A DNA stretch of 49,313 nucleotides from positions 1 through 49,313 of the forward strand of contig JAJRQC010000164.1 in NCBI GenBank assembly GCA_024280455.1, given 5' to 3'. The position numbers and the translations under genes are program-made. Positions 1 through 49,313 of the stretch are shown one piece after another; the stretch's first letter is position 1, and each line of letters starts with the position of its first letter. The notes under the pieces were generated by a model that was given only the letters and a program-made list of their open reading frames with translations, was not told where the DNA came from and ran no database searches. The stretch is from Deltaproteobacteria bacterium. Lineage in GTDB: Bacteria > Desulfobacterota > Desulfobulbia > Desulfobulbales > Desulfobulbaceae.

Positions 1-199
1 TACTGTGTCAACTCCTGACGATAACATTTGTATTCTCCTATCGTTGTGTTTATACTGGAGAACATAAAGGCACGGCCTGCGCTTAACGTCAGAAATTCAC
101 CCTCACTTTCTGATGAAGAATTATAGTCTATGACAGGTAGGTCTTGAAAAAGACGAGTTATATAGTCAGACTCTTAAACGGATTGAGAGTCGCTTCGGG

Positions 200-1084
200 G
201 TGGAATCTTCGGTGCTGCTTGCCATTTGGGCGATGGAATCCAACTACGGCGCAATCTTTGAGAACCCGGAGCGCCTCCACTCAGTTATTGGTGCGTTAGC
301 GACTCTTGCTTATGGTGACAAGAAGAGAGAAAAATTTGCTGAGACTCAACTGATCGCAGCCTTAAAAATTCTCCAGAGAGGTGATGTTTCTTTTTCTCGG
401 ATGAACGGCTCCTGGGCCGGAGCCATGGGGCACACCCAATTCATCCCCACAAGTTACCTTGCCTACGGTGTTGACCTGGATGGAGATGGTCGACGTGATA
501 TATGGGATTCGATACCGGATGCCTTGGCTACCGCTGCAAATCTCTTGAGTGAAAATGGGTGGCAGACAGGAAAAACCTGGGGTTATGAGGTCAGAGGACC
601 AAGAGGGGAAGAAAACTTTAAGAACCAGACCAAGACCCTTGCCCAGTGGCAAAAACTCGGTTTCAGCCGCCCCTCTGGAAAGGAATTCCCGCGCCCAGGT
701 GACAAGGCGGCCCTGAAAATTTTTGCAGGTAAAAACGGTCCTCTTTTTTTGATGCTGAGAAACTTTTTTGTCCTCAAACGTTACAACAACTCAGATTTTT
801 ACGCTCTGTCCGTAGGGCTTATGGGGGATCGTCTGACCGGTTCTCAAGGCCTGTTCCAGGCTTGGCCAAGACCAGCAGGTTCGCTCACCATAGAAGAAAA
901 ATTCGAATTGCAGACCCACCTGAAACAACTCGAGCTCTATGACGGTGGGATCGACGGCGATCTAGGCAAAGGAAGCAGGGAAGCCATTAAAACTTTCCAG
1001 AGACAACTCCAAAAGAAACCAAATGGAGTACCTACCCTTGATATACTCAATACTCTCAGACGCCATGTTCGAGAAATCGAATAA
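200..1084 (+). CDS. Lytic murein transglycosylase (MltB/SLT_2 type), N-terminally truncated
   Basis: The product resembles the C-terminal two thirds of membrane-bound lytic murein transglycosylase B, which cleaves the MurNAc-GlcNAc bond of peptidoglycan in the periplasm. The catalytic Glu lies in AMESNYG (E13 from the GTG used here). Next comes the SLT_2 fold with GAMGHTQFIPTSY, then a C-terminal peptidoglycan-binding domain (about residues 232-290, YDGGIDGDLGKGSREAIKTFQ). The frame is open only from 134, after an in-frame TGA at 131. The 22 codons before the GTG still read like family sequence (TLKRIESRFG), so homology continues upstream of any start codon. No ATG, signal peptide or good ribosome site is present, and none of the three upstream frames looks like the missing part. 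It is probably a 5'-truncated pseudogene, although an intact C-terminal domain and long open frame suggest recent loss. Confidence 0.75.
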   Translation: MESSVLLAIWAMESNYGAIFENPERLHSVIGALATLAYGDKKREKFAETQLIAALKILQRGDVSFSRMNGSWAGAMGHTQFIPTSYLAYGVDLDGDGRRDIWDSIPDALATAANLLSENGWQTGKTWGYEVRGPRGEENFKNQTKTLAQWQKLGFSRPSGKEFPRPGDKAALKIFAGKNGPLFLMLRNFFVLKRYNNSDFYALSVGLMGDRLTGSQGLFQAWPRPAGSLTIEEKFELQTHLKQLELYDGGIDGDLGKGSREAIKTFQRQLQKKPNGVPTLDILNTLRRHVREIE

Positions 1085-1115
1085 AAAATCTGAATTTTTT
1101 TCAGAAGAGGTCAGA

Positions 1116-2228
1116 ATGAAAACCGTATTTGAAGAAACCACTGTAAAGGGAATGAAGTTGAAAAATCGTCTGGTGCGCTCTGCTACCTGGGAAGGAATGT
1201 GTGATCATAATGGCTGCCCGACCGATACATTGACAGACTTTTATTGCCAGCTGGCACTTGGAGGAATAGGGCTGATAATAACTGGCTATACCTTTGTCCG
1301 TCCTGATGGAAAGCAGCTGCCTGGAAAAATGGGTATTCATACTGATAATTTTGCCGATGAATTCAAAAAAATGACAGGTTCCGTACATGACGCGGGCGGC
1401 ACAATTGCTGTACAGCTTGTTCACGCCGGCGGGCAGACTGATTCCAGCAACGCCGGTCGGCAACCTCTCGCTCCTTCAGCTATTCAGGTTGACCAGTTTC
1501 CGGAGATGCCTGCTGAATTGACAACAAATGAAATCAGCGACATTGTCAATGCATTCGGTGAGGGAGCCAGAAGAGCAAGGGAATGGGGATTTGATGCCGT
1601 ACAGCTCCATGGTGCCCATGGCTACCTGATCAACCAGTTTCTCTCACCTCTGACGAATCGACGCACAGATGGGTATGGCGGCAGCATTGAAAATCGTAGC
1701 CGCTTTGTCATTGAGGTTTACAATAAAGTTAGGGATGCCGTTGGTAGCGACTACCCTGTACTCATCAAGCTCAACGCCTCTGATCATCTGGAGGGAGGGC
1801 TTTCTGTGCAAGATGCAACGTATGTAGCTCAACAACTGTCTGAGCTTGGCATTGATGCCATTGAGGTTTCTGCTGGCACACCTGCATCAGGAGATAAATC
1901 GCCAGCTCGGGCAAAAATAAATAAACCGGAGAAGGAAGCCTATCATCTCAGGCTGGCACTAGAAATAAAAAAAGCTGTATCCTGTCCGGTCATGGTTGTT
2001 GGCGGTATCCGCTCTTACGAAGTTGCAGAGAAAGCAGTGTCAGAAGGAGAGCTGGACTACATCTCCATGGCCAGACCTTTGATCCGTGAACCAGCCCTTC
2101 CGCACAGATGGCAAAAAGGAGACAGAAGTCCTGCAAAATGTATTTCCTGCAACGGATGCTTTATGCGGGGCATTAAGGAGGGAGGAATATATTGTGTTGC
2201 TGAGAAGAAAGAGAAAAGGAAGGAGTAA
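1116..2228 (+). CDS. NADH:flavin oxidoreductase, old yellow enzyme family
   Basis: This is an FMN-dependent TIM-barrel ene-reductase of about 370 residues. Family landmarks are the N-terminal LKNRLVRSATWEGM, the substrate-binding HGAHGYL (about residues 165-171), NRRTDGYGG just after it, VLIKLNASD, and the phosphate-binding VVGGIRS late in the barrel. The C-terminus has a cysteine-rich tail (CISCNGCF), as in OYE-like proteins related to the 2,4-dienoyl-CoA reductase N-domain, but no Fe-S/NAD extension follows. ATG 1116 is chosen because AGAAGAGG lies just upstream and homology begins there; the frame is open further upstream. It starts 31 bases after the truncated transglycosylase. The physiological substrate cannot be told from sequence. 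Confidence 0.9.
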   Translation: MKTVFEETTVKGMKLKNRLVRSATWEGMCDHNGCPTDTLTDFYCQLALGGIGLIITGYTFVRPDGKQLPGKMGIHTDNFADEFKKMTGSVHDAGGTIAVQLVHAGGQTDSSNAGRQPLAPSAIQVDQFPEMPAELTTNEISDIVNAFGEGARRAREWGFDAVQLHGAHGYLINQFLSPLTNRRTDGYGGSIENRSRFVIEVYNKVRDAVGSDYPVLIKLNASDHLEGGLSVQDATYVAQQLSELGIDAIEVSAGTPASGDKSPARAKINKPEKEAYHLRLALEIKKAVSCPVMVVGGIRSYEVAEKAVSEGELDYISMARPLIREPALPHRWQKGDRSPAKCISCNGCFMRGIKEGGIYCVAEKKEKRKE

Positions 2229-2250
2229 TTGGCAGGCAGGCTAGACAAAT

Positions 2251-2270
2251 CCCCTGCCGTCTATCAGGGG
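2251..2270 (+). terminator. Possible weak hairpin after the OYE gene
   Basis: CCCCTG and CAGGGG form a 6-bp stem with an 8-base loop 22 bases after the OYE stop codon. No T-run follows, so termination here is only a suggestion. Confidence 0.3.
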
Positions 2271-2391
2271 AAAGGCTGTTGCCGTACACCGTCGATCCAG
2301 ATTCAACATATCTCATGACCGGCTCCGGTAGTGTTCTTGCAAATTCAAACACCTAACTTGAGGAGAAGCTCCCCCAAACTAAAGTATAAAA

Positions 2392-2442
2392 TGACGGCTT
2401 TTTTGACGGCTTTTAATGGTTCATAACGGCGTTGACGGCTTT
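2392..2442 (+). repeat. Three direct TGACGGCTTT repeats beside a tRNA fragment
   Basis: TGACGGCTTT occurs at 2392-2401, 2404-2413 and 2433-2442. Spaced short direct repeats immediately before a tRNA-derived core are typical of the arm sites bound by phage-type tyrosine integrases. The functional reading is inferred from position; no integrase gene is in the window. Confidence 0.6.
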
Positions 2443-2475
2443 AAAAAATACGCAAAAACAGGCAGAATACGCATT

Positions 2476-2528
2476 AGCCCGGCCTTCGAAGCCGGGAGTC
2501 GCAGGTTCGAATCCTGCCGGGCGCACCA
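2476..2528 (+). other. 3' fragment of a tRNA-Arg gene; probable attachment-site scar
   Basis: The anticodon arm is CCGGC-CTTCGAA-GCCGG (2479-2495, anticodon TCG, Arg). It is followed by a 5-base variable loop, a perfect T arm (GCAGG-TTCGAAT-CCTGC, 2501-2517), the 3' acceptor strand CGGGCGC (2518-2524), the discriminator A and an encoded CCA. The matching 5' acceptor strand (GCGCCCG) and D arm are absent from the preceding 60 bases, so this is not a functional tRNA. Such 3' fragments arise when an element integrates into a tRNA gene. In this orientation the element lies to the left (below 2476) and older chromosome to the right. Confidence 0.75.
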
Positions 2529-2857
2529 GTCACCAGCCAATAAAATCAAATAATTCCAATTTCTTTTATTGGATCGTTTCGCCTGCTACTATCGATTTTC
2601 CCCTGATATACCGCAGGAGACAACCCACATCGGAGGCCAGTGCCGCTAACGCGCAAAAAAATACTCTCCCAGCCCCTCTCCTTGTTTCTCATAGAAAATT
2701 CTTGCTTCATATAAATCTTCCAAGGCTGTGGAAAAAAGAGAGCCTAAAAAAATAATGGCAAAAAGGGAAAAGAGGAGAGAATGGGTGGGTAAAAAAACCG
2801 GGCCGTTAACCTTGCAGGTCACCGATCAGGTGGGTCAATTTATCATCGCTGGATGGG
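2529..2857. other. Non-coding gap between the tRNA fragment and the ABC-F remnant
   Basis: No credible gene is seen. CCAATAAAA (2537-2545) and TTTTATTGG (2564-2572) form a 9-bp inverted repeat just after the tRNA fragment, perhaps the old tRNA terminator. The rest is A-rich or T-rich sequence with frequent stops. Confidence 0.5.
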
Positions 2858-3680
2858 TCAACTCTGGACCGGCGGTAACATTACCATGACATGATCCACC
2901 AGGGAACGCAGAAAATGGCGGTCATGGCTGACCAGGATAACAGTGCCGGTGATTTTGTTGAGCGCCTCCAGCAGAATATCGCGAGACTGCATGTCCAGGT
3001 GATTGGTGGGCTCGTCTAGAATCAGAAACTCGAGTGGCCGGGCCAGAAGAGTGGCCAGCACAACCCTGCTTTTTTCTCCTCCCGAGAGCTGGAAAATGCG
3101 TTTGTCCGCATCATCATCCTGAAAGAGAAACGCTCCGCACAGATTGCGGATTGTGCCGATATTGGTCTGGGGCATGGCTTCTTGAACCGTTTCGAAGACT
3201 GTTCTGTTGCCATCCAGGACGTCCATGGAGTGCTGGCTGAAATAACCGACATGTACGTTAGCCCCCAGGTTATACTCCCGCTGGTCGGTTCGGTCATGCC
3301 GGACAGAACTTTTAAGAATGTTGATTTACCTGCTCCGTTCCCCCCGACTACTGCTATTTTTTCCTGGCAGTTTCCATCTCCTGGATTTCCTGAGCCAGGA
3401 CCATGACCTTGGCAACGGCGGACATGGTTTCCTCAAGGGCTGAAAGGCCGGACATCTCACCAACCTCCTGTGAGAAGTAACCGATAACTGTTTTTTTTGA
3501 ACAGGAAATGTCACCCCGGTCTGCCTCCTCTTCGCCGGTGATCAGACGGAATATGGTACTCTTGCCGGCACCGTTTGGGCCGACCAGACCGGTACGCACA
3601 CCAGGAAGAACCTGAAGGCTGGCCTTGGTGAAGAGGATTTGGCTGTCATGTTGCTTGCTTATATTAGCCAGATGAATCAT
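2858..3680 (-). pseudogene. ABC-F family ATPase remnant (Uup/EttA-like)
   Basis: Two pieces of one ABC-F ATPase (ribosome-associated translation factor family, normally 530-650 residues with two ATP-binding domains) are fused here. The N-terminal piece starts at ATG 3680 (MIHLANISKQ) and has a Walker A GPNGAGKST, but ends in a stop after METARKK. A second Walker A (AVVGGNGAGKST) follows at once in another frame. The rest of domain 1 and the interdomain linker are therefore missing. A further shift near the C-run 3262-3266 separates it from the C-terminal piece, which keeps the signature LSGGEKSR, Walker B FLILDEP and the H-loop SHDRHF. The C-terminus then ends early in unrelated residues. At least one internal deletion, two frame changes and a 3' truncation make this a clear pseudogene. 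Confidence 0.85.
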
Positions 3681-3813
3681 GATGGGCTCGTAAAAAGGCA
3701 AAAATTATATTTGCACTGTACGGAAATACAAGAAGTTATAACCTTCACGCCGTCGGTGGCGAGGCTTTTCGAAGTCTTCGCTATCATACGACACCGACAA
3801 TCATGATGGGCTC
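3675..3813. repeat. 15-bp direct repeat around the ABC-F start
   Basis: AATCATGATGGGCTC occurs at 3675-3689, covering the ABC-F start codon, and again at 3799-3813. The 109 bases between them contain the short inverted repeat GTCGGTG/CACCGAC. This could be a target duplication flanking a small decayed insertion, or a local duplication. Confidence 0.5.
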
Positions 3814-3920
3814 ATTTGTCTGCACGACATCGCCAAATTTATGGTGGAACGATAACTGTCAACCAGGGTAGAGCTGAATGTTGGAATTGGACAGCCAAAT
3901 AGATTTAAGAGGCAAAAAGT

Positions 3921-4403
3921 ATGGGAAATCCGTTTCAGGACCAGCTTCTCAAGACTGGTCTGGTCAACAAGAAACAGGCAAAGAAGGTCAATCACGAAAA
4001 ATACCTCCAACGTAAGAAAAAAAAGAAAGACACCCCATCAGAGATCAGCACCAGGGCCCGGGAAGAGCAGGCAGCCCTGACAAAAAGGAATCGGGAACTT
4101 AACCAGCAGCGTAATGAAGAAAAACGACAACGTGAGCAAAGGGCTCAGGTAAAACAGCTTGTTGAGAAAAACAGACTGGAAAGAGATGATCGTGGCGAGC
4201 CATATTATTTTACTGAGCAGAACAAGATCAACAGAATCTTCATCTCAGAGGAGATGACGGATCAACTCAGTCGTGGACAGCTAGCCATTGTCAAGTTTGG
4301 CGACAGCTACGAGGTGGTGCCGGCCAAGGTGGCGCGTCAGATAGCCGACCGCGATACGAAAGCTCTGATCACCTTCCATGAAAAGTCGAGCTCGATTGAA
4401 TAA
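3921..4403 (+). CDS. DUF2058 domain protein (YaiL-like)
   Basis: This is a small basic protein of 160 residues. The N-terminus, MGNPFQDQLLKTGLV, and the Lys-rich segment after it are hallmarks of the DUF2058/YaiL family, sometimes annotated as nucleoprotein or polynucleotide-associated. Residues about 40-105 are highly charged and likely form a coiled coil. Residues about 110-155 form the conserved C-terminal part (EPYYFTEQNKINRIFIS). AGAGG lies about 10 bases before the ATG. It stands alone on the plus strand between the ABC-F remnant and the met operon. Its molecular role is not established, and a nucleic-acid role is only suggested by charge and family naming. Confidence 0.85.
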   Translation: MGNPFQDQLLKTGLVNKKQAKKVNHEKYLQRKKKKKDTPSEISTRAREEQAALTKRNRELNQQRNEEKRQREQRAQVKQLVEKNRLERDDRGEPYYFTEQNKINRIFISEEMTDQLSRGQLAIVKFGDSYEVVPAKVARQIADRDTKALITFHEKSSSIE

Positions 4404-4591
4404 AACTTCTGATTTCATGATGTTGTCGTACTCAAATCAGACACAGCCGGTATGGCGCTGGCATTGACCTGTAAAGTAGAAAAAATTCCACAGGCCATGC
4501 ATACAGAAAACAAAGTCTGGTTAAAATCCCCTGGATGGAAACAGATTTATTCGTACGTGGTCCACACGAAAACTATTCGGATTGTATTGCA

Positions 4592-5245
4592 TTAATCAAA
4601 CTGCGACTTGAAAGCCACAAACTCAAGCTGCAGGGCCTGTACTTCCTGGCGCAGATTATCTATCTGTTCCTGAAGTTCTTCTATGCGGTCATCTTTCTTG
4701 CGAACGATTACAGTGGCAGCCTCAGGCTGGGCAATGGTTTCAGTCATCGTTTCCTGCGGTTCTCCACTCAAGAGATGGGCGTAGCGGGATTCTTTGCGCC
4801 CCGGTTGCCGAGGCAGCTTGCTGAGCAGGCCGCCCATGCTTTCAAGGCTGGATATGGTTTCCTGCACCTCATCAAGATTCTGGAAAGCATACAGCCGTTC
4901 GCTACGGTTACGGATTTCGCCAATAGTCTGAGGCCCACGGACCAGAAGAATACAGATGACAGCCTCTTCGCGGGTAATAAGGTTGAATTTTTGTGAAAAA
5001 ATCTGTTCGTATTTCGGAACTCGGCTGACGTTGCTCTGCCTGGCCAGTTCCTGTTCCCGGAGACCGTTTAATGCCTCAACAACAGTTTCTTCGTCATAGG
5101 AGACAACCGGATTGCGGTTGGATTTCTGGTTGCAGGCGTTGGTTAAAGCATTGAGCGAAAGGGGATAATAGGCAGGTGTTGCCATTTCCTTCTCCATTAA
5201 ACAACCAAGCACCCGAACTTCGTTGTCCGTGAGTAAAATATTCAT
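4592..5245 (-). CDS. YceH family protein (DUF480/UPF0502)
   Basis: The 217-residue product matches the YceH family throughout: LTDNEVRVLGCLMEKEMATPAYYPLSL-type N-terminus, CNQKSNRNPVV, and YEQIF. The family folds as tandem winged-helix domains and is presumed regulatory or DNA-binding, but its function is unknown. The last about 35 residues (from VRKKDDRIEELQ) form a coiled coil that may mediate dimerisation. Its start overlaps the metW stop by 4 bases, so it is the last gene of the metY-metX-metW-yceH transcript. The operon context hints at a link with methionine or sulfur metabolism, which is only an inference. Confidence 0.88.
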   Translation of the reverse strand: MNILLTDNEVRVLGCLMEKEMATPAYYPLSLNALTNACNQKSNRNPVVSYDEETVVEALNGLREQELARQSNVSRVPKYEQIFSQKFNLITREEAVICILLVRGPQTIGEIRNRSERLYAFQNLDEVQETISSLESMGGLLSKLPRQPGRKESRYAHLLSGEPQETMTETIAQPEAATVIVRKKDDRIEELQEQIDNLRQEVQALQLEFVAFKSQFD

Positions 5246-5955
5246 GATTCTTTTTCACCTGTATGCTGTGCTTTGAACGAACCCCGGGAAACCCCCAGAA
5301 CCTCTTTCCCGGCACCACTTCGATTACCGCCGCCATCCTCCAGCAAAAATATCCCATAGGTGGCCCGCCAGTCGGGCAGAAAATGAATGATCCTGCCGAA
5401 GCGTTCGTTCTTTCTGCTGTTGAGCGCGGCCTCTTTCACAACTGTCGCATTGATCGTCCGAATAAATTTCTTGAAATCTTTAATGGTGATAACCCGGATG
5501 TTGGGTGTGTTGTACCATTCATAGGGCAGGTGGTCGTTCTTGGGTGCGACTCCGGTACACAACAGCTGCATGCGAACCCGCCAGTGGCTGAAATTAGGGA
5601 AACTGACGATTATTTTTGTACCGATCTCAAGCAGACGCAGGATCAGCTTATCCGGTTCATAGACCTGCTGCAGGGTCTGACTGAGCACACAGTAATCAAA
5701 ATAGTGGTGCGGATACGAGAGCGCATCTTCATTAAAATTCTCGTGCAAGACCGTCAGTCCCCGGCCAATACAGAAGGCTGCCTTTTCCTCGTCCGCCTCG
5801 ATCCCCACCCCATGCACCTGTTTTTCCTGCTGCAGGGCATACAAGAGATCACCATGACCGCAGCCCAGATCCAGAACCCGGCTCCCCGGTTCAATCCAGG
5901 ATGAGATCACCTGCAGGTCAAAGCGCATGCCCCTGGTGCCGTTTTCCTCACTCAT
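5242..5955 (-). CDS. metW: Methionine biosynthesis protein MetW
   Basis: MetW is a SAM-methyltransferase-fold protein found beside MetX. It is thought to assist or regulate homoserine acylation. The class I methyltransferase motif VLDLGCGHGDLL sits at residues 27-38, and SQTLQQVYEPD and FPNFSHWRVR, typical MetW landmarks, follow. At 237 residues it is slightly longer than the usual about 200 because of a C-terminal extension (from about residue 205) of low similarity. It overlaps metX by 8 bases and yceH by 4, so the three are probably translationally coupled. Confidence 0.93.
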   Translation of the reverse strand: MSEENGTRGMRFDLQVISSWIEPGSRVLDLGCGHGDLLYALQQEKQVHGVGIEADEEKAAFCIGRGLTVLHENFNEDALSYPHHYFDYCVLSQTLQQVYEPDKLILRLLEIGTKIIVSFPNFSHWRVRMQLLCTGVAPKNDHLPYEWYNTPNIRVITIKDFKKFIRTINATVVKEAALNSRKNERFGRIIHFLPDWRATYGIFLLEDGGGNRSGAGKEVLGVSRGSFKAQHTGEKES

Positions 5956-7072
5956 CGTTTTCCACCCCGTTTAAAAAACCACTGATCAGGTTGATCAGCC
6001 GCTCATCGGGCAACAAAAAGGCGTCATGGCCGCAATCTGCATGAATCTCACAAAAACTGACATCACAGCCGTTTCGTTTAAGTGCCTGCACCAGTTCGCG
6101 CGACTGATAGGTCGGATAGAGCCAGTCCGAGGTAAAGGAGATCACCAGAAATTTAGTTACAGTTCCGGCCAGCAGGTTAATGGCCCGGTCACCCTCTTTG
6201 TTTAAATCAAAATAGTCGGAGGCCTTGGTAATATAGAGCAGGGAGTTGGCATCAAAACGGCGGACAAACTTTGTTCCCTGGTAGTTGAGGTAGCTCTCGA
6301 CCTGAAAATCCGACTCAAAACGAAAGGACAGATCGTCACGTTCCTGCAGGCGGCGCCCGAACTTCCGGTGCATGGCCTCATCGGAAAGATAGGTGATGTG
6401 GCCGATCATCCGGGCTACGGCAAGACCAAGCTCCGGCGGATCATCTTCCGGATACTTTCCCTGCCGCCATTTGGGATCGGTCATGATGGCCTGACGGGCG
6501 ACCTCGTTAAAGGCTATACAGAGGGCCGAGTGACGCATGGTTGTGGCCAGGGGAATGGCGGCCCGGACCATTTCCGGATATCTGATACACCACTGCAGAA
6601 CCTGCATGCCGCCGACCGAGCCGCCGACAACCGCGTACAGTTTGCTGATGCCGAGAAAATCGATCAGTTTTTTCTGGGCCTTGACCATGTCTCCGATGGT
6701 GACCACCGGAAAATCCAGACCGTAGGGTTTCCCGGTCTCCGGATTTATCGAGGACGGGCCGGTGGAACCGCTGCAGGAGCCAAGAATATTTACACAGAGC
6801 ACAAAATACTTGTCTGTATCAATCCCTTTACCGGGCCCGACCATGGCCTCCCACCAGCCCGGTCCGTTGGCCTGCAGATCCGCGTCTTCATGGGACGCCA
6901 CATGGGAATCACCTGAAAAGGCATGCAGAATGAGAATGACATTGGATTTTTTTTTATTGAGCCGGCCCCAGGTCTCATAGGCCAGGGTCACCGGCCCGAA
7001 ACTGCGGCCGCAATCAAGCTCCAGCGGTTCGCCGTTATCAGCAAAGGTAAAATACTGCCGTGGATCACTCAT
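5948..7072 (-). CDS. metX: Homoserine O-acetyltransferase MetX
   Basis: MetX transfers an acetyl group from acetyl-CoA to homoserine, activating it for direct sulfhydrylation. The 374-residue alpha/beta hydrolase has the nucleophile Ser152 in GGSVGGMQ, the acid in SDWLYP and the catalytic His in CGHDAF near the C-terminus. The acyl-site region NILGSCSGSTGPSS is present. Some MetX-like enzymes use succinyl-CoA, and the donor was not resolved here; adjacent MetY favours acetyl. The ATG lies 26 bases after metY, and the 3' end overlaps metW. Confidence 0.96.
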   Translation of the reverse strand: MSDPRQYFTFADNGEPLELDCGRSFGPVTLAYETWGRLNKKKSNVILILHAFSGDSHVASHEDADLQANGPGWWEAMVGPGKGIDTDKYFVLCVNILGSCSGSTGPSSINPETGKPYGLDFPVVTIGDMVKAQKKLIDFLGISKLYAVVGGSVGGMQVLQWCIRYPEMVRAAIPLATTMRHSALCIAFNEVARQAIMTDPKWRQGKYPEDDPPELGLAVARMIGHITYLSDEAMHRKFGRRLQERDDLSFRFESDFQVESYLNYQGTKFVRRFDANSLLYITKASDYFDLNKEGDRAINLLAGTVTKFLVISFTSDWLYPTYQSRELVQALKRNGCDVSFCEIHADCGHDAFLLPDERLINLISGFLNGVENDE

Positions 7073-7098
7073 GATTCACTCTCCCCAAAACGCCTGCT

Positions 7099-8376
7099 CT
7101 ACGCTGATTGCAAAGCCTGATCCAGATCGGCCAGGATATCGTCAATATACTCAATCCCTATGGAGAGCCGAACCATGGATTCGGATAATCCGGAGTCCGC
7201 AAGCTGTTTTGTATTCATCTGGGAATGGGTGGTGGAGGCCGGATGGATGGCCAGGGATTTGGCATCGCCGACATTAGCCAGATGGGAGAACACTTTAAGC
7301 GCTTCGATAAACTGCTGCCCGGCCGCACGACCGCCCTTAACGCCAAAGGCCACCATACCACCGAACCCGTTATGCAAATATTTTTTTGCCGTCGAATGTT
7401 CCTCGGTCAGGCCCGGGTAGGCAACCCATTCCACTGCATCATGGCCGGTAAGAAATTTCGCCACTGCCATTGCATTTTCACAATGCCGCTCCATGCGCAG
7501 GGCAAGGGTTTCCAGGCCCTGGAGGAAAAACCAGCAGTTATCAGGCGTTATACAGGCACCCAGATTTCGCAGCGGCACCAGGCGCATTCTGAGAGCAAAG
7601 GCGACCGGATTGAGATCCCCGAGATCATGGGCGTAGCGCAGGCCATGGTAACTGGGGTCCGGTTCGTTGTACAGGCTGAATTTCGGATCGGTCCAGTCGA
7701 ACCTGCCACTGTCGACAACAATCCCGCCCAGGGCGACTCCATGTCCGCCCATCCATTTGGTCAGCGAATGAACAACGATGTCCGCCCCGTGGTCAAGCGG
7801 TTTGAACAGACAGGGCGGGGTAAAGGTGGAGTCCACCACCAGGGGCAGATGATGTTTTTTGGCAATGGCGCTGACAGCCTCGATATCGGTCATCTCAAGG
7901 CCCGGGTTGCCGATGGTCTCGCAGTACAATACCCGGGTCCGATCGGTTATCGCCTTTTCAAAATTAGCGGGATCACGGGGATCGACCAGGTGGACCTTGA
8001 TCCCGAGCTGGGGCAGGATGTTGTCGAACTGGGTGTAGGTGCCGCCGTAAAGATTGTTGGCCGCCACCACCTCGTCACCATGAGCACAGATATTGATTAT
8101 GGCATAAAAAATGGCCGAGGTACCCGAGGCCAGCGCCAGGGAGGCAGCACCGCCTTCCAGGGCTGCCACCCTTTGCTCGAGAACATCCTGAGTCGGATTC
8201 ATCAGGCGGGTATAGATGTTGCCGAGCTCCTTTAGGCTGAACAGGTTGGCGGCATGCTCCGTACTTTTAAACAGGTAGGAACTGGTTCGATACACAGGTA
8301 CCGCGCGGGAAAGTGTTTGCTCATCTACGGTATGGCCTGCATGTAGGGCTAAAGTCTCAAAATGTAGATCGGACAT
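7099..8376 (-). CDS. metY: O-acetylhomoserine sulfhydrylase MetY
   Basis: This PLP enzyme of the Cys/Met metabolism family (about 425 residues) converts O-acetylhomoserine and sulfide to homocysteine, a direct route well suited to a sulfide producer. Landmarks are FETLALHAGH at the N-terminus, ASGTSAIFYAI, the PLP lysine in VHSLTKWMGGHG, and the C-terminal SIGIEYIDDILADL. ATG 8376 is preferred because AAGGAG lies 11 bases upstream; a start 11 codons further up would lack this. It is the first gene of the metY-metX-metW-yceH operon, with its promoter expected in 8377-8620. Confidence 0.96.
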   Translation of the reverse strand: MSDLHFETLALHAGHTVDEQTLSRAVPVYRTSSYLFKSTEHAANLFSLKELGNIYTRLMNPTQDVLEQRVAALEGGAASLALASGTSAIFYAIINICAHGDEVVAANNLYGGTYTQFDNILPQLGIKVHLVDPRDPANFEKAITDRTRVLYCETIGNPGLEMTDIEAVSAIAKKHHLPLVVDSTFTPPCLFKPLDHGADIVVHSLTKWMGGHGVALGGIVVDSGRFDWTDPKFSLYNEPDPSYHGLRYAHDLGDLNPVAFALRMRLVPLRNLGACITPDNCWFFLQGLETLALRMERHCENAMAVAKFLTGHDAVEWVAYPGLTEEHSTAKKYLHNGFGGMVAFGVKGGRAAGQQFIEALKVFSHLANVGDAKSLAIHPASTTHSQMNTKQLADSGLSESMVRLSIGIEYIDDILADLDQALQSA

Positions 8377-8852
8377 GGCGAAAAATTCTCCTTTGAAAAA
8401 CGTATTCACGGAACAGGGGTACAGCGGAGTAAACGGTTACCACGTTGTAGCATCTTTTTTTACGAATTGCGAACAAGAACCACCCCCTGAAAGGCTCCCG
8501 ATTCAAGGATTTTTTCGATAGAAACAGGGATTCAAAAGTATATTGCTTCCTGCCCGGGGTGCATTCCCATTTCATCGTAGTTAGTCAGGCATTATAAGCC
8601 TACGATATTTAACGTGCTTTGGATTGGTGGGCGGTGTCCACCCCCACAAAATGCCAAATTGCAGGGTAGGCACCGCCCACCAAAAAACTATATTCAGACC
8701 GGTTGTCGGCACACCTGTTTACTCACTTTTTTAACCGAGATGTTGCTGTTCAACAAGAAAATGTTATATTACCTGGATGGGATGTATACTCAACCCGTCG
8801 AAAAAACAATAAAAACTTTAGCGATATGACCGTTGCCCAAGGTCTAAAAAAT
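8377..8852. other. Divergent intergenic region between metY and the MTHFR fusion
   Basis: About 475 bases separate two divergent methyl-cycle genes, so promoters for both should lie here. No SAM riboswitch (SAM-I, SAM-II or SAM-IV core) was recognised by eye. An imperfect dyad, ATCGT/ACGAT with inner AGGC/GCCT, lies at about 8576-8605 and could be an operator. The region also holds the hairpin repeat at 8624-8683. Confidence 0.45.
8624..8683. repeat. 60-bp hairpin repeat of REP-like form
   Basis: TTGGTGGGCGGTG (8624-8636) pairs with CACCGCCCACCAA (8671-8683), and the stem continues inward through ACCC/GGGT with two mismatches around a loop of about 21 bases. GGTGGGC-type long hairpins resemble REP elements mobilised by REP-associated tyrosine transposases. 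It may also terminate or insulate transcription between divergent genes. Confidence 0.6.
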
Positions 8853-10346
8853 ATGCCCAAAAGAAGTCCATTTGAAGACTCCCTGAATAACCCGGATTCT
8901 TTTACAATCACCTACGAGCTTGTACCCGGTCAGGGTGCGGGCGGAAAAAAGATCGACCGGCTGCTTGAGTTTGCCCGCAGGGCAAAAGAAGACGGCAGGA
9001 TCACGGCCCTGTCCATCACCGATAATGCCGGTGGGCATCCAGCCCTGGCTCCGGTGGCCATTGGTACGGAAATACGCAACATCGGCCTGGAACCCATGGT
9101 TCACTTTTCCCTGAAGGACAAGAATCGCAATCAGGTCGAAAGCCTGCTTTTTCTCTACCAGAGGGAACAGTTCCGGCACCTGCTGATCCTGGGCGGAGAT
9201 TTCCCCAGACTGACCTATTATGGGCAGGCAAAGCCGGTCTATGACCTGGACACGATCCAGACCATTGAACTGGTGGAACATATCAAGGCCGGCCACTACC
9301 GGCAGATGGACGAGGAAGACCTGCATGACCGGCCCTTTGATTTTCAATGCGGCTGTGTGGTCTCACCCTTTAAAATGACCGAGGCCGAACAGGCCTGGCA
9401 GTACGCCAAGCTCCTGGAAAAAATAAAAGCCGGTGCCAAATTTATCATCACCCAACTGGGCTTTGATTTAGGCAAATATGCTGAACTGATTCATTTTCTG
9501 GATCACGAAAATATAAACATCCCGGTGCTGGCCAACGTCTTTATTCCCAGTCCGGCAGTGGCCCGGATCATGGCCGGAGGAGCGGTTCCCGGAGTTCTCC
9601 TGCCTGCCGAACTTGCTGAACAGATGGCCGCGGAGAGCAAAGAACAACGGTTGCTAAGGGCGGCAAAGATGACGGCCGTTTTGCGCGGACTCGGCTACAG
9701 CGGCATTCATCTCGGCGGCAATGGTCTGTGCTTTGACGATGTCTGCTTTGTCCTGGATCAGGCGGAACAGTTTCAAAAAGACTGGCAGTCGCACCGGCAG
9801 GAGGCACATTTTCCACTCAAGGGCAGCTGGTCGCTCTATGCAGCCGATTCAAAAAAACAAAAGAAACTCCATCCCGGGACCAGACCCGGTGGACGTCGTT
9901 TGCATCAGTTGATCCACGACCTGCTCTTTTCCCGCTCAAATCCGATTGCACGGGCATTCGGCGGATTTTGCAAATTCTGTGACCGGTATCACTTCAGCCG
10001 CTCCCTGTTCACCAGCAGTGAAAAAATACTAAAAGAAATCCTGTTTGGCTGCAGAATGTGTGGAGACTGTACCCTCAGCGAATCCACCTACCTCTGTCCG
10101 CAGTCGGGCTGCCCCAAAAAATTGATCAACGGCCCCTGCGGCGGGAGCAGGAACATGAGTTGCGAAGTCTATCCCGACCGGCTCTGTTTTTATGTCCGCG
10201 TTTACCGCCGACTGGACCCGAATGCCCGCATACCTGATCTTGGCACGCACCCGCCCCTGCCGCCAAAAAACTGGGCCCTGGAACGAAGTTCCTCCTGGAT
10301 CAACTATTTCCAGGGCCGGGACCACACGGAAAAAAAAGCAACCTAA
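8853..10346 (+). CDS. Methylenetetrahydrofolate reductase fused to MthfrC (MetF-MetV-like)
   Basis: The N-terminal about 300 residues form a MetF-type TIM barrel (FTITYELVPG, SITDNAGGHPALAP, FIITQLGFD, VLANVFIPSP), which reduces methylene-THF to methyl-THF. The C-terminal about 180 residues match the MthfrC domain, with cysteines in FCKFCDRYHF, GCRMCGDCTL, YLCPQSGCPKKLINGPCGG and CEVYPDRLC, probably ligating Fe-S or zinc. In acetogens and other anaerobes these parts are often separate subunits (MetF and MetV). ATG 8853 is chosen because AAGG lies about 10 bases upstream and the family match begins soon after; ATG 8826 is also in frame. Its last 4 bases overlap the convergent nucleotidyltransferase gene. 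Confidence 0.9.
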   Translation: MPKRSPFEDSLNNPDSFTITYELVPGQGAGGKKIDRLLEFARRAKEDGRITALSITDNAGGHPALAPVAIGTEIRNIGLEPMVHFSLKDKNRNQVESLLFLYQREQFRHLLILGGDFPRLTYYGQAKPVYDLDTIQTIELVEHIKAGHYRQMDEEDLHDRPFDFQCGCVVSPFKMTEAEQAWQYAKLLEKIKAGAKFIITQLGFDLGKYAELIHFLDHENINIPVLANVFIPSPAVARIMAGGAVPGVLLPAELAEQMAAESKEQRLLRAAKMTAVLRGLGYSGIHLGGNGLCFDDVCFVLDQAEQFQKDWQSHRQEAHFPLKGSWSLYAADSKKQKKLHPGTRPGGRRLHQLIHDLLFSRSNPIARAFGGFCKFCDRYHFSRSLFTSSEKILKEILFGCRMCGDCTLSESTYLCPQSGCPKKLINGPCGGSRNMSCEVYPDRLCFYVRVYRRLDPNARIPDLGTHPPLPPKNWALERSSSWINYFQGRDHTEKKAT

Positions 10347-11257
10347 CCCGTTTGAATCGTTTCAACGGTTCCAGCACCGGTGACAATTGCATCAACAAGC
10401 CGGCTGCCTGCCGGAATCTCCGCCTGGTCCCAGACCACACCACCACTCAGGGTTGTCTGATCACCGACCCTGGCTCCGGAACCAAGACATCCCCAGCCCT
10501 GGAGCCTGACATCTTTTTTTAAATCTACACCCTCATCAACCAGCCAGCCGTCTTTTTTTTGACCGACGGGATCAATATCAAAATGCGTTTGAGTTTCCAG
10601 CAACTCCCGGTGCAGTTGCAGGTAATCCTGCGGAGTACCGATATCATGCCAGAAAGCACCATCAACTCGCTGCAACCCGATCCGACCCTGCAGGGCCAGT
10701 TCCCGGTAAAGATCAATGATATGAAAAAATCCGCCCCCTGGAATGCGGGCAACGATCTCCGGATTGACCACATGGATACCGGTAAAGGCCAAGCGCTGCA
10801 CGTCCTGTCCGGGCATAAAGGAGACCACCCGATCGCCCTCAACACCAACAGTATTAAAACGGCTATAATCGTGCATGGCCAGGGTCACGTCATTGCCGGA
10901 TCGCACATGATGATCGTAGAGTGCCGCCACATCGACGGTGTGAACGATATCGCCGTTCATCACCAGGATCGGTGCATCAGCCAACTTCTCTTTTGCCAGC
11001 CGCAGACTGCCGCCGGTTCCCAGGATTTCAGGCTCAACCTGCAGCACAACGTCGGGATATTCGGCCAGACTGTGCCGAATCTGCTCTGCAAGGTGATGGG
11101 CATTGACCACGATCCCGGCGCAGCCGGTAATATAGAGCATATCGAGCAGTCGATGAAGCAACGGTCGATTCAACACCGGGAATAGGGGCTTGGGACGAAT
11201 GAGGGTGTAGGGCCGCAACCGGGTACCGAGTCCGGCCGCAAGGAGTATTGCCTGCAT
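10343..11257 (-). CDS. Sugar-1-phosphate nucleotidyltransferase family protein
   Basis: The N-terminal signature LAAGLGTRLRPYTLIRPKPLFPV defines the NTP_transferase fold, which joins a sugar-1-phosphate and an NTP to give a nucleotide sugar. GTGGSL, MNGDIVH and DIGTPQDYLQLH follow in the expected order. About 50 C-terminal residues may form a short left-handed beta-helix (LSGGVVWDQAEI). At 304 residues it resembles MurU and mannose-1-phosphate guanylyltransferases; the exact sugar cannot be assigned. It lies convergent to the MTHFR fusion with a 4-base overlap. Confidence 0.85.
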   Translation of the reverse strand: MQAILLAAGLGTRLRPYTLIRPKPLFPVLNRPLLHRLLDMLYITGCAGIVVNAHHLAEQIRHSLAEYPDVVLQVEPEILGTGGSLRLAKEKLADAPILVMNGDIVHTVDVAALYDHHVRSGNDVTLAMHDYSRFNTVGVEGDRVVSFMPGQDVQRLAFTGIHVVNPEIVARIPGGGFFHIIDLYRELALQGRIGLQRVDGAFWHDIGTPQDYLQLHRELLETQTHFDIDPVGQKKDGWLVDEGVDLKKDVRLQGWGCLGSGARVGDQTTLSGGVVWDQAEIPAGSRLVDAIVTGAGTVETIQTG

Positions 11258-11268
11258 ATTACCAGGGA

Positions 11269-11296
11269 TCAGGGGTCAGGGGTCAGGGGTTAGGGT
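11269..11296. repeat. Heptad tandem repeat TCAGGGG
   Basis: Three exact copies of TCAGGGG and a fourth degenerate copy (TTAGGGT) lie just upstream of the nucleotidyltransferase start on its own strand. A similar heptad array is found at 23469-23503. Confidence 0.7.
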
Positions 11297-11487
11297 GAAA
11301 AGGCGGGATAAAAAGAAGCTATAACCGGCAACGCTTTTCCCTTGCCTTTCCGCCCTTGAATACGATAGATTAACACTTTTTCAGGCAACTGTCCTGAAAA
11401 ATGCCCCTGCCGATAACAAAGCACAACAAAAAATGAACATCGCCTTTGCCGGCTTCCACCCTAACCCCTATAATCCCAAATAATCCG

Positions 11488-13065
11488 ATGATTACACTTC
11501 TTGATTATGGTGCCGGCAATGTCCGTTCGGTCATTAACGCCCTTGAGCACCTTGGCGAAACCGTTGACCTGGTAGAAACCGCCGCAGACATTGAAAAGGC
11601 CGAGCGTCTGGTTTTTCCTGGTGTCGGTAACTTCGGGGCCATGATGCAGATCCTCCGTGACCGCCGGCTCATTGAACCGCTTCGCAACTACCTGCTTTCG
11701 GACCGGCCTTTTTTCGGTATCTGCGTCGCCCTGCAGGCGTTGTTTGAATCCAGTGAAGAGGCCCCGGATATGCCGGGCCTGGGTTTTCTTGCCGGCCGGG
11801 TCAAACGCTTCGACACCGACCTGTCCGTACCCCACATCGGCTGGAACGGTTTTAAGGCTAAACAGGCTTCCAGAATATTCGACGGCCTGAGCGGCGAAGA
11901 AAAACTCTACTTTGTCCACTCCTATCACGTGGTCTGCGATGATAAAGATGCAGTCTTGACCACCACTGATTACGGCTGTGAATTTGTCAGCTCGATCCAG
12001 AAGGGCAATGTTGTCGCCACCCAGTTTCATCCGGAAAAAAGCGGCCGGGTCGGGCTCAGGATCCTTGAGAATTTTCTTGATTGCAGCCGCCGGGTCATCC
12101 AGCCCCGCAACTGCCCGCAGACCACAAAGATTGCCAAACGCATCATTGCCTGCCTGGATGTACGCTCAAACGACCAGGGCGACCTGGTGGTCACCAAGGG
12201 GGACCAGTACGACGTCCGCGAAAAAGGGAACGTGCGTAATCTCGGCAAGCCGGTAGAGCTGGCCGAAGAATATTATACACAGGGGGCTGATGAGATCACC
12301 TTTCTCAACATCACCGCCTTTCGTGATTTCCCGCTCCAGGATATGCCGATGATCGAGGTCCTGCGCCAGACCTCAAAGAATGTCTTTGTTCCCCTGACCA
12401 TCGGCGGCGGTATCCGTGATTTTACCGATCGTAACGGAACCCGCTATTCCGCTCTTGAAGTTGCCTCTGAATATTTCCGTTCCGGGGCCGATAAAATCTC
12501 CATCGGCTCCGATGCGGTGCTGATTGTAGAAGAAGTTTTAAAAACCGGCAAGGCAACCGGCATGAGTTCTATCGAACAGATTGCAAGGGTCTACGGCAAT
12601 CAGGCGGTGGTTATCTCTGTTGACCCCAGGCGGGTCTATGTCGATTCCCCGGACGCAGTCAGCCACCCGGTTATCAAAACCGAATTTCCAGGACCGGAAG
12701 GGGAACGGTACTGCTGGTATCAGTGTACCATTAAAGGCGGCCGCGAAGGACGGGATCTTGATGCCGTCACCCTGGCCCGGGTCTGTCAGGATCTGGGTGC
12801 CGGTGAAATCCTGCTCAACTGCATTGACAAGGATGGGACCAACTCAGGCTTTGACCTGGAACTCATACATGCGGTCCGTTCTGCAGTGACCATTCCGGTC
12901 ATCGCCTCAAGTGGTGCCGGTTCAGCCCAACATTTCCTTGAGGTCTTCACGCAGACTGATGCCGAAGCGGCCCTGGCGGCCGGGATTTTTCACAGAAAAG
13001 AAGTTCCCATCGGCGAGGTCAAGAGCTTCCTGCAGGGCAGAATAGAGATTCGGCCGACAACCTGA
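11488..13065 (+). CDS. hisHF: Bifunctional imidazole glycerol phosphate synthase (HisH-HisF fusion, HIS7 type)
   Basis: Residues 1-205 are the glutamine amidotransferase: LLDYGAGNVRSV, nucleophile Cys79 in FFGICVALQ, and TQFHPEKSG with the catalytic His and Glu. Residues about 217-525 are the cyclase barrel, with Asp224 in IIACLDVR and Asp447 in LLNCIDKDG as the acid/base pair. Together they convert PRFAR to imidazole glycerol phosphate and AICAR. Bacteria usually have two separate proteins. The cyclase half also carries insertions seen in yeast and plant HIS7 (NDQGDLVVTKGDQYDVREK, YCWYQCTIKGGRE) that ordinary HisF lacks. ATG 11488 begins exactly at the conserved MITLLDYG. No other his gene is adjacent; hisB is 15 kb away. 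Confidence 0.96.
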   Translation: MITLLDYGAGNVRSVINALEHLGETVDLVETAADIEKAERLVFPGVGNFGAMMQILRDRRLIEPLRNYLLSDRPFFGICVALQALFESSEEAPDMPGLGFLAGRVKRFDTDLSVPHIGWNGFKAKQASRIFDGLSGEEKLYFVHSYHVVCDDKDAVLTTTDYGCEFVSSIQKGNVVATQFHPEKSGRVGLRILENFLDCSRRVIQPRNCPQTTKIAKRIIACLDVRSNDQGDLVVTKGDQYDVREKGNVRNLGKPVELAEEYYTQGADEITFLNITAFRDFPLQDMPMIEVLRQTSKNVFVPLTIGGGIRDFTDRNGTRYSALEVASEYFRSGADKISIGSDAVLIVEEVLKTGKATGMSSIEQIARVYGNQAVVISVDPRRVYVDSPDAVSHPVIKTEFPGPEGERYCWYQCTIKGGREGRDLDAVTLARVCQDLGAGEILLNCIDKDGTNSGFDLELIHAVRSAVTIPVIASSGAGSAQHFLEVFTQTDAEAALAAGIFHRKEVPIGEVKSFLQGRIEIRPTT

Positions 13066-13284
13066 AAAAACTAAGCCCGGCAAGCAGAAACTCTGCCACT
13101 GGTAGAATTACCTACTCTACTTTACGCATCTTTACCCATGTACAAAGCTATTTTCAAGTGATAGAATATTGCTTGAAGGGGGAGGAGTGTGTGGACGAAG
13201 AAGGAACTCCTGGATCAAGAAAATGCCAGGGTGCGCCTCTCTTAATTTCACGGTAACACCATGAAAACATGGGAGGGTTGAGCA

Positions 13285-13758
13285 TTGTTTTTTCATCCGG
13301 ATCTCATCTTGTACCTTTGGCTGTGTCCACTGTTCTTTTTTGTATTGCTTCCTCTGATACTCTCAGTTACCGGTTTTTTCCTCCGCCTGACCCGAACCTT
13401 CTTTTTTGCCGATCCACTGACCGGCAGGGAAAAAAGACAGCACCCACGGTTTATTCCCTACGAGGGAACCTTTGCCGAAATTACTGCAGGTGATACGACC
13501 TGTACCGGTCTGGTCTGCAATATCTCCCGGCTGGGTATCAGCCTGAAACATCTTCCCGATAAATTTTTTGATACAATGGACGAATTGACCGTTGTAATCA
13601 GGGGATATGGTACCGACCACAACCTGCTGGTCAAACCAAGATGGATTCTGGCGACCGAATCAGGTCAACAGGTAGGTGCTGAGATTGACACGGTACCTCC
13701 CGGCTGGAATCAGTTTCTCATGCAGACGGAGAGAATAAGCCCGTCCGAACCGATTTAA
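13285..13758 (+). CDS. Membrane-anchored PilZ domain protein
   Basis: The 157-residue product has an N-terminal hydrophobic segment (about residues 6-33) and a cytosolic PilZ domain with RQHPR and NISRLGISL, the RxxxR and (D/N)xSxxG motifs that bind c-di-GMP. The start codon is TTG with GGGAGGG 7 bases upstream. It is followed by convergent lpxI 12 bases beyond the stop. Its target is unknown; a membrane location suggests an envelope or secretion-linked effector. Confidence 0.8.
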   Translation: MFFHPDLILYLWLCPLFFFVLLPLILSVTGFFLRLTRTFFFADPLTGREKRQHPRFIPYEGTFAEITAGDTTCTGLVCNISRLGISLKHLPDKFFDTMDELTVVIRGYGTDHNLLVKPRWILATESGQQVGAEIDTVPPGWNQFLMQTERISPSEPI

Positions 13759-13770
13759 CAGAGGCCTGTC

Positions 13771-14607
13771 TCACCAGAAAAGACGCCCGTCTTCCTGTTC
13801 CCGGACCCCGACCACGGCAATACCTGCCTGATCGGCTCTGGCAATCATATCCATGCGATCAAAGAGCAGGGACTGTCCGGCCTCCACAGCCAGCACAGAA
13901 CCCTTGACCTCGGCCAGAGTCGTTATGGTCGAGGTTCCGGTGGCCGGCAGATCAAAACGAAAATCCTGCCCGGGTTTTTTGAGCTTAACAACCACGGCCT
14001 CTTTACCGGCAAGCCCGCCTCCTCTTCGTATGGCCGCATCGGTTCCTTCAATGGCCTCAACTGCCAGCACGCTTCGCCCACGGATCACCACGCATTGTCC
14101 GATATCGAGACTGCCTATGCCACGGGCGATTTTCCAGCCGAACCGTATGTCTTCCGCTTCTCTCTCAGTGGGTTTTCTTCGGGTCAGCACGCCTGCGGGA
14201 AAGAGCAGATGCTGAAGATAGATGGTTGAGGCCAGCACTTGAACACCTTCCTGCTCAAGAGCACCGGCAACGGCCCGCAGGATGGCGTCATCCTGTTTGG
14301 CGTCAATCTTGTTCCACAGGGTCAGCCCTTTAAGATCGGGCAGGATATCTTTAAAAATTCTGGTCTTGGTGATGGTGCCGGTAAACACCGTTTCCGAGAC
14401 CCCGTTTTTTTTAAAATATTTTATTATCTTGCCAAGCTGACCGAGCTTGACCCAGCAGACCCGGTCAACCTGGGCCTCTAATGCCGGATCAGTCTCGTTG
14501 ACATGGGCAACGGCAAAAACCGCTCTCCCCTGTTTACGGGCCGCCTCGGCAAACAACAGAGGAAACTGACCGCCTCCGGCAATAAGTCCAATGGGAGATG
14601 TATCCAT
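13771..14607 (-). CDS. lpxI: UDP-2,3-diacylglucosamine diphosphatase LpxI
   Basis: LpxI hydrolyses UDP-2,3-diacylglucosamine to lipid X in lipid A synthesis, replacing LpxH in many alpha- and deltaproteobacteria. The 278-residue protein begins with IGLIAGGGQFPLLFAEAA and carries the family motifs TGTITKTRIFKD, KQDDAILRA, TRRKPTEREAEDI and DLPATGTSTI. It is the last gene of the glmS-namZ-lpxD-fabZ-lpxA-lpxI transcript, 16 bases after lpxA. Confidence 0.94.
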   Translation of the reverse strand: MDTSPIGLIAGGGQFPLLFAEAARKQGRAVFAVAHVNETDPALEAQVDRVCWVKLGQLGKIIKYFKKNGVSETVFTGTITKTRIFKDILPDLKGLTLWNKIDAKQDDAILRAVAGALEQEGVQVLASTIYLQHLLFPAGVLTRRKPTEREAEDIRFGWKIARGIGSLDIGQCVVIRGRSVLAVEAIEGTDAAIRRGGGLAGKEAVVVKLKKPGQDFRFDLPATGTSTITTLAEVKGSVLAVEAGQSLLFDRMDMIARADQAGIAVVGVREQEDGRLFW

Positions 14608-14623
14608 TTTAACCGGCGAGAAT

Positions 14624-15427
14624 CTACTCTCTCTCCTCTTCGATCCGCTTCACCACGCCCCTCTTGCTCTCCCTGAAAAACTTGACCAGTCCAACGACTT
14701 CCGGACAGTCACGAACCTCGGCCAGAGTTTTTTCCAGGGCATCTTTGGTCAGCAGATCCGGGGAACGGAAAATAATTTTAAAGGCCTGATCCAGCTTGGC
14801 TATAGTCTCCTTGTCAAAACCGTTTCGACGCAGGCCGATCTTGTTGACCCCGGTAATCCGCATCCGGTTTCGTGTCCCGCTTAAGATAACAAAGGGAGGG
14901 ACATCCAGGCTGATGCCGGACATCCCACCGACATAGGTGTAATCACCGACTCGGCAGAACTGATGGATAGCCACCAGACCACCGAGATTTACATGGTTGC
15001 CGATCACGACATGTCCGGCCAGGGTGGCGACATTGGCCATAATCACATGATTGCCCAGTCGACAGTCATGGGCGATATGACTGTAGGCCATGATCATATT
15101 TTCATTGCCGATAACCGTTTTTCCGTTCCCGGCCACCGTGCCCCGATGAATGGACACATACTCACGGATATAGTTGGAATCGCCGATGATCAATTCAGTC
15201 GGCTCTCCCCGGTAATGGATATCCTGCGGCGGAGCCCCGATAGAGGCAAAAGAGCCGATGGTGTTGCCCCTGCCGATGGTGGTGTGGCCGGAGATAACGG
15301 TATGGGAGCCGATAACCGTATCAGCACCGATGGTCACCGGACCGTCGATGACGGCATAGGGTTCAAGAGTTACGCTGGGATGGACTTCCGCCAGTGGATC
15401 AACCACGGCAGTTGAATGAATGGTCAT
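14624..15427 (-). CDS. lpxA: UDP-N-acetylglucosamine O-acyltransferase LpxA
   Basis: LpxA adds a 3-hydroxyacyl chain to UDP-GlcNAc, the first lipid A step. The 267-residue protein is a hexapeptide-repeat left-handed helix with the catalytic His in YSHIAHDCRLG and a C-terminal helical domain containing TGVNKIGLRRNGF. ATG 15427 is preferred (AAGGA 9 bases upstream) over an in-frame TTG three codons earlier. It lies 69 bases after fabZ. Confidence 0.95.
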   Translation of the reverse strand: MTIHSTAVVDPLAEVHPSVTLEPYAVIDGPVTIGADTVIGSHTVISGHTTIGRGNTIGSFASIGAPPQDIHYRGEPTELIIGDSNYIREYVSIHRGTVAGNGKTVIGNENMIMAYSHIAHDCRLGNHVIMANVATLAGHVVIGNHVNLGGLVAIHQFCRVGDYTYVGGMSGISLDVPPFVILSGTRNRMRITGVNKIGLRRNGFDKETIAKLDQAFKIIFRSPDLLTKDALEKTLAEVRDCPEVVGLVKFFRESKRGVVKRIEEERE

Positions 15428-15496
15428 AGAGTTCAATCCTTGGGGTGAAAAATCATAATCCGTCTACGATTCAGACCGGATGCAAACGAGCAGGAA

Positions 15497-15952
15497 TCAG
15501 GCAAAGGTGGCCATGAGTTCGGCCTCCGTGACCAGTTCATCATTGACATAGGCCTTACCGGACATCTTGGTCAACTTTGTCTTCTGCCTGATCATATCAA
15601 GTTTAAAGATCAGCTGGTCACCAGGACGGACAATTTTCCTGAACCGAACCTTGTCCAGACCGGCAAAGTAGACCAGTTTCTCGCCGATCATATCCGGGGC
15701 CGACAGATAGGCCAGCAGGCCGCCGACCTGAGCCATTCCTTCGAGTATCAGAACACCGGGCATAACCGGCTCTCCGGGAAAATGACCCTGAAAAAACGGC
15801 TCCCCCATGGAAACATTTTTCAAACCGACAATGGACTTGCCTTTGTCGATTTCAAGCACCCGGTCAACCAGGATAAAAGGATACCGATGCGGCAGCAGTT
15901 CGAGTATGCCGCGGATATCAATCGGGGGTTCATATTTTTCTGTAACGTCCAT
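15497..15952 (-). CDS. fabZ: (3R)-hydroxyacyl-ACP dehydratase FabZ
   Basis: FabZ dehydrates 3-hydroxyacyl-ACP in fatty acid elongation and competes with LpxA and LpxD for the same acyl-ACP. The 151-residue hot-dog fold protein has LLPHRYPFILVDRV with the catalytic His and GHFPGEPVMPGVLILEGMAQ with the catalytic Glu. Its position between lpxD and lpxA, with 11 bases to lpxD, is the common Gram-negative arrangement. Confidence 0.96.
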   Translation of the reverse strand: MDVTEKYEPPIDIRGILELLPHRYPFILVDRVLEIDKGKSIVGLKNVSMGEPFFQGHFPGEPVMPGVLILEGMAQVGGLLAYLSAPDMIGEKLVYFAGLDKVRFRKIVRPGDQLIFKLDMIRQKTKLTKMSGKAYVNDELVTEAELMATFA

Positions 15953-15963
15953 TGTTTTTATTC

Positions 15964-17019
15964 CTACTTTTTCTTATCTTTCTGAAGTTGCGACTTCAAA
16001 CCGTCAAGTTCACGGCGCAGTCTGCGAATCTCTTTAACCATTTCCGGAAGACGCTTATAGGCGGCAGCGGCCCTGCCCCAGATCTTGACGTCAATTGCCG
16101 GAACCCCCCCGATCACGGCGCCTTTAGACTGATTGTTGTGGACTCCGCCCATGGCGGCAACCATAACCCCGTCATCCAGGTGAAGGTGGCCGGAAACTCC
16201 AGCCCGGGCGCCAAGAACCACATTGCGGCCAAGAATCGTACTGCCGGCAATTCCGGCCTGGGCCACCAGAATGGAATTTTCCCCAATCTCAACATTATGC
16301 CCTATCATAACCTGATTATCGATACGGACACCGGCCCTGATCCGGGTCGTGCCGAAAGCGGCCCGGTCGACACAGGAATTTGCCCCGATCTGAACATCAT
16401 CATCCAGGCGAACCGTACCCACCTGGGGCTTGGAGACATGGCAACCGGTGCTTCGGTCGGTGGCAAAACCAAATCCATCGCTGCCGATCACCGCCCCGTG
16501 GTGGAGAATAACCCGACAGCCAAGACTGCAGCCATGAGCGACAACCACATTTGCGTGGAGCACACAATCATCACCGATTTCCACATCATCACCGATCACC
16601 ACCCCGGGATGCAGGATAACCCGCTCACCGATCCGAACCCGGTCACCCAGACAGACCAGGGGGCCGATGGTGACCTCGGCCGGTATCGTACAATCTTTGC
16701 CGATAACCGCACGCTCATGAATTCCACCGGCAACAAAGGGGCGGGTCAGTAAAAAATTATGAAGAATGGCTGTCGCAAGATCCGGATCATCAACAACGAT
16801 CTGCGGCATGGAGAGTTTTTTGATCTCGTGTGGGACAATACAGCCACTTGCCCGACTGTCAGCAAGCACCCCGGCTAGTTTACTGTTGGTTATAAAAGTC
16901 AACTCGCCGACATCTGCACGCTCAATGGAGTTAAAACCGGTTATTGGAATATTGCCGTCGCCGATAAGCCTGCCCGAAACAACCCGGGCCAGTTCATGCA
17001 GAGTATATGATTGTGCCAT
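15964..17019 (-). CDS. lpxD: UDP-3-O-(3-hydroxyacyl)glucosamine N-acyltransferase LpxD
   Basis: LpxD adds the second hydroxyacyl chain in lipid A synthesis. The N-terminal uridine-binding domain (about residues 1-100) is followed by hexapeptide repeats with the catalytic His in VMIGHNVEIGENS, then a C-terminal helix (KRLPEMVKEIRRL) that packs in the trimer. At 351 residues it is of normal length. No skp or bamA is adjacent, unlike many proteobacteria. It begins about 120 bases after namZ. Confidence 0.96.
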   Translation of the reverse strand: MAQSYTLHELARVVSGRLIGDGNIPITGFNSIERADVGELTFITNSKLAGVLADSRASGCIVPHEIKKLSMPQIVVDDPDLATAILHNFLLTRPFVAGGIHERAVIGKDCTIPAEVTIGPLVCLGDRVRIGERVILHPGVVIGDDVEIGDDCVLHANVVVAHGCSLGCRVILHHGAVIGSDGFGFATDRSTGCHVSKPQVGTVRLDDDVQIGANSCVDRAAFGTTRIRAGVRIDNQVMIGHNVEIGENSILVAQAGIAGSTILGRNVVLGARAGVSGHLHLDDGVMVAAMGGVHNNQSKGAVIGGVPAIDVKIWGRAAAAYKRLPEMVKEIRRLRRELDGLKSQLQKDKKK

Positions 17020-17139
17020 TGTTCTTACTCCCCACGCATATCTTTTTTTCTTTTACCGTTCTCTGGTTACCTGCAGCAATCCTCTGGATACCTGCTGTTC
17101 TTGCTTTGGCCGGACTGGCCGACCATAGTCGATTTTCAG

Positions 17140-18336
17140 CTACTCGTAAAGCAAAACAGGTTTAATTCTATCCAGATACCGACAGAGATCATCCTGCCAG
17201 CATTGTTCAAGTTGGCCAATTTCAACCCCCTGCTCAAGCCCGCTGCGCAGGGCCTGATCTCCAAGAATCAGATCCATGGGCAATCGTTCAAACTCATACT
17301 CGTAGGGCGGATCTTTATAAAAAAACTCTTCGGGGTAGAGCAACAGCAGAGCCTGCAGCAGGGCCAGACCGGTGCGATAGGGTTTAAAGAGTTCGGCATC
17401 GGTCACATGCAGCTGAAATCCCCGGCAGGACTGGCCTGCCCACTTGCCCGAAGTGGGCTCAAAAACCAGGGGCCGGAATATACAACCGGGCAGATCTGTT
17501 GTTTCAATTTTCTGCAGAACTTCGTCAAAATCAAGAAAAGGGGCGCCGAAGAGTTCAAAGGGCAGGGTTGTTCCCCTGCCCTCGGAAATATTTGTCCCCT
17601 CCCAGATGACTTGGCCGGGATAGACCAGTGCACTTGTAAAAGTGGGCATATTGGGCGAAGGAAAGACCCAGGGGAAACCGGTTTGTGGAAATAACATATC
17701 CCGCTGCCAGCCCAAGACCGGAATGACTTCAAGATCTGTCCCGATCTCCATCTCCCGGTTGCAGAACAAAGCCATTTCGCCCACCGTCAACCCATGCCGC
17801 ATGGGGATGGACCAGAGGCCGACAAAGGAAGAGCAGTCCTCTTGGAGCAGGTTTCCCTCCACCGTGCCGCCGAGTGGATTGGGCCGGTCGAGAATCACCA
17901 CCCGGGTCCCGGTTTCAGCTGCAGTCTGCAGGCAGTGAACAACCGTCCAGATGAAGGTGTAGACCCGGGTGCCGACATCAACAAGATCAATCAGCAGTAC
18001 ATCAATGTCTGCAAACATTGAGGGATATGGTTTTCTGGTCTCGCCGTAGAGTGAAAAAACCGGTAACCCGCTGACCGCATCGACACAGTGGTCCGATTCA
18101 ATCATATTGTCCTGCTTGGCACTGAAAAAACCATGCTGGGGAGAAAACAGGCAGCGCAGTTGCCCTGGGAAACACTGCAACAGCAGGTCACGGCTATGGC
18201 GAAACCGATGATCGGTGGACGCCTGGTTGCAGAGCAGACCCAGCCGCTGTCCGTCCAGGGACTCCGGCGGCTCGGCTATGCACTGCTCAAGACCGATTCG
18301 GACTTTTTTTTGTCTTTGCCCTCTTCTCTGTCCCAT
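17140..18336 (-). CDS. namZ: DUF1343 exo-beta-N-acetylmuramidase family protein (NamZ-like)
   Basis: The about 398-residue protein matches the DUF1343/YbbC family, whose member NamZ removes terminal MurNAc from peptidoglycan fragments in muropeptide recycling. Landmarks are LLCNQAS, FSPQHGFF, VFSLYGETRKP, DVGTRVYTFIWT, DRPNPLGG, PMRHGLTVGEMA and SPNMPTFTSALVYPGQVIWEGTNISEGRGTT-type sequence. No signal peptide is visible, so it appears cytosolic. ATG 18336 is 7 bases after the glmS stop; a TTG directly before it is an alternative. Sitting between glmS and the lpx genes, it suggests recycled amino sugar is fed into the UDP-GlcNAc pool. Confidence 0.88.
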   Translation of the reverse strand: MGQRRGQRQKKVRIGLEQCIAEPPESLDGQRLGLLCNQASTDHRFRHSRDLLLQCFPGQLRCLFSPQHGFFSAKQDNMIESDHCVDAVSGLPVFSLYGETRKPYPSMFADIDVLLIDLVDVGTRVYTFIWTVVHCLQTAAETGTRVVILDRPNPLGGTVEGNLLQEDCSSFVGLWSIPMRHGLTVGEMALFCNREMEIGTDLEVIPVLGWQRDMLFPQTGFPWVFPSPNMPTFTSALVYPGQVIWEGTNISEGRGTTLPFELFGAPFLDFDEVLQKIETTDLPGCIFRPLVFEPTSGKWAGQSCRGFQLHVTDAELFKPYRTGLALLQALLLLYPEEFFYKDPPYEYEFERLPMDLILGDQALRSGLEQGVEIGQLEQCWQDDLCRYLDRIKPVLLYE

Positions 18337-18343
18337 CAAGGTT

Positions 18344-20182
18344 CTATTCTACGGTGACGCTCTTGGCCAGATTACGGGGCTGATCCACATCACAGCCCCG
18401 GCGGTTGGCAATCTCATAGGCGAGCAGCTGGGCCGGGATTGTGTACAGCAGGGGATTCAACTCTTCATGCACCTCAGGTAGATACAGGACATCCTTGGTC
18501 AAAGAGGAGAGGTGTTCATCGCCCTGGGTGCCGATCAGCAGCAAGCGCCCCTGACGAGCCTTGATTTCCTCGACATTGGAAACCGTTTTCTGATATACCG
18601 AATCCTTTGGCACCAGGGCCAGAACCGGCATGTCTTTGTCAATCAGGGCAATGGGACCGTGTTTGAGTTCACCGGCAGCATACCCTTCGGCGTGGATATA
18701 CGAAATTTCCTTGAGTTTGAGTGCCCCTTCCAGGGCAATGGGGAAGTTGAGACCACGGCCGACAAAGAGAAAATCCCGGGCATCATAATAATCTTCAATC
18801 AATCTCCGAATATTCTCCTGCAGAGTCGGCAACTGTTCTTCTATGACCGCTGTTGCATGAATAAGTGCGCCCCCCATCTCTTTAAGCTGTTCCCGGGTCA
18901 ATGTCTTACGCACCTGGCCAAGATAGAGAGTCAACAGGAACAGGGCGGCCAGCTGGCAGGTAAAGGCCTTGGTGGAGGCCACCCCGATCTCGGGCCCGGC
19001 ATGGGTATAGATCACCCCGTCCGCCTCCCGGGTCATGGTCGAGCCCACCACATTACAGATGGTCAGCACTTTGGACCCCAGTTCCGCCGCCAGCCGAATA
19101 CCGGCCAGGGTGTCGGCGGTCTCACCGGATTGGGAGATGGCAATGGTCAACACCCGCTCCGAGACCAGTAGCCTGCGATAGCGGAATTCAGAGGCGATAT
19201 CGACCTCAACCGGAATGCCCACCCATTTTTCGATCCAATACTTGGCGACCATAGCGGCATGCCAGGAGGTACCGCAGGCGACCAGAGCAATGCGATCAAT
19301 TTTGCCCAGGGTTTCGGCATCGAGTCCGATCTCAGGCAGATCGATCTCGCCGGTATCGGGAATAATTCGACCGCTGATAGTGTTGAGAATAGCCTGGGGC
19401 TGCTCAAAGATCTCCTTGAGCATAAAATGTTTGAAGCCGCCCTTTTCAGCCATGGCCGGGTTCCAGTCAATGGTCGTTACTTCCTTGTCGAGGATCTGCC
19501 CGTCTTCCATGTCGGTGATGGTATAGCTCCCCTTTTTCAAGACCGCCATCTCCAGATCATCAAGAAAGATCACCTTTCGGGTATAGGGCAGCAGGGCGGG
19601 AATGTCGGAGGCAATGTAGCAGGCCTCATCGTCCACCCCGATAACCAATGGACACTGCTTGCGGACCGCAACCAGTGTTTCCGGATCTTTTGCCCACATT
19701 ACTGCTATGGCATACGATCCTTCCACCCTGGCCAGAGCTGATCGGACGGCGGAAACCAGATCATCATCAAGGTATTCTTCAATCAGGTGGGCCAGAACCT
19801 CGGTATCGGTTTCCGAGGTGAACACATGTCCGTGTTTCAGCAGCTCCGTTTTAAGAGAACTGTAGTTTTCAATAATACCATTCTGGACCAGAACCAGTTC
19901 ACCGGTACAGTCACTGTGCGGATGGGCGTTATCCTCGGTGGGCGCACCATGGGTGGCCCATCTGGTATGGCCGATGCCGACACGGCTGGCAACACCGATA
20001 TAGTCGTCCACCGCCTCTTCCAGATGGATCAGCTTACCGGCCGCCCGAAATTTGACAAGTTTACCCTCATGGTGATAGACAAGGCCGGCGGAATCATAAC
20101 CTCGGTATTCCAGACGCCGTAAACCTTCAATGAGAATAGGGACAACCCTTCTATTTCCTATATAGCCGACTATACCACACAT
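18344..20182 (-). CDS. glmS: Glutamine-fructose-6-phosphate aminotransferase GlmS
   Basis: GlmS makes glucosamine-6-phosphate from fructose-6-phosphate and glutamine, the entry to UDP-GlcNAc, peptidoglycan and lipid A. The 612-residue enzyme begins MCGIVGYIG with the nucleophile Cys2, has HTRWATHG in the glutaminase domain, two SIS domains with CGTSWHA and SQSGETADT, and the conserved C-terminal end PRNLAKSVTVE. GGAGG lies 10 bases before the ATG. It is the first gene of the envelope operon. No glmS ribozyme was recognised in the leader. Confidence 0.97.
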   Translation of the reverse strand: MCGIVGYIGNRRVVPILIEGLRRLEYRGYDSAGLVYHHEGKLVKFRAAGKLIHLEEAVDDYIGVASRVGIGHTRWATHGAPTEDNAHPHSDCTGELVLVQNGIIENYSSLKTELLKHGHVFTSETDTEVLAHLIEEYLDDDLVSAVRSALARVEGSYAIAVMWAKDPETLVAVRKQCPLVIGVDDEACYIASDIPALLPYTRKVIFLDDLEMAVLKKGSYTITDMEDGQILDKEVTTIDWNPAMAEKGGFKHFMLKEIFEQPQAILNTISGRIIPDTGEIDLPEIGLDAETLGKIDRIALVACGTSWHAAMVAKYWIEKWVGIPVEVDIASEFRYRRLLVSERVLTIAISQSGETADTLAGIRLAAELGSKVLTICNVVGSTMTREADGVIYTHAGPEIGVASTKAFTCQLAALFLLTLYLGQVRKTLTREQLKEMGGALIHATAVIEEQLPTLQENIRRLIEDYYDARDFLFVGRGLNFPIALEGALKLKEISYIHAEGYAAGELKHGPIALIDKDMPVLALVPKDSVYQKTVSNVEEIKARQGRLLLIGTQGDEHLSSLTKDVLYLPEVHEELNPLLYTIPAQLLAYEIANRRGCDVDQPRNLAKSVTVE

Positions 20183-20514
20183 GAATGCGCCTCCTGCAAA
20201 GGTCGAAAATAATCTATCAAGAATGTACTTTTCTTAGAATAGCATAACCTGAGACGAATGAATACCCGAAAAACATACCCTTTTCCAAGAGTCGTAACCG
20301 CCGGGTAGAACAGATGAAAATCCAGGCAATTCGCCGTAATCCCGCGGTATTTAATCCATGTTGCAGGAGATGAAAACCTATGGGCCATGATCTCCCCTGG
20401 TGCATGCCGCAGACCGGTACAAACAACTGCGGTGTTGCTGGGATTTTTTATGGCCGATTCCTGAAATAATCTCTTTTCATAAGGGTAAAAAACAGGTATA
20501 TTTTCGCAGAAATG

Positions 20515-20578
20515 TATGCATAAAGATTTGCGGTCATCTTCGACCCGCACGGGATGTCAAGCCGCAACTCTATGCATA
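20515..20578. promoter_or_regulatory. Long dyad in the glmS-pyrE divergent region
   Basis: The 438-base gap 20183-20620 lies between divergent glmS and pyrE and contains no gene. Near pyrE, TATGCATA (20515-20522) plus TTGCGG (20528-20533) pairs with CCGCAA (20562-20567) plus TATGCATA (20571-20578), with CCCG/CGGG inside the loop. The structure ends 42 bases before the pyrE ATG and is followed by an A-run, so it is not a terminator for pyrE. It could act as an operator, a leader hairpin or a cruciform. Confidence 0.5.
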
Positions 20579-20620
20579 AAAAAAAATACCGACCTCCCTG
20601 TACCAACAGGAAAAATCATA

Positions 20621-21181
20621 ATGAATGAACGACAACGACTCAAAGAACTCCTTCTCGAAAAATCATATAGAGAAGGAACATTCACCCTCACTTCGGGCAA
20701 GACATCCGACTTTTATATTGACGGCAAACAGACGACTCTTGATGCCGAAGGCGGATATCTCTGCGGCCGCCTGCTCTATGAACTGATCAAAAATGAAACA
20801 GACCCCATTTCCGCTGTCGGCGGCATGACCCTGGGCGCAGACCCTCTGGTGACGGCTGTTTCTCTGGTCAGCTACCTGGAAAAAGAACCGGTTCCCGCCT
20901 TTATTGTCCGTAAAGAGGCCAAGGGACACGGAACCGGCAACTTCCTTGAGGGCAAGGCCAACCTGGAACCCGGTTGCCGGGTTGCACTGGTTGAAGACGT
21001 TGTCACCACCGGCGGAACCTTGATTCAGGTGATTGAACGGGTGGAGAATGAAGGGTTCAAAGTCGGTTTGGTTGCAACGGTGGTGGACCGGGAGGAAGGC
21101 GGCGCAGAAACCCTGGCTGAGCATGGCTATCCGCTCAAGGCCATCTTCACCAGAACAGAACTCATAGGCCAGGCTGCATGA
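20621..21181 (+). CDS. pyrE: Orotate phosphoribosyltransferase PyrE
   Basis: PyrE joins orotate and PRPP to give orotidine monophosphate in pyrimidine synthesis. The 186-residue protein has TSGKTSDFYIDGKQTTL at the N-terminus, IVRKEAKGHGTG in the flexible loop and the PRPP motif VALVEDVVTTGGT. ATG 20621 is chosen because the family begins with RLKELL; upstream in-frame codons are AT-rich leader. The stop overlaps the next small gene by 4 bases (ATGA). Confidence 0.95.
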   Translation: MNERQRLKELLLEKSYREGTFTLTSGKTSDFYIDGKQTTLDAEGGYLCGRLLYELIKNETDPISAVGGMTLGADPLVTAVSLVSYLEKEPVPAFIVRKEAKGHGTGNFLEGKANLEPGCRVALVEDVVTTGGTLIQVIERVENEGFKVGLVATVVDREEGGAETLAEHGYPLKAIFTRTELIGQAA

Positions 21182-21348
21182 AATGCAGAAAATGTGAACA
21201 GAAACTGGAAGTGGCCCGCCGCTGCCGTGAGGTCAAACTCCGCTGTACCGGCTGCGGTCACGAATACCCTATCCATGAAGTGGCAGCCGACCTGGATGCT
21301 GAAACTGAAGCCGTCCTTGAGCGGTATACCTGCATTGTTTATGACTGA
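21178..21348 (+). CDS. Small dual-CXXC zinc-ribbon protein (56 residues)
   Basis: The ATG overlaps the pyrE stop (ATGA), implying translational coupling. The product starts MKCRKCEQKL, has a second pair in LRCTGCGHEYPIHEV and ends YTCIVYD. CxxC...CxxC would form a zinc ribbon or redox pair, and further cysteines lie at residues 16 and 52. It resembles small proteins annotated as dual CXXC motif (seleno)proteins; that match is from memory and was not checked. No in-frame TGA occurs, so this copy uses Cys only. Function is unknown, and coupling to pyrE and to a zinc-ribbon PilZ gene 5 bases later is the main clue. Confidence 0.8.
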   Translation: MKCRKCEQKLEVARRCREVKLRCTGCGHEYPIHEVAADLDAETEAVLERYTCIVYD

Positions 21349-21353
21349 TTATC

Positions 21354-21824
21354 ATGGCTGAAGTCAGAGTCTTTGTCTGCGGCGATAACACGGCGACCAT
21401 TATCTGCCCGGCCTGTAACGCAGCCAAAACCATATCCGCTGAACCCTACCGCACTAAAAAAAATTTAATCAGGGTTCGTTGCCGCTGTAATGAAATCTTC
21501 AGCCTTCGCCTGGACTTCCGTGATCATTACCGCAAAGAAACCAGCCTGCCGGGTACATACTCCATCACCACCCCGGAAAAAGTCGGGGGCGGGGTCATTC
21601 ATATCCGCAACATCTCCCGCGAAGGGATAGGGTTCACCGTTACCGGCCTGCACCACTTGGAAAAAGGCCTGGAACTCATTCTCAAATTTCGTTTGGATGA
21701 CAAGCAGAAGACTAAACTGGAGAAAAAAGCTATTGTCCGTCTGGTTGAAAAAAATTATATTGGTTGTCAGTTTATAAAAACCGCTGTCGAAGAAAAGGCA
21801 CTGGGTTTTTACCTGCGGCCCTGA
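21354..21824 (+). CDS. Zinc-ribbon PilZ domain protein
   Basis: The 156-residue product starts with a cysteine-containing segment (IICPACNAAKTI...RVRCRCNEIF, residues about 18-50) that looks like a zinc ribbon. A PilZ domain follows, with HYRKE and NISREGIGF as degenerate RxxxR and (D/N)xSxxG motifs. It begins 5 bases after the dual-CXXC gene, so the two probably form an operon with pyrE. The last 16 bases overlap the convergent hflX gene. Confidence 0.8.
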   Translation: MAEVRVFVCGDNTATIICPACNAAKTISAEPYRTKKNLIRVRCRCNEIFSLRLDFRDHYRKETSLPGTYSITTPEKVGGGVIHIRNISREGIGFTVTGLHHLEKGLELILKFRLDDKQKTKLEKKAIVRLVEKNYIGCQFIKTAVEEKALGFYLRP

Positions 21825-23446
21825 ATTAAGGTCGACTGCTGCAGAAGAGACTCAGCCCGTTCAAGAAGCGGCGGCAGAGTCGCTGCATCTATCGCACTGA
21901 CCCTGATGCCGTCATCATCAGCCGGCACCACCCCTCCCCTCTCCTGGACAAGATCCACCTTATTCAATACCTTGAGACATGGGATATTCTCAAGCTCAAG
22001 CTCCCGGAGAAAGTTGTCCACCACCTCCACCTGCTGACGCCAGGCCGGGTTTGACACGTCGATCACGTGCAGGAGAAGATCCGCTTCCTGCAGTTCTTCA
22101 AGGGTTGAGGCAAAGGCCTTTAACAGTTCAGCCGGCAGATTGCGGATAAACCCCACCGTGTCAGTGACAATCACCTCCATGTCCCGCGGAAAACGAAGTC
22201 TGCGGCTGGTCGGATCCAGAGTGGCAAATAACAGGTCTTCGGCCTGTATATCACTGGCGGTCAGGGTATTGAGCAGGGTGGATTTACCGGCATTGGTGTA
22301 GCCGACCAGTGAGATCACCGGCACATCGCGCTTGCGGCGTCTGCTCCTGCGGTGGAAACGCTGCCGCCCCACGGACTTCAACTCTTTGCCGAGACGGGCG
22401 ATTCGATCATTAATCCGCCTGCGGTCGACCTCAAGCCTGGTTTCCCCCGGCCCCCTGGCCCCAATCCCACCGGTTAACCGGGAGAGGGCATCATCACGGG
22501 TGGAGAGCATGGGCAGCATATATTTCAACTGGGCCATCTCAATCTGCAGCTTTCCTTCCCTGGATTTTGCCCGCCGCGCAAAGATATCGAGAATCAACTG
22601 GGTCCGGTCTATAACCCGGAGATCAGTATGATCAGTGACCGAGCGCACCTGGGAAGGGCTGAGGTCCTGGTCAAAGAGCAGCAAATTGGCGCCGAGCCGC
22701 AGACTCATCAGCATGATATCCATCAGCTTGCCGCGGCCGAGAATAAAACGGGGATGAATCTTTTTTCTTCGCTGGATGACCTGATCCAGGACCTGAACTC
22801 CGGCCGACCGGGCCAGCTCGGAGAGCTCGACCAGAGATTCTTCAGCCATGCTCCGGCTACCGGTGGTCACGGAAACAAGCAGGGCCAGGTCCCGCCCCTT
22901 GTCCACATCCCGCACCGGACGAAACCGGACAAACTCCGCCTCAATAGCCTCGATCAACTCGATACAGGACTGCTGTTGCCGGGCAGGATGGACTGGGGCA
23001 AGCTCGGCCCAGGCACGGCCGTCCCTGTCACCTGGAAGCAGATGAGCGGTATGCAGCGCCTCAGGCAGGCCGTCGCTGAGCGTAAGCACCGAGATCAGAT
23101 CCAGCCGCAGGCAGGCCATATCAATGATATCCTCTTCGCTCACCTTTGTCCCGGAAAGCACGGTGTGGACACAACGCAGGCCGCGCAATCGCCCGCCGGC
23201 GGTTCGGATACTAGTCAGGGCCGGAATGACGATCCGGTTGAAGTCACCGACGATGACGGTCTCCACCTTGCCGGACCGGTGGATGAGCACGCCAAGTTGA
23301 CGGTTCAGCTCAGTCGACAGGGCTGCCAGACTCCGGGCCAGCTCCCGGCTGATGACCTCATCCGGGGGAACGGTTTTTCGGCTTAAGCGCTCAAGACTCT
23401 TGAGCTGCCGGGTCTTGAGCCCGGATTTATTCCCTACAACAGCGAT
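21809..23446 (-). CDS. hflX: GTPase HflX (non-standard start region)
   Basis: HflX is a ribosome-associated GTPase that splits stalled or heat-damaged 70S ribosomes. Landmarks are HPRFILGRGKL in the N-domain, RTQLILDIFARRAKSREGKLQIE, the GTP motifs GYTNAGKST, DTVGFI and NKVD, and a C-terminal domain ending at 21809. Family homology (GLKTRQLKSLERL, then REL and STELNRQLG) extends about 50 codons upstream of the first ordinary start, a GTG at 23290. The open frame upstream has no ATG, GTG or TTG. An ATC at 23446 has GGAGG 6 bases before it. Alternatively, removing one T from the TTTT run would join the frame to an ATG at 23461. The length from 23446 would be 545 residues, normal for long HflX. 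Confidence 0.9.
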   Translation of the reverse strand: MAVVGNKSGLKTRQLKSLERLSRKTVPPDEVISRELARSLAALSTELNRQLGVLIHRSGKVETVIVGDFNRIVIPALTSIRTAGGRLRGLRCVHTVLSGTKVSEEDIIDMACLRLDLISVLTLSDGLPEALHTAHLLPGDRDGRAWAELAPVHPARQQQSCIELIEAIEAEFVRFRPVRDVDKGRDLALLVSVTTGSRSMAEESLVELSELARSAGVQVLDQVIQRRKKIHPRFILGRGKLMDIMLMSLRLGANLLLFDQDLSPSQVRSVTDHTDLRVIDRTQLILDIFARRAKSREGKLQIEMAQLKYMLPMLSTRDDALSRLTGGIGARGPGETRLEVDRRRINDRIARLGKELKSVGRQRFHRRSRRRKRDVPVISLVGYTNAGKSTLLNTLTASDIQAEDLLFATLDPTSRRLRFPRDMEVIVTDTVGFIRNLPAELLKAFASTLEELQEADLLLHVIDVSNPAWRQQVEVVDNFLRELELENIPCLKVLNKVDLVQERGGVVPADDDGIRVSAIDAATLPPLLERAESLLQQSTLIQGRR

Positions 23447-23468
23447 GCAAAACCTCCATTTTTAGTTT

Positions 23469-23503
23469 CGAGTTTCGGGTTCCGGGTTCCGGGTTCCGGG
23501 TTT
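23469..23503. repeat. Heptad tandem repeat CGGGTTC
   Basis: Three exact CGGGTTC copies (23476-23496) continue into CGGGTTT and are preceded by a degenerate heptad. They fill the short gap between asnS and hflX, and the last copy runs into the asnS stop codon. Confidence 0.7.
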
Positions 23504-24887
23504 AGCAGGGGGCTGAACCCGGCGTTCGGGGAAAGGCGATTACGTCCCGAATGTTGCTCATCCCGGTGACAAGCTGCACCAGCCGCTCAAAACCAAGTCC
23601 AAATCCGGAATGCGGAACAGTACCATATCGCCGCAAATCCAGGTACCAGCCGTATTCATCAACGTCAAGTCCGGCGGCTTCCATCCTGTCCAGCAGGACA
23701 GCATAGCGTTCTTCACGCTGGGAACCGCCGACCAGCTCACCTATTCCAGGCACCAGCACATCCATGGCAGCCACGGTTTTCCCGCTCTCATCAAGACGCA
23801 TATAAAATGGTTTGATCTCCCGGGGATAGTTGGTCACAATAACCGGTCTACCGGCAACTTCTTCACAGAGAAAACGCTCATGCTCCGCCTGCATATCAAT
23901 GCCCCAGGCCACAGGAAACTTGAATGCTTTTTTTCCTGCCGAAGCCTGCAGGGTTTCAATGGCCTCGGTATAGGTCATGTGGACAAAGTCGACGTCCCGG
24001 ACTGTTTCAAGTTTTTGTATCACCCCTTTGGCCACAAACCGATCAAACAGGACAAGATCCTCTGCGCAATCCTCAAGAACCCGGCCGATCAGATTACGAA
24101 TCAGGGTCTGGGCCAGCTCCATATTGCATTGCAGATCACAAAAGGCCATCTCCGGCTCAAGCATCCAGAACTCAGCCAGATGGCGACTGGTGTTGGAATT
24201 CTCGGCCCGAAATGTGGGACCGAAGGTGTAGACCCGGCCCATGGCCAGGGCATAGACTTCAGCCTGCAACTGACCGCTGACGGTCAGCCCGGCCCGACGG
24301 CCGAAGAAGTCCCTGTCATACGGTGTTTCTTTTTTGAGCTGCTCCGGTTCGAGCGCAGTCACGGTAAACATCTCGCCCGCACCTTCACAGTCGGAGGTGG
24401 TAATTATCGGGGTATGGACCTGATAAAAACCGCGCTGTTTAAAAAAATCATGGATTCCAAAGTTGAGGGCGCTTCGCACCCGGGCAACAGCGGCCAGAGC
24501 ATTGGTCCGTGGCCTGAGATGGGTGATGGAGCGAAGAAACTCGAAGCTGTGCCGTTTTTTCTGCAGAGGATAGGTCGTCGGTTCAGCCCAGCCGATCACC
24601 TTAATAGAACTTGCCTGCAGTTCAACATCCTGCCCCTTGGCCGGTGAAGCGACCAGCCGACCGCCGGCTTCTATAGCACAACCGACGGTGAGTTTTTTGA
24701 TCTCGTCCGTATAATTCGGCAATACGGGTTCGGCAATAATCTGCAGATTGGCAAGACTTGAGCCGTCACCCAGTTCAATAAAAGAAAGATTGCCCGAATC
24801 CCTGCGGGTTCGCACCCATCCCTGGACAGAAATATCTTCACCCATAGGGGGATTTTTCAAGACTTCAGCAATTCGTGGTGTATTCAT
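23502..24887 (-). CDS. asnS: Asparaginyl-tRNA synthetase AsnS
   Basis: AsnS charges tRNA-Asn. The N-terminal anticodon-binding OB fold has [23 protein letters not shown]. The class II catalytic domain has motif 2 ([26 protein letters not shown]-type) and motif 3 ([11 protein letters not shown]). The 461-residue length is normal. ATG 24887 fits the family N-terminus (NTPRIAEVL); an ATG at 24905 and a TTG at 24914 are in frame. It lies between the DUF89 gene and hflX on the same strand. Confidence 0.95.
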
Positions 24888-24955
24888 AATATTTTTTATT
24901 TCCATTCTACGCAACTCATCACGTTTTTACGCCGGAGACAATGTCGGAGATGGGC

Positions 24956-25870
24956 TTAACCCGGTGCAGGTACAGGCATACGCTGCTGCATGAAGACCAT
25001 CTCCCCGGAACCGAGGATTTCTTGATCATTTTTCCCCGTAACCTTATGCAAATAAGTGGCGACCCTGGCGCATTTCACCGTAAATAAAAAAAACAGCGGA
25101 GCTGCAACATCGGACAGGGTTTCAAAATTTCCCATCCCCTTGCTGATAATCACATCGGCATCGGCAAAGGCCTGCTGAAAAATATCGCTGCAATCGCCCA
25201 GAGGAGTGCCGGGACAGCCGGTGCCGTTGTCTATCACCCGGCAGAGTGAGTTCAAACCACAGGAACGAACATCTTCCATGGTCGCATCGTTGATAATCGG
25301 TGCTCCCCGAACGGCAAGGGTGACCACACATCCCAGCCGCTGCAGTTCACGGATCAACAGACCGTCAAAAACCAGTTCACCGCAGTTATCGGCCAGGTAG
25401 AGGATTTTTGTTTTTTTCTGGTCGGAGTGTTCGAGCTTGTCCAGCAGGCGAGGATAATCATCAACAACAAAAGGCTGGCTGCCGCAATCGGCCATGGTCT
25501 TGGTTGCATCAAAACTGTGCTGGGCCGCATAATCGATGATGTTGCCGCAGGCGGCAAAACGAAGAGCCGTACGCAGGGGATCCGCGGCCCCGGCAATCGT
25601 ATCACTGATCTGACCCCGTATGGAGAGAGCGAACTCATTGCTTTGCCTTTTTAAATCGACAAAGGGATCGGCCTTTCCGGTGATTTTTGCAATCAATCGG
25701 TACAAAAAAACAGCATTTTCAGGCGGTGTGCTGCCCAGGTCAATCTCTGCAAGCATTCGACCGGTTGCGTCAACGACTTCCCTGTGCAACTTGGGATCGT
25801 TCGTGCTGAGCCTGGCCGCTGCCAGGGCCTGACGCATGAAGCAGACCAAACAGTCAAGATGCGTCTGCAT
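24956..25870 (-). CDS. DUF89/ARMT1-like metal-dependent phosphatase
   Basis: The about 304-residue protein matches the DUF89 damage-control phosphatase family, which removes phosphate from damaged or excess phosphometabolites. The N-terminal cysteine motif CLVCFMRQAL is typical of the bacterial/archaeal branch. The core has LYLADNCGELVFDGLLI and VRGAPIINDATMED with metal-binding Asp/Asn residues, then ISKGMGNFE. ATG 25870 begins at MQTHLDCLVC and overlaps the end of the TtcA-like gene by 17 bases, suggesting translational coupling. The substrate is unknown. Confidence 0.88.
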   Translation of the reverse strand: MQTHLDCLVCFMRQALAAARLSTNDPKLHREVVDATGRMLAEIDLGSTPPENAVFLYRLIAKITGKADPFVDLKRQSNEFALSIRGQISDTIAGAADPLRTALRFAACGNIIDYAAQHSFDATKTMADCGSQPFVVDDYPRLLDKLEHSDQKKTKILYLADNCGELVFDGLLIRELQRLGCVVTLAVRGAPIINDATMEDVRSCGLNSLCRVIDNGTGCPGTPLGDCSDIFQQAFADADVIISKGMGNFETLSDVAAPLFFLFTVKCARVATYLHKVTGKNDQEILGSGEMVFMQQRMPVPAPG

Positions 25871-26639
25871 GAGAATCCCTGCGGGTTGAGCGAAGCAGAT
25901 ATTCGGGCCGAACATTGCTCAATGCGGCAAAAATATGCTTTTTGGCATTGGGGAGCTGGTCATAAATCTGTTCAAGCATCAGATGGATGTCGATTCGTCT
26001 GGTTTTTTCCGACAATGGACAAAAACTGCGGATGGCCTGCAACCCGACGTTTGCACCGATCCTCTCCACCTCCTTTTTTTCCAGGTAGGCAAGGGGGCGG
26101 ATGATGGCAAGGCGACCGGAAAACAGATCCTGCCTCGGCACCATGGTGCTGAGATTACCGGCGTGCATCATATTGATAAAAAACGTCTCGATGATGTCAT
26201 CGCGGTGGTGACCAAGTGCCAGCTTCCCATAGCCATGATGATCTGCATACCCAAACAACTGGGTCCGGCGGCTGCGGGAACACTTGAAACAAACATCTTT
26301 TGTGTTGCCGCTTTCCAGCAGTTCCTCGGAAGGTTTCCAGGCAACCGGCAGGATCTGACAGGGAATCCCCAACCCTTTCAGGCAGGCGGCGACCTGACGG
26401 GCAACCGATCCGGGCCGTTCTCCTTCAGGTTCCATATCAACATGAACACCCTGGATCGTATAGGAGATCGGGGCTTTTTTTCGCCAGCCCTGTAAAAGCC
26501 AGACAAGGACCAGGGAGTCAATCCCACCGGAAACGCCGACCAGTACCCGGTCTCCATTAGACAGCATGGAGTAATCACCCATGGCCTGACCGATTCTTCG
26601 CCTGCAGTTACCAGGAATCTGCTGTTGCTTGCCAGACAA
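25854..26639 (-). CDS. TtcA-like tRNA thiolation ATPase
   Basis: The PP-loop SGGIDSLVL (residues about 36-44) and CxxC in VCFKCSRSRR place this 261-residue protein in the TtcA/TtuA adenine nucleotide alpha-hydrolase group, which makes thiolated nucleosides in tRNA using an Fe-S centre. LGHHRDDIIETFFINMMHAG is the second family signature. TtcA converts cytidine 32 to 2-thiocytidine; the exact target here is inferred. It overlaps DUF89 by 17 bases and begins 35 bases after the upstream lipoprotein-like gene. Confidence 0.87.
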   Translation of the reverse strand: MSGKQQQIPGNCRRRIGQAMGDYSMLSNGDRVLVGVSGGIDSLVLVWLLQGWRKKAPISYTIQGVHVDMEPEGERPGSVARQVAACLKGLGIPCQILPVAWKPSEELLESGNTKDVCFKCSRSRRTQLFGYADHHGYGKLALGHHRDDIIETFFINMMHAGNLSTMVPRQDLFSGRLAIIRPLAYLEKKEVERIGANVGLQAIRSFCPLSEKTRRIDIHLMLEQIYDQLPNAKKHIFAALSNVRPEYLLRSTRRDSHADAS

Positions 26640-26674
26640 GGTTTTACAACACCCTTAGATTGTGAAGAAAACGT

Positions 26675-27319
26675 CTACTCTACGGGCTTCAGGTAGGAAC
26701 ATTCACCCAGCTTCTGCTCAACCCCTTCCCGCAAGAGCTCTTCGGCGGTAATCCAGGTAAATCCGCGTTTCCGGGCACTGCTGAAGTTGTAGAGATTTTC
26801 CATAACCGACTGCTGCACCTCATCGTACCGGCCCTGACAGATTACGGTCCCGCTGTTTACTTCCAGCAGGCGATAGGTAAAAGAAACCGAGGCCGGGTCT
26901 TTGGCGGTATATTGCCCCCCTACCCGGTCCTTGTAGCGCCATAAATTGACTTCCAGCACCCCGTTGCAACTGAGGAAGTTACCGACATTCCGGGACCTGG
27001 CCAGAGAACTTTCCGGACCTGAACTCTCTATTGCCTGCATTTGAGAATGTGTTACGTACCGAATATCATCGCGGCCGGCAAACTGCTTTTGCAGCAGGGA
27101 ATCAAGCACCCTGGCCCCTTCTTTCAAACTCTTTGCCTCAGCCGGAGAAGTTCCGGTTTCCTGATCCACACCAGAGGCCACCGGCAGCACACCGATACAG
27201 GATAGGGCTATCTGTGGAGTTTTGGCTTTGGCGGGAGCCTCTTGTTTCCGGCTGCAGCCACCGGTCAAGAAAAAGGCGCCGACAAACAACAGGGTCCATA
27301 TTTTTTGCAATCGGGTCAT
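26675..27319 (-). CDS. Putative lipoprotein of unknown function
   Basis: I do not recognise this 214-residue protein. It has a hydrophobic N-terminus ending LTGGC (Cys22), an imperfect lipobox, so an outer-membrane or periplasmic location is likely. The mature part has CIGVLPVASG, an about 35-residue segment suggesting a GNA1162/LpoB-like alpha-beta fold (LKEGARVLDSLLQKQF, RYVTHSQMQAI), and a C-terminal helix. The pattern resembles outer-membrane lipoproteins that report on envelope assembly, but no match is claimed. ATG 27319 has GAGAGG 6 bases upstream. It lies between hisB and the TtcA-like gene. Confidence 0.7.
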   Translation of the reverse strand: MTRLQKIWTLLFVGAFFLTGGCSRKQEAPAKAKTPQIALSCIGVLPVASGVDQETGTSPAEAKSLKEGARVLDSLLQKQFAGRDDIRYVTHSQMQAIESSGPESSLARSRNVGNFLSCNGVLEVNLWRYKDRVGGQYTAKDPASVSFTYRLLEVNSGTVICQGRYDEVQQSVMENLYNFSSARKRGFTWITAEELLREGVEQKLGECSYLKPVE

Positions 27320-27430
27320 AGTGTTCCTCTCAACTTCTCTACTTTTCGGTACAGCTAATTTAGTTGTAGTATTTTTTTTCTCACAGATCGGATCGGCAAC
27401 GCTTCTCATGCTCTCTGTTTAGTGGGGAAT

Positions 27431-28030
27431 TTACAAGACACCTTTTGAAGAAAGTTGTCCTTTCAGATCGGATCGCTCAGCAACCGCGACGGCAAGGGCC
27501 CGGGCCAGCGCCTTGAAAACGGCTTCAATTATATGATGCGAGTTCTCACCGTGGAGAAGATCAACATGCAGGGTTAAACCGCCGTGCTGCGCGAAAGCAC
27601 GCATAAACTCTTTGGCAAGAGCGGTGTCAAAGCGACCTATTTTTTGATCAGGCACCGCGGCGTCATAGTGCATGAAGGGCCGGTTGGAGACATCGACACA
27701 GACACGCACCAGAGTCTCGTCCATGGGCACATAGGCATGACCATAGCGGCAGATTCCAGATCGATCACCAAGAGATTTTGCTAACGCCTGACCAAGGCAG
27801 ATGCCGACATCTTCAACAGTATGATGATCGTCGACCTCCACATCGCCTCGGGCATTTATAGACAGGTTAAAAAAACCATGGACCCCGAACAGGGTCAGCA
27901 TATGATCCAGGAAGCCGACGCCGGTGGCGACCTCCACCTTACCGCTGCCGTCAAGTTGTAATTCAACGGTAACATCCGTTTCCGCAGTCTTGCGCTTAAC
28001 GGTTCCACTCCGAGTTGTTTTTTCTGCCAT
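27431..28030 (-). CDS. hisB: Imidazoleglycerol-phosphate dehydratase HisB (monofunctional)
   Basis: HisB dehydrates imidazole glycerol phosphate to imidazole acetol phosphate, the step after HisHF. The 199-residue protein has GFLDHMLTLFGVHG, VDDHHTVEDVG and GENSHHIIEAVFKALARAL, whose histidines bind the two catalytic Mn ions. There is no fused histidinol-phosphatase domain. ATG 28030 is preferred (GGTG upstream); an ATG nine codons earlier is in frame. No other his gene is adjacent, so histidine genes are scattered here. Confidence 0.95.
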   Translation of the reverse strand: MAEKTTRSGTVKRKTAETDVTVELQLDGSGKVEVATGVGFLDHMLTLFGVHGFFNLSINARGDVEVDDHHTVEDVGICLGQALAKSLGDRSGICRYGHAYVPMDETLVRVCVDVSNRPFMHYDAAVPDQKIGRFDTALAKEFMRAFAQHGGLTLHVDLLHGENSHHIIEAVFKALARALAVAVAERSDLKGQLSSKGVL

Positions 28031-28371
28031 ATATGCACCATTTAAACATTTTTTCATAATATGATTTCAACCGGATCTATTTAGACGGTAATCTTATTCC
28101 TCTTCTTAAAGATTAGCAACATTTCGATACAACCTGAATCACTTTCTTGAAGTAGCAGCCTGAGTAAGCAGAACTTTACATACCGTTAAAGGTGTGCAAA
28201 GGCCGCTCAGATACTGTAGAGTTGAACCAAGGTCCGTATGATGGACTTGATGCCGAGCGGAAAAGCGGAAAAAAACGCGTGAACGCTCGGAGTATGACCT
28301 CTCACGACGTCCATTTAAGTAACAAAAGATGTAAAGAATACCTTTTTTACGACCAAACAATGAATTTTTCA
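28031..28371. other. Gap upstream of hisB and tRNA-Gly
   Basis: About 340 bases without a supported gene lie between divergent hisB and the tRNA-Gly promoter. Only short spurious frames are present. The hisB promoter must lie here but was not picked out. Confidence 0.4.
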
Positions 28372-28400
28372 TTGACACACCCCCAATAAATTTATTATAA
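28372..28400 (+). promoter_or_regulatory. Sigma-70-type promoter for tRNA-Gly
   Basis: A perfect -35 TTGACA (28372-28377) and a -10 TTATAA (28395-28400) are 17 bases apart, the ideal spacing, 28 bases before the mature tRNA-Gly end. Confidence 0.8.
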
Positions 28401-28428
28401 GCTTTCGCAGTTTACTTTTAACAACTGA

Positions 28429-28503
<75 letters not shown>

Positions 28504-28513
28504 CTGAAAACTC

Positions 28514-28542
28514 AAGGTTCGGACCCGGTTCGGACCTTTTTT
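28514..28542 (+). terminator. Intrinsic terminator after tRNA-Gly
   Basis: AAGGTTCGGACC and GGTTCGGACCTT fold into a 12-bp stem with two G-U pairs and a one-base loop (28514-28538), followed by a T-run to 28542. It separates the tRNA from rplM. Confidence 0.75.
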
Positions 28543-28574
28543 CATTTATTATTCATCCTGCTTGAGGCTTGAAA

Positions 28575-29003
28575 ATGAAAACCTTTTATACCCCGGTTAA
28601 TGAAATAGACCGGAAATGGTATGTTGTCGATGCAGACGGCAAAGTCCTTGGACGCATTGCCACCGAAATTGCTCGATACCTGCGCGGCAAACATAAAGCC
28701 ACGTTCTGCAACTTTCAGGATAACGGCGACTTTATTGTAGTAGTCAATGCCGAAAAAATCCACTTGACCGGCAAGAAGTGGGACGACAAGACCTACTATC
28801 GTCATACCGGCTTCATGGGCGGCATCAAGTCTCAGACTGCAAAAGAAGTTAGAGAGAAAAAGCCAGAAGAACTGATCAGGATGGCCGTTAAGGGCATGCT
28901 GCCGAAAAATAAACTTGGCCGGGCCCAGCTGAAAAAGCTGAAGATTTATGCAGGCAGCGATCATCCCCATCAGGCACAGCAGCCTGAAAATCTGGACATT
29001 TAA
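28575..29003 (+). CDS. rplM: 50S ribosomal protein L13 RplM
   Basis: The 142-residue protein matches L13 throughout ([72 protein letters not shown]). ATG 28575 has GAGG 7 bases upstream. It is followed by rpsI 15 bases later, the standard L13-S9 operon ending at the terminator at 29462. Confidence 0.98.
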
Positions 29004-29018
29004 CGGAGTACCGGAACC

Positions 29019-29411
29019 ATGACGCAGGAACAGTATTACGCAACAGGAAAAAGAAAAACGGCAATTGCCCGGGTATGGTTAACTCCAGGTAGCGGCAATG
29101 TCGACGTAAACAAGCAGAATCCCGAAGAATATTTCGGCGGTATCTTTTTCGAGAACAAATTGAACCGGCCGTTTACGGTCACGGAAACTGCAGCAGAATA
29201 CGACATTAAAGCCACAGTCAAGGGCGGCGGCAAATCAGCTCAGGTAGATGCTCTGGTCCATGGAATCTCCAAAGCACTGCAGGAGATGGATTCGGAAATG
29301 CGTCTGCCGCTGAAAAAAGCAGGCCTGCTGACGCGCGATCCGCGTGCCAAAGAACGAAAGAAATACGGCCAGCGTGGTGCCCGTGCTCGTTTTCAGTTCT
29401 CCAAACGTTAA
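29019..29411 (+). CDS. rpsI: 30S ribosomal protein S9 RpsI
   Basis: The 130-residue protein has YATGKRKTAIARVWL at the N-terminus, GGGKSAQVDALVHGISKAL in the core, and the conserved end RDPRAKERKKYGQRGARARFQFSKR-type tail that reaches the ribosomal P site. GGAG lies just upstream of the ATG. It is the second gene of the rplM-rpsI operon. Confidence 0.98.
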   Translation: MTQEQYYATGKRKTAIARVWLTPGSGNVDVNKQNPEEYFGGIFFENKLNRPFTVTETAAEYDIKATVKGGGKSAQVDALVHGISKALQEMDSEMRLPLKKAGLLTRDPRAKERKKYGQRGARARFQFSKR

Positions 29412-29461
29412 GAGCGGAGATTTTTCGAACTGCAGTTCAATCTGGTTTCAGATTGAAAAAG

Positions 29462-29495
29462 GGAATAACGACTGGTTCGTTATTCCTTTTTTTTT
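29462..29495 (+). terminator. Strong intrinsic terminator after rpsI
   Basis: GGAATAACGA (29462-29471) and TCGTTATTCC (29477-29486) form a perfect 10-bp stem with a 5-base loop, followed by nine T residues. It ends the rplM-rpsI operon. Confidence 0.95.
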
Positions 29496-29806
29496 ATCCG
29501 AAAATCGCCCACGAAGTGATGTCGTATCAGGCTATTTTCATCGTTCGTTGTGGCTGTAACGTTATAAATCTGGTCCAGCCATGCTGGTTTATCCGAAAAT
29601 CGCCCACGAAGTAAGCTGATTCAGGCTATTTTCATCCTTGGTTGTGGCTGTGACGTTAAAAATCCTGGTCCAGCCATGCTGGTTTATCCGAAAAACGCCC
29701 ACGAAGTGATGTCGATCCATGGCTATTTTCATGCTTGGTTGTGGCTGTGACGTTAAAAACCCGGAGTCTACGCTTTGCTCCGCTTAACCTGGTCCAACCA
29801 TGCTGG
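29493..29806. repeat. Three-copy tandem array of a 95-bp unit
   Basis: Units begin TTTATCCG at 29493, 29588 and 29683. Units 1 and 2 are both 95 bp; unit 3 is 124 bp because it carries an about 29-bp insert with CGGAG/CTCCG ends. Each unit has a hairpin, GAAAATCGCC versus GGCTATTTTC (one mismatch), and ends with the palindrome CCAGCCATGCTGG (varied in unit 3). Differences between copies are scattered substitutions. The array fills the gap between the rpsI terminator and argC. No open frame runs through it. Confidence 0.9.
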
Positions 29807-29857
29807 TTTATCCATATCCCTGCGGGATTGACTCACACTTTTTTCAAGGAAAAAAAC

Positions 29858-30898
29858 ATGTTGCGTGTCGGAATTATTGGTGCATCGGGATATACCGGTG
29901 TTGAACTGACAAGGATTCTTTCCGGTCATCCGGAATGTGAGCTTACAGTCGTTACTTCCCGGCAGTACGCCGGCAAGGCGCTCTCTTCCGTTTTCCCGAG
30001 TCTGCGCCAGCGCGTTGATCTGGTGTGCGAAGCCCCTGAGCTTGACCAGATTATGGGAAAAGCGGATTTTTTCTTCACAGCGGTTCCTCATAAAACCGCC
30101 ATGGATATCGTCCCCGCCCTTCTGGATGCCGGTAAAAAAGTCGTCGATTTGAGTGCCGACTTTCGGTTGCACGATGCCAAAGTCTACGAGCAGTGGTACC
30201 AGGCCCATTCCTGTCCGGATCTCCTGCAGGAAGCGGTCTACGGCCTGCCGGAACTGTATCGGGCCCAGGTTGCTCAAACAGCGCTGACCGCCAATCCCGG
30301 CTGCTACCCGACCTCGGTTATCCTGGGCCTGGCCCCGCTTTTGCGGGAACAGCTCATTGACCCAAAAACCTTGATCATCGACTCCAAGTCGGGCACTTCC
30401 GGAGCAGGCCGCACAGCAAGCATGGGCACACTGTTCTGCGAGGTGGCCGATGGGTTCCGGGCCTATAACGTCGGTGGCAGCCATCGGCATATTCCGGAGA
30501 TGGAACAGGAACTGACCACCCTCTCGGGTGAGGCAGTCACCATCTCGTTTACCCCGCACCTGCTGCCGATCTCACGGGGAATTCTCAGCACCATGTATGC
30601 GTCTCTGAGTGAAAACTGCGACATGAAGGCCATCCAGAGCCTATATGAACAAACCTATGCAGACGAACCTTTTGTCCGGGTCCTTCCGGCCGGAACCTTG
30701 CCGGCAACCCAGTATGTCCGGGGCAGTAACTGCTGTGACATCGGCCTGCAGCAGGACCAGCGCACAGGCCGGATAATCGCCATAAGCGCGATTGACAACA
30801 TTGCCAAGGGAGCAGCCGGCCAGGCAGTGCAGAACATGAACCTGATGAACGGCTTCCCGGAAACGACCGCACTCATGGGAGCACCCTTCTTCCCCTGA
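29858..30898 (+). CDS. argC: N-acetyl-gamma-glutamyl-phosphate reductase ArgC
   Basis: ArgC reduces N-acetylglutamyl phosphate to the semialdehyde in arginine synthesis. The 346-residue protein has the NADP-binding [17 protein letters not shown], the catalytic Cys in [13 protein letters not shown], and [11 protein letters not shown] 29858 has AAGGA 7 bases upstream. Its stop overlaps the truA start by one base, so the two are likely coupled. No other arg gene is in the window. Confidence 0.96.
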
Positions 30899-31697
30899 TG
30901 GACCGCAACATACGCTTGGTCATCGCCTTTGACGGCACTGCGTACAGCGGCTGGCAGCGTCAAAAAAAGAGGCCCACGATCCAGGGCTCTATTGAAAAAA
31001 AACTTACCATCCTCTGCAGCGAACCCGTCTGTATCCACGGGGCAGGCAGAACCGATGCCGGGGTTCATGCCCTGGCCATGGTGGCGCATTTCCAGACTAC
31101 AGTCGGGCGCCCCCTCTCCGCCTTTACCAGAGGCCTCAACAGTATGCTTCCCCATGACATCAGAATCCTTGAGGCACGTGAAATGCCCTCTGATTTTCAC
31201 AGTCGTTACCAGGCTCTTGCCAAAACCTACCGCTACGATTTTTTCAGCGGCGATATCATGCTGCCGACCCGCCGCTTATACGAGGCTCACCTGCCCGGCT
31301 CTTTCGACCTTGCTGCCTGTCAAAAGTGCCTCCCGCTTCTCATCGGCAGTCACGACTTTGCCAGCTTTGAGGGTGCCGGCTCCAGAGATCCGTTGCAAAA
31401 AACCGGCAGAGGTGCCATCCGCACGATTTTCCAGGCCCAATGCAGGCCAAAACAGGCCAACCGGACCACTGGTCCTTTTCCATAACCGGCGACGGCTTTC
31501 TTCGCCACATGGTTCGCAATCTTATCGGCACCCTCAGGCAGGTGGCCTTGGGTAAAATCTCTTCAGGTGACTTTGCCGCTATTCTTGCCGCCCGCAACCG
31601 ACACCAAGCAGGGCCGACAGCTCCGGCCTGCGGATTATTTCTGGAGCAGATCTACTACAACAAACAGGATACTCCAGGCCTGCGGGACACACCATGA
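30898..31697 (+). pseudogene. truA: tRNA pseudouridine synthase TruA, one frameshift
   Basis: TruA makes pseudouridine at tRNA positions 38-40. The first frame (30898-31485) has VIAFDGTAYSGWQRQ and the catalytic Asp in GAGRTDAGVHAL. It runs to RTIFQAQ and then loses similarity. The conserved C-terminal part (GDGFLRHMVRNLIGTLRQVA...CGLFLEQIYY) continues in the frame ending at 31697. One extra base in the A-run 31449-31452 would restore an intact about 266-residue protein. Both ends keep coupling (argC at the start, ATGA overlap with maf at the end), so recent mutation, an assembly indel or a slippage event are all possible. Confidence 0.88.
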
Positions 31698-32305
31698 ACC
31701 AACCGCTTTTTACAACCAACAGGAATATCATCCTTGCCTCTGCTTCACCTCGCAGACAATCGTTTCTCCAGGAACTTGGCCTGCAGTTCACAACAAAGCC
31801 GGCAGCTATTGATGAAACCCCGGAACCAGAGGAATCGGCAGAGGATTTCGTCCGGCGCATGGCCGCAGGCAAGGCTGAGTCCATTGCCGGTCTCCGGCCC
31901 GATGCGGTTGTCATCGGTGCCGACACGGTTATCTCCCATCATGGAGAAATCCTTGGTAAACCGGCAAGCCGGGCCGATGCCCTAACCATCCTGCAGAAAC
32001 TGCAGGGAAGCAGCCATATCGTCATGACCGCCCTGGCCCTCTATTGCAGGAAAGACAACCTCGCGACCACCCTTGTCGGGGCAACAACAGTCACATTCGG
32101 CCGTTTCCCAAAAGACGTCCTGGAATCCTATATTCGCTCGGGTGAACCCATGGATAAAGCCGGCGCTTATGCAATTCAGGGACAAGGTGGATTCCTGATT
32201 GAACAAATCAACGGCTCCTGCAGCACGGTCATAGGATTGCCGATGAATGAACTCGTAACCCTACTGCTCAGCCACGGAGTCATCTCTCCCTACCGGGCGG
32301 AATAA
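31694..32305 (+). CDS. maf: Maf family nucleoside triphosphate pyrophosphatase
   Basis: The 203-residue protein has LASASPRRQSFLQELG, VIGADTVI and DKAGAYAIQGQGGFLIEQINGS, hallmarks of Maf/YceF house-cleaning pyrophosphatases, which hydrolyse non-canonical nucleotides. Maf, YhdE and YceF subtypes were not resolved. Its start overlaps the truA stop (ATGA), suggesting an argC-truA-maf operon. Confidence 0.94.
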   Translation: MNQPLFTTNRNIILASASPRRQSFLQELGLQFTTKPAAIDETPEPEESAEDFVRRMAAGKAESIAGLRPDAVVIGADTVISHHGEILGKPASRADALTILQKLQGSSHIVMTALALYCRKDNLATTLVGATTVTFGRFPKDVLESYIRSGEPMDKAGAYAIQGQGGFLIEQINGSCSTVIGLPMNELVTLLLSHGVISPYRAE

Positions 32306-32318
32306 AAGGGTATCGAGC

Positions 32319-32348
32319 TTGACAATCCTTTCGTTTTCATGGTATTTT
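32319..32348 (+). promoter_or_regulatory. Possible promoter for the polysaccharide/signalling cassette
   Basis: TTGACA (32319-32324) and TATTTT (32343-32348) are 18 bases apart in the 300-base gap 32306-32605 after maf. The gap holds no gene. A long leader of about 250 bases would precede the sugar transferase; a GAGGCACC direct repeat lies in it. Confidence 0.5.
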
Positions 32349-32605
32349 TTTATAATCTTAATGCGTTAAAGAGCCTGATCAAACTGCGCTCTTAGAAGTC
32401 TCAACAAGCAGATGCCCGTAAATGATCAGAGGCACCGTATGAGGCACCTTATTAGCCTGCTTTATTTCCGCGCACGGCCGAACCGACCGCATAGAGCAGA
32501 CTAGAGATGAACTGCGGCGCCTGTGCGAATCTACCGCCCCCTGTCCGCGTACAAACGTTTGGGCAAGAAAAACCATAAAGGTACAAATTCTGCGCTGAAA
32601 TATAG

Positions 32606-33988
32606 ATGCCCACTATTCTGAAAAAATACTACCCTGTACGGAATATTCTCTTTTTCCTCGGGGAAGGACTACTCATTTTCCTGACCATCATGCTGGTGTA
32701 CCTTGCATTCAGCGGATGGGCCATTTTCTGTATAGATTTCTTCGCCGATGCCGTCCGGGCCGGGGTGGTCACCGTTATATTCCAGCTCACGCTGTATTTT
32801 TTCGACCTCTATGATTTAAGCCGAACCTCCATCCCCTCGGAGACCGCTATCCGCATCGTTCAATCCTTCGGGGTCGGCTGCGTCCTGCTCGCCTTTGTAT
32901 ACTATTCTTTTCCTCCTCTTGTCATATCAACCAAAATATTCTGGATCGGCTATCTGGTTATCTGCCTGGTCCTTACCGGCTGGCGGGTACTCTATTACTC
33001 GGTTCTTGAAAAACGTCTTTTTTCCCAGCCGATCCTGCTTCTCGGCACCGGAAAAATCGCGGTTGAAATTGCCCAGGAGATTGAAGAGAAACAGGATTCC
33101 GGCTATAAAGTTGCCGGATTTATCGGTGACAACCCACCAGTATACAACCCCCACAATGCCCCTCTTATTGAGCAGAAAACACCACTGAAGACCAGCTGTG
33201 ACCTGTATCATGCAGAACGTATTGTTGTGGCCCTGGATGATCGCCGAGGCACCATGCCGATTCATGACCTCCTGACCTGCAAGATTCGCGGGGTTGAGAT
33301 CGATGACGGCATCACCTTTTACGAGGCCATTACCGGGAAAATTCTGGTGGCAAACGTTAACCCGGCCTGGCTTATCTTTTCCGAAGGCTTCAGATCCAGT
33401 CGCCTCAGCTATTCCATCAAACGAATCATGGATATGGCACTCTCCTCTTTCGGCCTTCTTGTATCGCTGCCGGTGACCGTTATCACCGCCGTACTGATCA
33501 AGATTGAATCTCCCGGTCCCGTCTTCTATACCCAGGAACGGGTGGGAGAACGGGGCGAGACCTTTAAGGTCATAAAATTTCGTTCCATGCGGGATGATGC
33601 GGAAAAGGATGGTGCGGTCTGGGCCATGAAGAATGATACCAGGGTCACACGGATAGGCAGGATTATCCGTAAAATTCGCATTGATGAGATTCCCCAGATG
33701 TGGAACGTGCTCAAGGGCGAGATGAGTTTTGTCGGGCCACGACCGGAACGGCCGATGTTTGTGGAAAAACTGACCACATCCATCCCGTACTACTCGTTGC
33801 GCCATTCCGTCAAACCCGGTATTACCGGGTGGGCCCAGGTCTGTTATCCCTATGGCGCCTCCGAAGAAGACGCTCTGAGAAAGCTGGAATACGATCTCTA
33901 CTACATCAAGAATCAATCCATTTTCATAGACCTTCTCGTCATCTTCAGGACAATTAAAACCGTCCTCTTTCAAAAAGGTTCACGCTAA
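32606..33988 (+). CDS. Undecaprenyl-phosphate sugar transferase (XrtA/PEP-CTERM EpsB-like)
   Basis: The 460-residue protein has four or five N-terminal membrane helices (residues about 13-125), a Rossmann-like region (PILLLGTGKIAVEIAQEIE) and a C-terminal bacterial sugar transferase domain starting with KRIMDMALSSFGLLVSLPVT. Catalytic-domain motifs are GPVFYTQERVGERGETFKVIKFRSM, DEIPQMWNVLKGEMSFVGPRPERP and PGITGWAQV. It should load the first sugar phosphate on undecaprenyl phosphate for exopolysaccharide. The overall form matches the family linked to XrtA exosortase loci, but no exosortase gene is visible. It lies 4 bases before the HEAT/cNMP/PilZ gene. Confidence 0.9.
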   Translation: MPTILKKYYPVRNILFFLGEGLLIFLTIMLVYLAFSGWAIFCIDFFADAVRAGVVTVIFQLTLYFFDLYDLSRTSIPSETAIRIVQSFGVGCVLLAFVYYSFPPLVISTKIFWIGYLVICLVLTGWRVLYYSVLEKRLFSQPILLLGTGKIAVEIAQEIEEKQDSGYKVAGFIGDNPPVYNPHNAPLIEQKTPLKTSCDLYHAERIVVALDDRRGTMPIHDLLTCKIRGVEIDDGITFYEAITGKILVANVNPAWLIFSEGFRSSRLSYSIKRIMDMALSSFGLLVSLPVTVITAVLIKIESPGPVFYTQERVGERGETFKVIKFRSMRDDAEKDGAVWAMKNDTRVTRIGRIIRKIRIDEIPQMWNVLKGEMSFVGPRPERPMFVEKLTTSIPYYSLRHSVKPGITGWAQVCYPYGASEEDALRKLEYDLYYIKNQSIFIDLLVIFRTIKTVLFQKGSR

Positions 33989-33992
33989 ACCG

Positions 33993-36926
33993 ATGACAAC
34001 CAATCAGCTAACAAAAAGCCAGGCCTTCACCGAGTTACCGGTCAGGTTGTACTCAGCCCTGCGTACTATCCGGATCTATCCGCCGTCAAACCCGCAGGTC
34101 ACGAAAACTACGGAAAAAGTCATTGCAATTCTCGGCCAGCTCCTGGAACGTGAAGGGACGGAGATTACCCTTGCCTCTTCAGAACAAAAGATTCTGGTTA
34201 ACGGCAACCCGCTGCCTGAAAAAGATCAACAACGTCCGCAGATTCAAGGCTTGATCGAACTCCTCAGCACCCTGCAAATTCATGCCCTGACCTTTCAGAA
34301 CGATTTTACCGCATCGGACTGTATTCGCTTTCTTGAACTGCTCTCGGCTGCCGGCGGCAACATGCAGCCCGGACAGCCGATAAAAGAGCTTTTACAGGAG
34401 GCCGAACTGAATTCAGTCAGCGTTGATGAAAAACGCTACGTTGCCGTCCATGAAGGCGAGCAAGTCGTCACTGAAGATCAAATAGGTCCCGGTGGCGGGC
34501 TGCAGATAGATGACGGCGATCCGGCCGGATTCATCCTCGGCAAGACCTCCGGAGACGGGGCCGGACTTTCAACAGCGGCTCTGTCACAGCTGCTTGCTTC
34601 CGACAAGAATGAAGATACTTCTTTATCCCACCGACAAATCATGCACCAGGAGCAGCAGGACAAGGAACAGCAGCTCAACCAGGGCCAGATACGTGAAAAC
34701 ATCAAACTGCTGCTTTCCGGTGACCATACGGTTCTGGGTGACGATCAGGTTGTTCAGACACTGCCGGCCAGTGTACAACGGCTGCTGCAGCATAATAAAA
34801 ACGAAGCTGCTGACAAACTGTTAATCCAGATGGTAGCTGGTCTGCAGAAAAAAGACACCGAAGTGCGCAGAGGAAGCGCAGAAGCTCTGGGAAGAACAGC
34901 CGCCGCTCTGGTTCAGGCCGAAGAATGGCAACGGCTGGACAGACTTCTTCCTGCACTTAAACAGGCCCTGCCCTTCATGGAAGCCCCTCAGGCCGGCAGA
35001 CGAACCTTGCTCGCACTTGAACAGCTTACCCGTCACCATCTCACCCACAAGGCGTACAACCGTGCCATCAATGCCCTCAACATACTCTTTGATCTGACCA
35101 TGCATTCCCAGGGCAGCAACTCCGCGCTCTATGATCTCGCGCAGACATGTCTGGTCAACTTAGCCGAGCCCGCACTGCTTGATAACTTGCTGGAAAATAT
35201 ACAAACCGGCAATGAAAAAAATGATAACTGCTGGTACCTGATCTCGCGGATGGGGGCAGGGGCGGCTAATTTCCTCATGGAAAGACTCGGCAGGAGCGAA
35301 AGCAGGGAAGAACGGGAACTGCTGCTGAGACTAATAGGGGACATCGGCAAACCCGCCCGTGACGCATTACTGCTTTTGCTCAGGCAGGAGTCTCCCTGGT
35401 ATGTCACCCGCAACATAATCCGGCTCTTGAAAAATGTTGGTGATGCCGACTGCTTTACAACTATCGCCCCTTTTCTTGGCCATGAAGAACTGCGGGTTCA
35501 GCAGGAGGTGATTCAAACCCTGGGGGTCATCGGCGGGACAGCAAGAAAGAAATTTTTCCTGCAGGAGCTTGAAAGCGCATCCGACGATCTGAAACCGCTG
35601 GTCATCAGACAGCTGGGAAAAATCCATAACGAAAGCATTGTTCTGCCGTTGACCGATCTCCTGCAGTCTTCCGCCGGTCCTCCACACCAGGCAAAAGAAC
35701 AGCTCCAGATAGAAATATGTGTCGCCCTTGTCCGTCTCGGCTCCAAACAATCCCTGGCCAGCTTGAAAAAAGTGGTTCAGACAAAAAAGATACCGGGCAT
35801 CGAAGATTACAGCCCAAAGGTTCTCGCTGCCGCAGAGAGTGCCCTGCAGGCTATCAGGGCCGGTTCCAAAGTGCTGACCGATCCCATCCAGCAGCCGGAA
35901 CCCACTTCTCATACACACCTGACCAGAAAAAATGATCCCCTGGCGGAAAAAGAGGCCTCCATCTTTCGCAGGGCTGCCCGGGGAAAAGTAGAGGAGGCAA
36001 AACAAGAGCTGTATAATCTTATCATTTCCTGCGCTGAAAAAAAGGATTTCGCCAATGCCGAACGTCTGCGGGAACGAATCTATGAAATCGACCCCATGGC
36101 ATTAAGCGAAATTATCCGCTCAGGTGAAATTATAGAAAAAGAAAAGACCGGGGCTGTCAGCCGGAACCGGCTTGATACCTGGTCACGGTTACTCAAAAAA
36201 TTAAACAATGTTGAATTCAGTGCCATTTATCATGAACTGCAGGAACGAACATTCGCCCCAGAGGAGATCATTGTCCGGCAGGGAGATAAAAACGATGAGC
36301 TCTATTTTATCAATCAGGGAAGTATTAAAACTTCCTACAATAAAGATGGGCGCGACATTTTTGTCAGCAGCATGAACAGTGGCCAGATTATCGGCGAGAA
36401 CTTTTTTGACGCCTCTTTCTGGACGGTTACCCTGACGGCCCTGACCTCGGTCAACATCTCCGTCCTCAAGTGGGACAGCTTTCGGCGCTGGCAGGACGAG
36501 TATCCCGGACTGGAAGCCAAGCTGCAGAGCTTCTATAAGCAGTGCGATACAACCCGGCAACTTCTTGAAAAAAAAGGACTGGATCGCAGGCGATATGAAC
36601 GGACCAGGCTCTCTCGTAAAATTCAGCTCCAGTTGACCGATCACAACAACAAGCCCATTGGCCGCGGTTTCCGAGGTGAGCTGGCCGATATTTCAGAAGG
36701 CGGCCTGGCCTTTCTCATCCGAATTTCAAAAAAAGAGAATACCCGCCTGCTGCTGGGCCGGAACATGCGGATAACAATTCCTGTGGGTGGAGAGCCCGGA
36801 CATCTGCAGTTGTATGGTCTTGCCATAGGCATACAGCCCTATGAGCTCCTGGAAAGTGATTTTTCCGTGCATATTAAATTTCCGGAATTACTGGATGAAA
36901 AGACTCTGTTCCAGGTTCTCGGTTAA
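33993..36926 (+). CDS. HEAT-repeat protein with cyclic-nucleotide-binding and PilZ domains
   Basis: This 977-residue cytosolic protein has three recognisable parts. The N-terminus (about residues 10-130) resembles the small domain preceding HEAT arrays and signalling domains. Residues about 255-620 are HEAT-like helical repeats (for example VRRGSAEALGRTAAAL, ELRVQQEVIQTLGVIG). Residues about 733-835 form a cNMP-binding fold (RTFAPEEIIVRQGDKNDELYFI, IIGENFF), but the phosphate cassette lacks the usual Arg (FWTVTLTAL). Residues about 865-977 are a PilZ domain with RRYERTR and DISEGG. Both an N-terminal scaffold and two second-messenger modules are therefore present. It starts 4 bases after the sugar transferase. 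Confidence 0.85.
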   Translation: MTTNQLTKSQAFTELPVRLYSALRTIRIYPPSNPQVTKTTEKVIAILGQLLEREGTEITLASSEQKILVNGNPLPEKDQQRPQIQGLIELLSTLQIHALTFQNDFTASDCIRFLELLSAAGGNMQPGQPIKELLQEAELNSVSVDEKRYVAVHEGEQVVTEDQIGPGGGLQIDDGDPAGFILGKTSGDGAGLSTAALSQLLASDKNEDTSLSHRQIMHQEQQDKEQQLNQGQIRENIKLLLSGDHTVLGDDQVVQTLPASVQRLLQHNKNEAADKLLIQMVAGLQKKDTEVRRGSAEALGRTAAALVQAEEWQRLDRLLPALKQALPFMEAPQAGRRTLLALEQLTRHHLTHKAYNRAINALNILFDLTMHSQGSNSALYDLAQTCLVNLAEPALLDNLLENIQTGNEKNDNCWYLISRMGAGAANFLMERLGRSESREERELLLRLIGDIGKPARDALLLLLRQESPWYVTRNIIRLLKNVGDADCFTTIAPFLGHEELRVQQEVIQTLGVIGGTARKKFFLQELESASDDLKPLVIRQLGKIHNESIVLPLTDLLQSSAGPPHQAKEQLQIEICVALVRLGSKQSLASLKKVVQTKKIPGIEDYSPKVLAAAESALQAIRAGSKVLTDPIQQPEPTSHTHLTRKNDPLAEKEASIFRRAARGKVEEAKQELYNLIISCAEKKDFANAERLRERIYEIDPMALSEIIRSGEIIEKEKTGAVSRNRLDTWSRLLKKLNNVEFSAIYHELQERTFAPEEIIVRQGDKNDELYFINQGSIKTSYNKDGRDIFVSSMNSGQIIGENFFDASFWTVTLTALTSVNISVLKWDSFRRWQDEYPGLEAKLQSFYKQCDTTRQLLEKKGLDRRRYERTRLSRKIQLQLTDHNNKPIGRGFRGELADISEGGLAFLIRISKKENTRLLLGRNMRITIPVGGEPGHLQLYGLAIGIQPYELLESDFSVHIKFPELLDEKTLFQVLG

Positions 36927-36949
36927 AAAACAGGTACCCGGGACATAGA

Positions 36950-38719
36950 ATGGCCGATGCGATAACCAGCTTTTACCAGGAACAATTCCCTGATGCAAAG
37001 ACGAAAAATAATATTTTGCAGACGCCCTGTCCCTTCTGCAGCAGCCGACAGATGGCGGATCTGGGAACGCTGATCATCTTTCTTAATCATACCAGCTACT
37101 TTCACGGCTACTTTCGCTGTACGAACCGCTGCGTGCCCGGTGGATTTCCCCTCCATTTTGCCCGCCTGAACAAGCTTCGTCTCCTCAACGTTCCCGGGTT
37201 TGATCCGGATCGGGATTACAGTGCATCGCAGCTGGAATACCCGATCAAAAACATAAACGGTGAGATTTTAGACTTCACGGATAAGATGACCGACCAGCTC
37301 TATGATCGGTTTTCAGAGATGGGTATCAGCCGGGAAGTACTTGCAGAAATGAAGGTCGGCTATAATGGCCGCTATCTCATCTACCCCTATGTTCAGGATG
37401 ACGGCAACTGTTACTCGGCCCACTGTGTCCATCCGGACAAGCCGGTGGACAGCTTCTGGTATGGTGATGAACAATTCTTCCTGGAACCATTTCGTATTTT
37501 CAACAGTGGTGACATTAAAAGCTGTGAAAACGGCAGTCTGGTTATCACCGAAGGCGAAGAAAACCTGCTGGCCTTAAAAGAGCTCGGCCTGCCCTGCATC
37601 GCCCTGGCGAGTATCGCAGACCTTGCCCAACTTGATCCCGATCGCCTGCAGTGGCTGAGAACACTGTTTCTTTTCGTCAATCATAACCCGGAATCGGAAA
37701 CTGCGGCCCGCCGTTTTGCCGAACGTGTCGGCTACAAGGTTCGTCTTGTTCGCTGGCCGGAAGAGTACCCGGCCAAGTATACGATAAAGGCCCTGGCAAG
37801 TGACAGGCAAGAAGAATTCCGCTCAACCGCCTTTACCCTGATTCAGGGCGCCCGTTCTTTTTCTCCTTTCGGATCGCCTGAACATGAACACCTGCGTTTT
37901 ACCGAACAGCTGCAACTGGATGCGGGTAGCAGTTACGACTCCATGCAATCGGGTTTTCCGCTCCTGGATCAGGCCCTGGGAGGGCTCCACGGAATAAATA
38001 TTATGGGGGGTACTCCAAAGGCCGGCAAGTCCTGCTTTTTTATCCAGATTGCCTCCAACATGGCCCGTAAAAAGATCCCGGTGATCTACTATGATTTTGA
38101 GAACGGTCGGCAAAAAATTTACCTGCGGACCCTCAGTCGCCTGAGTCAACTCTCAACGAAGATGATTAAAAAAAGAATCGGAGATAAAAATGAAAAAATA
38201 CGGCTCGATAAAGCTCAGCAGGAATTGAAAGACATGCTGCCCTGGTTCAGGGTCGTGACTGATCGAAAATTAAATCCGGAACTTATGCGGCGCCACATTG
38301 ATTTCCTCCGCCATGAAACCCACTCCGACTATACCCTGGTGGTTATTGACAGCCTGCACAAACTGCCATTTAAAGATTTCTCCGAACGGAGAACAGGTAT
38401 AGACGCCTGGCTGCGTCAGTTTGAAGCCATTCGTGATGAACTCAACGTTTCCTTTCTGATTATATCAGAGCTTTCCCGCGGTACCGGCGGTCAATATGAT
38501 GACCAGCCGCACATGGGTTCTTTTAAAGGTTCCGGCGATATTGAATACTCGGCCGACAATGCCATGATCCTGATGCCCAAATGGGATCCATTCGACACCA
38601 GCCCTCCGGAAAACAGACTGAACGAACTGTGGCTCGTTGCCAGCCGTGAACAGAGCCCGGGCAGGATAAGCTCCTATCGGCTGGACTTTCCCTACTGGGG
38701 ATTTGTAGAAGAAGGATAA
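36950..38719 (+). CDS. Primase-helicase-like protein with zinc ribbon, degenerate TOPRIM and DnaB-like ATPase
   Basis: The 589-residue layout follows phage T7 gp4/Twinkle. Residues 27-61 are a zinc ribbon (C27-P-F-C30 and C57-T-N-R-C61). A primase-type core with a TOPRIM follows (ITEGEEN, E201), but the usual DxD is replaced by N244-H245-N246 in LFVNHNPES. From about residue 330 a RecA/DnaB ATPase has Walker A GGTPKAGKS (about 353-361), Walker B LVVIDS (D467), and the DnaB motif SRGTGGQ..GSGDIEYSAD, then a C-terminal Arg finger region. Helicase/ATPase activity looks intact; primer synthesis looks doubtful. It begins 23 bases after the HEAT/PilZ gene, an unusual partner for a replication-type enzyme. 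Confidence 0.85.
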   Translation: MADAITSFYQEQFPDAKTKNNILQTPCPFCSSRQMADLGTLIIFLNHTSYFHGYFRCTNRCVPGGFPLHFARLNKLRLLNVPGFDPDRDYSASQLEYPIKNINGEILDFTDKMTDQLYDRFSEMGISREVLAEMKVGYNGRYLIYPYVQDDGNCYSAHCVHPDKPVDSFWYGDEQFFLEPFRIFNSGDIKSCENGSLVITEGEENLLALKELGLPCIALASIADLAQLDPDRLQWLRTLFLFVNHNPESETAARRFAERVGYKVRLVRWPEEYPAKYTIKALASDRQEEFRSTAFTLIQGARSFSPFGSPEHEHLRFTEQLQLDAGSSYDSMQSGFPLLDQALGGLHGINIMGGTPKAGKSCFFIQIASNMARKKIPVIYYDFENGRQKIYLRTLSRLSQLSTKMIKKRIGDKNEKIRLDKAQQELKDMLPWFRVVTDRKLNPELMRRHIDFLRHETHSDYTLVVIDSLHKLPFKDFSERRTGIDAWLRQFEAIRDELNVSFLIISELSRGTGGQYDDQPHMGSFKGSGDIEYSADNAMILMPKWDPFDTSPPENRLNELWLVASREQSPGRISSYRLDFPYWGFVEEG

Positions 38720-38931
38720 AAAAACCGATCAGGGCAGTCAGACACGGTTTCGAGTTACAATATTGAACCTAAACACACCTTCCCCAACCGAACAGGTCGC
38801 GCTACGGCTTTTCTCCCTGAATAACTTCACATCACCTTCAATATTTTTACAGGTAGACAGGGAGTTACGAGCTGTCCTCAATGATTCCAAACATCGGATA
38901 CCATCAGGCACTCTTTTTGAAAGGAATAGGT
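38720..38931 (+). other. Gap before the PilZ-cyclase pair
   Basis: This 212-base gap has no convincing gene. It probably holds the promoter for the PilZ and adenylate cyclase genes, which would make them a separate transcript, but no clear -35/-10 pair was found. Confidence 0.4.
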
Positions 38932-39306
38932 ATGCAGATCGAAAGACGAAAATTCCAACGTCATCCCCTGCGTTTTCAGCTTGAAATACGGGCCAGCAGT
39001 CAAAACGGGAAGCCGTTTGTTGAAAAAGCGCAACTGATTAACATTTCCGGCGGCGGTGCACTCTTTCACTCCCTGCTGATCGATCAATATTTCCAAGGGC
39101 AGGTTGTGGAGGCAAACATCATTCTTCCTGGAACGCCTGCCATGAAAGGGAAGATGAATACACGGGCAACAGTCGTTCGTCTTATCCAGGAAAGTCGCAG
39201 GCTGGCAGTTATTTCCATACACTTTCTTGATCCACTTAAACTCTCCAGGGATGAAAAAATTCTGAACAGCATAAGCAGGCAACATACCGAAACTCGCCTA
39301 ACATGA
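38932..39306 (+). CDS. PilZ domain protein
   Basis: The 124-residue protein begins MQIERRKFQRHPLRF, with RRKFQR giving the RxxxR motif. LINISGGGALF gives the second c-di-GMP-binding element. It is a single-domain PilZ receptor or adaptor. ATG 38932 has AAAGGA upstream; the open frame continues to an ATG at 38881 but that extension lacks PilZ features. It overlaps the adenylate cyclase start by 4 bases. Confidence 0.85.
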   Translation: MQIERRKFQRHPLRFQLEIRASSQNGKPFVEKAQLINISGGGALFHSLLIDQYFQGQVVEANIILPGTPAMKGKMNTRATVVRLIQESRRLAVISIHFLDPLKLSRDEKILNSISRQHTETRLT

Positions 39307-40472
39307 CCAGAAAACAGCAACAAACATTTAGTTTTTATAGAAAAATACGGATCAGCCTCGGCTTGATGGGCATCCTTCCATTCCTGCTTGTCATCTATCT
39401 TTTCCTGACGGAAAAGATTACCCTCTCCAACAGCATGATCATTTCGTCCGCCCTGATTCTTTTTTCCATTCTCATCGGGTTTTCCCTACTCCGGCAGTCA
39501 GCCGACCAGTTATCAATGCTGGCCCGGGAAACAACCACTTTTGAAAAAACCGACATCATACAGCCGGTTCAGCTCAATATTGATGGAGAGCTCAAAGACA
39601 TTGCCACCAACTTCAACACGCTTGCTGAACGGCTCACCCGGGCAAACCATGATATTCAGGAACAAAACATTCAGCTCCTGCGTTATGCAGATGATCTGGC
39701 AAGCTCCTATGACAAACTTAAAAAAGAAGAACAGCTGAGGGCCCATCTCAGTCGATACATCGGCAACGACCTCGTTGACCAGATCATGCAGTCCAGCGAT
39801 AATCTGCTCCAGAAAAATCAACGCAAGGTGATTACGGTCATGTTTGCCGATATTCGTTCTTTTACCGCCATTTCAGAGCAGATGGAACCCGAAGATGTAG
39901 TTGCCATGCTCAATGAGTATTTTTCCATCATGGTCGAGATTGTTTTTAAACATAACGGCATGCTTGACAAGTTTGTCGGAGATCAGCTTATGGCCGTGTT
40001 TGGTCACATGTCCGGCGAGACCCAGGGAGTGAAAGACGGCCTGCAGGCAGCACTCGAGATGCAGGAAGCCACTGATCAACTCATGAGAAAAAGAGCAAAA
40101 AAACAGCAGCCGATTTTCCAGGTCGGTATTGGAATAAACACCGGCAGCGCCATCATCGGCAATGTCGGATCGGAAAACAGAATGGATTACACGGTGATCG
40201 GTGATACCGTCAATGCCGGAGCCAGATTTGAAAAACTGGCGCAGGGTGGAGAAATAATAATCGGTGAACAAACTTTTATCCAGCGCCCCAGGTCCATCAA
40301 GATGAATAAACGGTTGAGGCTTAAGGTCAGGAACCGTTCAATGCCGGTTGTCTGTTACATGGTCGACAGAAAAGAATGTATGGTCACCCTGCAGCAGCCG
40401 GAAAAGATCACAAATCGTTTCCCCAAAGGGCTGTTTGATGCATCCCCGGAGGAAGTTCCTGCCGGCTGTTAG
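39303..40472 (+). CDS. Membrane-anchored class III adenylate cyclase
   Basis: Two N-terminal membrane helices (about residues 16-35 and 42-62) are followed by a HAMP-like/coiled segment and a class III cyclase domain. Metal-binding aspartates lie in MFADIRSF (D183) and FVGDQ (D227). The substrate-specifying residues are K223 (DKFVGD) and T297 (YTVIGD), the adenylate cyclase K/T pair, and N304 and R308 in TVNAGARF complete the catalytic set. The 389-residue protein should make cAMP. It overlaps the PilZ gene by 4 bases. A C-terminal about 50-residue tail has no recognised role. Confidence 0.93.
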   Translation: MTRKQQQTFSFYRKIRISLGLMGILPFLLVIYLFLTEKITLSNSMIISSALILFSILIGFSLLRQSADQLSMLARETTTFEKTDIIQPVQLNIDGELKDIATNFNTLAERLTRANHDIQEQNIQLLRYADDLASSYDKLKKEEQLRAHLSRYIGNDLVDQIMQSSDNLLQKNQRKVITVMFADIRSFTAISEQMEPEDVVAMLNEYFSIMVEIVFKHNGMLDKFVGDQLMAVFGHMSGETQGVKDGLQAALEMQEATDQLMRKRAKKQQPIFQVGIGINTGSAIIGNVGSENRMDYTVIGDTVNAGARFEKLAQGGEIIIGEQTFIQRPRSIKMNKRLRLKVRNRSMPVVCYMVDRKECMVTLQQPEKITNRFPKGLFDASPEEVPAGC

Positions 40473-40484
40473 TCCCGCCGACAA

Positions 40485-41795
40485 TCATTCTTGTTCGGAT
40501 TTCCAGCGCTCGAGTTCTTCCAGAGCCAGTTGAGCCCGGTACCCTCCCCTTTCTTTTTTCCTGATCTTTTTCCCCAGAGGGGGAAATAAGCCGAAGTTGA
40601 CATTGGAGGGTTGAAAACGGGCAGGATCGGACTCGGTCAGGTGATGAATCAGGGCCCCAAGTGCGGTTGCCGAAGGAGGCGCGCTGATCTGTTTTCCGCA
40701 TGCAAGGCGTGCGGCGTTCATTCCGGCCAGCAGCCCCATGGCTGCGGACTCAACATACCCTTCCACTCCGGAGAGCTGCCCGGCCAGAAACAGGCTGGGA
40801 CGTTTTTTCATCTGCAGGGAGCTGTCCAGCAGTTCAGGAGCGCAGATAAAGGTATTGCGGTGGATGGACCCCAGACGAACGAACTCGGCTTGTTCAAGTC
40901 CGGGAATGGTACGAAAAATCCGTTCCTGTTCTCTGTAGGTCAGCTTGGTCTGAAAACCGACCAGGTTGTACATGGTTTCCCCCAGGTTTTCCGCCCGCAG
41001 CTGAACAACGGCGTGGGCGACCTTGCCGGTTTCGGGATGGGCCAGGCCCACCGGTTTCATGGGGCCGAAGCGGAGGGTATCCTTGCCCCGCTCACACATA
41101 ACCTCAATCGGCAGGCACCCTTCAAAATATTTTGTATCCTCAAAACTCTTCAGGGGCACGGTTCGGGCGCTGCCCAGCATTTCGATAAATGCTGCATACT
41201 CCTCCTCGCTCATCGGGCAGTTCAGGTAGTCGCCCGGATTGTCATCATCCCAGCGCGACTTACGGTAGATAATATCCATATCCAATGATTCCGCACTGAT
41301 AATTGGTGCAATCGCATCGTAAAAGGCCAGGTGTTTTTCACCGGTGAGGGCGACTAAACTTGCCGTCATCGCCTCGGAGGTCAACGGTCCGGTGGCGAGG
41401 ATAACCGGAATATCAGAGAGCGGCAGCTCAGTCATTTCCCGGCGGATAATGGTTATCTTTGCATGCTCTCCAATGATTTGTGAAATATACCCTGCAAAAC
41501 GAAGACGATCAACAGCCAGGGCGGAACCGGCAGGGACAGCGGTTGCATCAGCAGCCCGGATGATGAGCGAATCCAACTGCCGCATCTCCTCTTTAAGCAG
41601 TCCGACCGCTGAACCGATGGCATTGGAGCGCAGGGAGTTTGAACAGACGAGTTCAGCCAGCAGCTCGGATTCATGGGCCGGGCTGAACCGGGTCGGCTTC
41701 ATCTCGTACAGGTCTACGCTCAAGCCTCGTTCCGCCGCCTGCCAGGCAGCCTCACAGCCGGCCAACCCGCCACCGATAATTAACACGTCACTCAT
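40485..41795 (-). CDS. trmFO: Folate-dependent tRNA uracil-54 methyltransferase TrmFO
   Basis: TrmFO makes ribothymidine 54 in tRNA using methylene-THF and FADH2, in place of SAM-dependent TrmA. The 436-residue protein has the FAD motif [41 protein letters not shown], and [21 protein letters not shown]. Cys residues used in the flavin-iminium chemistry are within the family pattern. Its start overlaps the 3D-domain lipoprotein stop by 4 bases, implying coupling. The stop is 12 bases from the convergent adenylate cyclase. Confidence 0.96.
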
Positions 41796-42343
41796 TCAAT
41801 AGTTACCTCAAGCCTGCGACGGCCCCAATTCAAGGCGTCCTGATGGGATTCAAAGTAGAGATCTATCCTATCCGGCCCCTTGATGGCACCGCCTCTATCT
41901 GTGACCACACCCCACCCCCAGCCCGGGACGTACATACGGGTGCCGAAAGGATAATATTTTGTATCAGCGGCAATGGTGCCGTCGTTATGGAGCCAGAGCC
42001 AGGGGAAAACCGTCCGGACCGGAATCATCCACGGGCGCGTCAGGCTGTCTTTGGAAAACAGCCCGGCCTGCGGCTCCACCGGTTCAGTACCAGCCGCAGT
42101 CAACCCGCTGTACACGTTCCCTTCAGCCTTGCCCGCACTGACGTACCTGTTCCAAAAATCAAGTTTCAGATAGGCCCAGCTTCCCCGTTCCCAGGAACAG
42201 CACCTGCCACAACCGCAATAGGCGGTGGTCTCAATAATGCGGGTCCGTTGGCCGGCACAGCCGGACATCAACAGCATGAAGAACAGGACATAACAGACAG
42301 GAAGCACCGGAATTCGAAAAAATTCCTGAACGCACGAAGGCAC
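41792..42343 (-). CDS. 3D-domain lipoprotein
   Basis: From the GTG at 42343 the 183-residue product has a lipoprotein signal ending LMSGC (C29), then a cysteine-rich patch ([11 protein letters not shown]) and a C-terminal 3D domain with three conserved aspartates ([19 protein letters not shown]) as in MltA-like glycan enzymes and RpfB/YocH. It probably acts on peptidoglycan in the outer membrane or periplasm. The frame is open to an ATG at 42451 that overlaps the ahcY 3' end and translates as non-family sequence, so the later GTG is preferred. It overlaps trmFO by 4 bases. Confidence 0.8.
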
Positions 42344-42364
42344 AGAGAAAATTCTCTGTGCCTT
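42337..42364 (-). terminator. 13-bp perfect inverted repeat after ahcY
   Basis: AAGGCACAGAGAA (42337-42349) pairs perfectly with TTCTCTGTGCCTT (42352-42364) around two bases. It lies 50 bases after ahcY on its strand and covers the GTG start of the lipoprotein gene. No good T-run follows on the minus strand. It could be a terminator for ahcY or a translation-control hairpin for the lipoprotein. Confidence 0.5.
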
Positions 42365-42413
42365 TGTCTTGTCCTGTATTCTACCGGGTTGTCCGGATTT
42401 TTTTAATTGCGGA

Positions 42414-43700
42414 TTAATACCGATAATATTCCGGCTTATAGGGACCTTCAACGGGCACTCCGATATAATCCGCCTGTTCCCTGCTCAAGGTTGTCAGGTG
42501 GGCATCTATTTTTTTCAGATGGAGCATGGCCACTTTCTCATCCAGCTTCTTGGGCAGGAAGTAGACCTGGTTTTCATACTGCTCGGAATTTTTCCACATC
42601 TCCATCTGGGCCAGAACCTGATTGGTGAAGGAGTTGCTCATGACAAAACTTGGATGGCCGGTGGCACAGCCAAGGTTGACCAGACGTCCTTCGGCCAGGA
42701 CGATTATCCGCTTGCCGTCGGGGAAAATAACATGATCCACCTGCGGTTTAATGTTCTCCCATTCAAGTTCACGAAGCCCTGCAATGTCGATCTCGGAATC
42801 AAAGTGACCGATGTTGCAGACAATTGCCTGATCTTTCATCTGATCCATGTGCGCTCTGGTGATAACTTCCAGGTTGCCGGTACAGGTCACAAAGATATCG
42901 CCGACCAGTGCGGCCTCTTCCATGGTCACGACCCTGTAGCCTTCCATGGCGGCCTGCAGGGCGCAGATGGGATCAATCTCGGTCACCAGGATAGAGGCAC
43001 CCATACCACGCAGGGCCTGGGCACAGCCCTTACCGACATCACCATAACCAACCACGACCCCGACTTTACCGGCAATCATCACATCGGTTGCCCGCTTGAT
43101 TCCGTCGATCAGGGATTCCCGGCAGCCGTACAGGTTGTCAAATTTTGATTTTGTAACGGAATCGTTGACATTAAAAGCCGGAGTCAACAGCTTACCGTCA
43201 CGTGCCATCTCGTTTAAACGATGAACACCGGTGGTGGTTTCCTCAGAAATTCCACGCACGTCTTTGAGCAGTTCCGGGTACTTTTCGTGCATGATCTGGG
43301 TCAGGTCACCGCCGTCATCAAGAATCATATTCGGTTTCCAGTCATCGGGCCCAAAGATGGTCTGTTCAATACACCACCAGAATTCCTCGTCGCTCTCGCC
43401 CTTCCAGGCAAAGGTCGGGATACCAGCCTCCGCCATGACAGCGGCCGCCTGATCCTGGGTGGAAAAGATATTGCATGAAGACCAGCGCAGTTCAGCCCCA
43501 AGTTCAACCAGGGTTTCCATCAGAACTGCGGTCTGGATGGTCATGTGCAGGCAGCCCGCGATCCGGGCCCCTTTAAGCGGCTTCTGGCTGCCATACTCTT
43601 CGCGCAGGGCCATCAGACCCGGCATCTCGGTCTCGGCAATGGCCACTTCTTTACGGCCCCACTCGGCCAGACTCATATCTGCTACTTTATAGTCACTCAT
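42414..43700 (-). CDS. ahcY: Adenosylhomocysteinase AhcY
   Basis: AhcY splits S-adenosylhomocysteine to homocysteine and adenosine, removing the inhibitor left after SAM methylations. The 428-residue protein has the NAD motif [42 protein letters not shown], and the C-terminal [10 protein letters not shown] end. No SAH riboswitch was recognised in its 131-base leader. It follows metK on the minus strand in a methyl-cycle cluster. Confidence 0.97.
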
Positions 43701-43831
43701 TTTTTTTTATTGTACTCCAAGAGTTCGTGGTTAACACTTAAACAATTAATCATTAAAAATTTCGTAACCGATCATAGGTTTGCTAACTATGAGGCTTTAT
43801 GTACCTCAATCCTGTGACGACTTACAAGATT

Positions 43832-44995
43832 TCAGATACCGGCTGCGCTCTTCAGCTCTTCAACCTTATCCGTACGCTCCCAGGTGAAAGTGGGGAGTTC
43901 CCGACCGAAATGGCCATAGGCCGCCGTCTTCTTATAAATCGGACGCAGCAGATCAAGCTGTTGAATAATTGCCTTGGGTCGAAGATCAAAGACTTCACTA
44001 ATGATCTCTCTGAGGCGTTCATCGGAAACTTTGCCGGTACCAAAGCTTTTAACATTGATGGAAACCGGCTGGGAGATGCCGATGGCATAGGCCACCTGAA
44101 CCTCGACCTCTTTGGCCAGGCCGGCGGCAACGATATTTTTTGCCACATAACGCCCCATGTACGAAGAAGACCGATCAACTTTGGACGGGTCCTTACCTGA
44201 AAAAGCACCGCCGCCATGGGAACCACGACCGCCGTAGGAATCAACGATGATCTTGCGCCCGGTAACACCACAATCTCCTACCGGGCCACCAATCACAAAC
44301 CGGCCGGTAGGGTTAATAAAATATTTTGTGTGTTCATCCAGCATATCGGCAGGAAGAATCGGTTTAACGATCTCCTCCATCACTCCTTCTTTGAGGTCGG
44401 CGTAGACGACATCCGGGCTATGCTGGGTAGAGAGCACCACGGCCTCAACCCTCTTAGCCACATTATCTTCATACTGGATAGTTACCTGACTTTTGGCATC
44501 GGGACGGAGCCAGGGCAGAACCCCGGCCTTACGGACCTCAGCCTGTCGTTTGACTAAACGATGCGCATAAGTAATGGGCATCGGCATTAGGACTTCTGTC
44601 TCATCACAGGCATAGCCGAACATTACCCCCTGGTCACCGGCCCCCTGATCCAGATCCAGCCCCTTACCCTCATCGACGCCCTGGGCAATGTCGGCCGACT
44701 GCTTATCAATAGAGGTCAGGACCGAGCAGGACTGCCAGTCAAATCCCATATCCGAAGAGTTGTAGCCGATTTCACGGATGGTCTCCCGGACGACATGGGG
44801 CATATCAACCCAGGCCGAGGTAGTAATCTCTCCGGCAATCATCGCCAGACCGGTTGTCACCAGGGATTCACAGGCAACACGGGCATGAATATCCTGCTCC
44901 AGAATGGCATCAAGAATGGCGTCGGAAATCTGATCGGCAACCTTATCGGGATGGCCCTCGGAAACGGATTCAGAGGTAAAAAGATGTGTAGACAT
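43832..44995 (-). CDS. metK: S-adenosylmethionine synthetase MetK
   Basis: MetK makes SAM from methionine and ATP. The 387-residue protein has [24 protein letters not shown], the [12 protein letters not shown] substrate loop and the phosphate loop [21 protein letters not shown] lies about 7 bases before the ATG. It lies between yitJ-like methyltransferase and ahcY. The gap 43701-43831 to ahcY is free of genes. Confidence 0.97.
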
Positions 44996-45008
44996 GTATT
45001 TCTCCTCG

Positions 45009-45063
45009 AACCGGTCAAACCGGTTTAGAATAATTGTATCGCCGGTAAGTTAAAAATTACCGG
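45009..45063 (-). promoter_or_regulatory. Two hairpins in the metK leader
   Basis: AACCGGT/ACCGGTT (45009-45015 and 45019-45025, 3-base loop) sits a few bases upstream of the metK ribosome site. CCGGTAA/TTACCGG (45042-45048 and 45057-45063) lies just upstream, beside the YitJ-type gene stop. They share no recognised riboswitch core. They could be a terminator for the upstream gene or a translational control on metK. Confidence 0.4.
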
Positions 45064-45072
45064 AATTCCTGT

Positions 45073-46926
45073 TCAGGTTGTTTCGCTTTGTCGAACCTGA
45101 CGGACAAAGTCAACCACTATATTCCATTTATTCAGCGGGCTGATCAGGTACAGCCCATGGATAAAGGGACGGATATCTTCAATCAGCCGCCCGGTGTATT
45201 CCAGGGCGACTTTACGCTGATCACCCACTTTATCATAGGCGGCAAGTCGTTTGCGCAACTCCTCCGGCACTGAGATCCCCGGCACCTCGTTATGGAGAAA
45301 TTCGGCATTTCTTGAGGAAATCAGAGGGAAAATTCCCGGAAAGACCAGCATGTCAATATGGCTGATCTGCGCCATCATCTGTTCCACGACCTCGACGGAA
45401 AAAAGCGGCTGGGTCATGGCAAAACGGGCGCCAAGTCCTGCTTTCTTCTCCAGCCTGCCGATCTGCAGGCCCGGGCTTGAAGGGCGGAAGCTGAAAGCGG
45501 CACCAATGGAAAAGTTGGTTTCCTCCTTGGTAGAACGTCCAGCCATATTCACTCCCCGGTTCAAGCCGGCAAGCATACGGATAAGTCCTTCCGAACGCAA
45601 ATCAAAAACCCCGGTCACTCCGGGCTGATCCGTACCGCTGGCAGAATCACCGCTTACAGCCAGTACCGCCTCGATCCCGAGCAGATGGGCTTCCATCATC
45701 CGCGACTGCAGGCCGAGTGCATTGAGATCACGGCCGGTCTGGTGGATAATCGTCTGGATACCGGTTCGCTGACGAATCAGCGAGGCCATGCCCAGGTTGC
45801 CGGTCCGCAGGATGGCAAGCGGGTTTTCGCCAAGAGAAACCGCATCAACTCCAGCAGCGGCCAGCTCTGCAGCTCCGTTTAAGACCGGTTCCACATCAAG
45901 ATGGGTCGGCGGGTCAAGCTCGGCAATAATCGGCAGCCGCTTTCGGTTCAACCCGACCAGAAAACCGCCCGGTTTGGTCTTGACCTCAGCCGGAGAATCT
46001 TCCCGACTGCTGACGGCAACCCTCTCCCCACGAATTCGCACAGGTTTGATGCGCAGGGCTGAACGAAACTCCTGGACATGGGCCGGTGTGGTACCGCAGC
46101 AACCGCCAATCAAATGGACGCCGTACTTGATCATCTCCCGGGCTCTTGCCGCCATATACCCGGGTTGAGCCGGATAAATCGTTCTGCCGCCCACCATCTC
46201 CGGCATACCGGCATTGGGAAAGGCCGACAGGGCGGTCCCCTCACCGGCAAGGGACGACATCTGCCGGACCGCAGTCACCATTGCATCAATACCGCGGCCG
46301 CAGTTTGTGCCGACAACGACTGCTCCGGCCTCCCGCATCATCCGGCCACAGGTCAGGGCATCATCACCGCGTACGGTCATGGCCCGGGCCGGAAAGACCA
46401 TCTGACTGATAACGGGCAGGTCCGGGGCCTCATCTCTTGCGACCTTGATCGCCAGCAGGATCTCATCAAGATTGGAAAAGGTCTCGATAATCAGAACATC
46501 GGCTCCGCCTTCGGCCAGGCCCCGTACCTGTTCACGAAAACTGTCCCGAACATCATCAAGGGTAATCTCGTCTTCATCAAAGGGAAAGGTGATCCCGGAC
46601 GGGCCGATGGAGCCTGCGACGTAGACCTGGTGTCCTGCTGCCTTGGAGGCAATTTCAGCTCCAGCCCGGTTAATTTCACGGACCTGATCCTCGGCCCCGG
46701 CCTCGGTCAGCTTGAACCGATTAGCACCAAAGGTATTGGTCTCGATTAACTGACTGCCGGCCCGGATATATTCCTCGTGGGCGCTGAAAATCGTTTCCCG
46801 TGCCTGCAGATTCAACAGGTCAAGGTTACGGCCACGCTCAACTCCACGCTCAAAAAGATACGAGCCCAGAGCACCATCGGCCAAAACCACATGATCCTGA
46901 ATATAGGTAAGAAAATCGGGTTTCAA
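45073..46926 (-). CDS. Bifunctional homocysteine S-methyltransferase / methylenetetrahydrofolate reductase (YitJ type)
   Basis: Residues 1-290 are a zinc-dependent homocysteine methyltransferase domain: DGALGSYLFERGVERG, TNTFGANRFKL, and zinc cysteines in GTNCGRG and LIGGCCGTTPAHV. Residues about 320-617 are a MTHFR barrel (LPIIAELDPP, VSGDSASG, FAMTQPLFS). The protein can thus make methyl-THF and use a methyl donor for homocysteine, as in the Bacillus YitJ group. The donor (methyl-THF or another) is not settled. It starts with TTG and lacks a clear ribosome site. It lies between ilvC and metK. Confidence 0.93.
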   Translation of the reverse strand: MKPDFLTYIQDHVVLADGALGSYLFERGVERGRNLDLLNLQARETIFSAHEEYIRAGSQLIETNTFGANRFKLTEAGAEDQVREINRAGAEIASKAAGHQVYVAGSIGPSGITFPFDEDEITLDDVRDSFREQVRGLAEGGADVLIIETFSNLDEILLAIKVARDEAPDLPVISQMVFPARAMTVRGDDALTCGRMMREAGAVVVGTNCGRGIDAMVTAVRQMSSLAGEGTALSAFPNAGMPEMVGGRTIYPAQPGYMAARAREMIKYGVHLIGGCCGTTPAHVQEFRSALRIKPVRIRGERVAVSSREDSPAEVKTKPGGFLVGLNRKRLPIIAELDPPTHLDVEPVLNGAAELAAAGVDAVSLGENPLAILRTGNLGMASLIRQRTGIQTIIHQTGRDLNALGLQSRMMEAHLLGIEAVLAVSGDSASGTDQPGVTGVFDLRSEGLIRMLAGLNRGVNMAGRSTKEETNFSIGAAFSFRPSSPGLQIGRLEKKAGLGARFAMTQPLFSVEVVEQMMAQISHIDMLVFPGIFPLISSRNAEFLHNEVPGISVPEELRKRLAAYDKVGDQRKVALEYTGRLIEDIRPFIHGLYLISPLNKWNIVVDFVRQVRQSETT

Positions 46927-46935
46927 AATATAAGG

Positions 46936-46973
46936 GTCCGGGGTACGGGATCAGGAGACTCGCCCCTGATCCC
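46936..46973. repeat. Degenerate heptads and a hairpin between ilvC and the YitJ-type gene
   Basis: Degenerate heptads GGTCCGG/GGTACGG/GATCAGG lead into a 9-bp inverted repeat GGGATCAGG (46947-46955) and CCTGATCCC (46965-46973). It follows ilvC on the minus strand and could terminate it, but no T-run is present. Confidence 0.5.
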
Positions 46974-46987
46974 AATTACCGACGTTG

Positions 46988-48501
<1,514 letters not shown>

Positions 48502-48505
48502 TCAG

Positions 48506-48520
48506 TTTGAAATATTCAAA
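48506..48520. promoter_or_regulatory. TTTGAA-ATA-TTCAAA palindrome upstream of ilvC
   Basis: A perfect 6-bp dyad with a 3-base centre lies 44 bases upstream of the ilvC start in an AT-rich promoter region, a good operator candidate. No regulator is identified. Confidence 0.4.
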
Positions 48521-48883
48521 AAAATTGATTTTGCTCCAATGAAAGTTGAATTTTACATCATTACAAAATCCATCCATCAAATTCAACCTAAAATATCCTT
48601 ATTCTGACCATATTTCACCCTGCTGCTCCGCATACCGGTCATATTCTGCAATTCACCCTATGGAAACAGAAAATTATGTGTCTCCCGCTGCAGATACTTT
48701 TTCACTTACCCGTGAAACAACGCCTGTGCCCTCGGTGTTGCCCATTAAACCAATAATCGGACACCACTACTTTTTTCTATTCCATTCCAGTGTATACAAT
48801 GGAAAGGTAACGATGTACAATGGATTGCCGGTATTTCAGGCAAGGGGAAAAACTCTTAAAGAAGCCTCTTTAAAAAAGAAGCT
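48521..48883. other. Gap upstream of ilvC
   Basis: About 360 bases of AT-rich sequence contain no convincing gene. An open frame from 48546 to 48956 has poor codon character and no homology that I recognise, and overlaps the small membrane protein. Confidence 0.4.
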
Positions 48884-49102
48884 ATGCTGCGAGGATTCTA
48901 TCTCATTCTGGGCTTTACGTTCCCGGGATTCTGGACATTTCATGCCGGCGGGCTGATCTCATGGCTCTACCGCCCTTTACAGATCCTGTGCAGAACCGAG
49001 GCAACGGGCTGGCCTTCTTTTATCACAGCCTGCCTGATCTATATCAGTTTGATCGTTCTCTTTGAAGTGTTTGCCCGGGCCTGGAGCAACATGCACCCCT
49101 GA
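48884..49102 (+). CDS. Small two-helix membrane protein of unknown function
   Basis: The 72-residue product starts MLRGFYLILGFTFPGFWTFHAGG and has a second hydrophobic segment (FITACLIYISLIVLFEVFARAW). Both ends look cytosolic or basic (LQILCRTEATGWPSF between). A hydrophobic pattern with polar turns, and a plausible start with a weak GAAG upstream, support a real gene. I do not recognise a family. It stands alone on the plus strand. Confidence 0.55.
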   Translation: MLRGFYLILGFTFPGFWTFHAGGLISWLYRPLQILCRTEATGWPSFITACLIYISLIVLFEVFARAWSNMHP

Positions 49103-49227
49103 ATAAACCGTTTGCCGACACCAGGGAGGCCCGGCGGTAAACAGCGTTTCAGGTTCGCTCTGGAAATTTCGACTTAGGGGCTGTAGAAAAATAACATGGC
49201 TGATATTGTGCTTAGCTTTTGGTTATA

Positions 49228-49303
49228 TTTGAATGTTGTGATTGAGAAAACCCGCAGGCGTAGCTGGCTACGTTGAGGATTTTACGATTGAACAACATTC
49301 AAA
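49228..49303. repeat. 76-bp imperfect palindrome at the right edge
   Basis: TTTGAATGTTGT (49228-49239) and ACAACATTCAAA (49292-49303) are perfect 12-bp arms. A central CGTAGC-TG-GCTACG dyad (49259-49272) shares exactly the same centre (49265.5), and the intervening bases pair partly. A large exactly centred hairpin like this is typical of dispersed REP/MITE-type elements. No gene is visible in 49103-49313. Confidence 0.75.
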
Positions 49304-49313
49304 GATGGCCCGA

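Follow-up and report, generated by a model that had tools for sequence, protein, structure and literature searches.

Two probable modules in a five-gene run of a Desulfobulbaceae genome: a sugT-HEAT-priH block and a pilZ-cyclase cassette

The five same-strand genes considered here lie in a stretch of 49,313 nucleotides (the window), listed as contig C11 in a draft genome of 4.15 Mb and 173 contigs. They are probably best understood as two modules that became neighbours: a block encoding a sugar transferase (sugT), a HEAT-repeat protein and a primase-helicase-like ATPase (priH), and an independent cassette in which a stand-alone pilZ gene is followed by the gene of a membrane cyclase. The pairing of pilZ and cyclase is conserved, and the motifs of both proteins are intact. 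Together, a membrane cyclase and a PilZ protein specified by a single unit would convert directly between c-di-GMP and cAMP signals, and the combination of PilZ and a 2TM module, with a cyclase or HD-GYP output that appears exchangeable, is a more interesting object than the five-gene run as such. A second point of note is the conservation of a Twinkle-like protein without primase residues across Desulfobulbaceae, Desulfocapsa-type genomes and cable bacteria (Candidatus Electrothrix).

Layout of the locus

The arrangement given in the preliminary description was confirmed: five same-strand ORFs are present (32606-33988, 33993-36926, 36950-38719, 38881-39306 and 39303-40472), with gaps of 4 nt between sugT and the HEAT gene and 23 nt between the HEAT gene and priH, and with a 4-nt overlap (ATGA) between pilZ and the cyclase gene. 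Domain scans agreed with the proteins named there, giving Bac_transf/TIGR03013 in the first protein, HEAT_2, cNMP_binding and PilZ in the second, and DnaB_C, PilZ and Guanylate_cyc in the remaining three.

32606-33988, + strand: sugT, polyprenyl-phosphate sugar-1-phosphate transferase, TIGR03013 (XrtA/PEP-CTERM type), from ORF and domain scans
33993-36926, + strand: HEAT protein, with N-terminal domain, HEAT repeats, cNMP-fold domain lacking the usual Arg, and PilZ domain
36246-36491, + strand: cNMP_binding domain of the HEAT protein, residues 752-833; phosphate-cassette segment without Arg
36582-36881, + strand: PilZ domain of the HEAT protein, residues 864-963; RxxxR and DxSxxG
36950-38719, + strand: priH, T7 gp4/Twinkle-like; Zn-type Cys4, TOPRIM without DxD, DnaB/RecA core
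38932-39306, + strand: stand-alone pilZ of the cassette; the ORF opens at 38881, likely start at 38932
39303-40472, + strand: membrane class III nucleotide cyclase; residues 1-142 form a 2TM + linker module that is also found in the HD-GYP protein of genome G129

The pilZ start at ATG 38932 is more likely than the one at 38881, because it is preceded by AAAGGA and agrees with the start in the closest relatives; the gap between priH and pilZ is therefore about 212 nt. A consensus scan of this gap detected no + strand terminator and no sigma-70-like promoter; priH and pilZ may be linked in one transcript. Rfam detected no RNA element at gathering score in positions 32000-41000. Upstream of the run, truA (30898-31697) is broken by an apparent frameshift into a 195-aa ORF and an overlapping 85-aa ORF that holds the C-terminal part; it is a single ORF in genome G003.

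The pilZ-cyclase cassette

Full-length orthologues of the cyclase occur in 9 of 57 relatives and in 5 of 395 genomes of the phylum (own genome counted). The pairing with PilZ was surveyed within Desulfobacterota, and cyclase neighbourhoods were examined in 11 genomes, with G002 (C203) and G006 (C115) left out. A PilZ gene stands directly upstream of the full-length cyclase gene in 10 of these 11 (the window, G001, G003, G004, G005, G018, L094, G186, G210 and G381), and the two genes overlap by 4 nt in 8 of the 10, the others having gaps of 6 nt (G381) and 37 nt (G210). In G046, the full-length cyclase has no PilZ upstream and is located away from priH. PilZ-like ORFs are also absent upstream of the weaker, partial cyclase matches in three further genomes (G342, G139, G163). 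The pair directly follows priH in the window and in G001, G004 and G005, all of the same genus, as well as in L094; it lies away from priH in G018 and in three genomes of other families, two of which have a T2SSE/MshEN ATPase gene next to it. Thus, the second module is proposed to be an independent cassette, and in the window and its close relatives a local functional link between priH and the cassette may exist.

The window PilZ carries the motifs RxxxR (as RKFQR) and [DN]xSxxG (as NISGGG), which a published account also gives (PMC6416229); in the PilZ of G018, S replaces N/D in the second motif. The stand-alone protein is thus a probable c-di-GMP sensor. The best solved relative of the cyclase is CyaB (3r5g, E 3.2e-34), and in an alignment with this enzyme the metal-binding residues D183 and D227 as well as K223, T297, N304 and R308 are found at CyaB-like positions. 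Lys and Thr residues of this kind in class III cyclases indicate adenine-type specificity. By residue criteria the protein is a class III adenylate cyclase, for which cAMP production is predicted. Read from the sequence by eye, its N-terminus seems to contain two hydrophobic segments joined by only a very short loop, which would make a protein of the cytoplasm, for instance PilZ, the natural input of the cyclase. In the proposed mechanism, PilZ would bind c-di-GMP, partner the 2TM N-terminal module and change the cAMP output; that the two proteins are in direct contact, and with what sign, we infer.

In one genome, G129, HD-GYP takes the place of the cyclase as output: a PilZ gene of the same family precedes that of a 337-aa HD-GYP protein, which shares 51% identity with the window cyclase over residues 1-142 (E 7e-43). 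With a cut-off of E <= 1e-12, the PilZ profile (A4) matched five of the 395 phylum genomes, four times beside a cyclase and once, in G129, beside the 2TM-HD-GYP protein. The profile of the N-terminal 2TM module (A6) gave matches at E <= 6e-63 in six of the 395, and the best match beyond these was at 5.5e-16. Since all six close A6 matches and four of the five A4 matches were rows of their own profiles, with only the G129 PilZ being new, these counts indicate a sharp family border and specificity and are not to be read as independent discovery. Eleven second-tier 2TM loci (L210-L220, E 5e-16 and worse) have no PilZ-like ORF within 500 nt upstream by a pattern check, which is a weak one as it met a wrong-frame ORF at L212 and misses a PilZ of the G018 type; on this weak check, generic 2TM sensors were dropped as additional members of the cassette.

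The best reading of these sequence comparisons is that PilZ passes the c-di-GMP signal on to a membrane module whose output is exchangeable, here an adenylate cyclase. We tentatively extend this to a proposal that we regard as possible, somewhat short of probable: a PilZ adaptor family would have co-evolved with a small 2TM module as a modular c-di-GMP input device, to which can be attached either a class III cyclase, giving cAMP as output for c-di-GMP as input, or an HD-GYP domain, which would answer the same input by hydrolysing c-di-GMP as feedback, with ATPase genes of the T2SSE/MshEN kind (pilus or type II secretion type) alongside in three genomes. Such ATPase genes neighbour the cassette in G129, G186 and G381, together with a T2SSF gene in G129; a gene for an HD-GYP protein is a neighbour in G210. 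The loci of G381 and G186 (L189, L190) have a common run of a HAMP protein, a conserved unknown, a response regulator, the T2SSE/MshEN ATPase, PilZ and cyclase, the first three having been recognized by eye.

The block between maf and trmFO

The first module would be part of an old chromosomal block of Desulfobulbales type, located between maf and trmFO. Full-length priH orthologues were found in 35 of 57 relatives (51-100% identity, own genome counted) and in 17 of the 395 phylum genomes. In a public genome set, 207 loci encode a priH relative; among the best 80 of these 207, which were kept, the closest named relatives are Desulfobulbus/Desulfobulbaceae bins, with a top identity of 91%. The 52 of these 80 loci that have at least 5 kb upstream were used for the HEAT count (28 with less were left out), and in 43 of the 52 a HEAT gene is present upstream of priH on the same strand, the other nine being without HEAT. 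Since some public-set loci are on the same contigs as loci in the genomes with G handles, the counts for the two sets were kept separate and not summed. HEAT and priH are within 500 nt of each other in 33 of the 43 linked loci, and the distances, measured between match ends and not ORF ends, are 8-294 nt in 33 loci. In 10 of the 43 a HerA-like gene on the opposite strand stands between the two. This gene encodes a HerA/DUF87-like P-loop ATPase of about 800 aa (e.g. L084:2792-5233, − strand), and it is missing from that place in the window.

The sugT gene is present in only a few loci. Its product scores 503 bits against a cut-off of 393 for TIGR03013 and would prime a polysaccharide. It is located directly upstream of the HEAT gene in L088, L118, L126, L158, G003, G012 and G018. 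Among the 40 loci whose upstream sequence reaches 9 kb or more, four have sugT. In a quick, midpoint-rooted priH tree of 53 rows with two long branches (L144, L159), HEAT linkage required four changes and the presence of sugT five, and both HEAT-linked and sugT-bearing loci are found in the two main branches. Because sugT is always in the same slot, the simplest reading is an ancestral maf-sugT-HEAT-priH block from which sugT would have been lost repeatedly. In G012 (L071), sugT is spread over two overlapping ORFs with an apparent frameshift around residue 89. An exosortase gene is present in the genome of the window, but on another contig (C157); G018, which is 85% complete, has the TIGR03013 transferase and gave no exosortase match.

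It is unlikely, in our view, that the whole arrangement is a matter of synteny, with HEAT, priH and the other neighbours joined only by inherited order and each gene acting alone. Part of the evidence does agree with it. The maf gene is found upstream in 32 of these 40 loci, all 32 of which also have HEAT, and trmFO is found downstream in 33 of the 58 loci where 3 kb or more of downstream sequence is available; in G015, G024, G025, G032 and G033, HEAT is still beside maf with priH elsewhere. Furthermore, G012 (a single contig, 97% complete) carries sugT and HEAT and lacks priH, and G014 (also a single contig, 99% complete) carries priH and lacks HEAT, while G027 was left out of this comparison, its priH being at a contig end. 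Since each gene occurs without the other in near-complete genomes, the linkage of HEAT to priH may be inherited order. However, the short distances between HEAT and priH fit co-transcription, and inherited order leaves unexplained why PilZ is linked to the 2TM module in four families and at different chromosomal sites. Under the two-module reading, a functional tie among sugT, the HEAT protein and priH remains a putative one.

The HEAT protein had been described as combining a cAMP-type and a c-di-GMP-type module, and only the latter part is likely to hold. In an alignment of 58 rows (the window and 57 ORFs, of which L158 supplies two and several are cut by contig ends), the PilZ domain has RxxxR in all 58 and [DN]xSxxG in 54, so that both are present in 54 rows, including the window. 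An Arg in the phosphate-binding cassette is a hallmark of cAMP-binding CNB domains, and at the usual position it was found in none of the 58 rows; an Arg at the end of the segment occurs in two of the 58, a Lys is present within the segment in 10 Desulfocapsa-type rows, and a WT pair is conserved in 56 of 58. Because of the retained PilZ motifs, c-di-GMP binding by the HEAT protein is likely, and cAMP sensing is unlikely because the usual phosphate-position Arg is missing. The protein would thus most likely serve as a c-di-GMP-binding scaffold with a cNMP-fold domain that has lost the usual mode of cAMP binding, and this domain could bind a different ligand. Foldseek searches with the HEAT model gave mostly matches to cNMP domains and repeats with low overall TM, and for that reason no whole-protein relative is named. 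Residues 123-212 of the window protein have pLDDT < 50. Among relatives, the shortest ORF has 305 aa (L129) and the longest 2200 aa (L115), contig ends cutting off part of the set.

Other makers and receptors of cAMP are possible in the genome of the window, since 12 matches to cNMP_binding are present there, of which three or more carry a canonical-looking Arg (two by pattern, one by eye), along with four Guanylate_cyc matches, one with a stop. The cAMP made by the cyclase would act through such other receptors and not through the HEAT protein. One of the cNMP domains with a canonical-looking Arg (L200, G000:C150:66064-66315) lies at the C-terminus of an ORF that looks like a T2SSE-type ATPase and is possibly a cAMP-responsive pilus or secretion motor.

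That the primase site of priH is damaged, as stated in the preliminary description, proved correct and is a trait of the family. The acidic pair DxD forms the metal site of TOPRIM domains; it is present in 0 of 34 sequences, and D.D anywhere in the segment is found in 1 of 53 rows, out of register. In contrast to this loss, the four Zn-type Cys, K360/S361 (Walker A), the catalytic Glu E384 and D467 (Walker B) are invariant in 53 of 53 sequences. The domain scan gave a DnaB_C match and a Toprim_3 match below cut-off. The DnaB arginine finger is a KxR motif; near its place priH has SRE, invariant in 53 of 53 in a region where the alignment is ambiguous, and a role of SRE as its equivalent is suggestive only. 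In Foldseek searches, the AlphaFold model (mean pLDDT 87.7, pTM 0.60) was nearest to T7 gp4 (top match 5ikn, E 1.1e-19), followed by DnaB and Twinkle, with a poor superposition on Twinkle 7t8c (E 1.4e-17). VIA-align gave Z 29.2 over 253 residues (rmsd 2.6) with the DnaB-type core 3bgw and Z 24.7 over 454 residues (rmsd 7.3) with the whole of T7 gp4 (1q57). Since Cys4 and the ATPase motifs are kept, DxD is gone and the model is nearest to gp4, priH is predicted to be a gp4/Twinkle-like ATPase without primase chemistry. According to a published account, animal Twinkle likewise lost primase activity through sequence changes (PMC3610141).

One system or two, and comparison with known systems

The preliminary description had joined all five genes into a single system, in which the cyclase would make cAMP, the HEAT protein would read both cAMP and c-di-GMP, and priH would power or gate polysaccharide priming by sugT. 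The conservation of order expected from this proposal is found in part: HEAT and priH mostly stay together, sugT precedes HEAT in several distant genomes, and PilZ and cyclase form a true pair. Along with the tight spacing in the window and the position of the cassette after priH there, in its three congeners and in L094, this is what speaks for integration. Against it are the occurrence of the cyclase in 9 of 57 relatives versus 35 of 57 for priH, its location elsewhere in the genome in G018, G046 and other families, the missing cAMP-type Arg in HEAT, and the opposite-strand HerA-like gene, which in 10 of the 43 linked loci stands between HEAT and priH. Separation of priH, HEAT and sugT in relatives had been named in advance as the sign of a chance grouping, and on this point the outcome is mixed, HEAT and priH being mostly joined, yet each occurring without the other, in G012 and G014 respectively. 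We therefore rejected the five genes as one system, for which we see little probability, in favour of a block and an independent cassette.

A Pycsar-like anti-phage system of a cyclase and an effector with a cyclic-nucleotide domain was also rejected and is highly improbable; in Pycsar, the linked effector carries a TIR or TM part besides that domain. Among PADLOC models, those for PycC match the cyclase (the best at 1.7e-29) and one for PycTIR gives a weak match (1.5e-3) to the cNMP domain of the HEAT protein, but the PycC match falls on the common class III domain, the cyclase keeps the adenine-type Lys/Thr residues, Pfam finds no TIR domain in the HEAT protein, whose cNMP domain has no usual Arg, and the cyclase is missing from most HEAT-bearing relatives.

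A literature search found no description of a conserved Twinkle-like protein without primase residues such as priH, and none of a pilZ-2TM cassette, which is a weak absence since few subscription journals were covered. Excerpts of four papers (PMC8683041, PMC11139211, PMC8316039, PMC6416229) mention no class III cyclase whose gene is coupled to one for PilZ, again a weak absence.

Residues 752-833 of the HEAT protein resemble cAMP-binding CAP_ED/CNB domains in fold and Pfam match, and differ from them in the missing phosphate-cassette Arg and the conserved WT. Like T7 gp4 and Twinkle primase-helicases, priH has a Zn-type Cys4 and a DnaB-like core, and these proteins are its top Foldseek matches; unlike them, it has no TOPRIM acidic motif, and it is further set apart by the invariant SRE near the place of the DnaB KxR and by being chromosomal and lineage-restricted. 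The window cyclase keeps the metal Asp, Lys, Thr, Asn and Arg of class IIIb adenylate cyclases of the Pseudomonas CyaB type, whereas its N-terminal part is a short 2TM module (the membrane part of CyaB is larger) and a PilZ gene overlaps its start. The PilZ protein itself shares RxxxR and [DN]xSxxG with stand-alone receptors of the YcgR/MotL kind, but differs from these in having a 2TM cyclase or a 2TM HD-GYP enzyme as its genomic partner.
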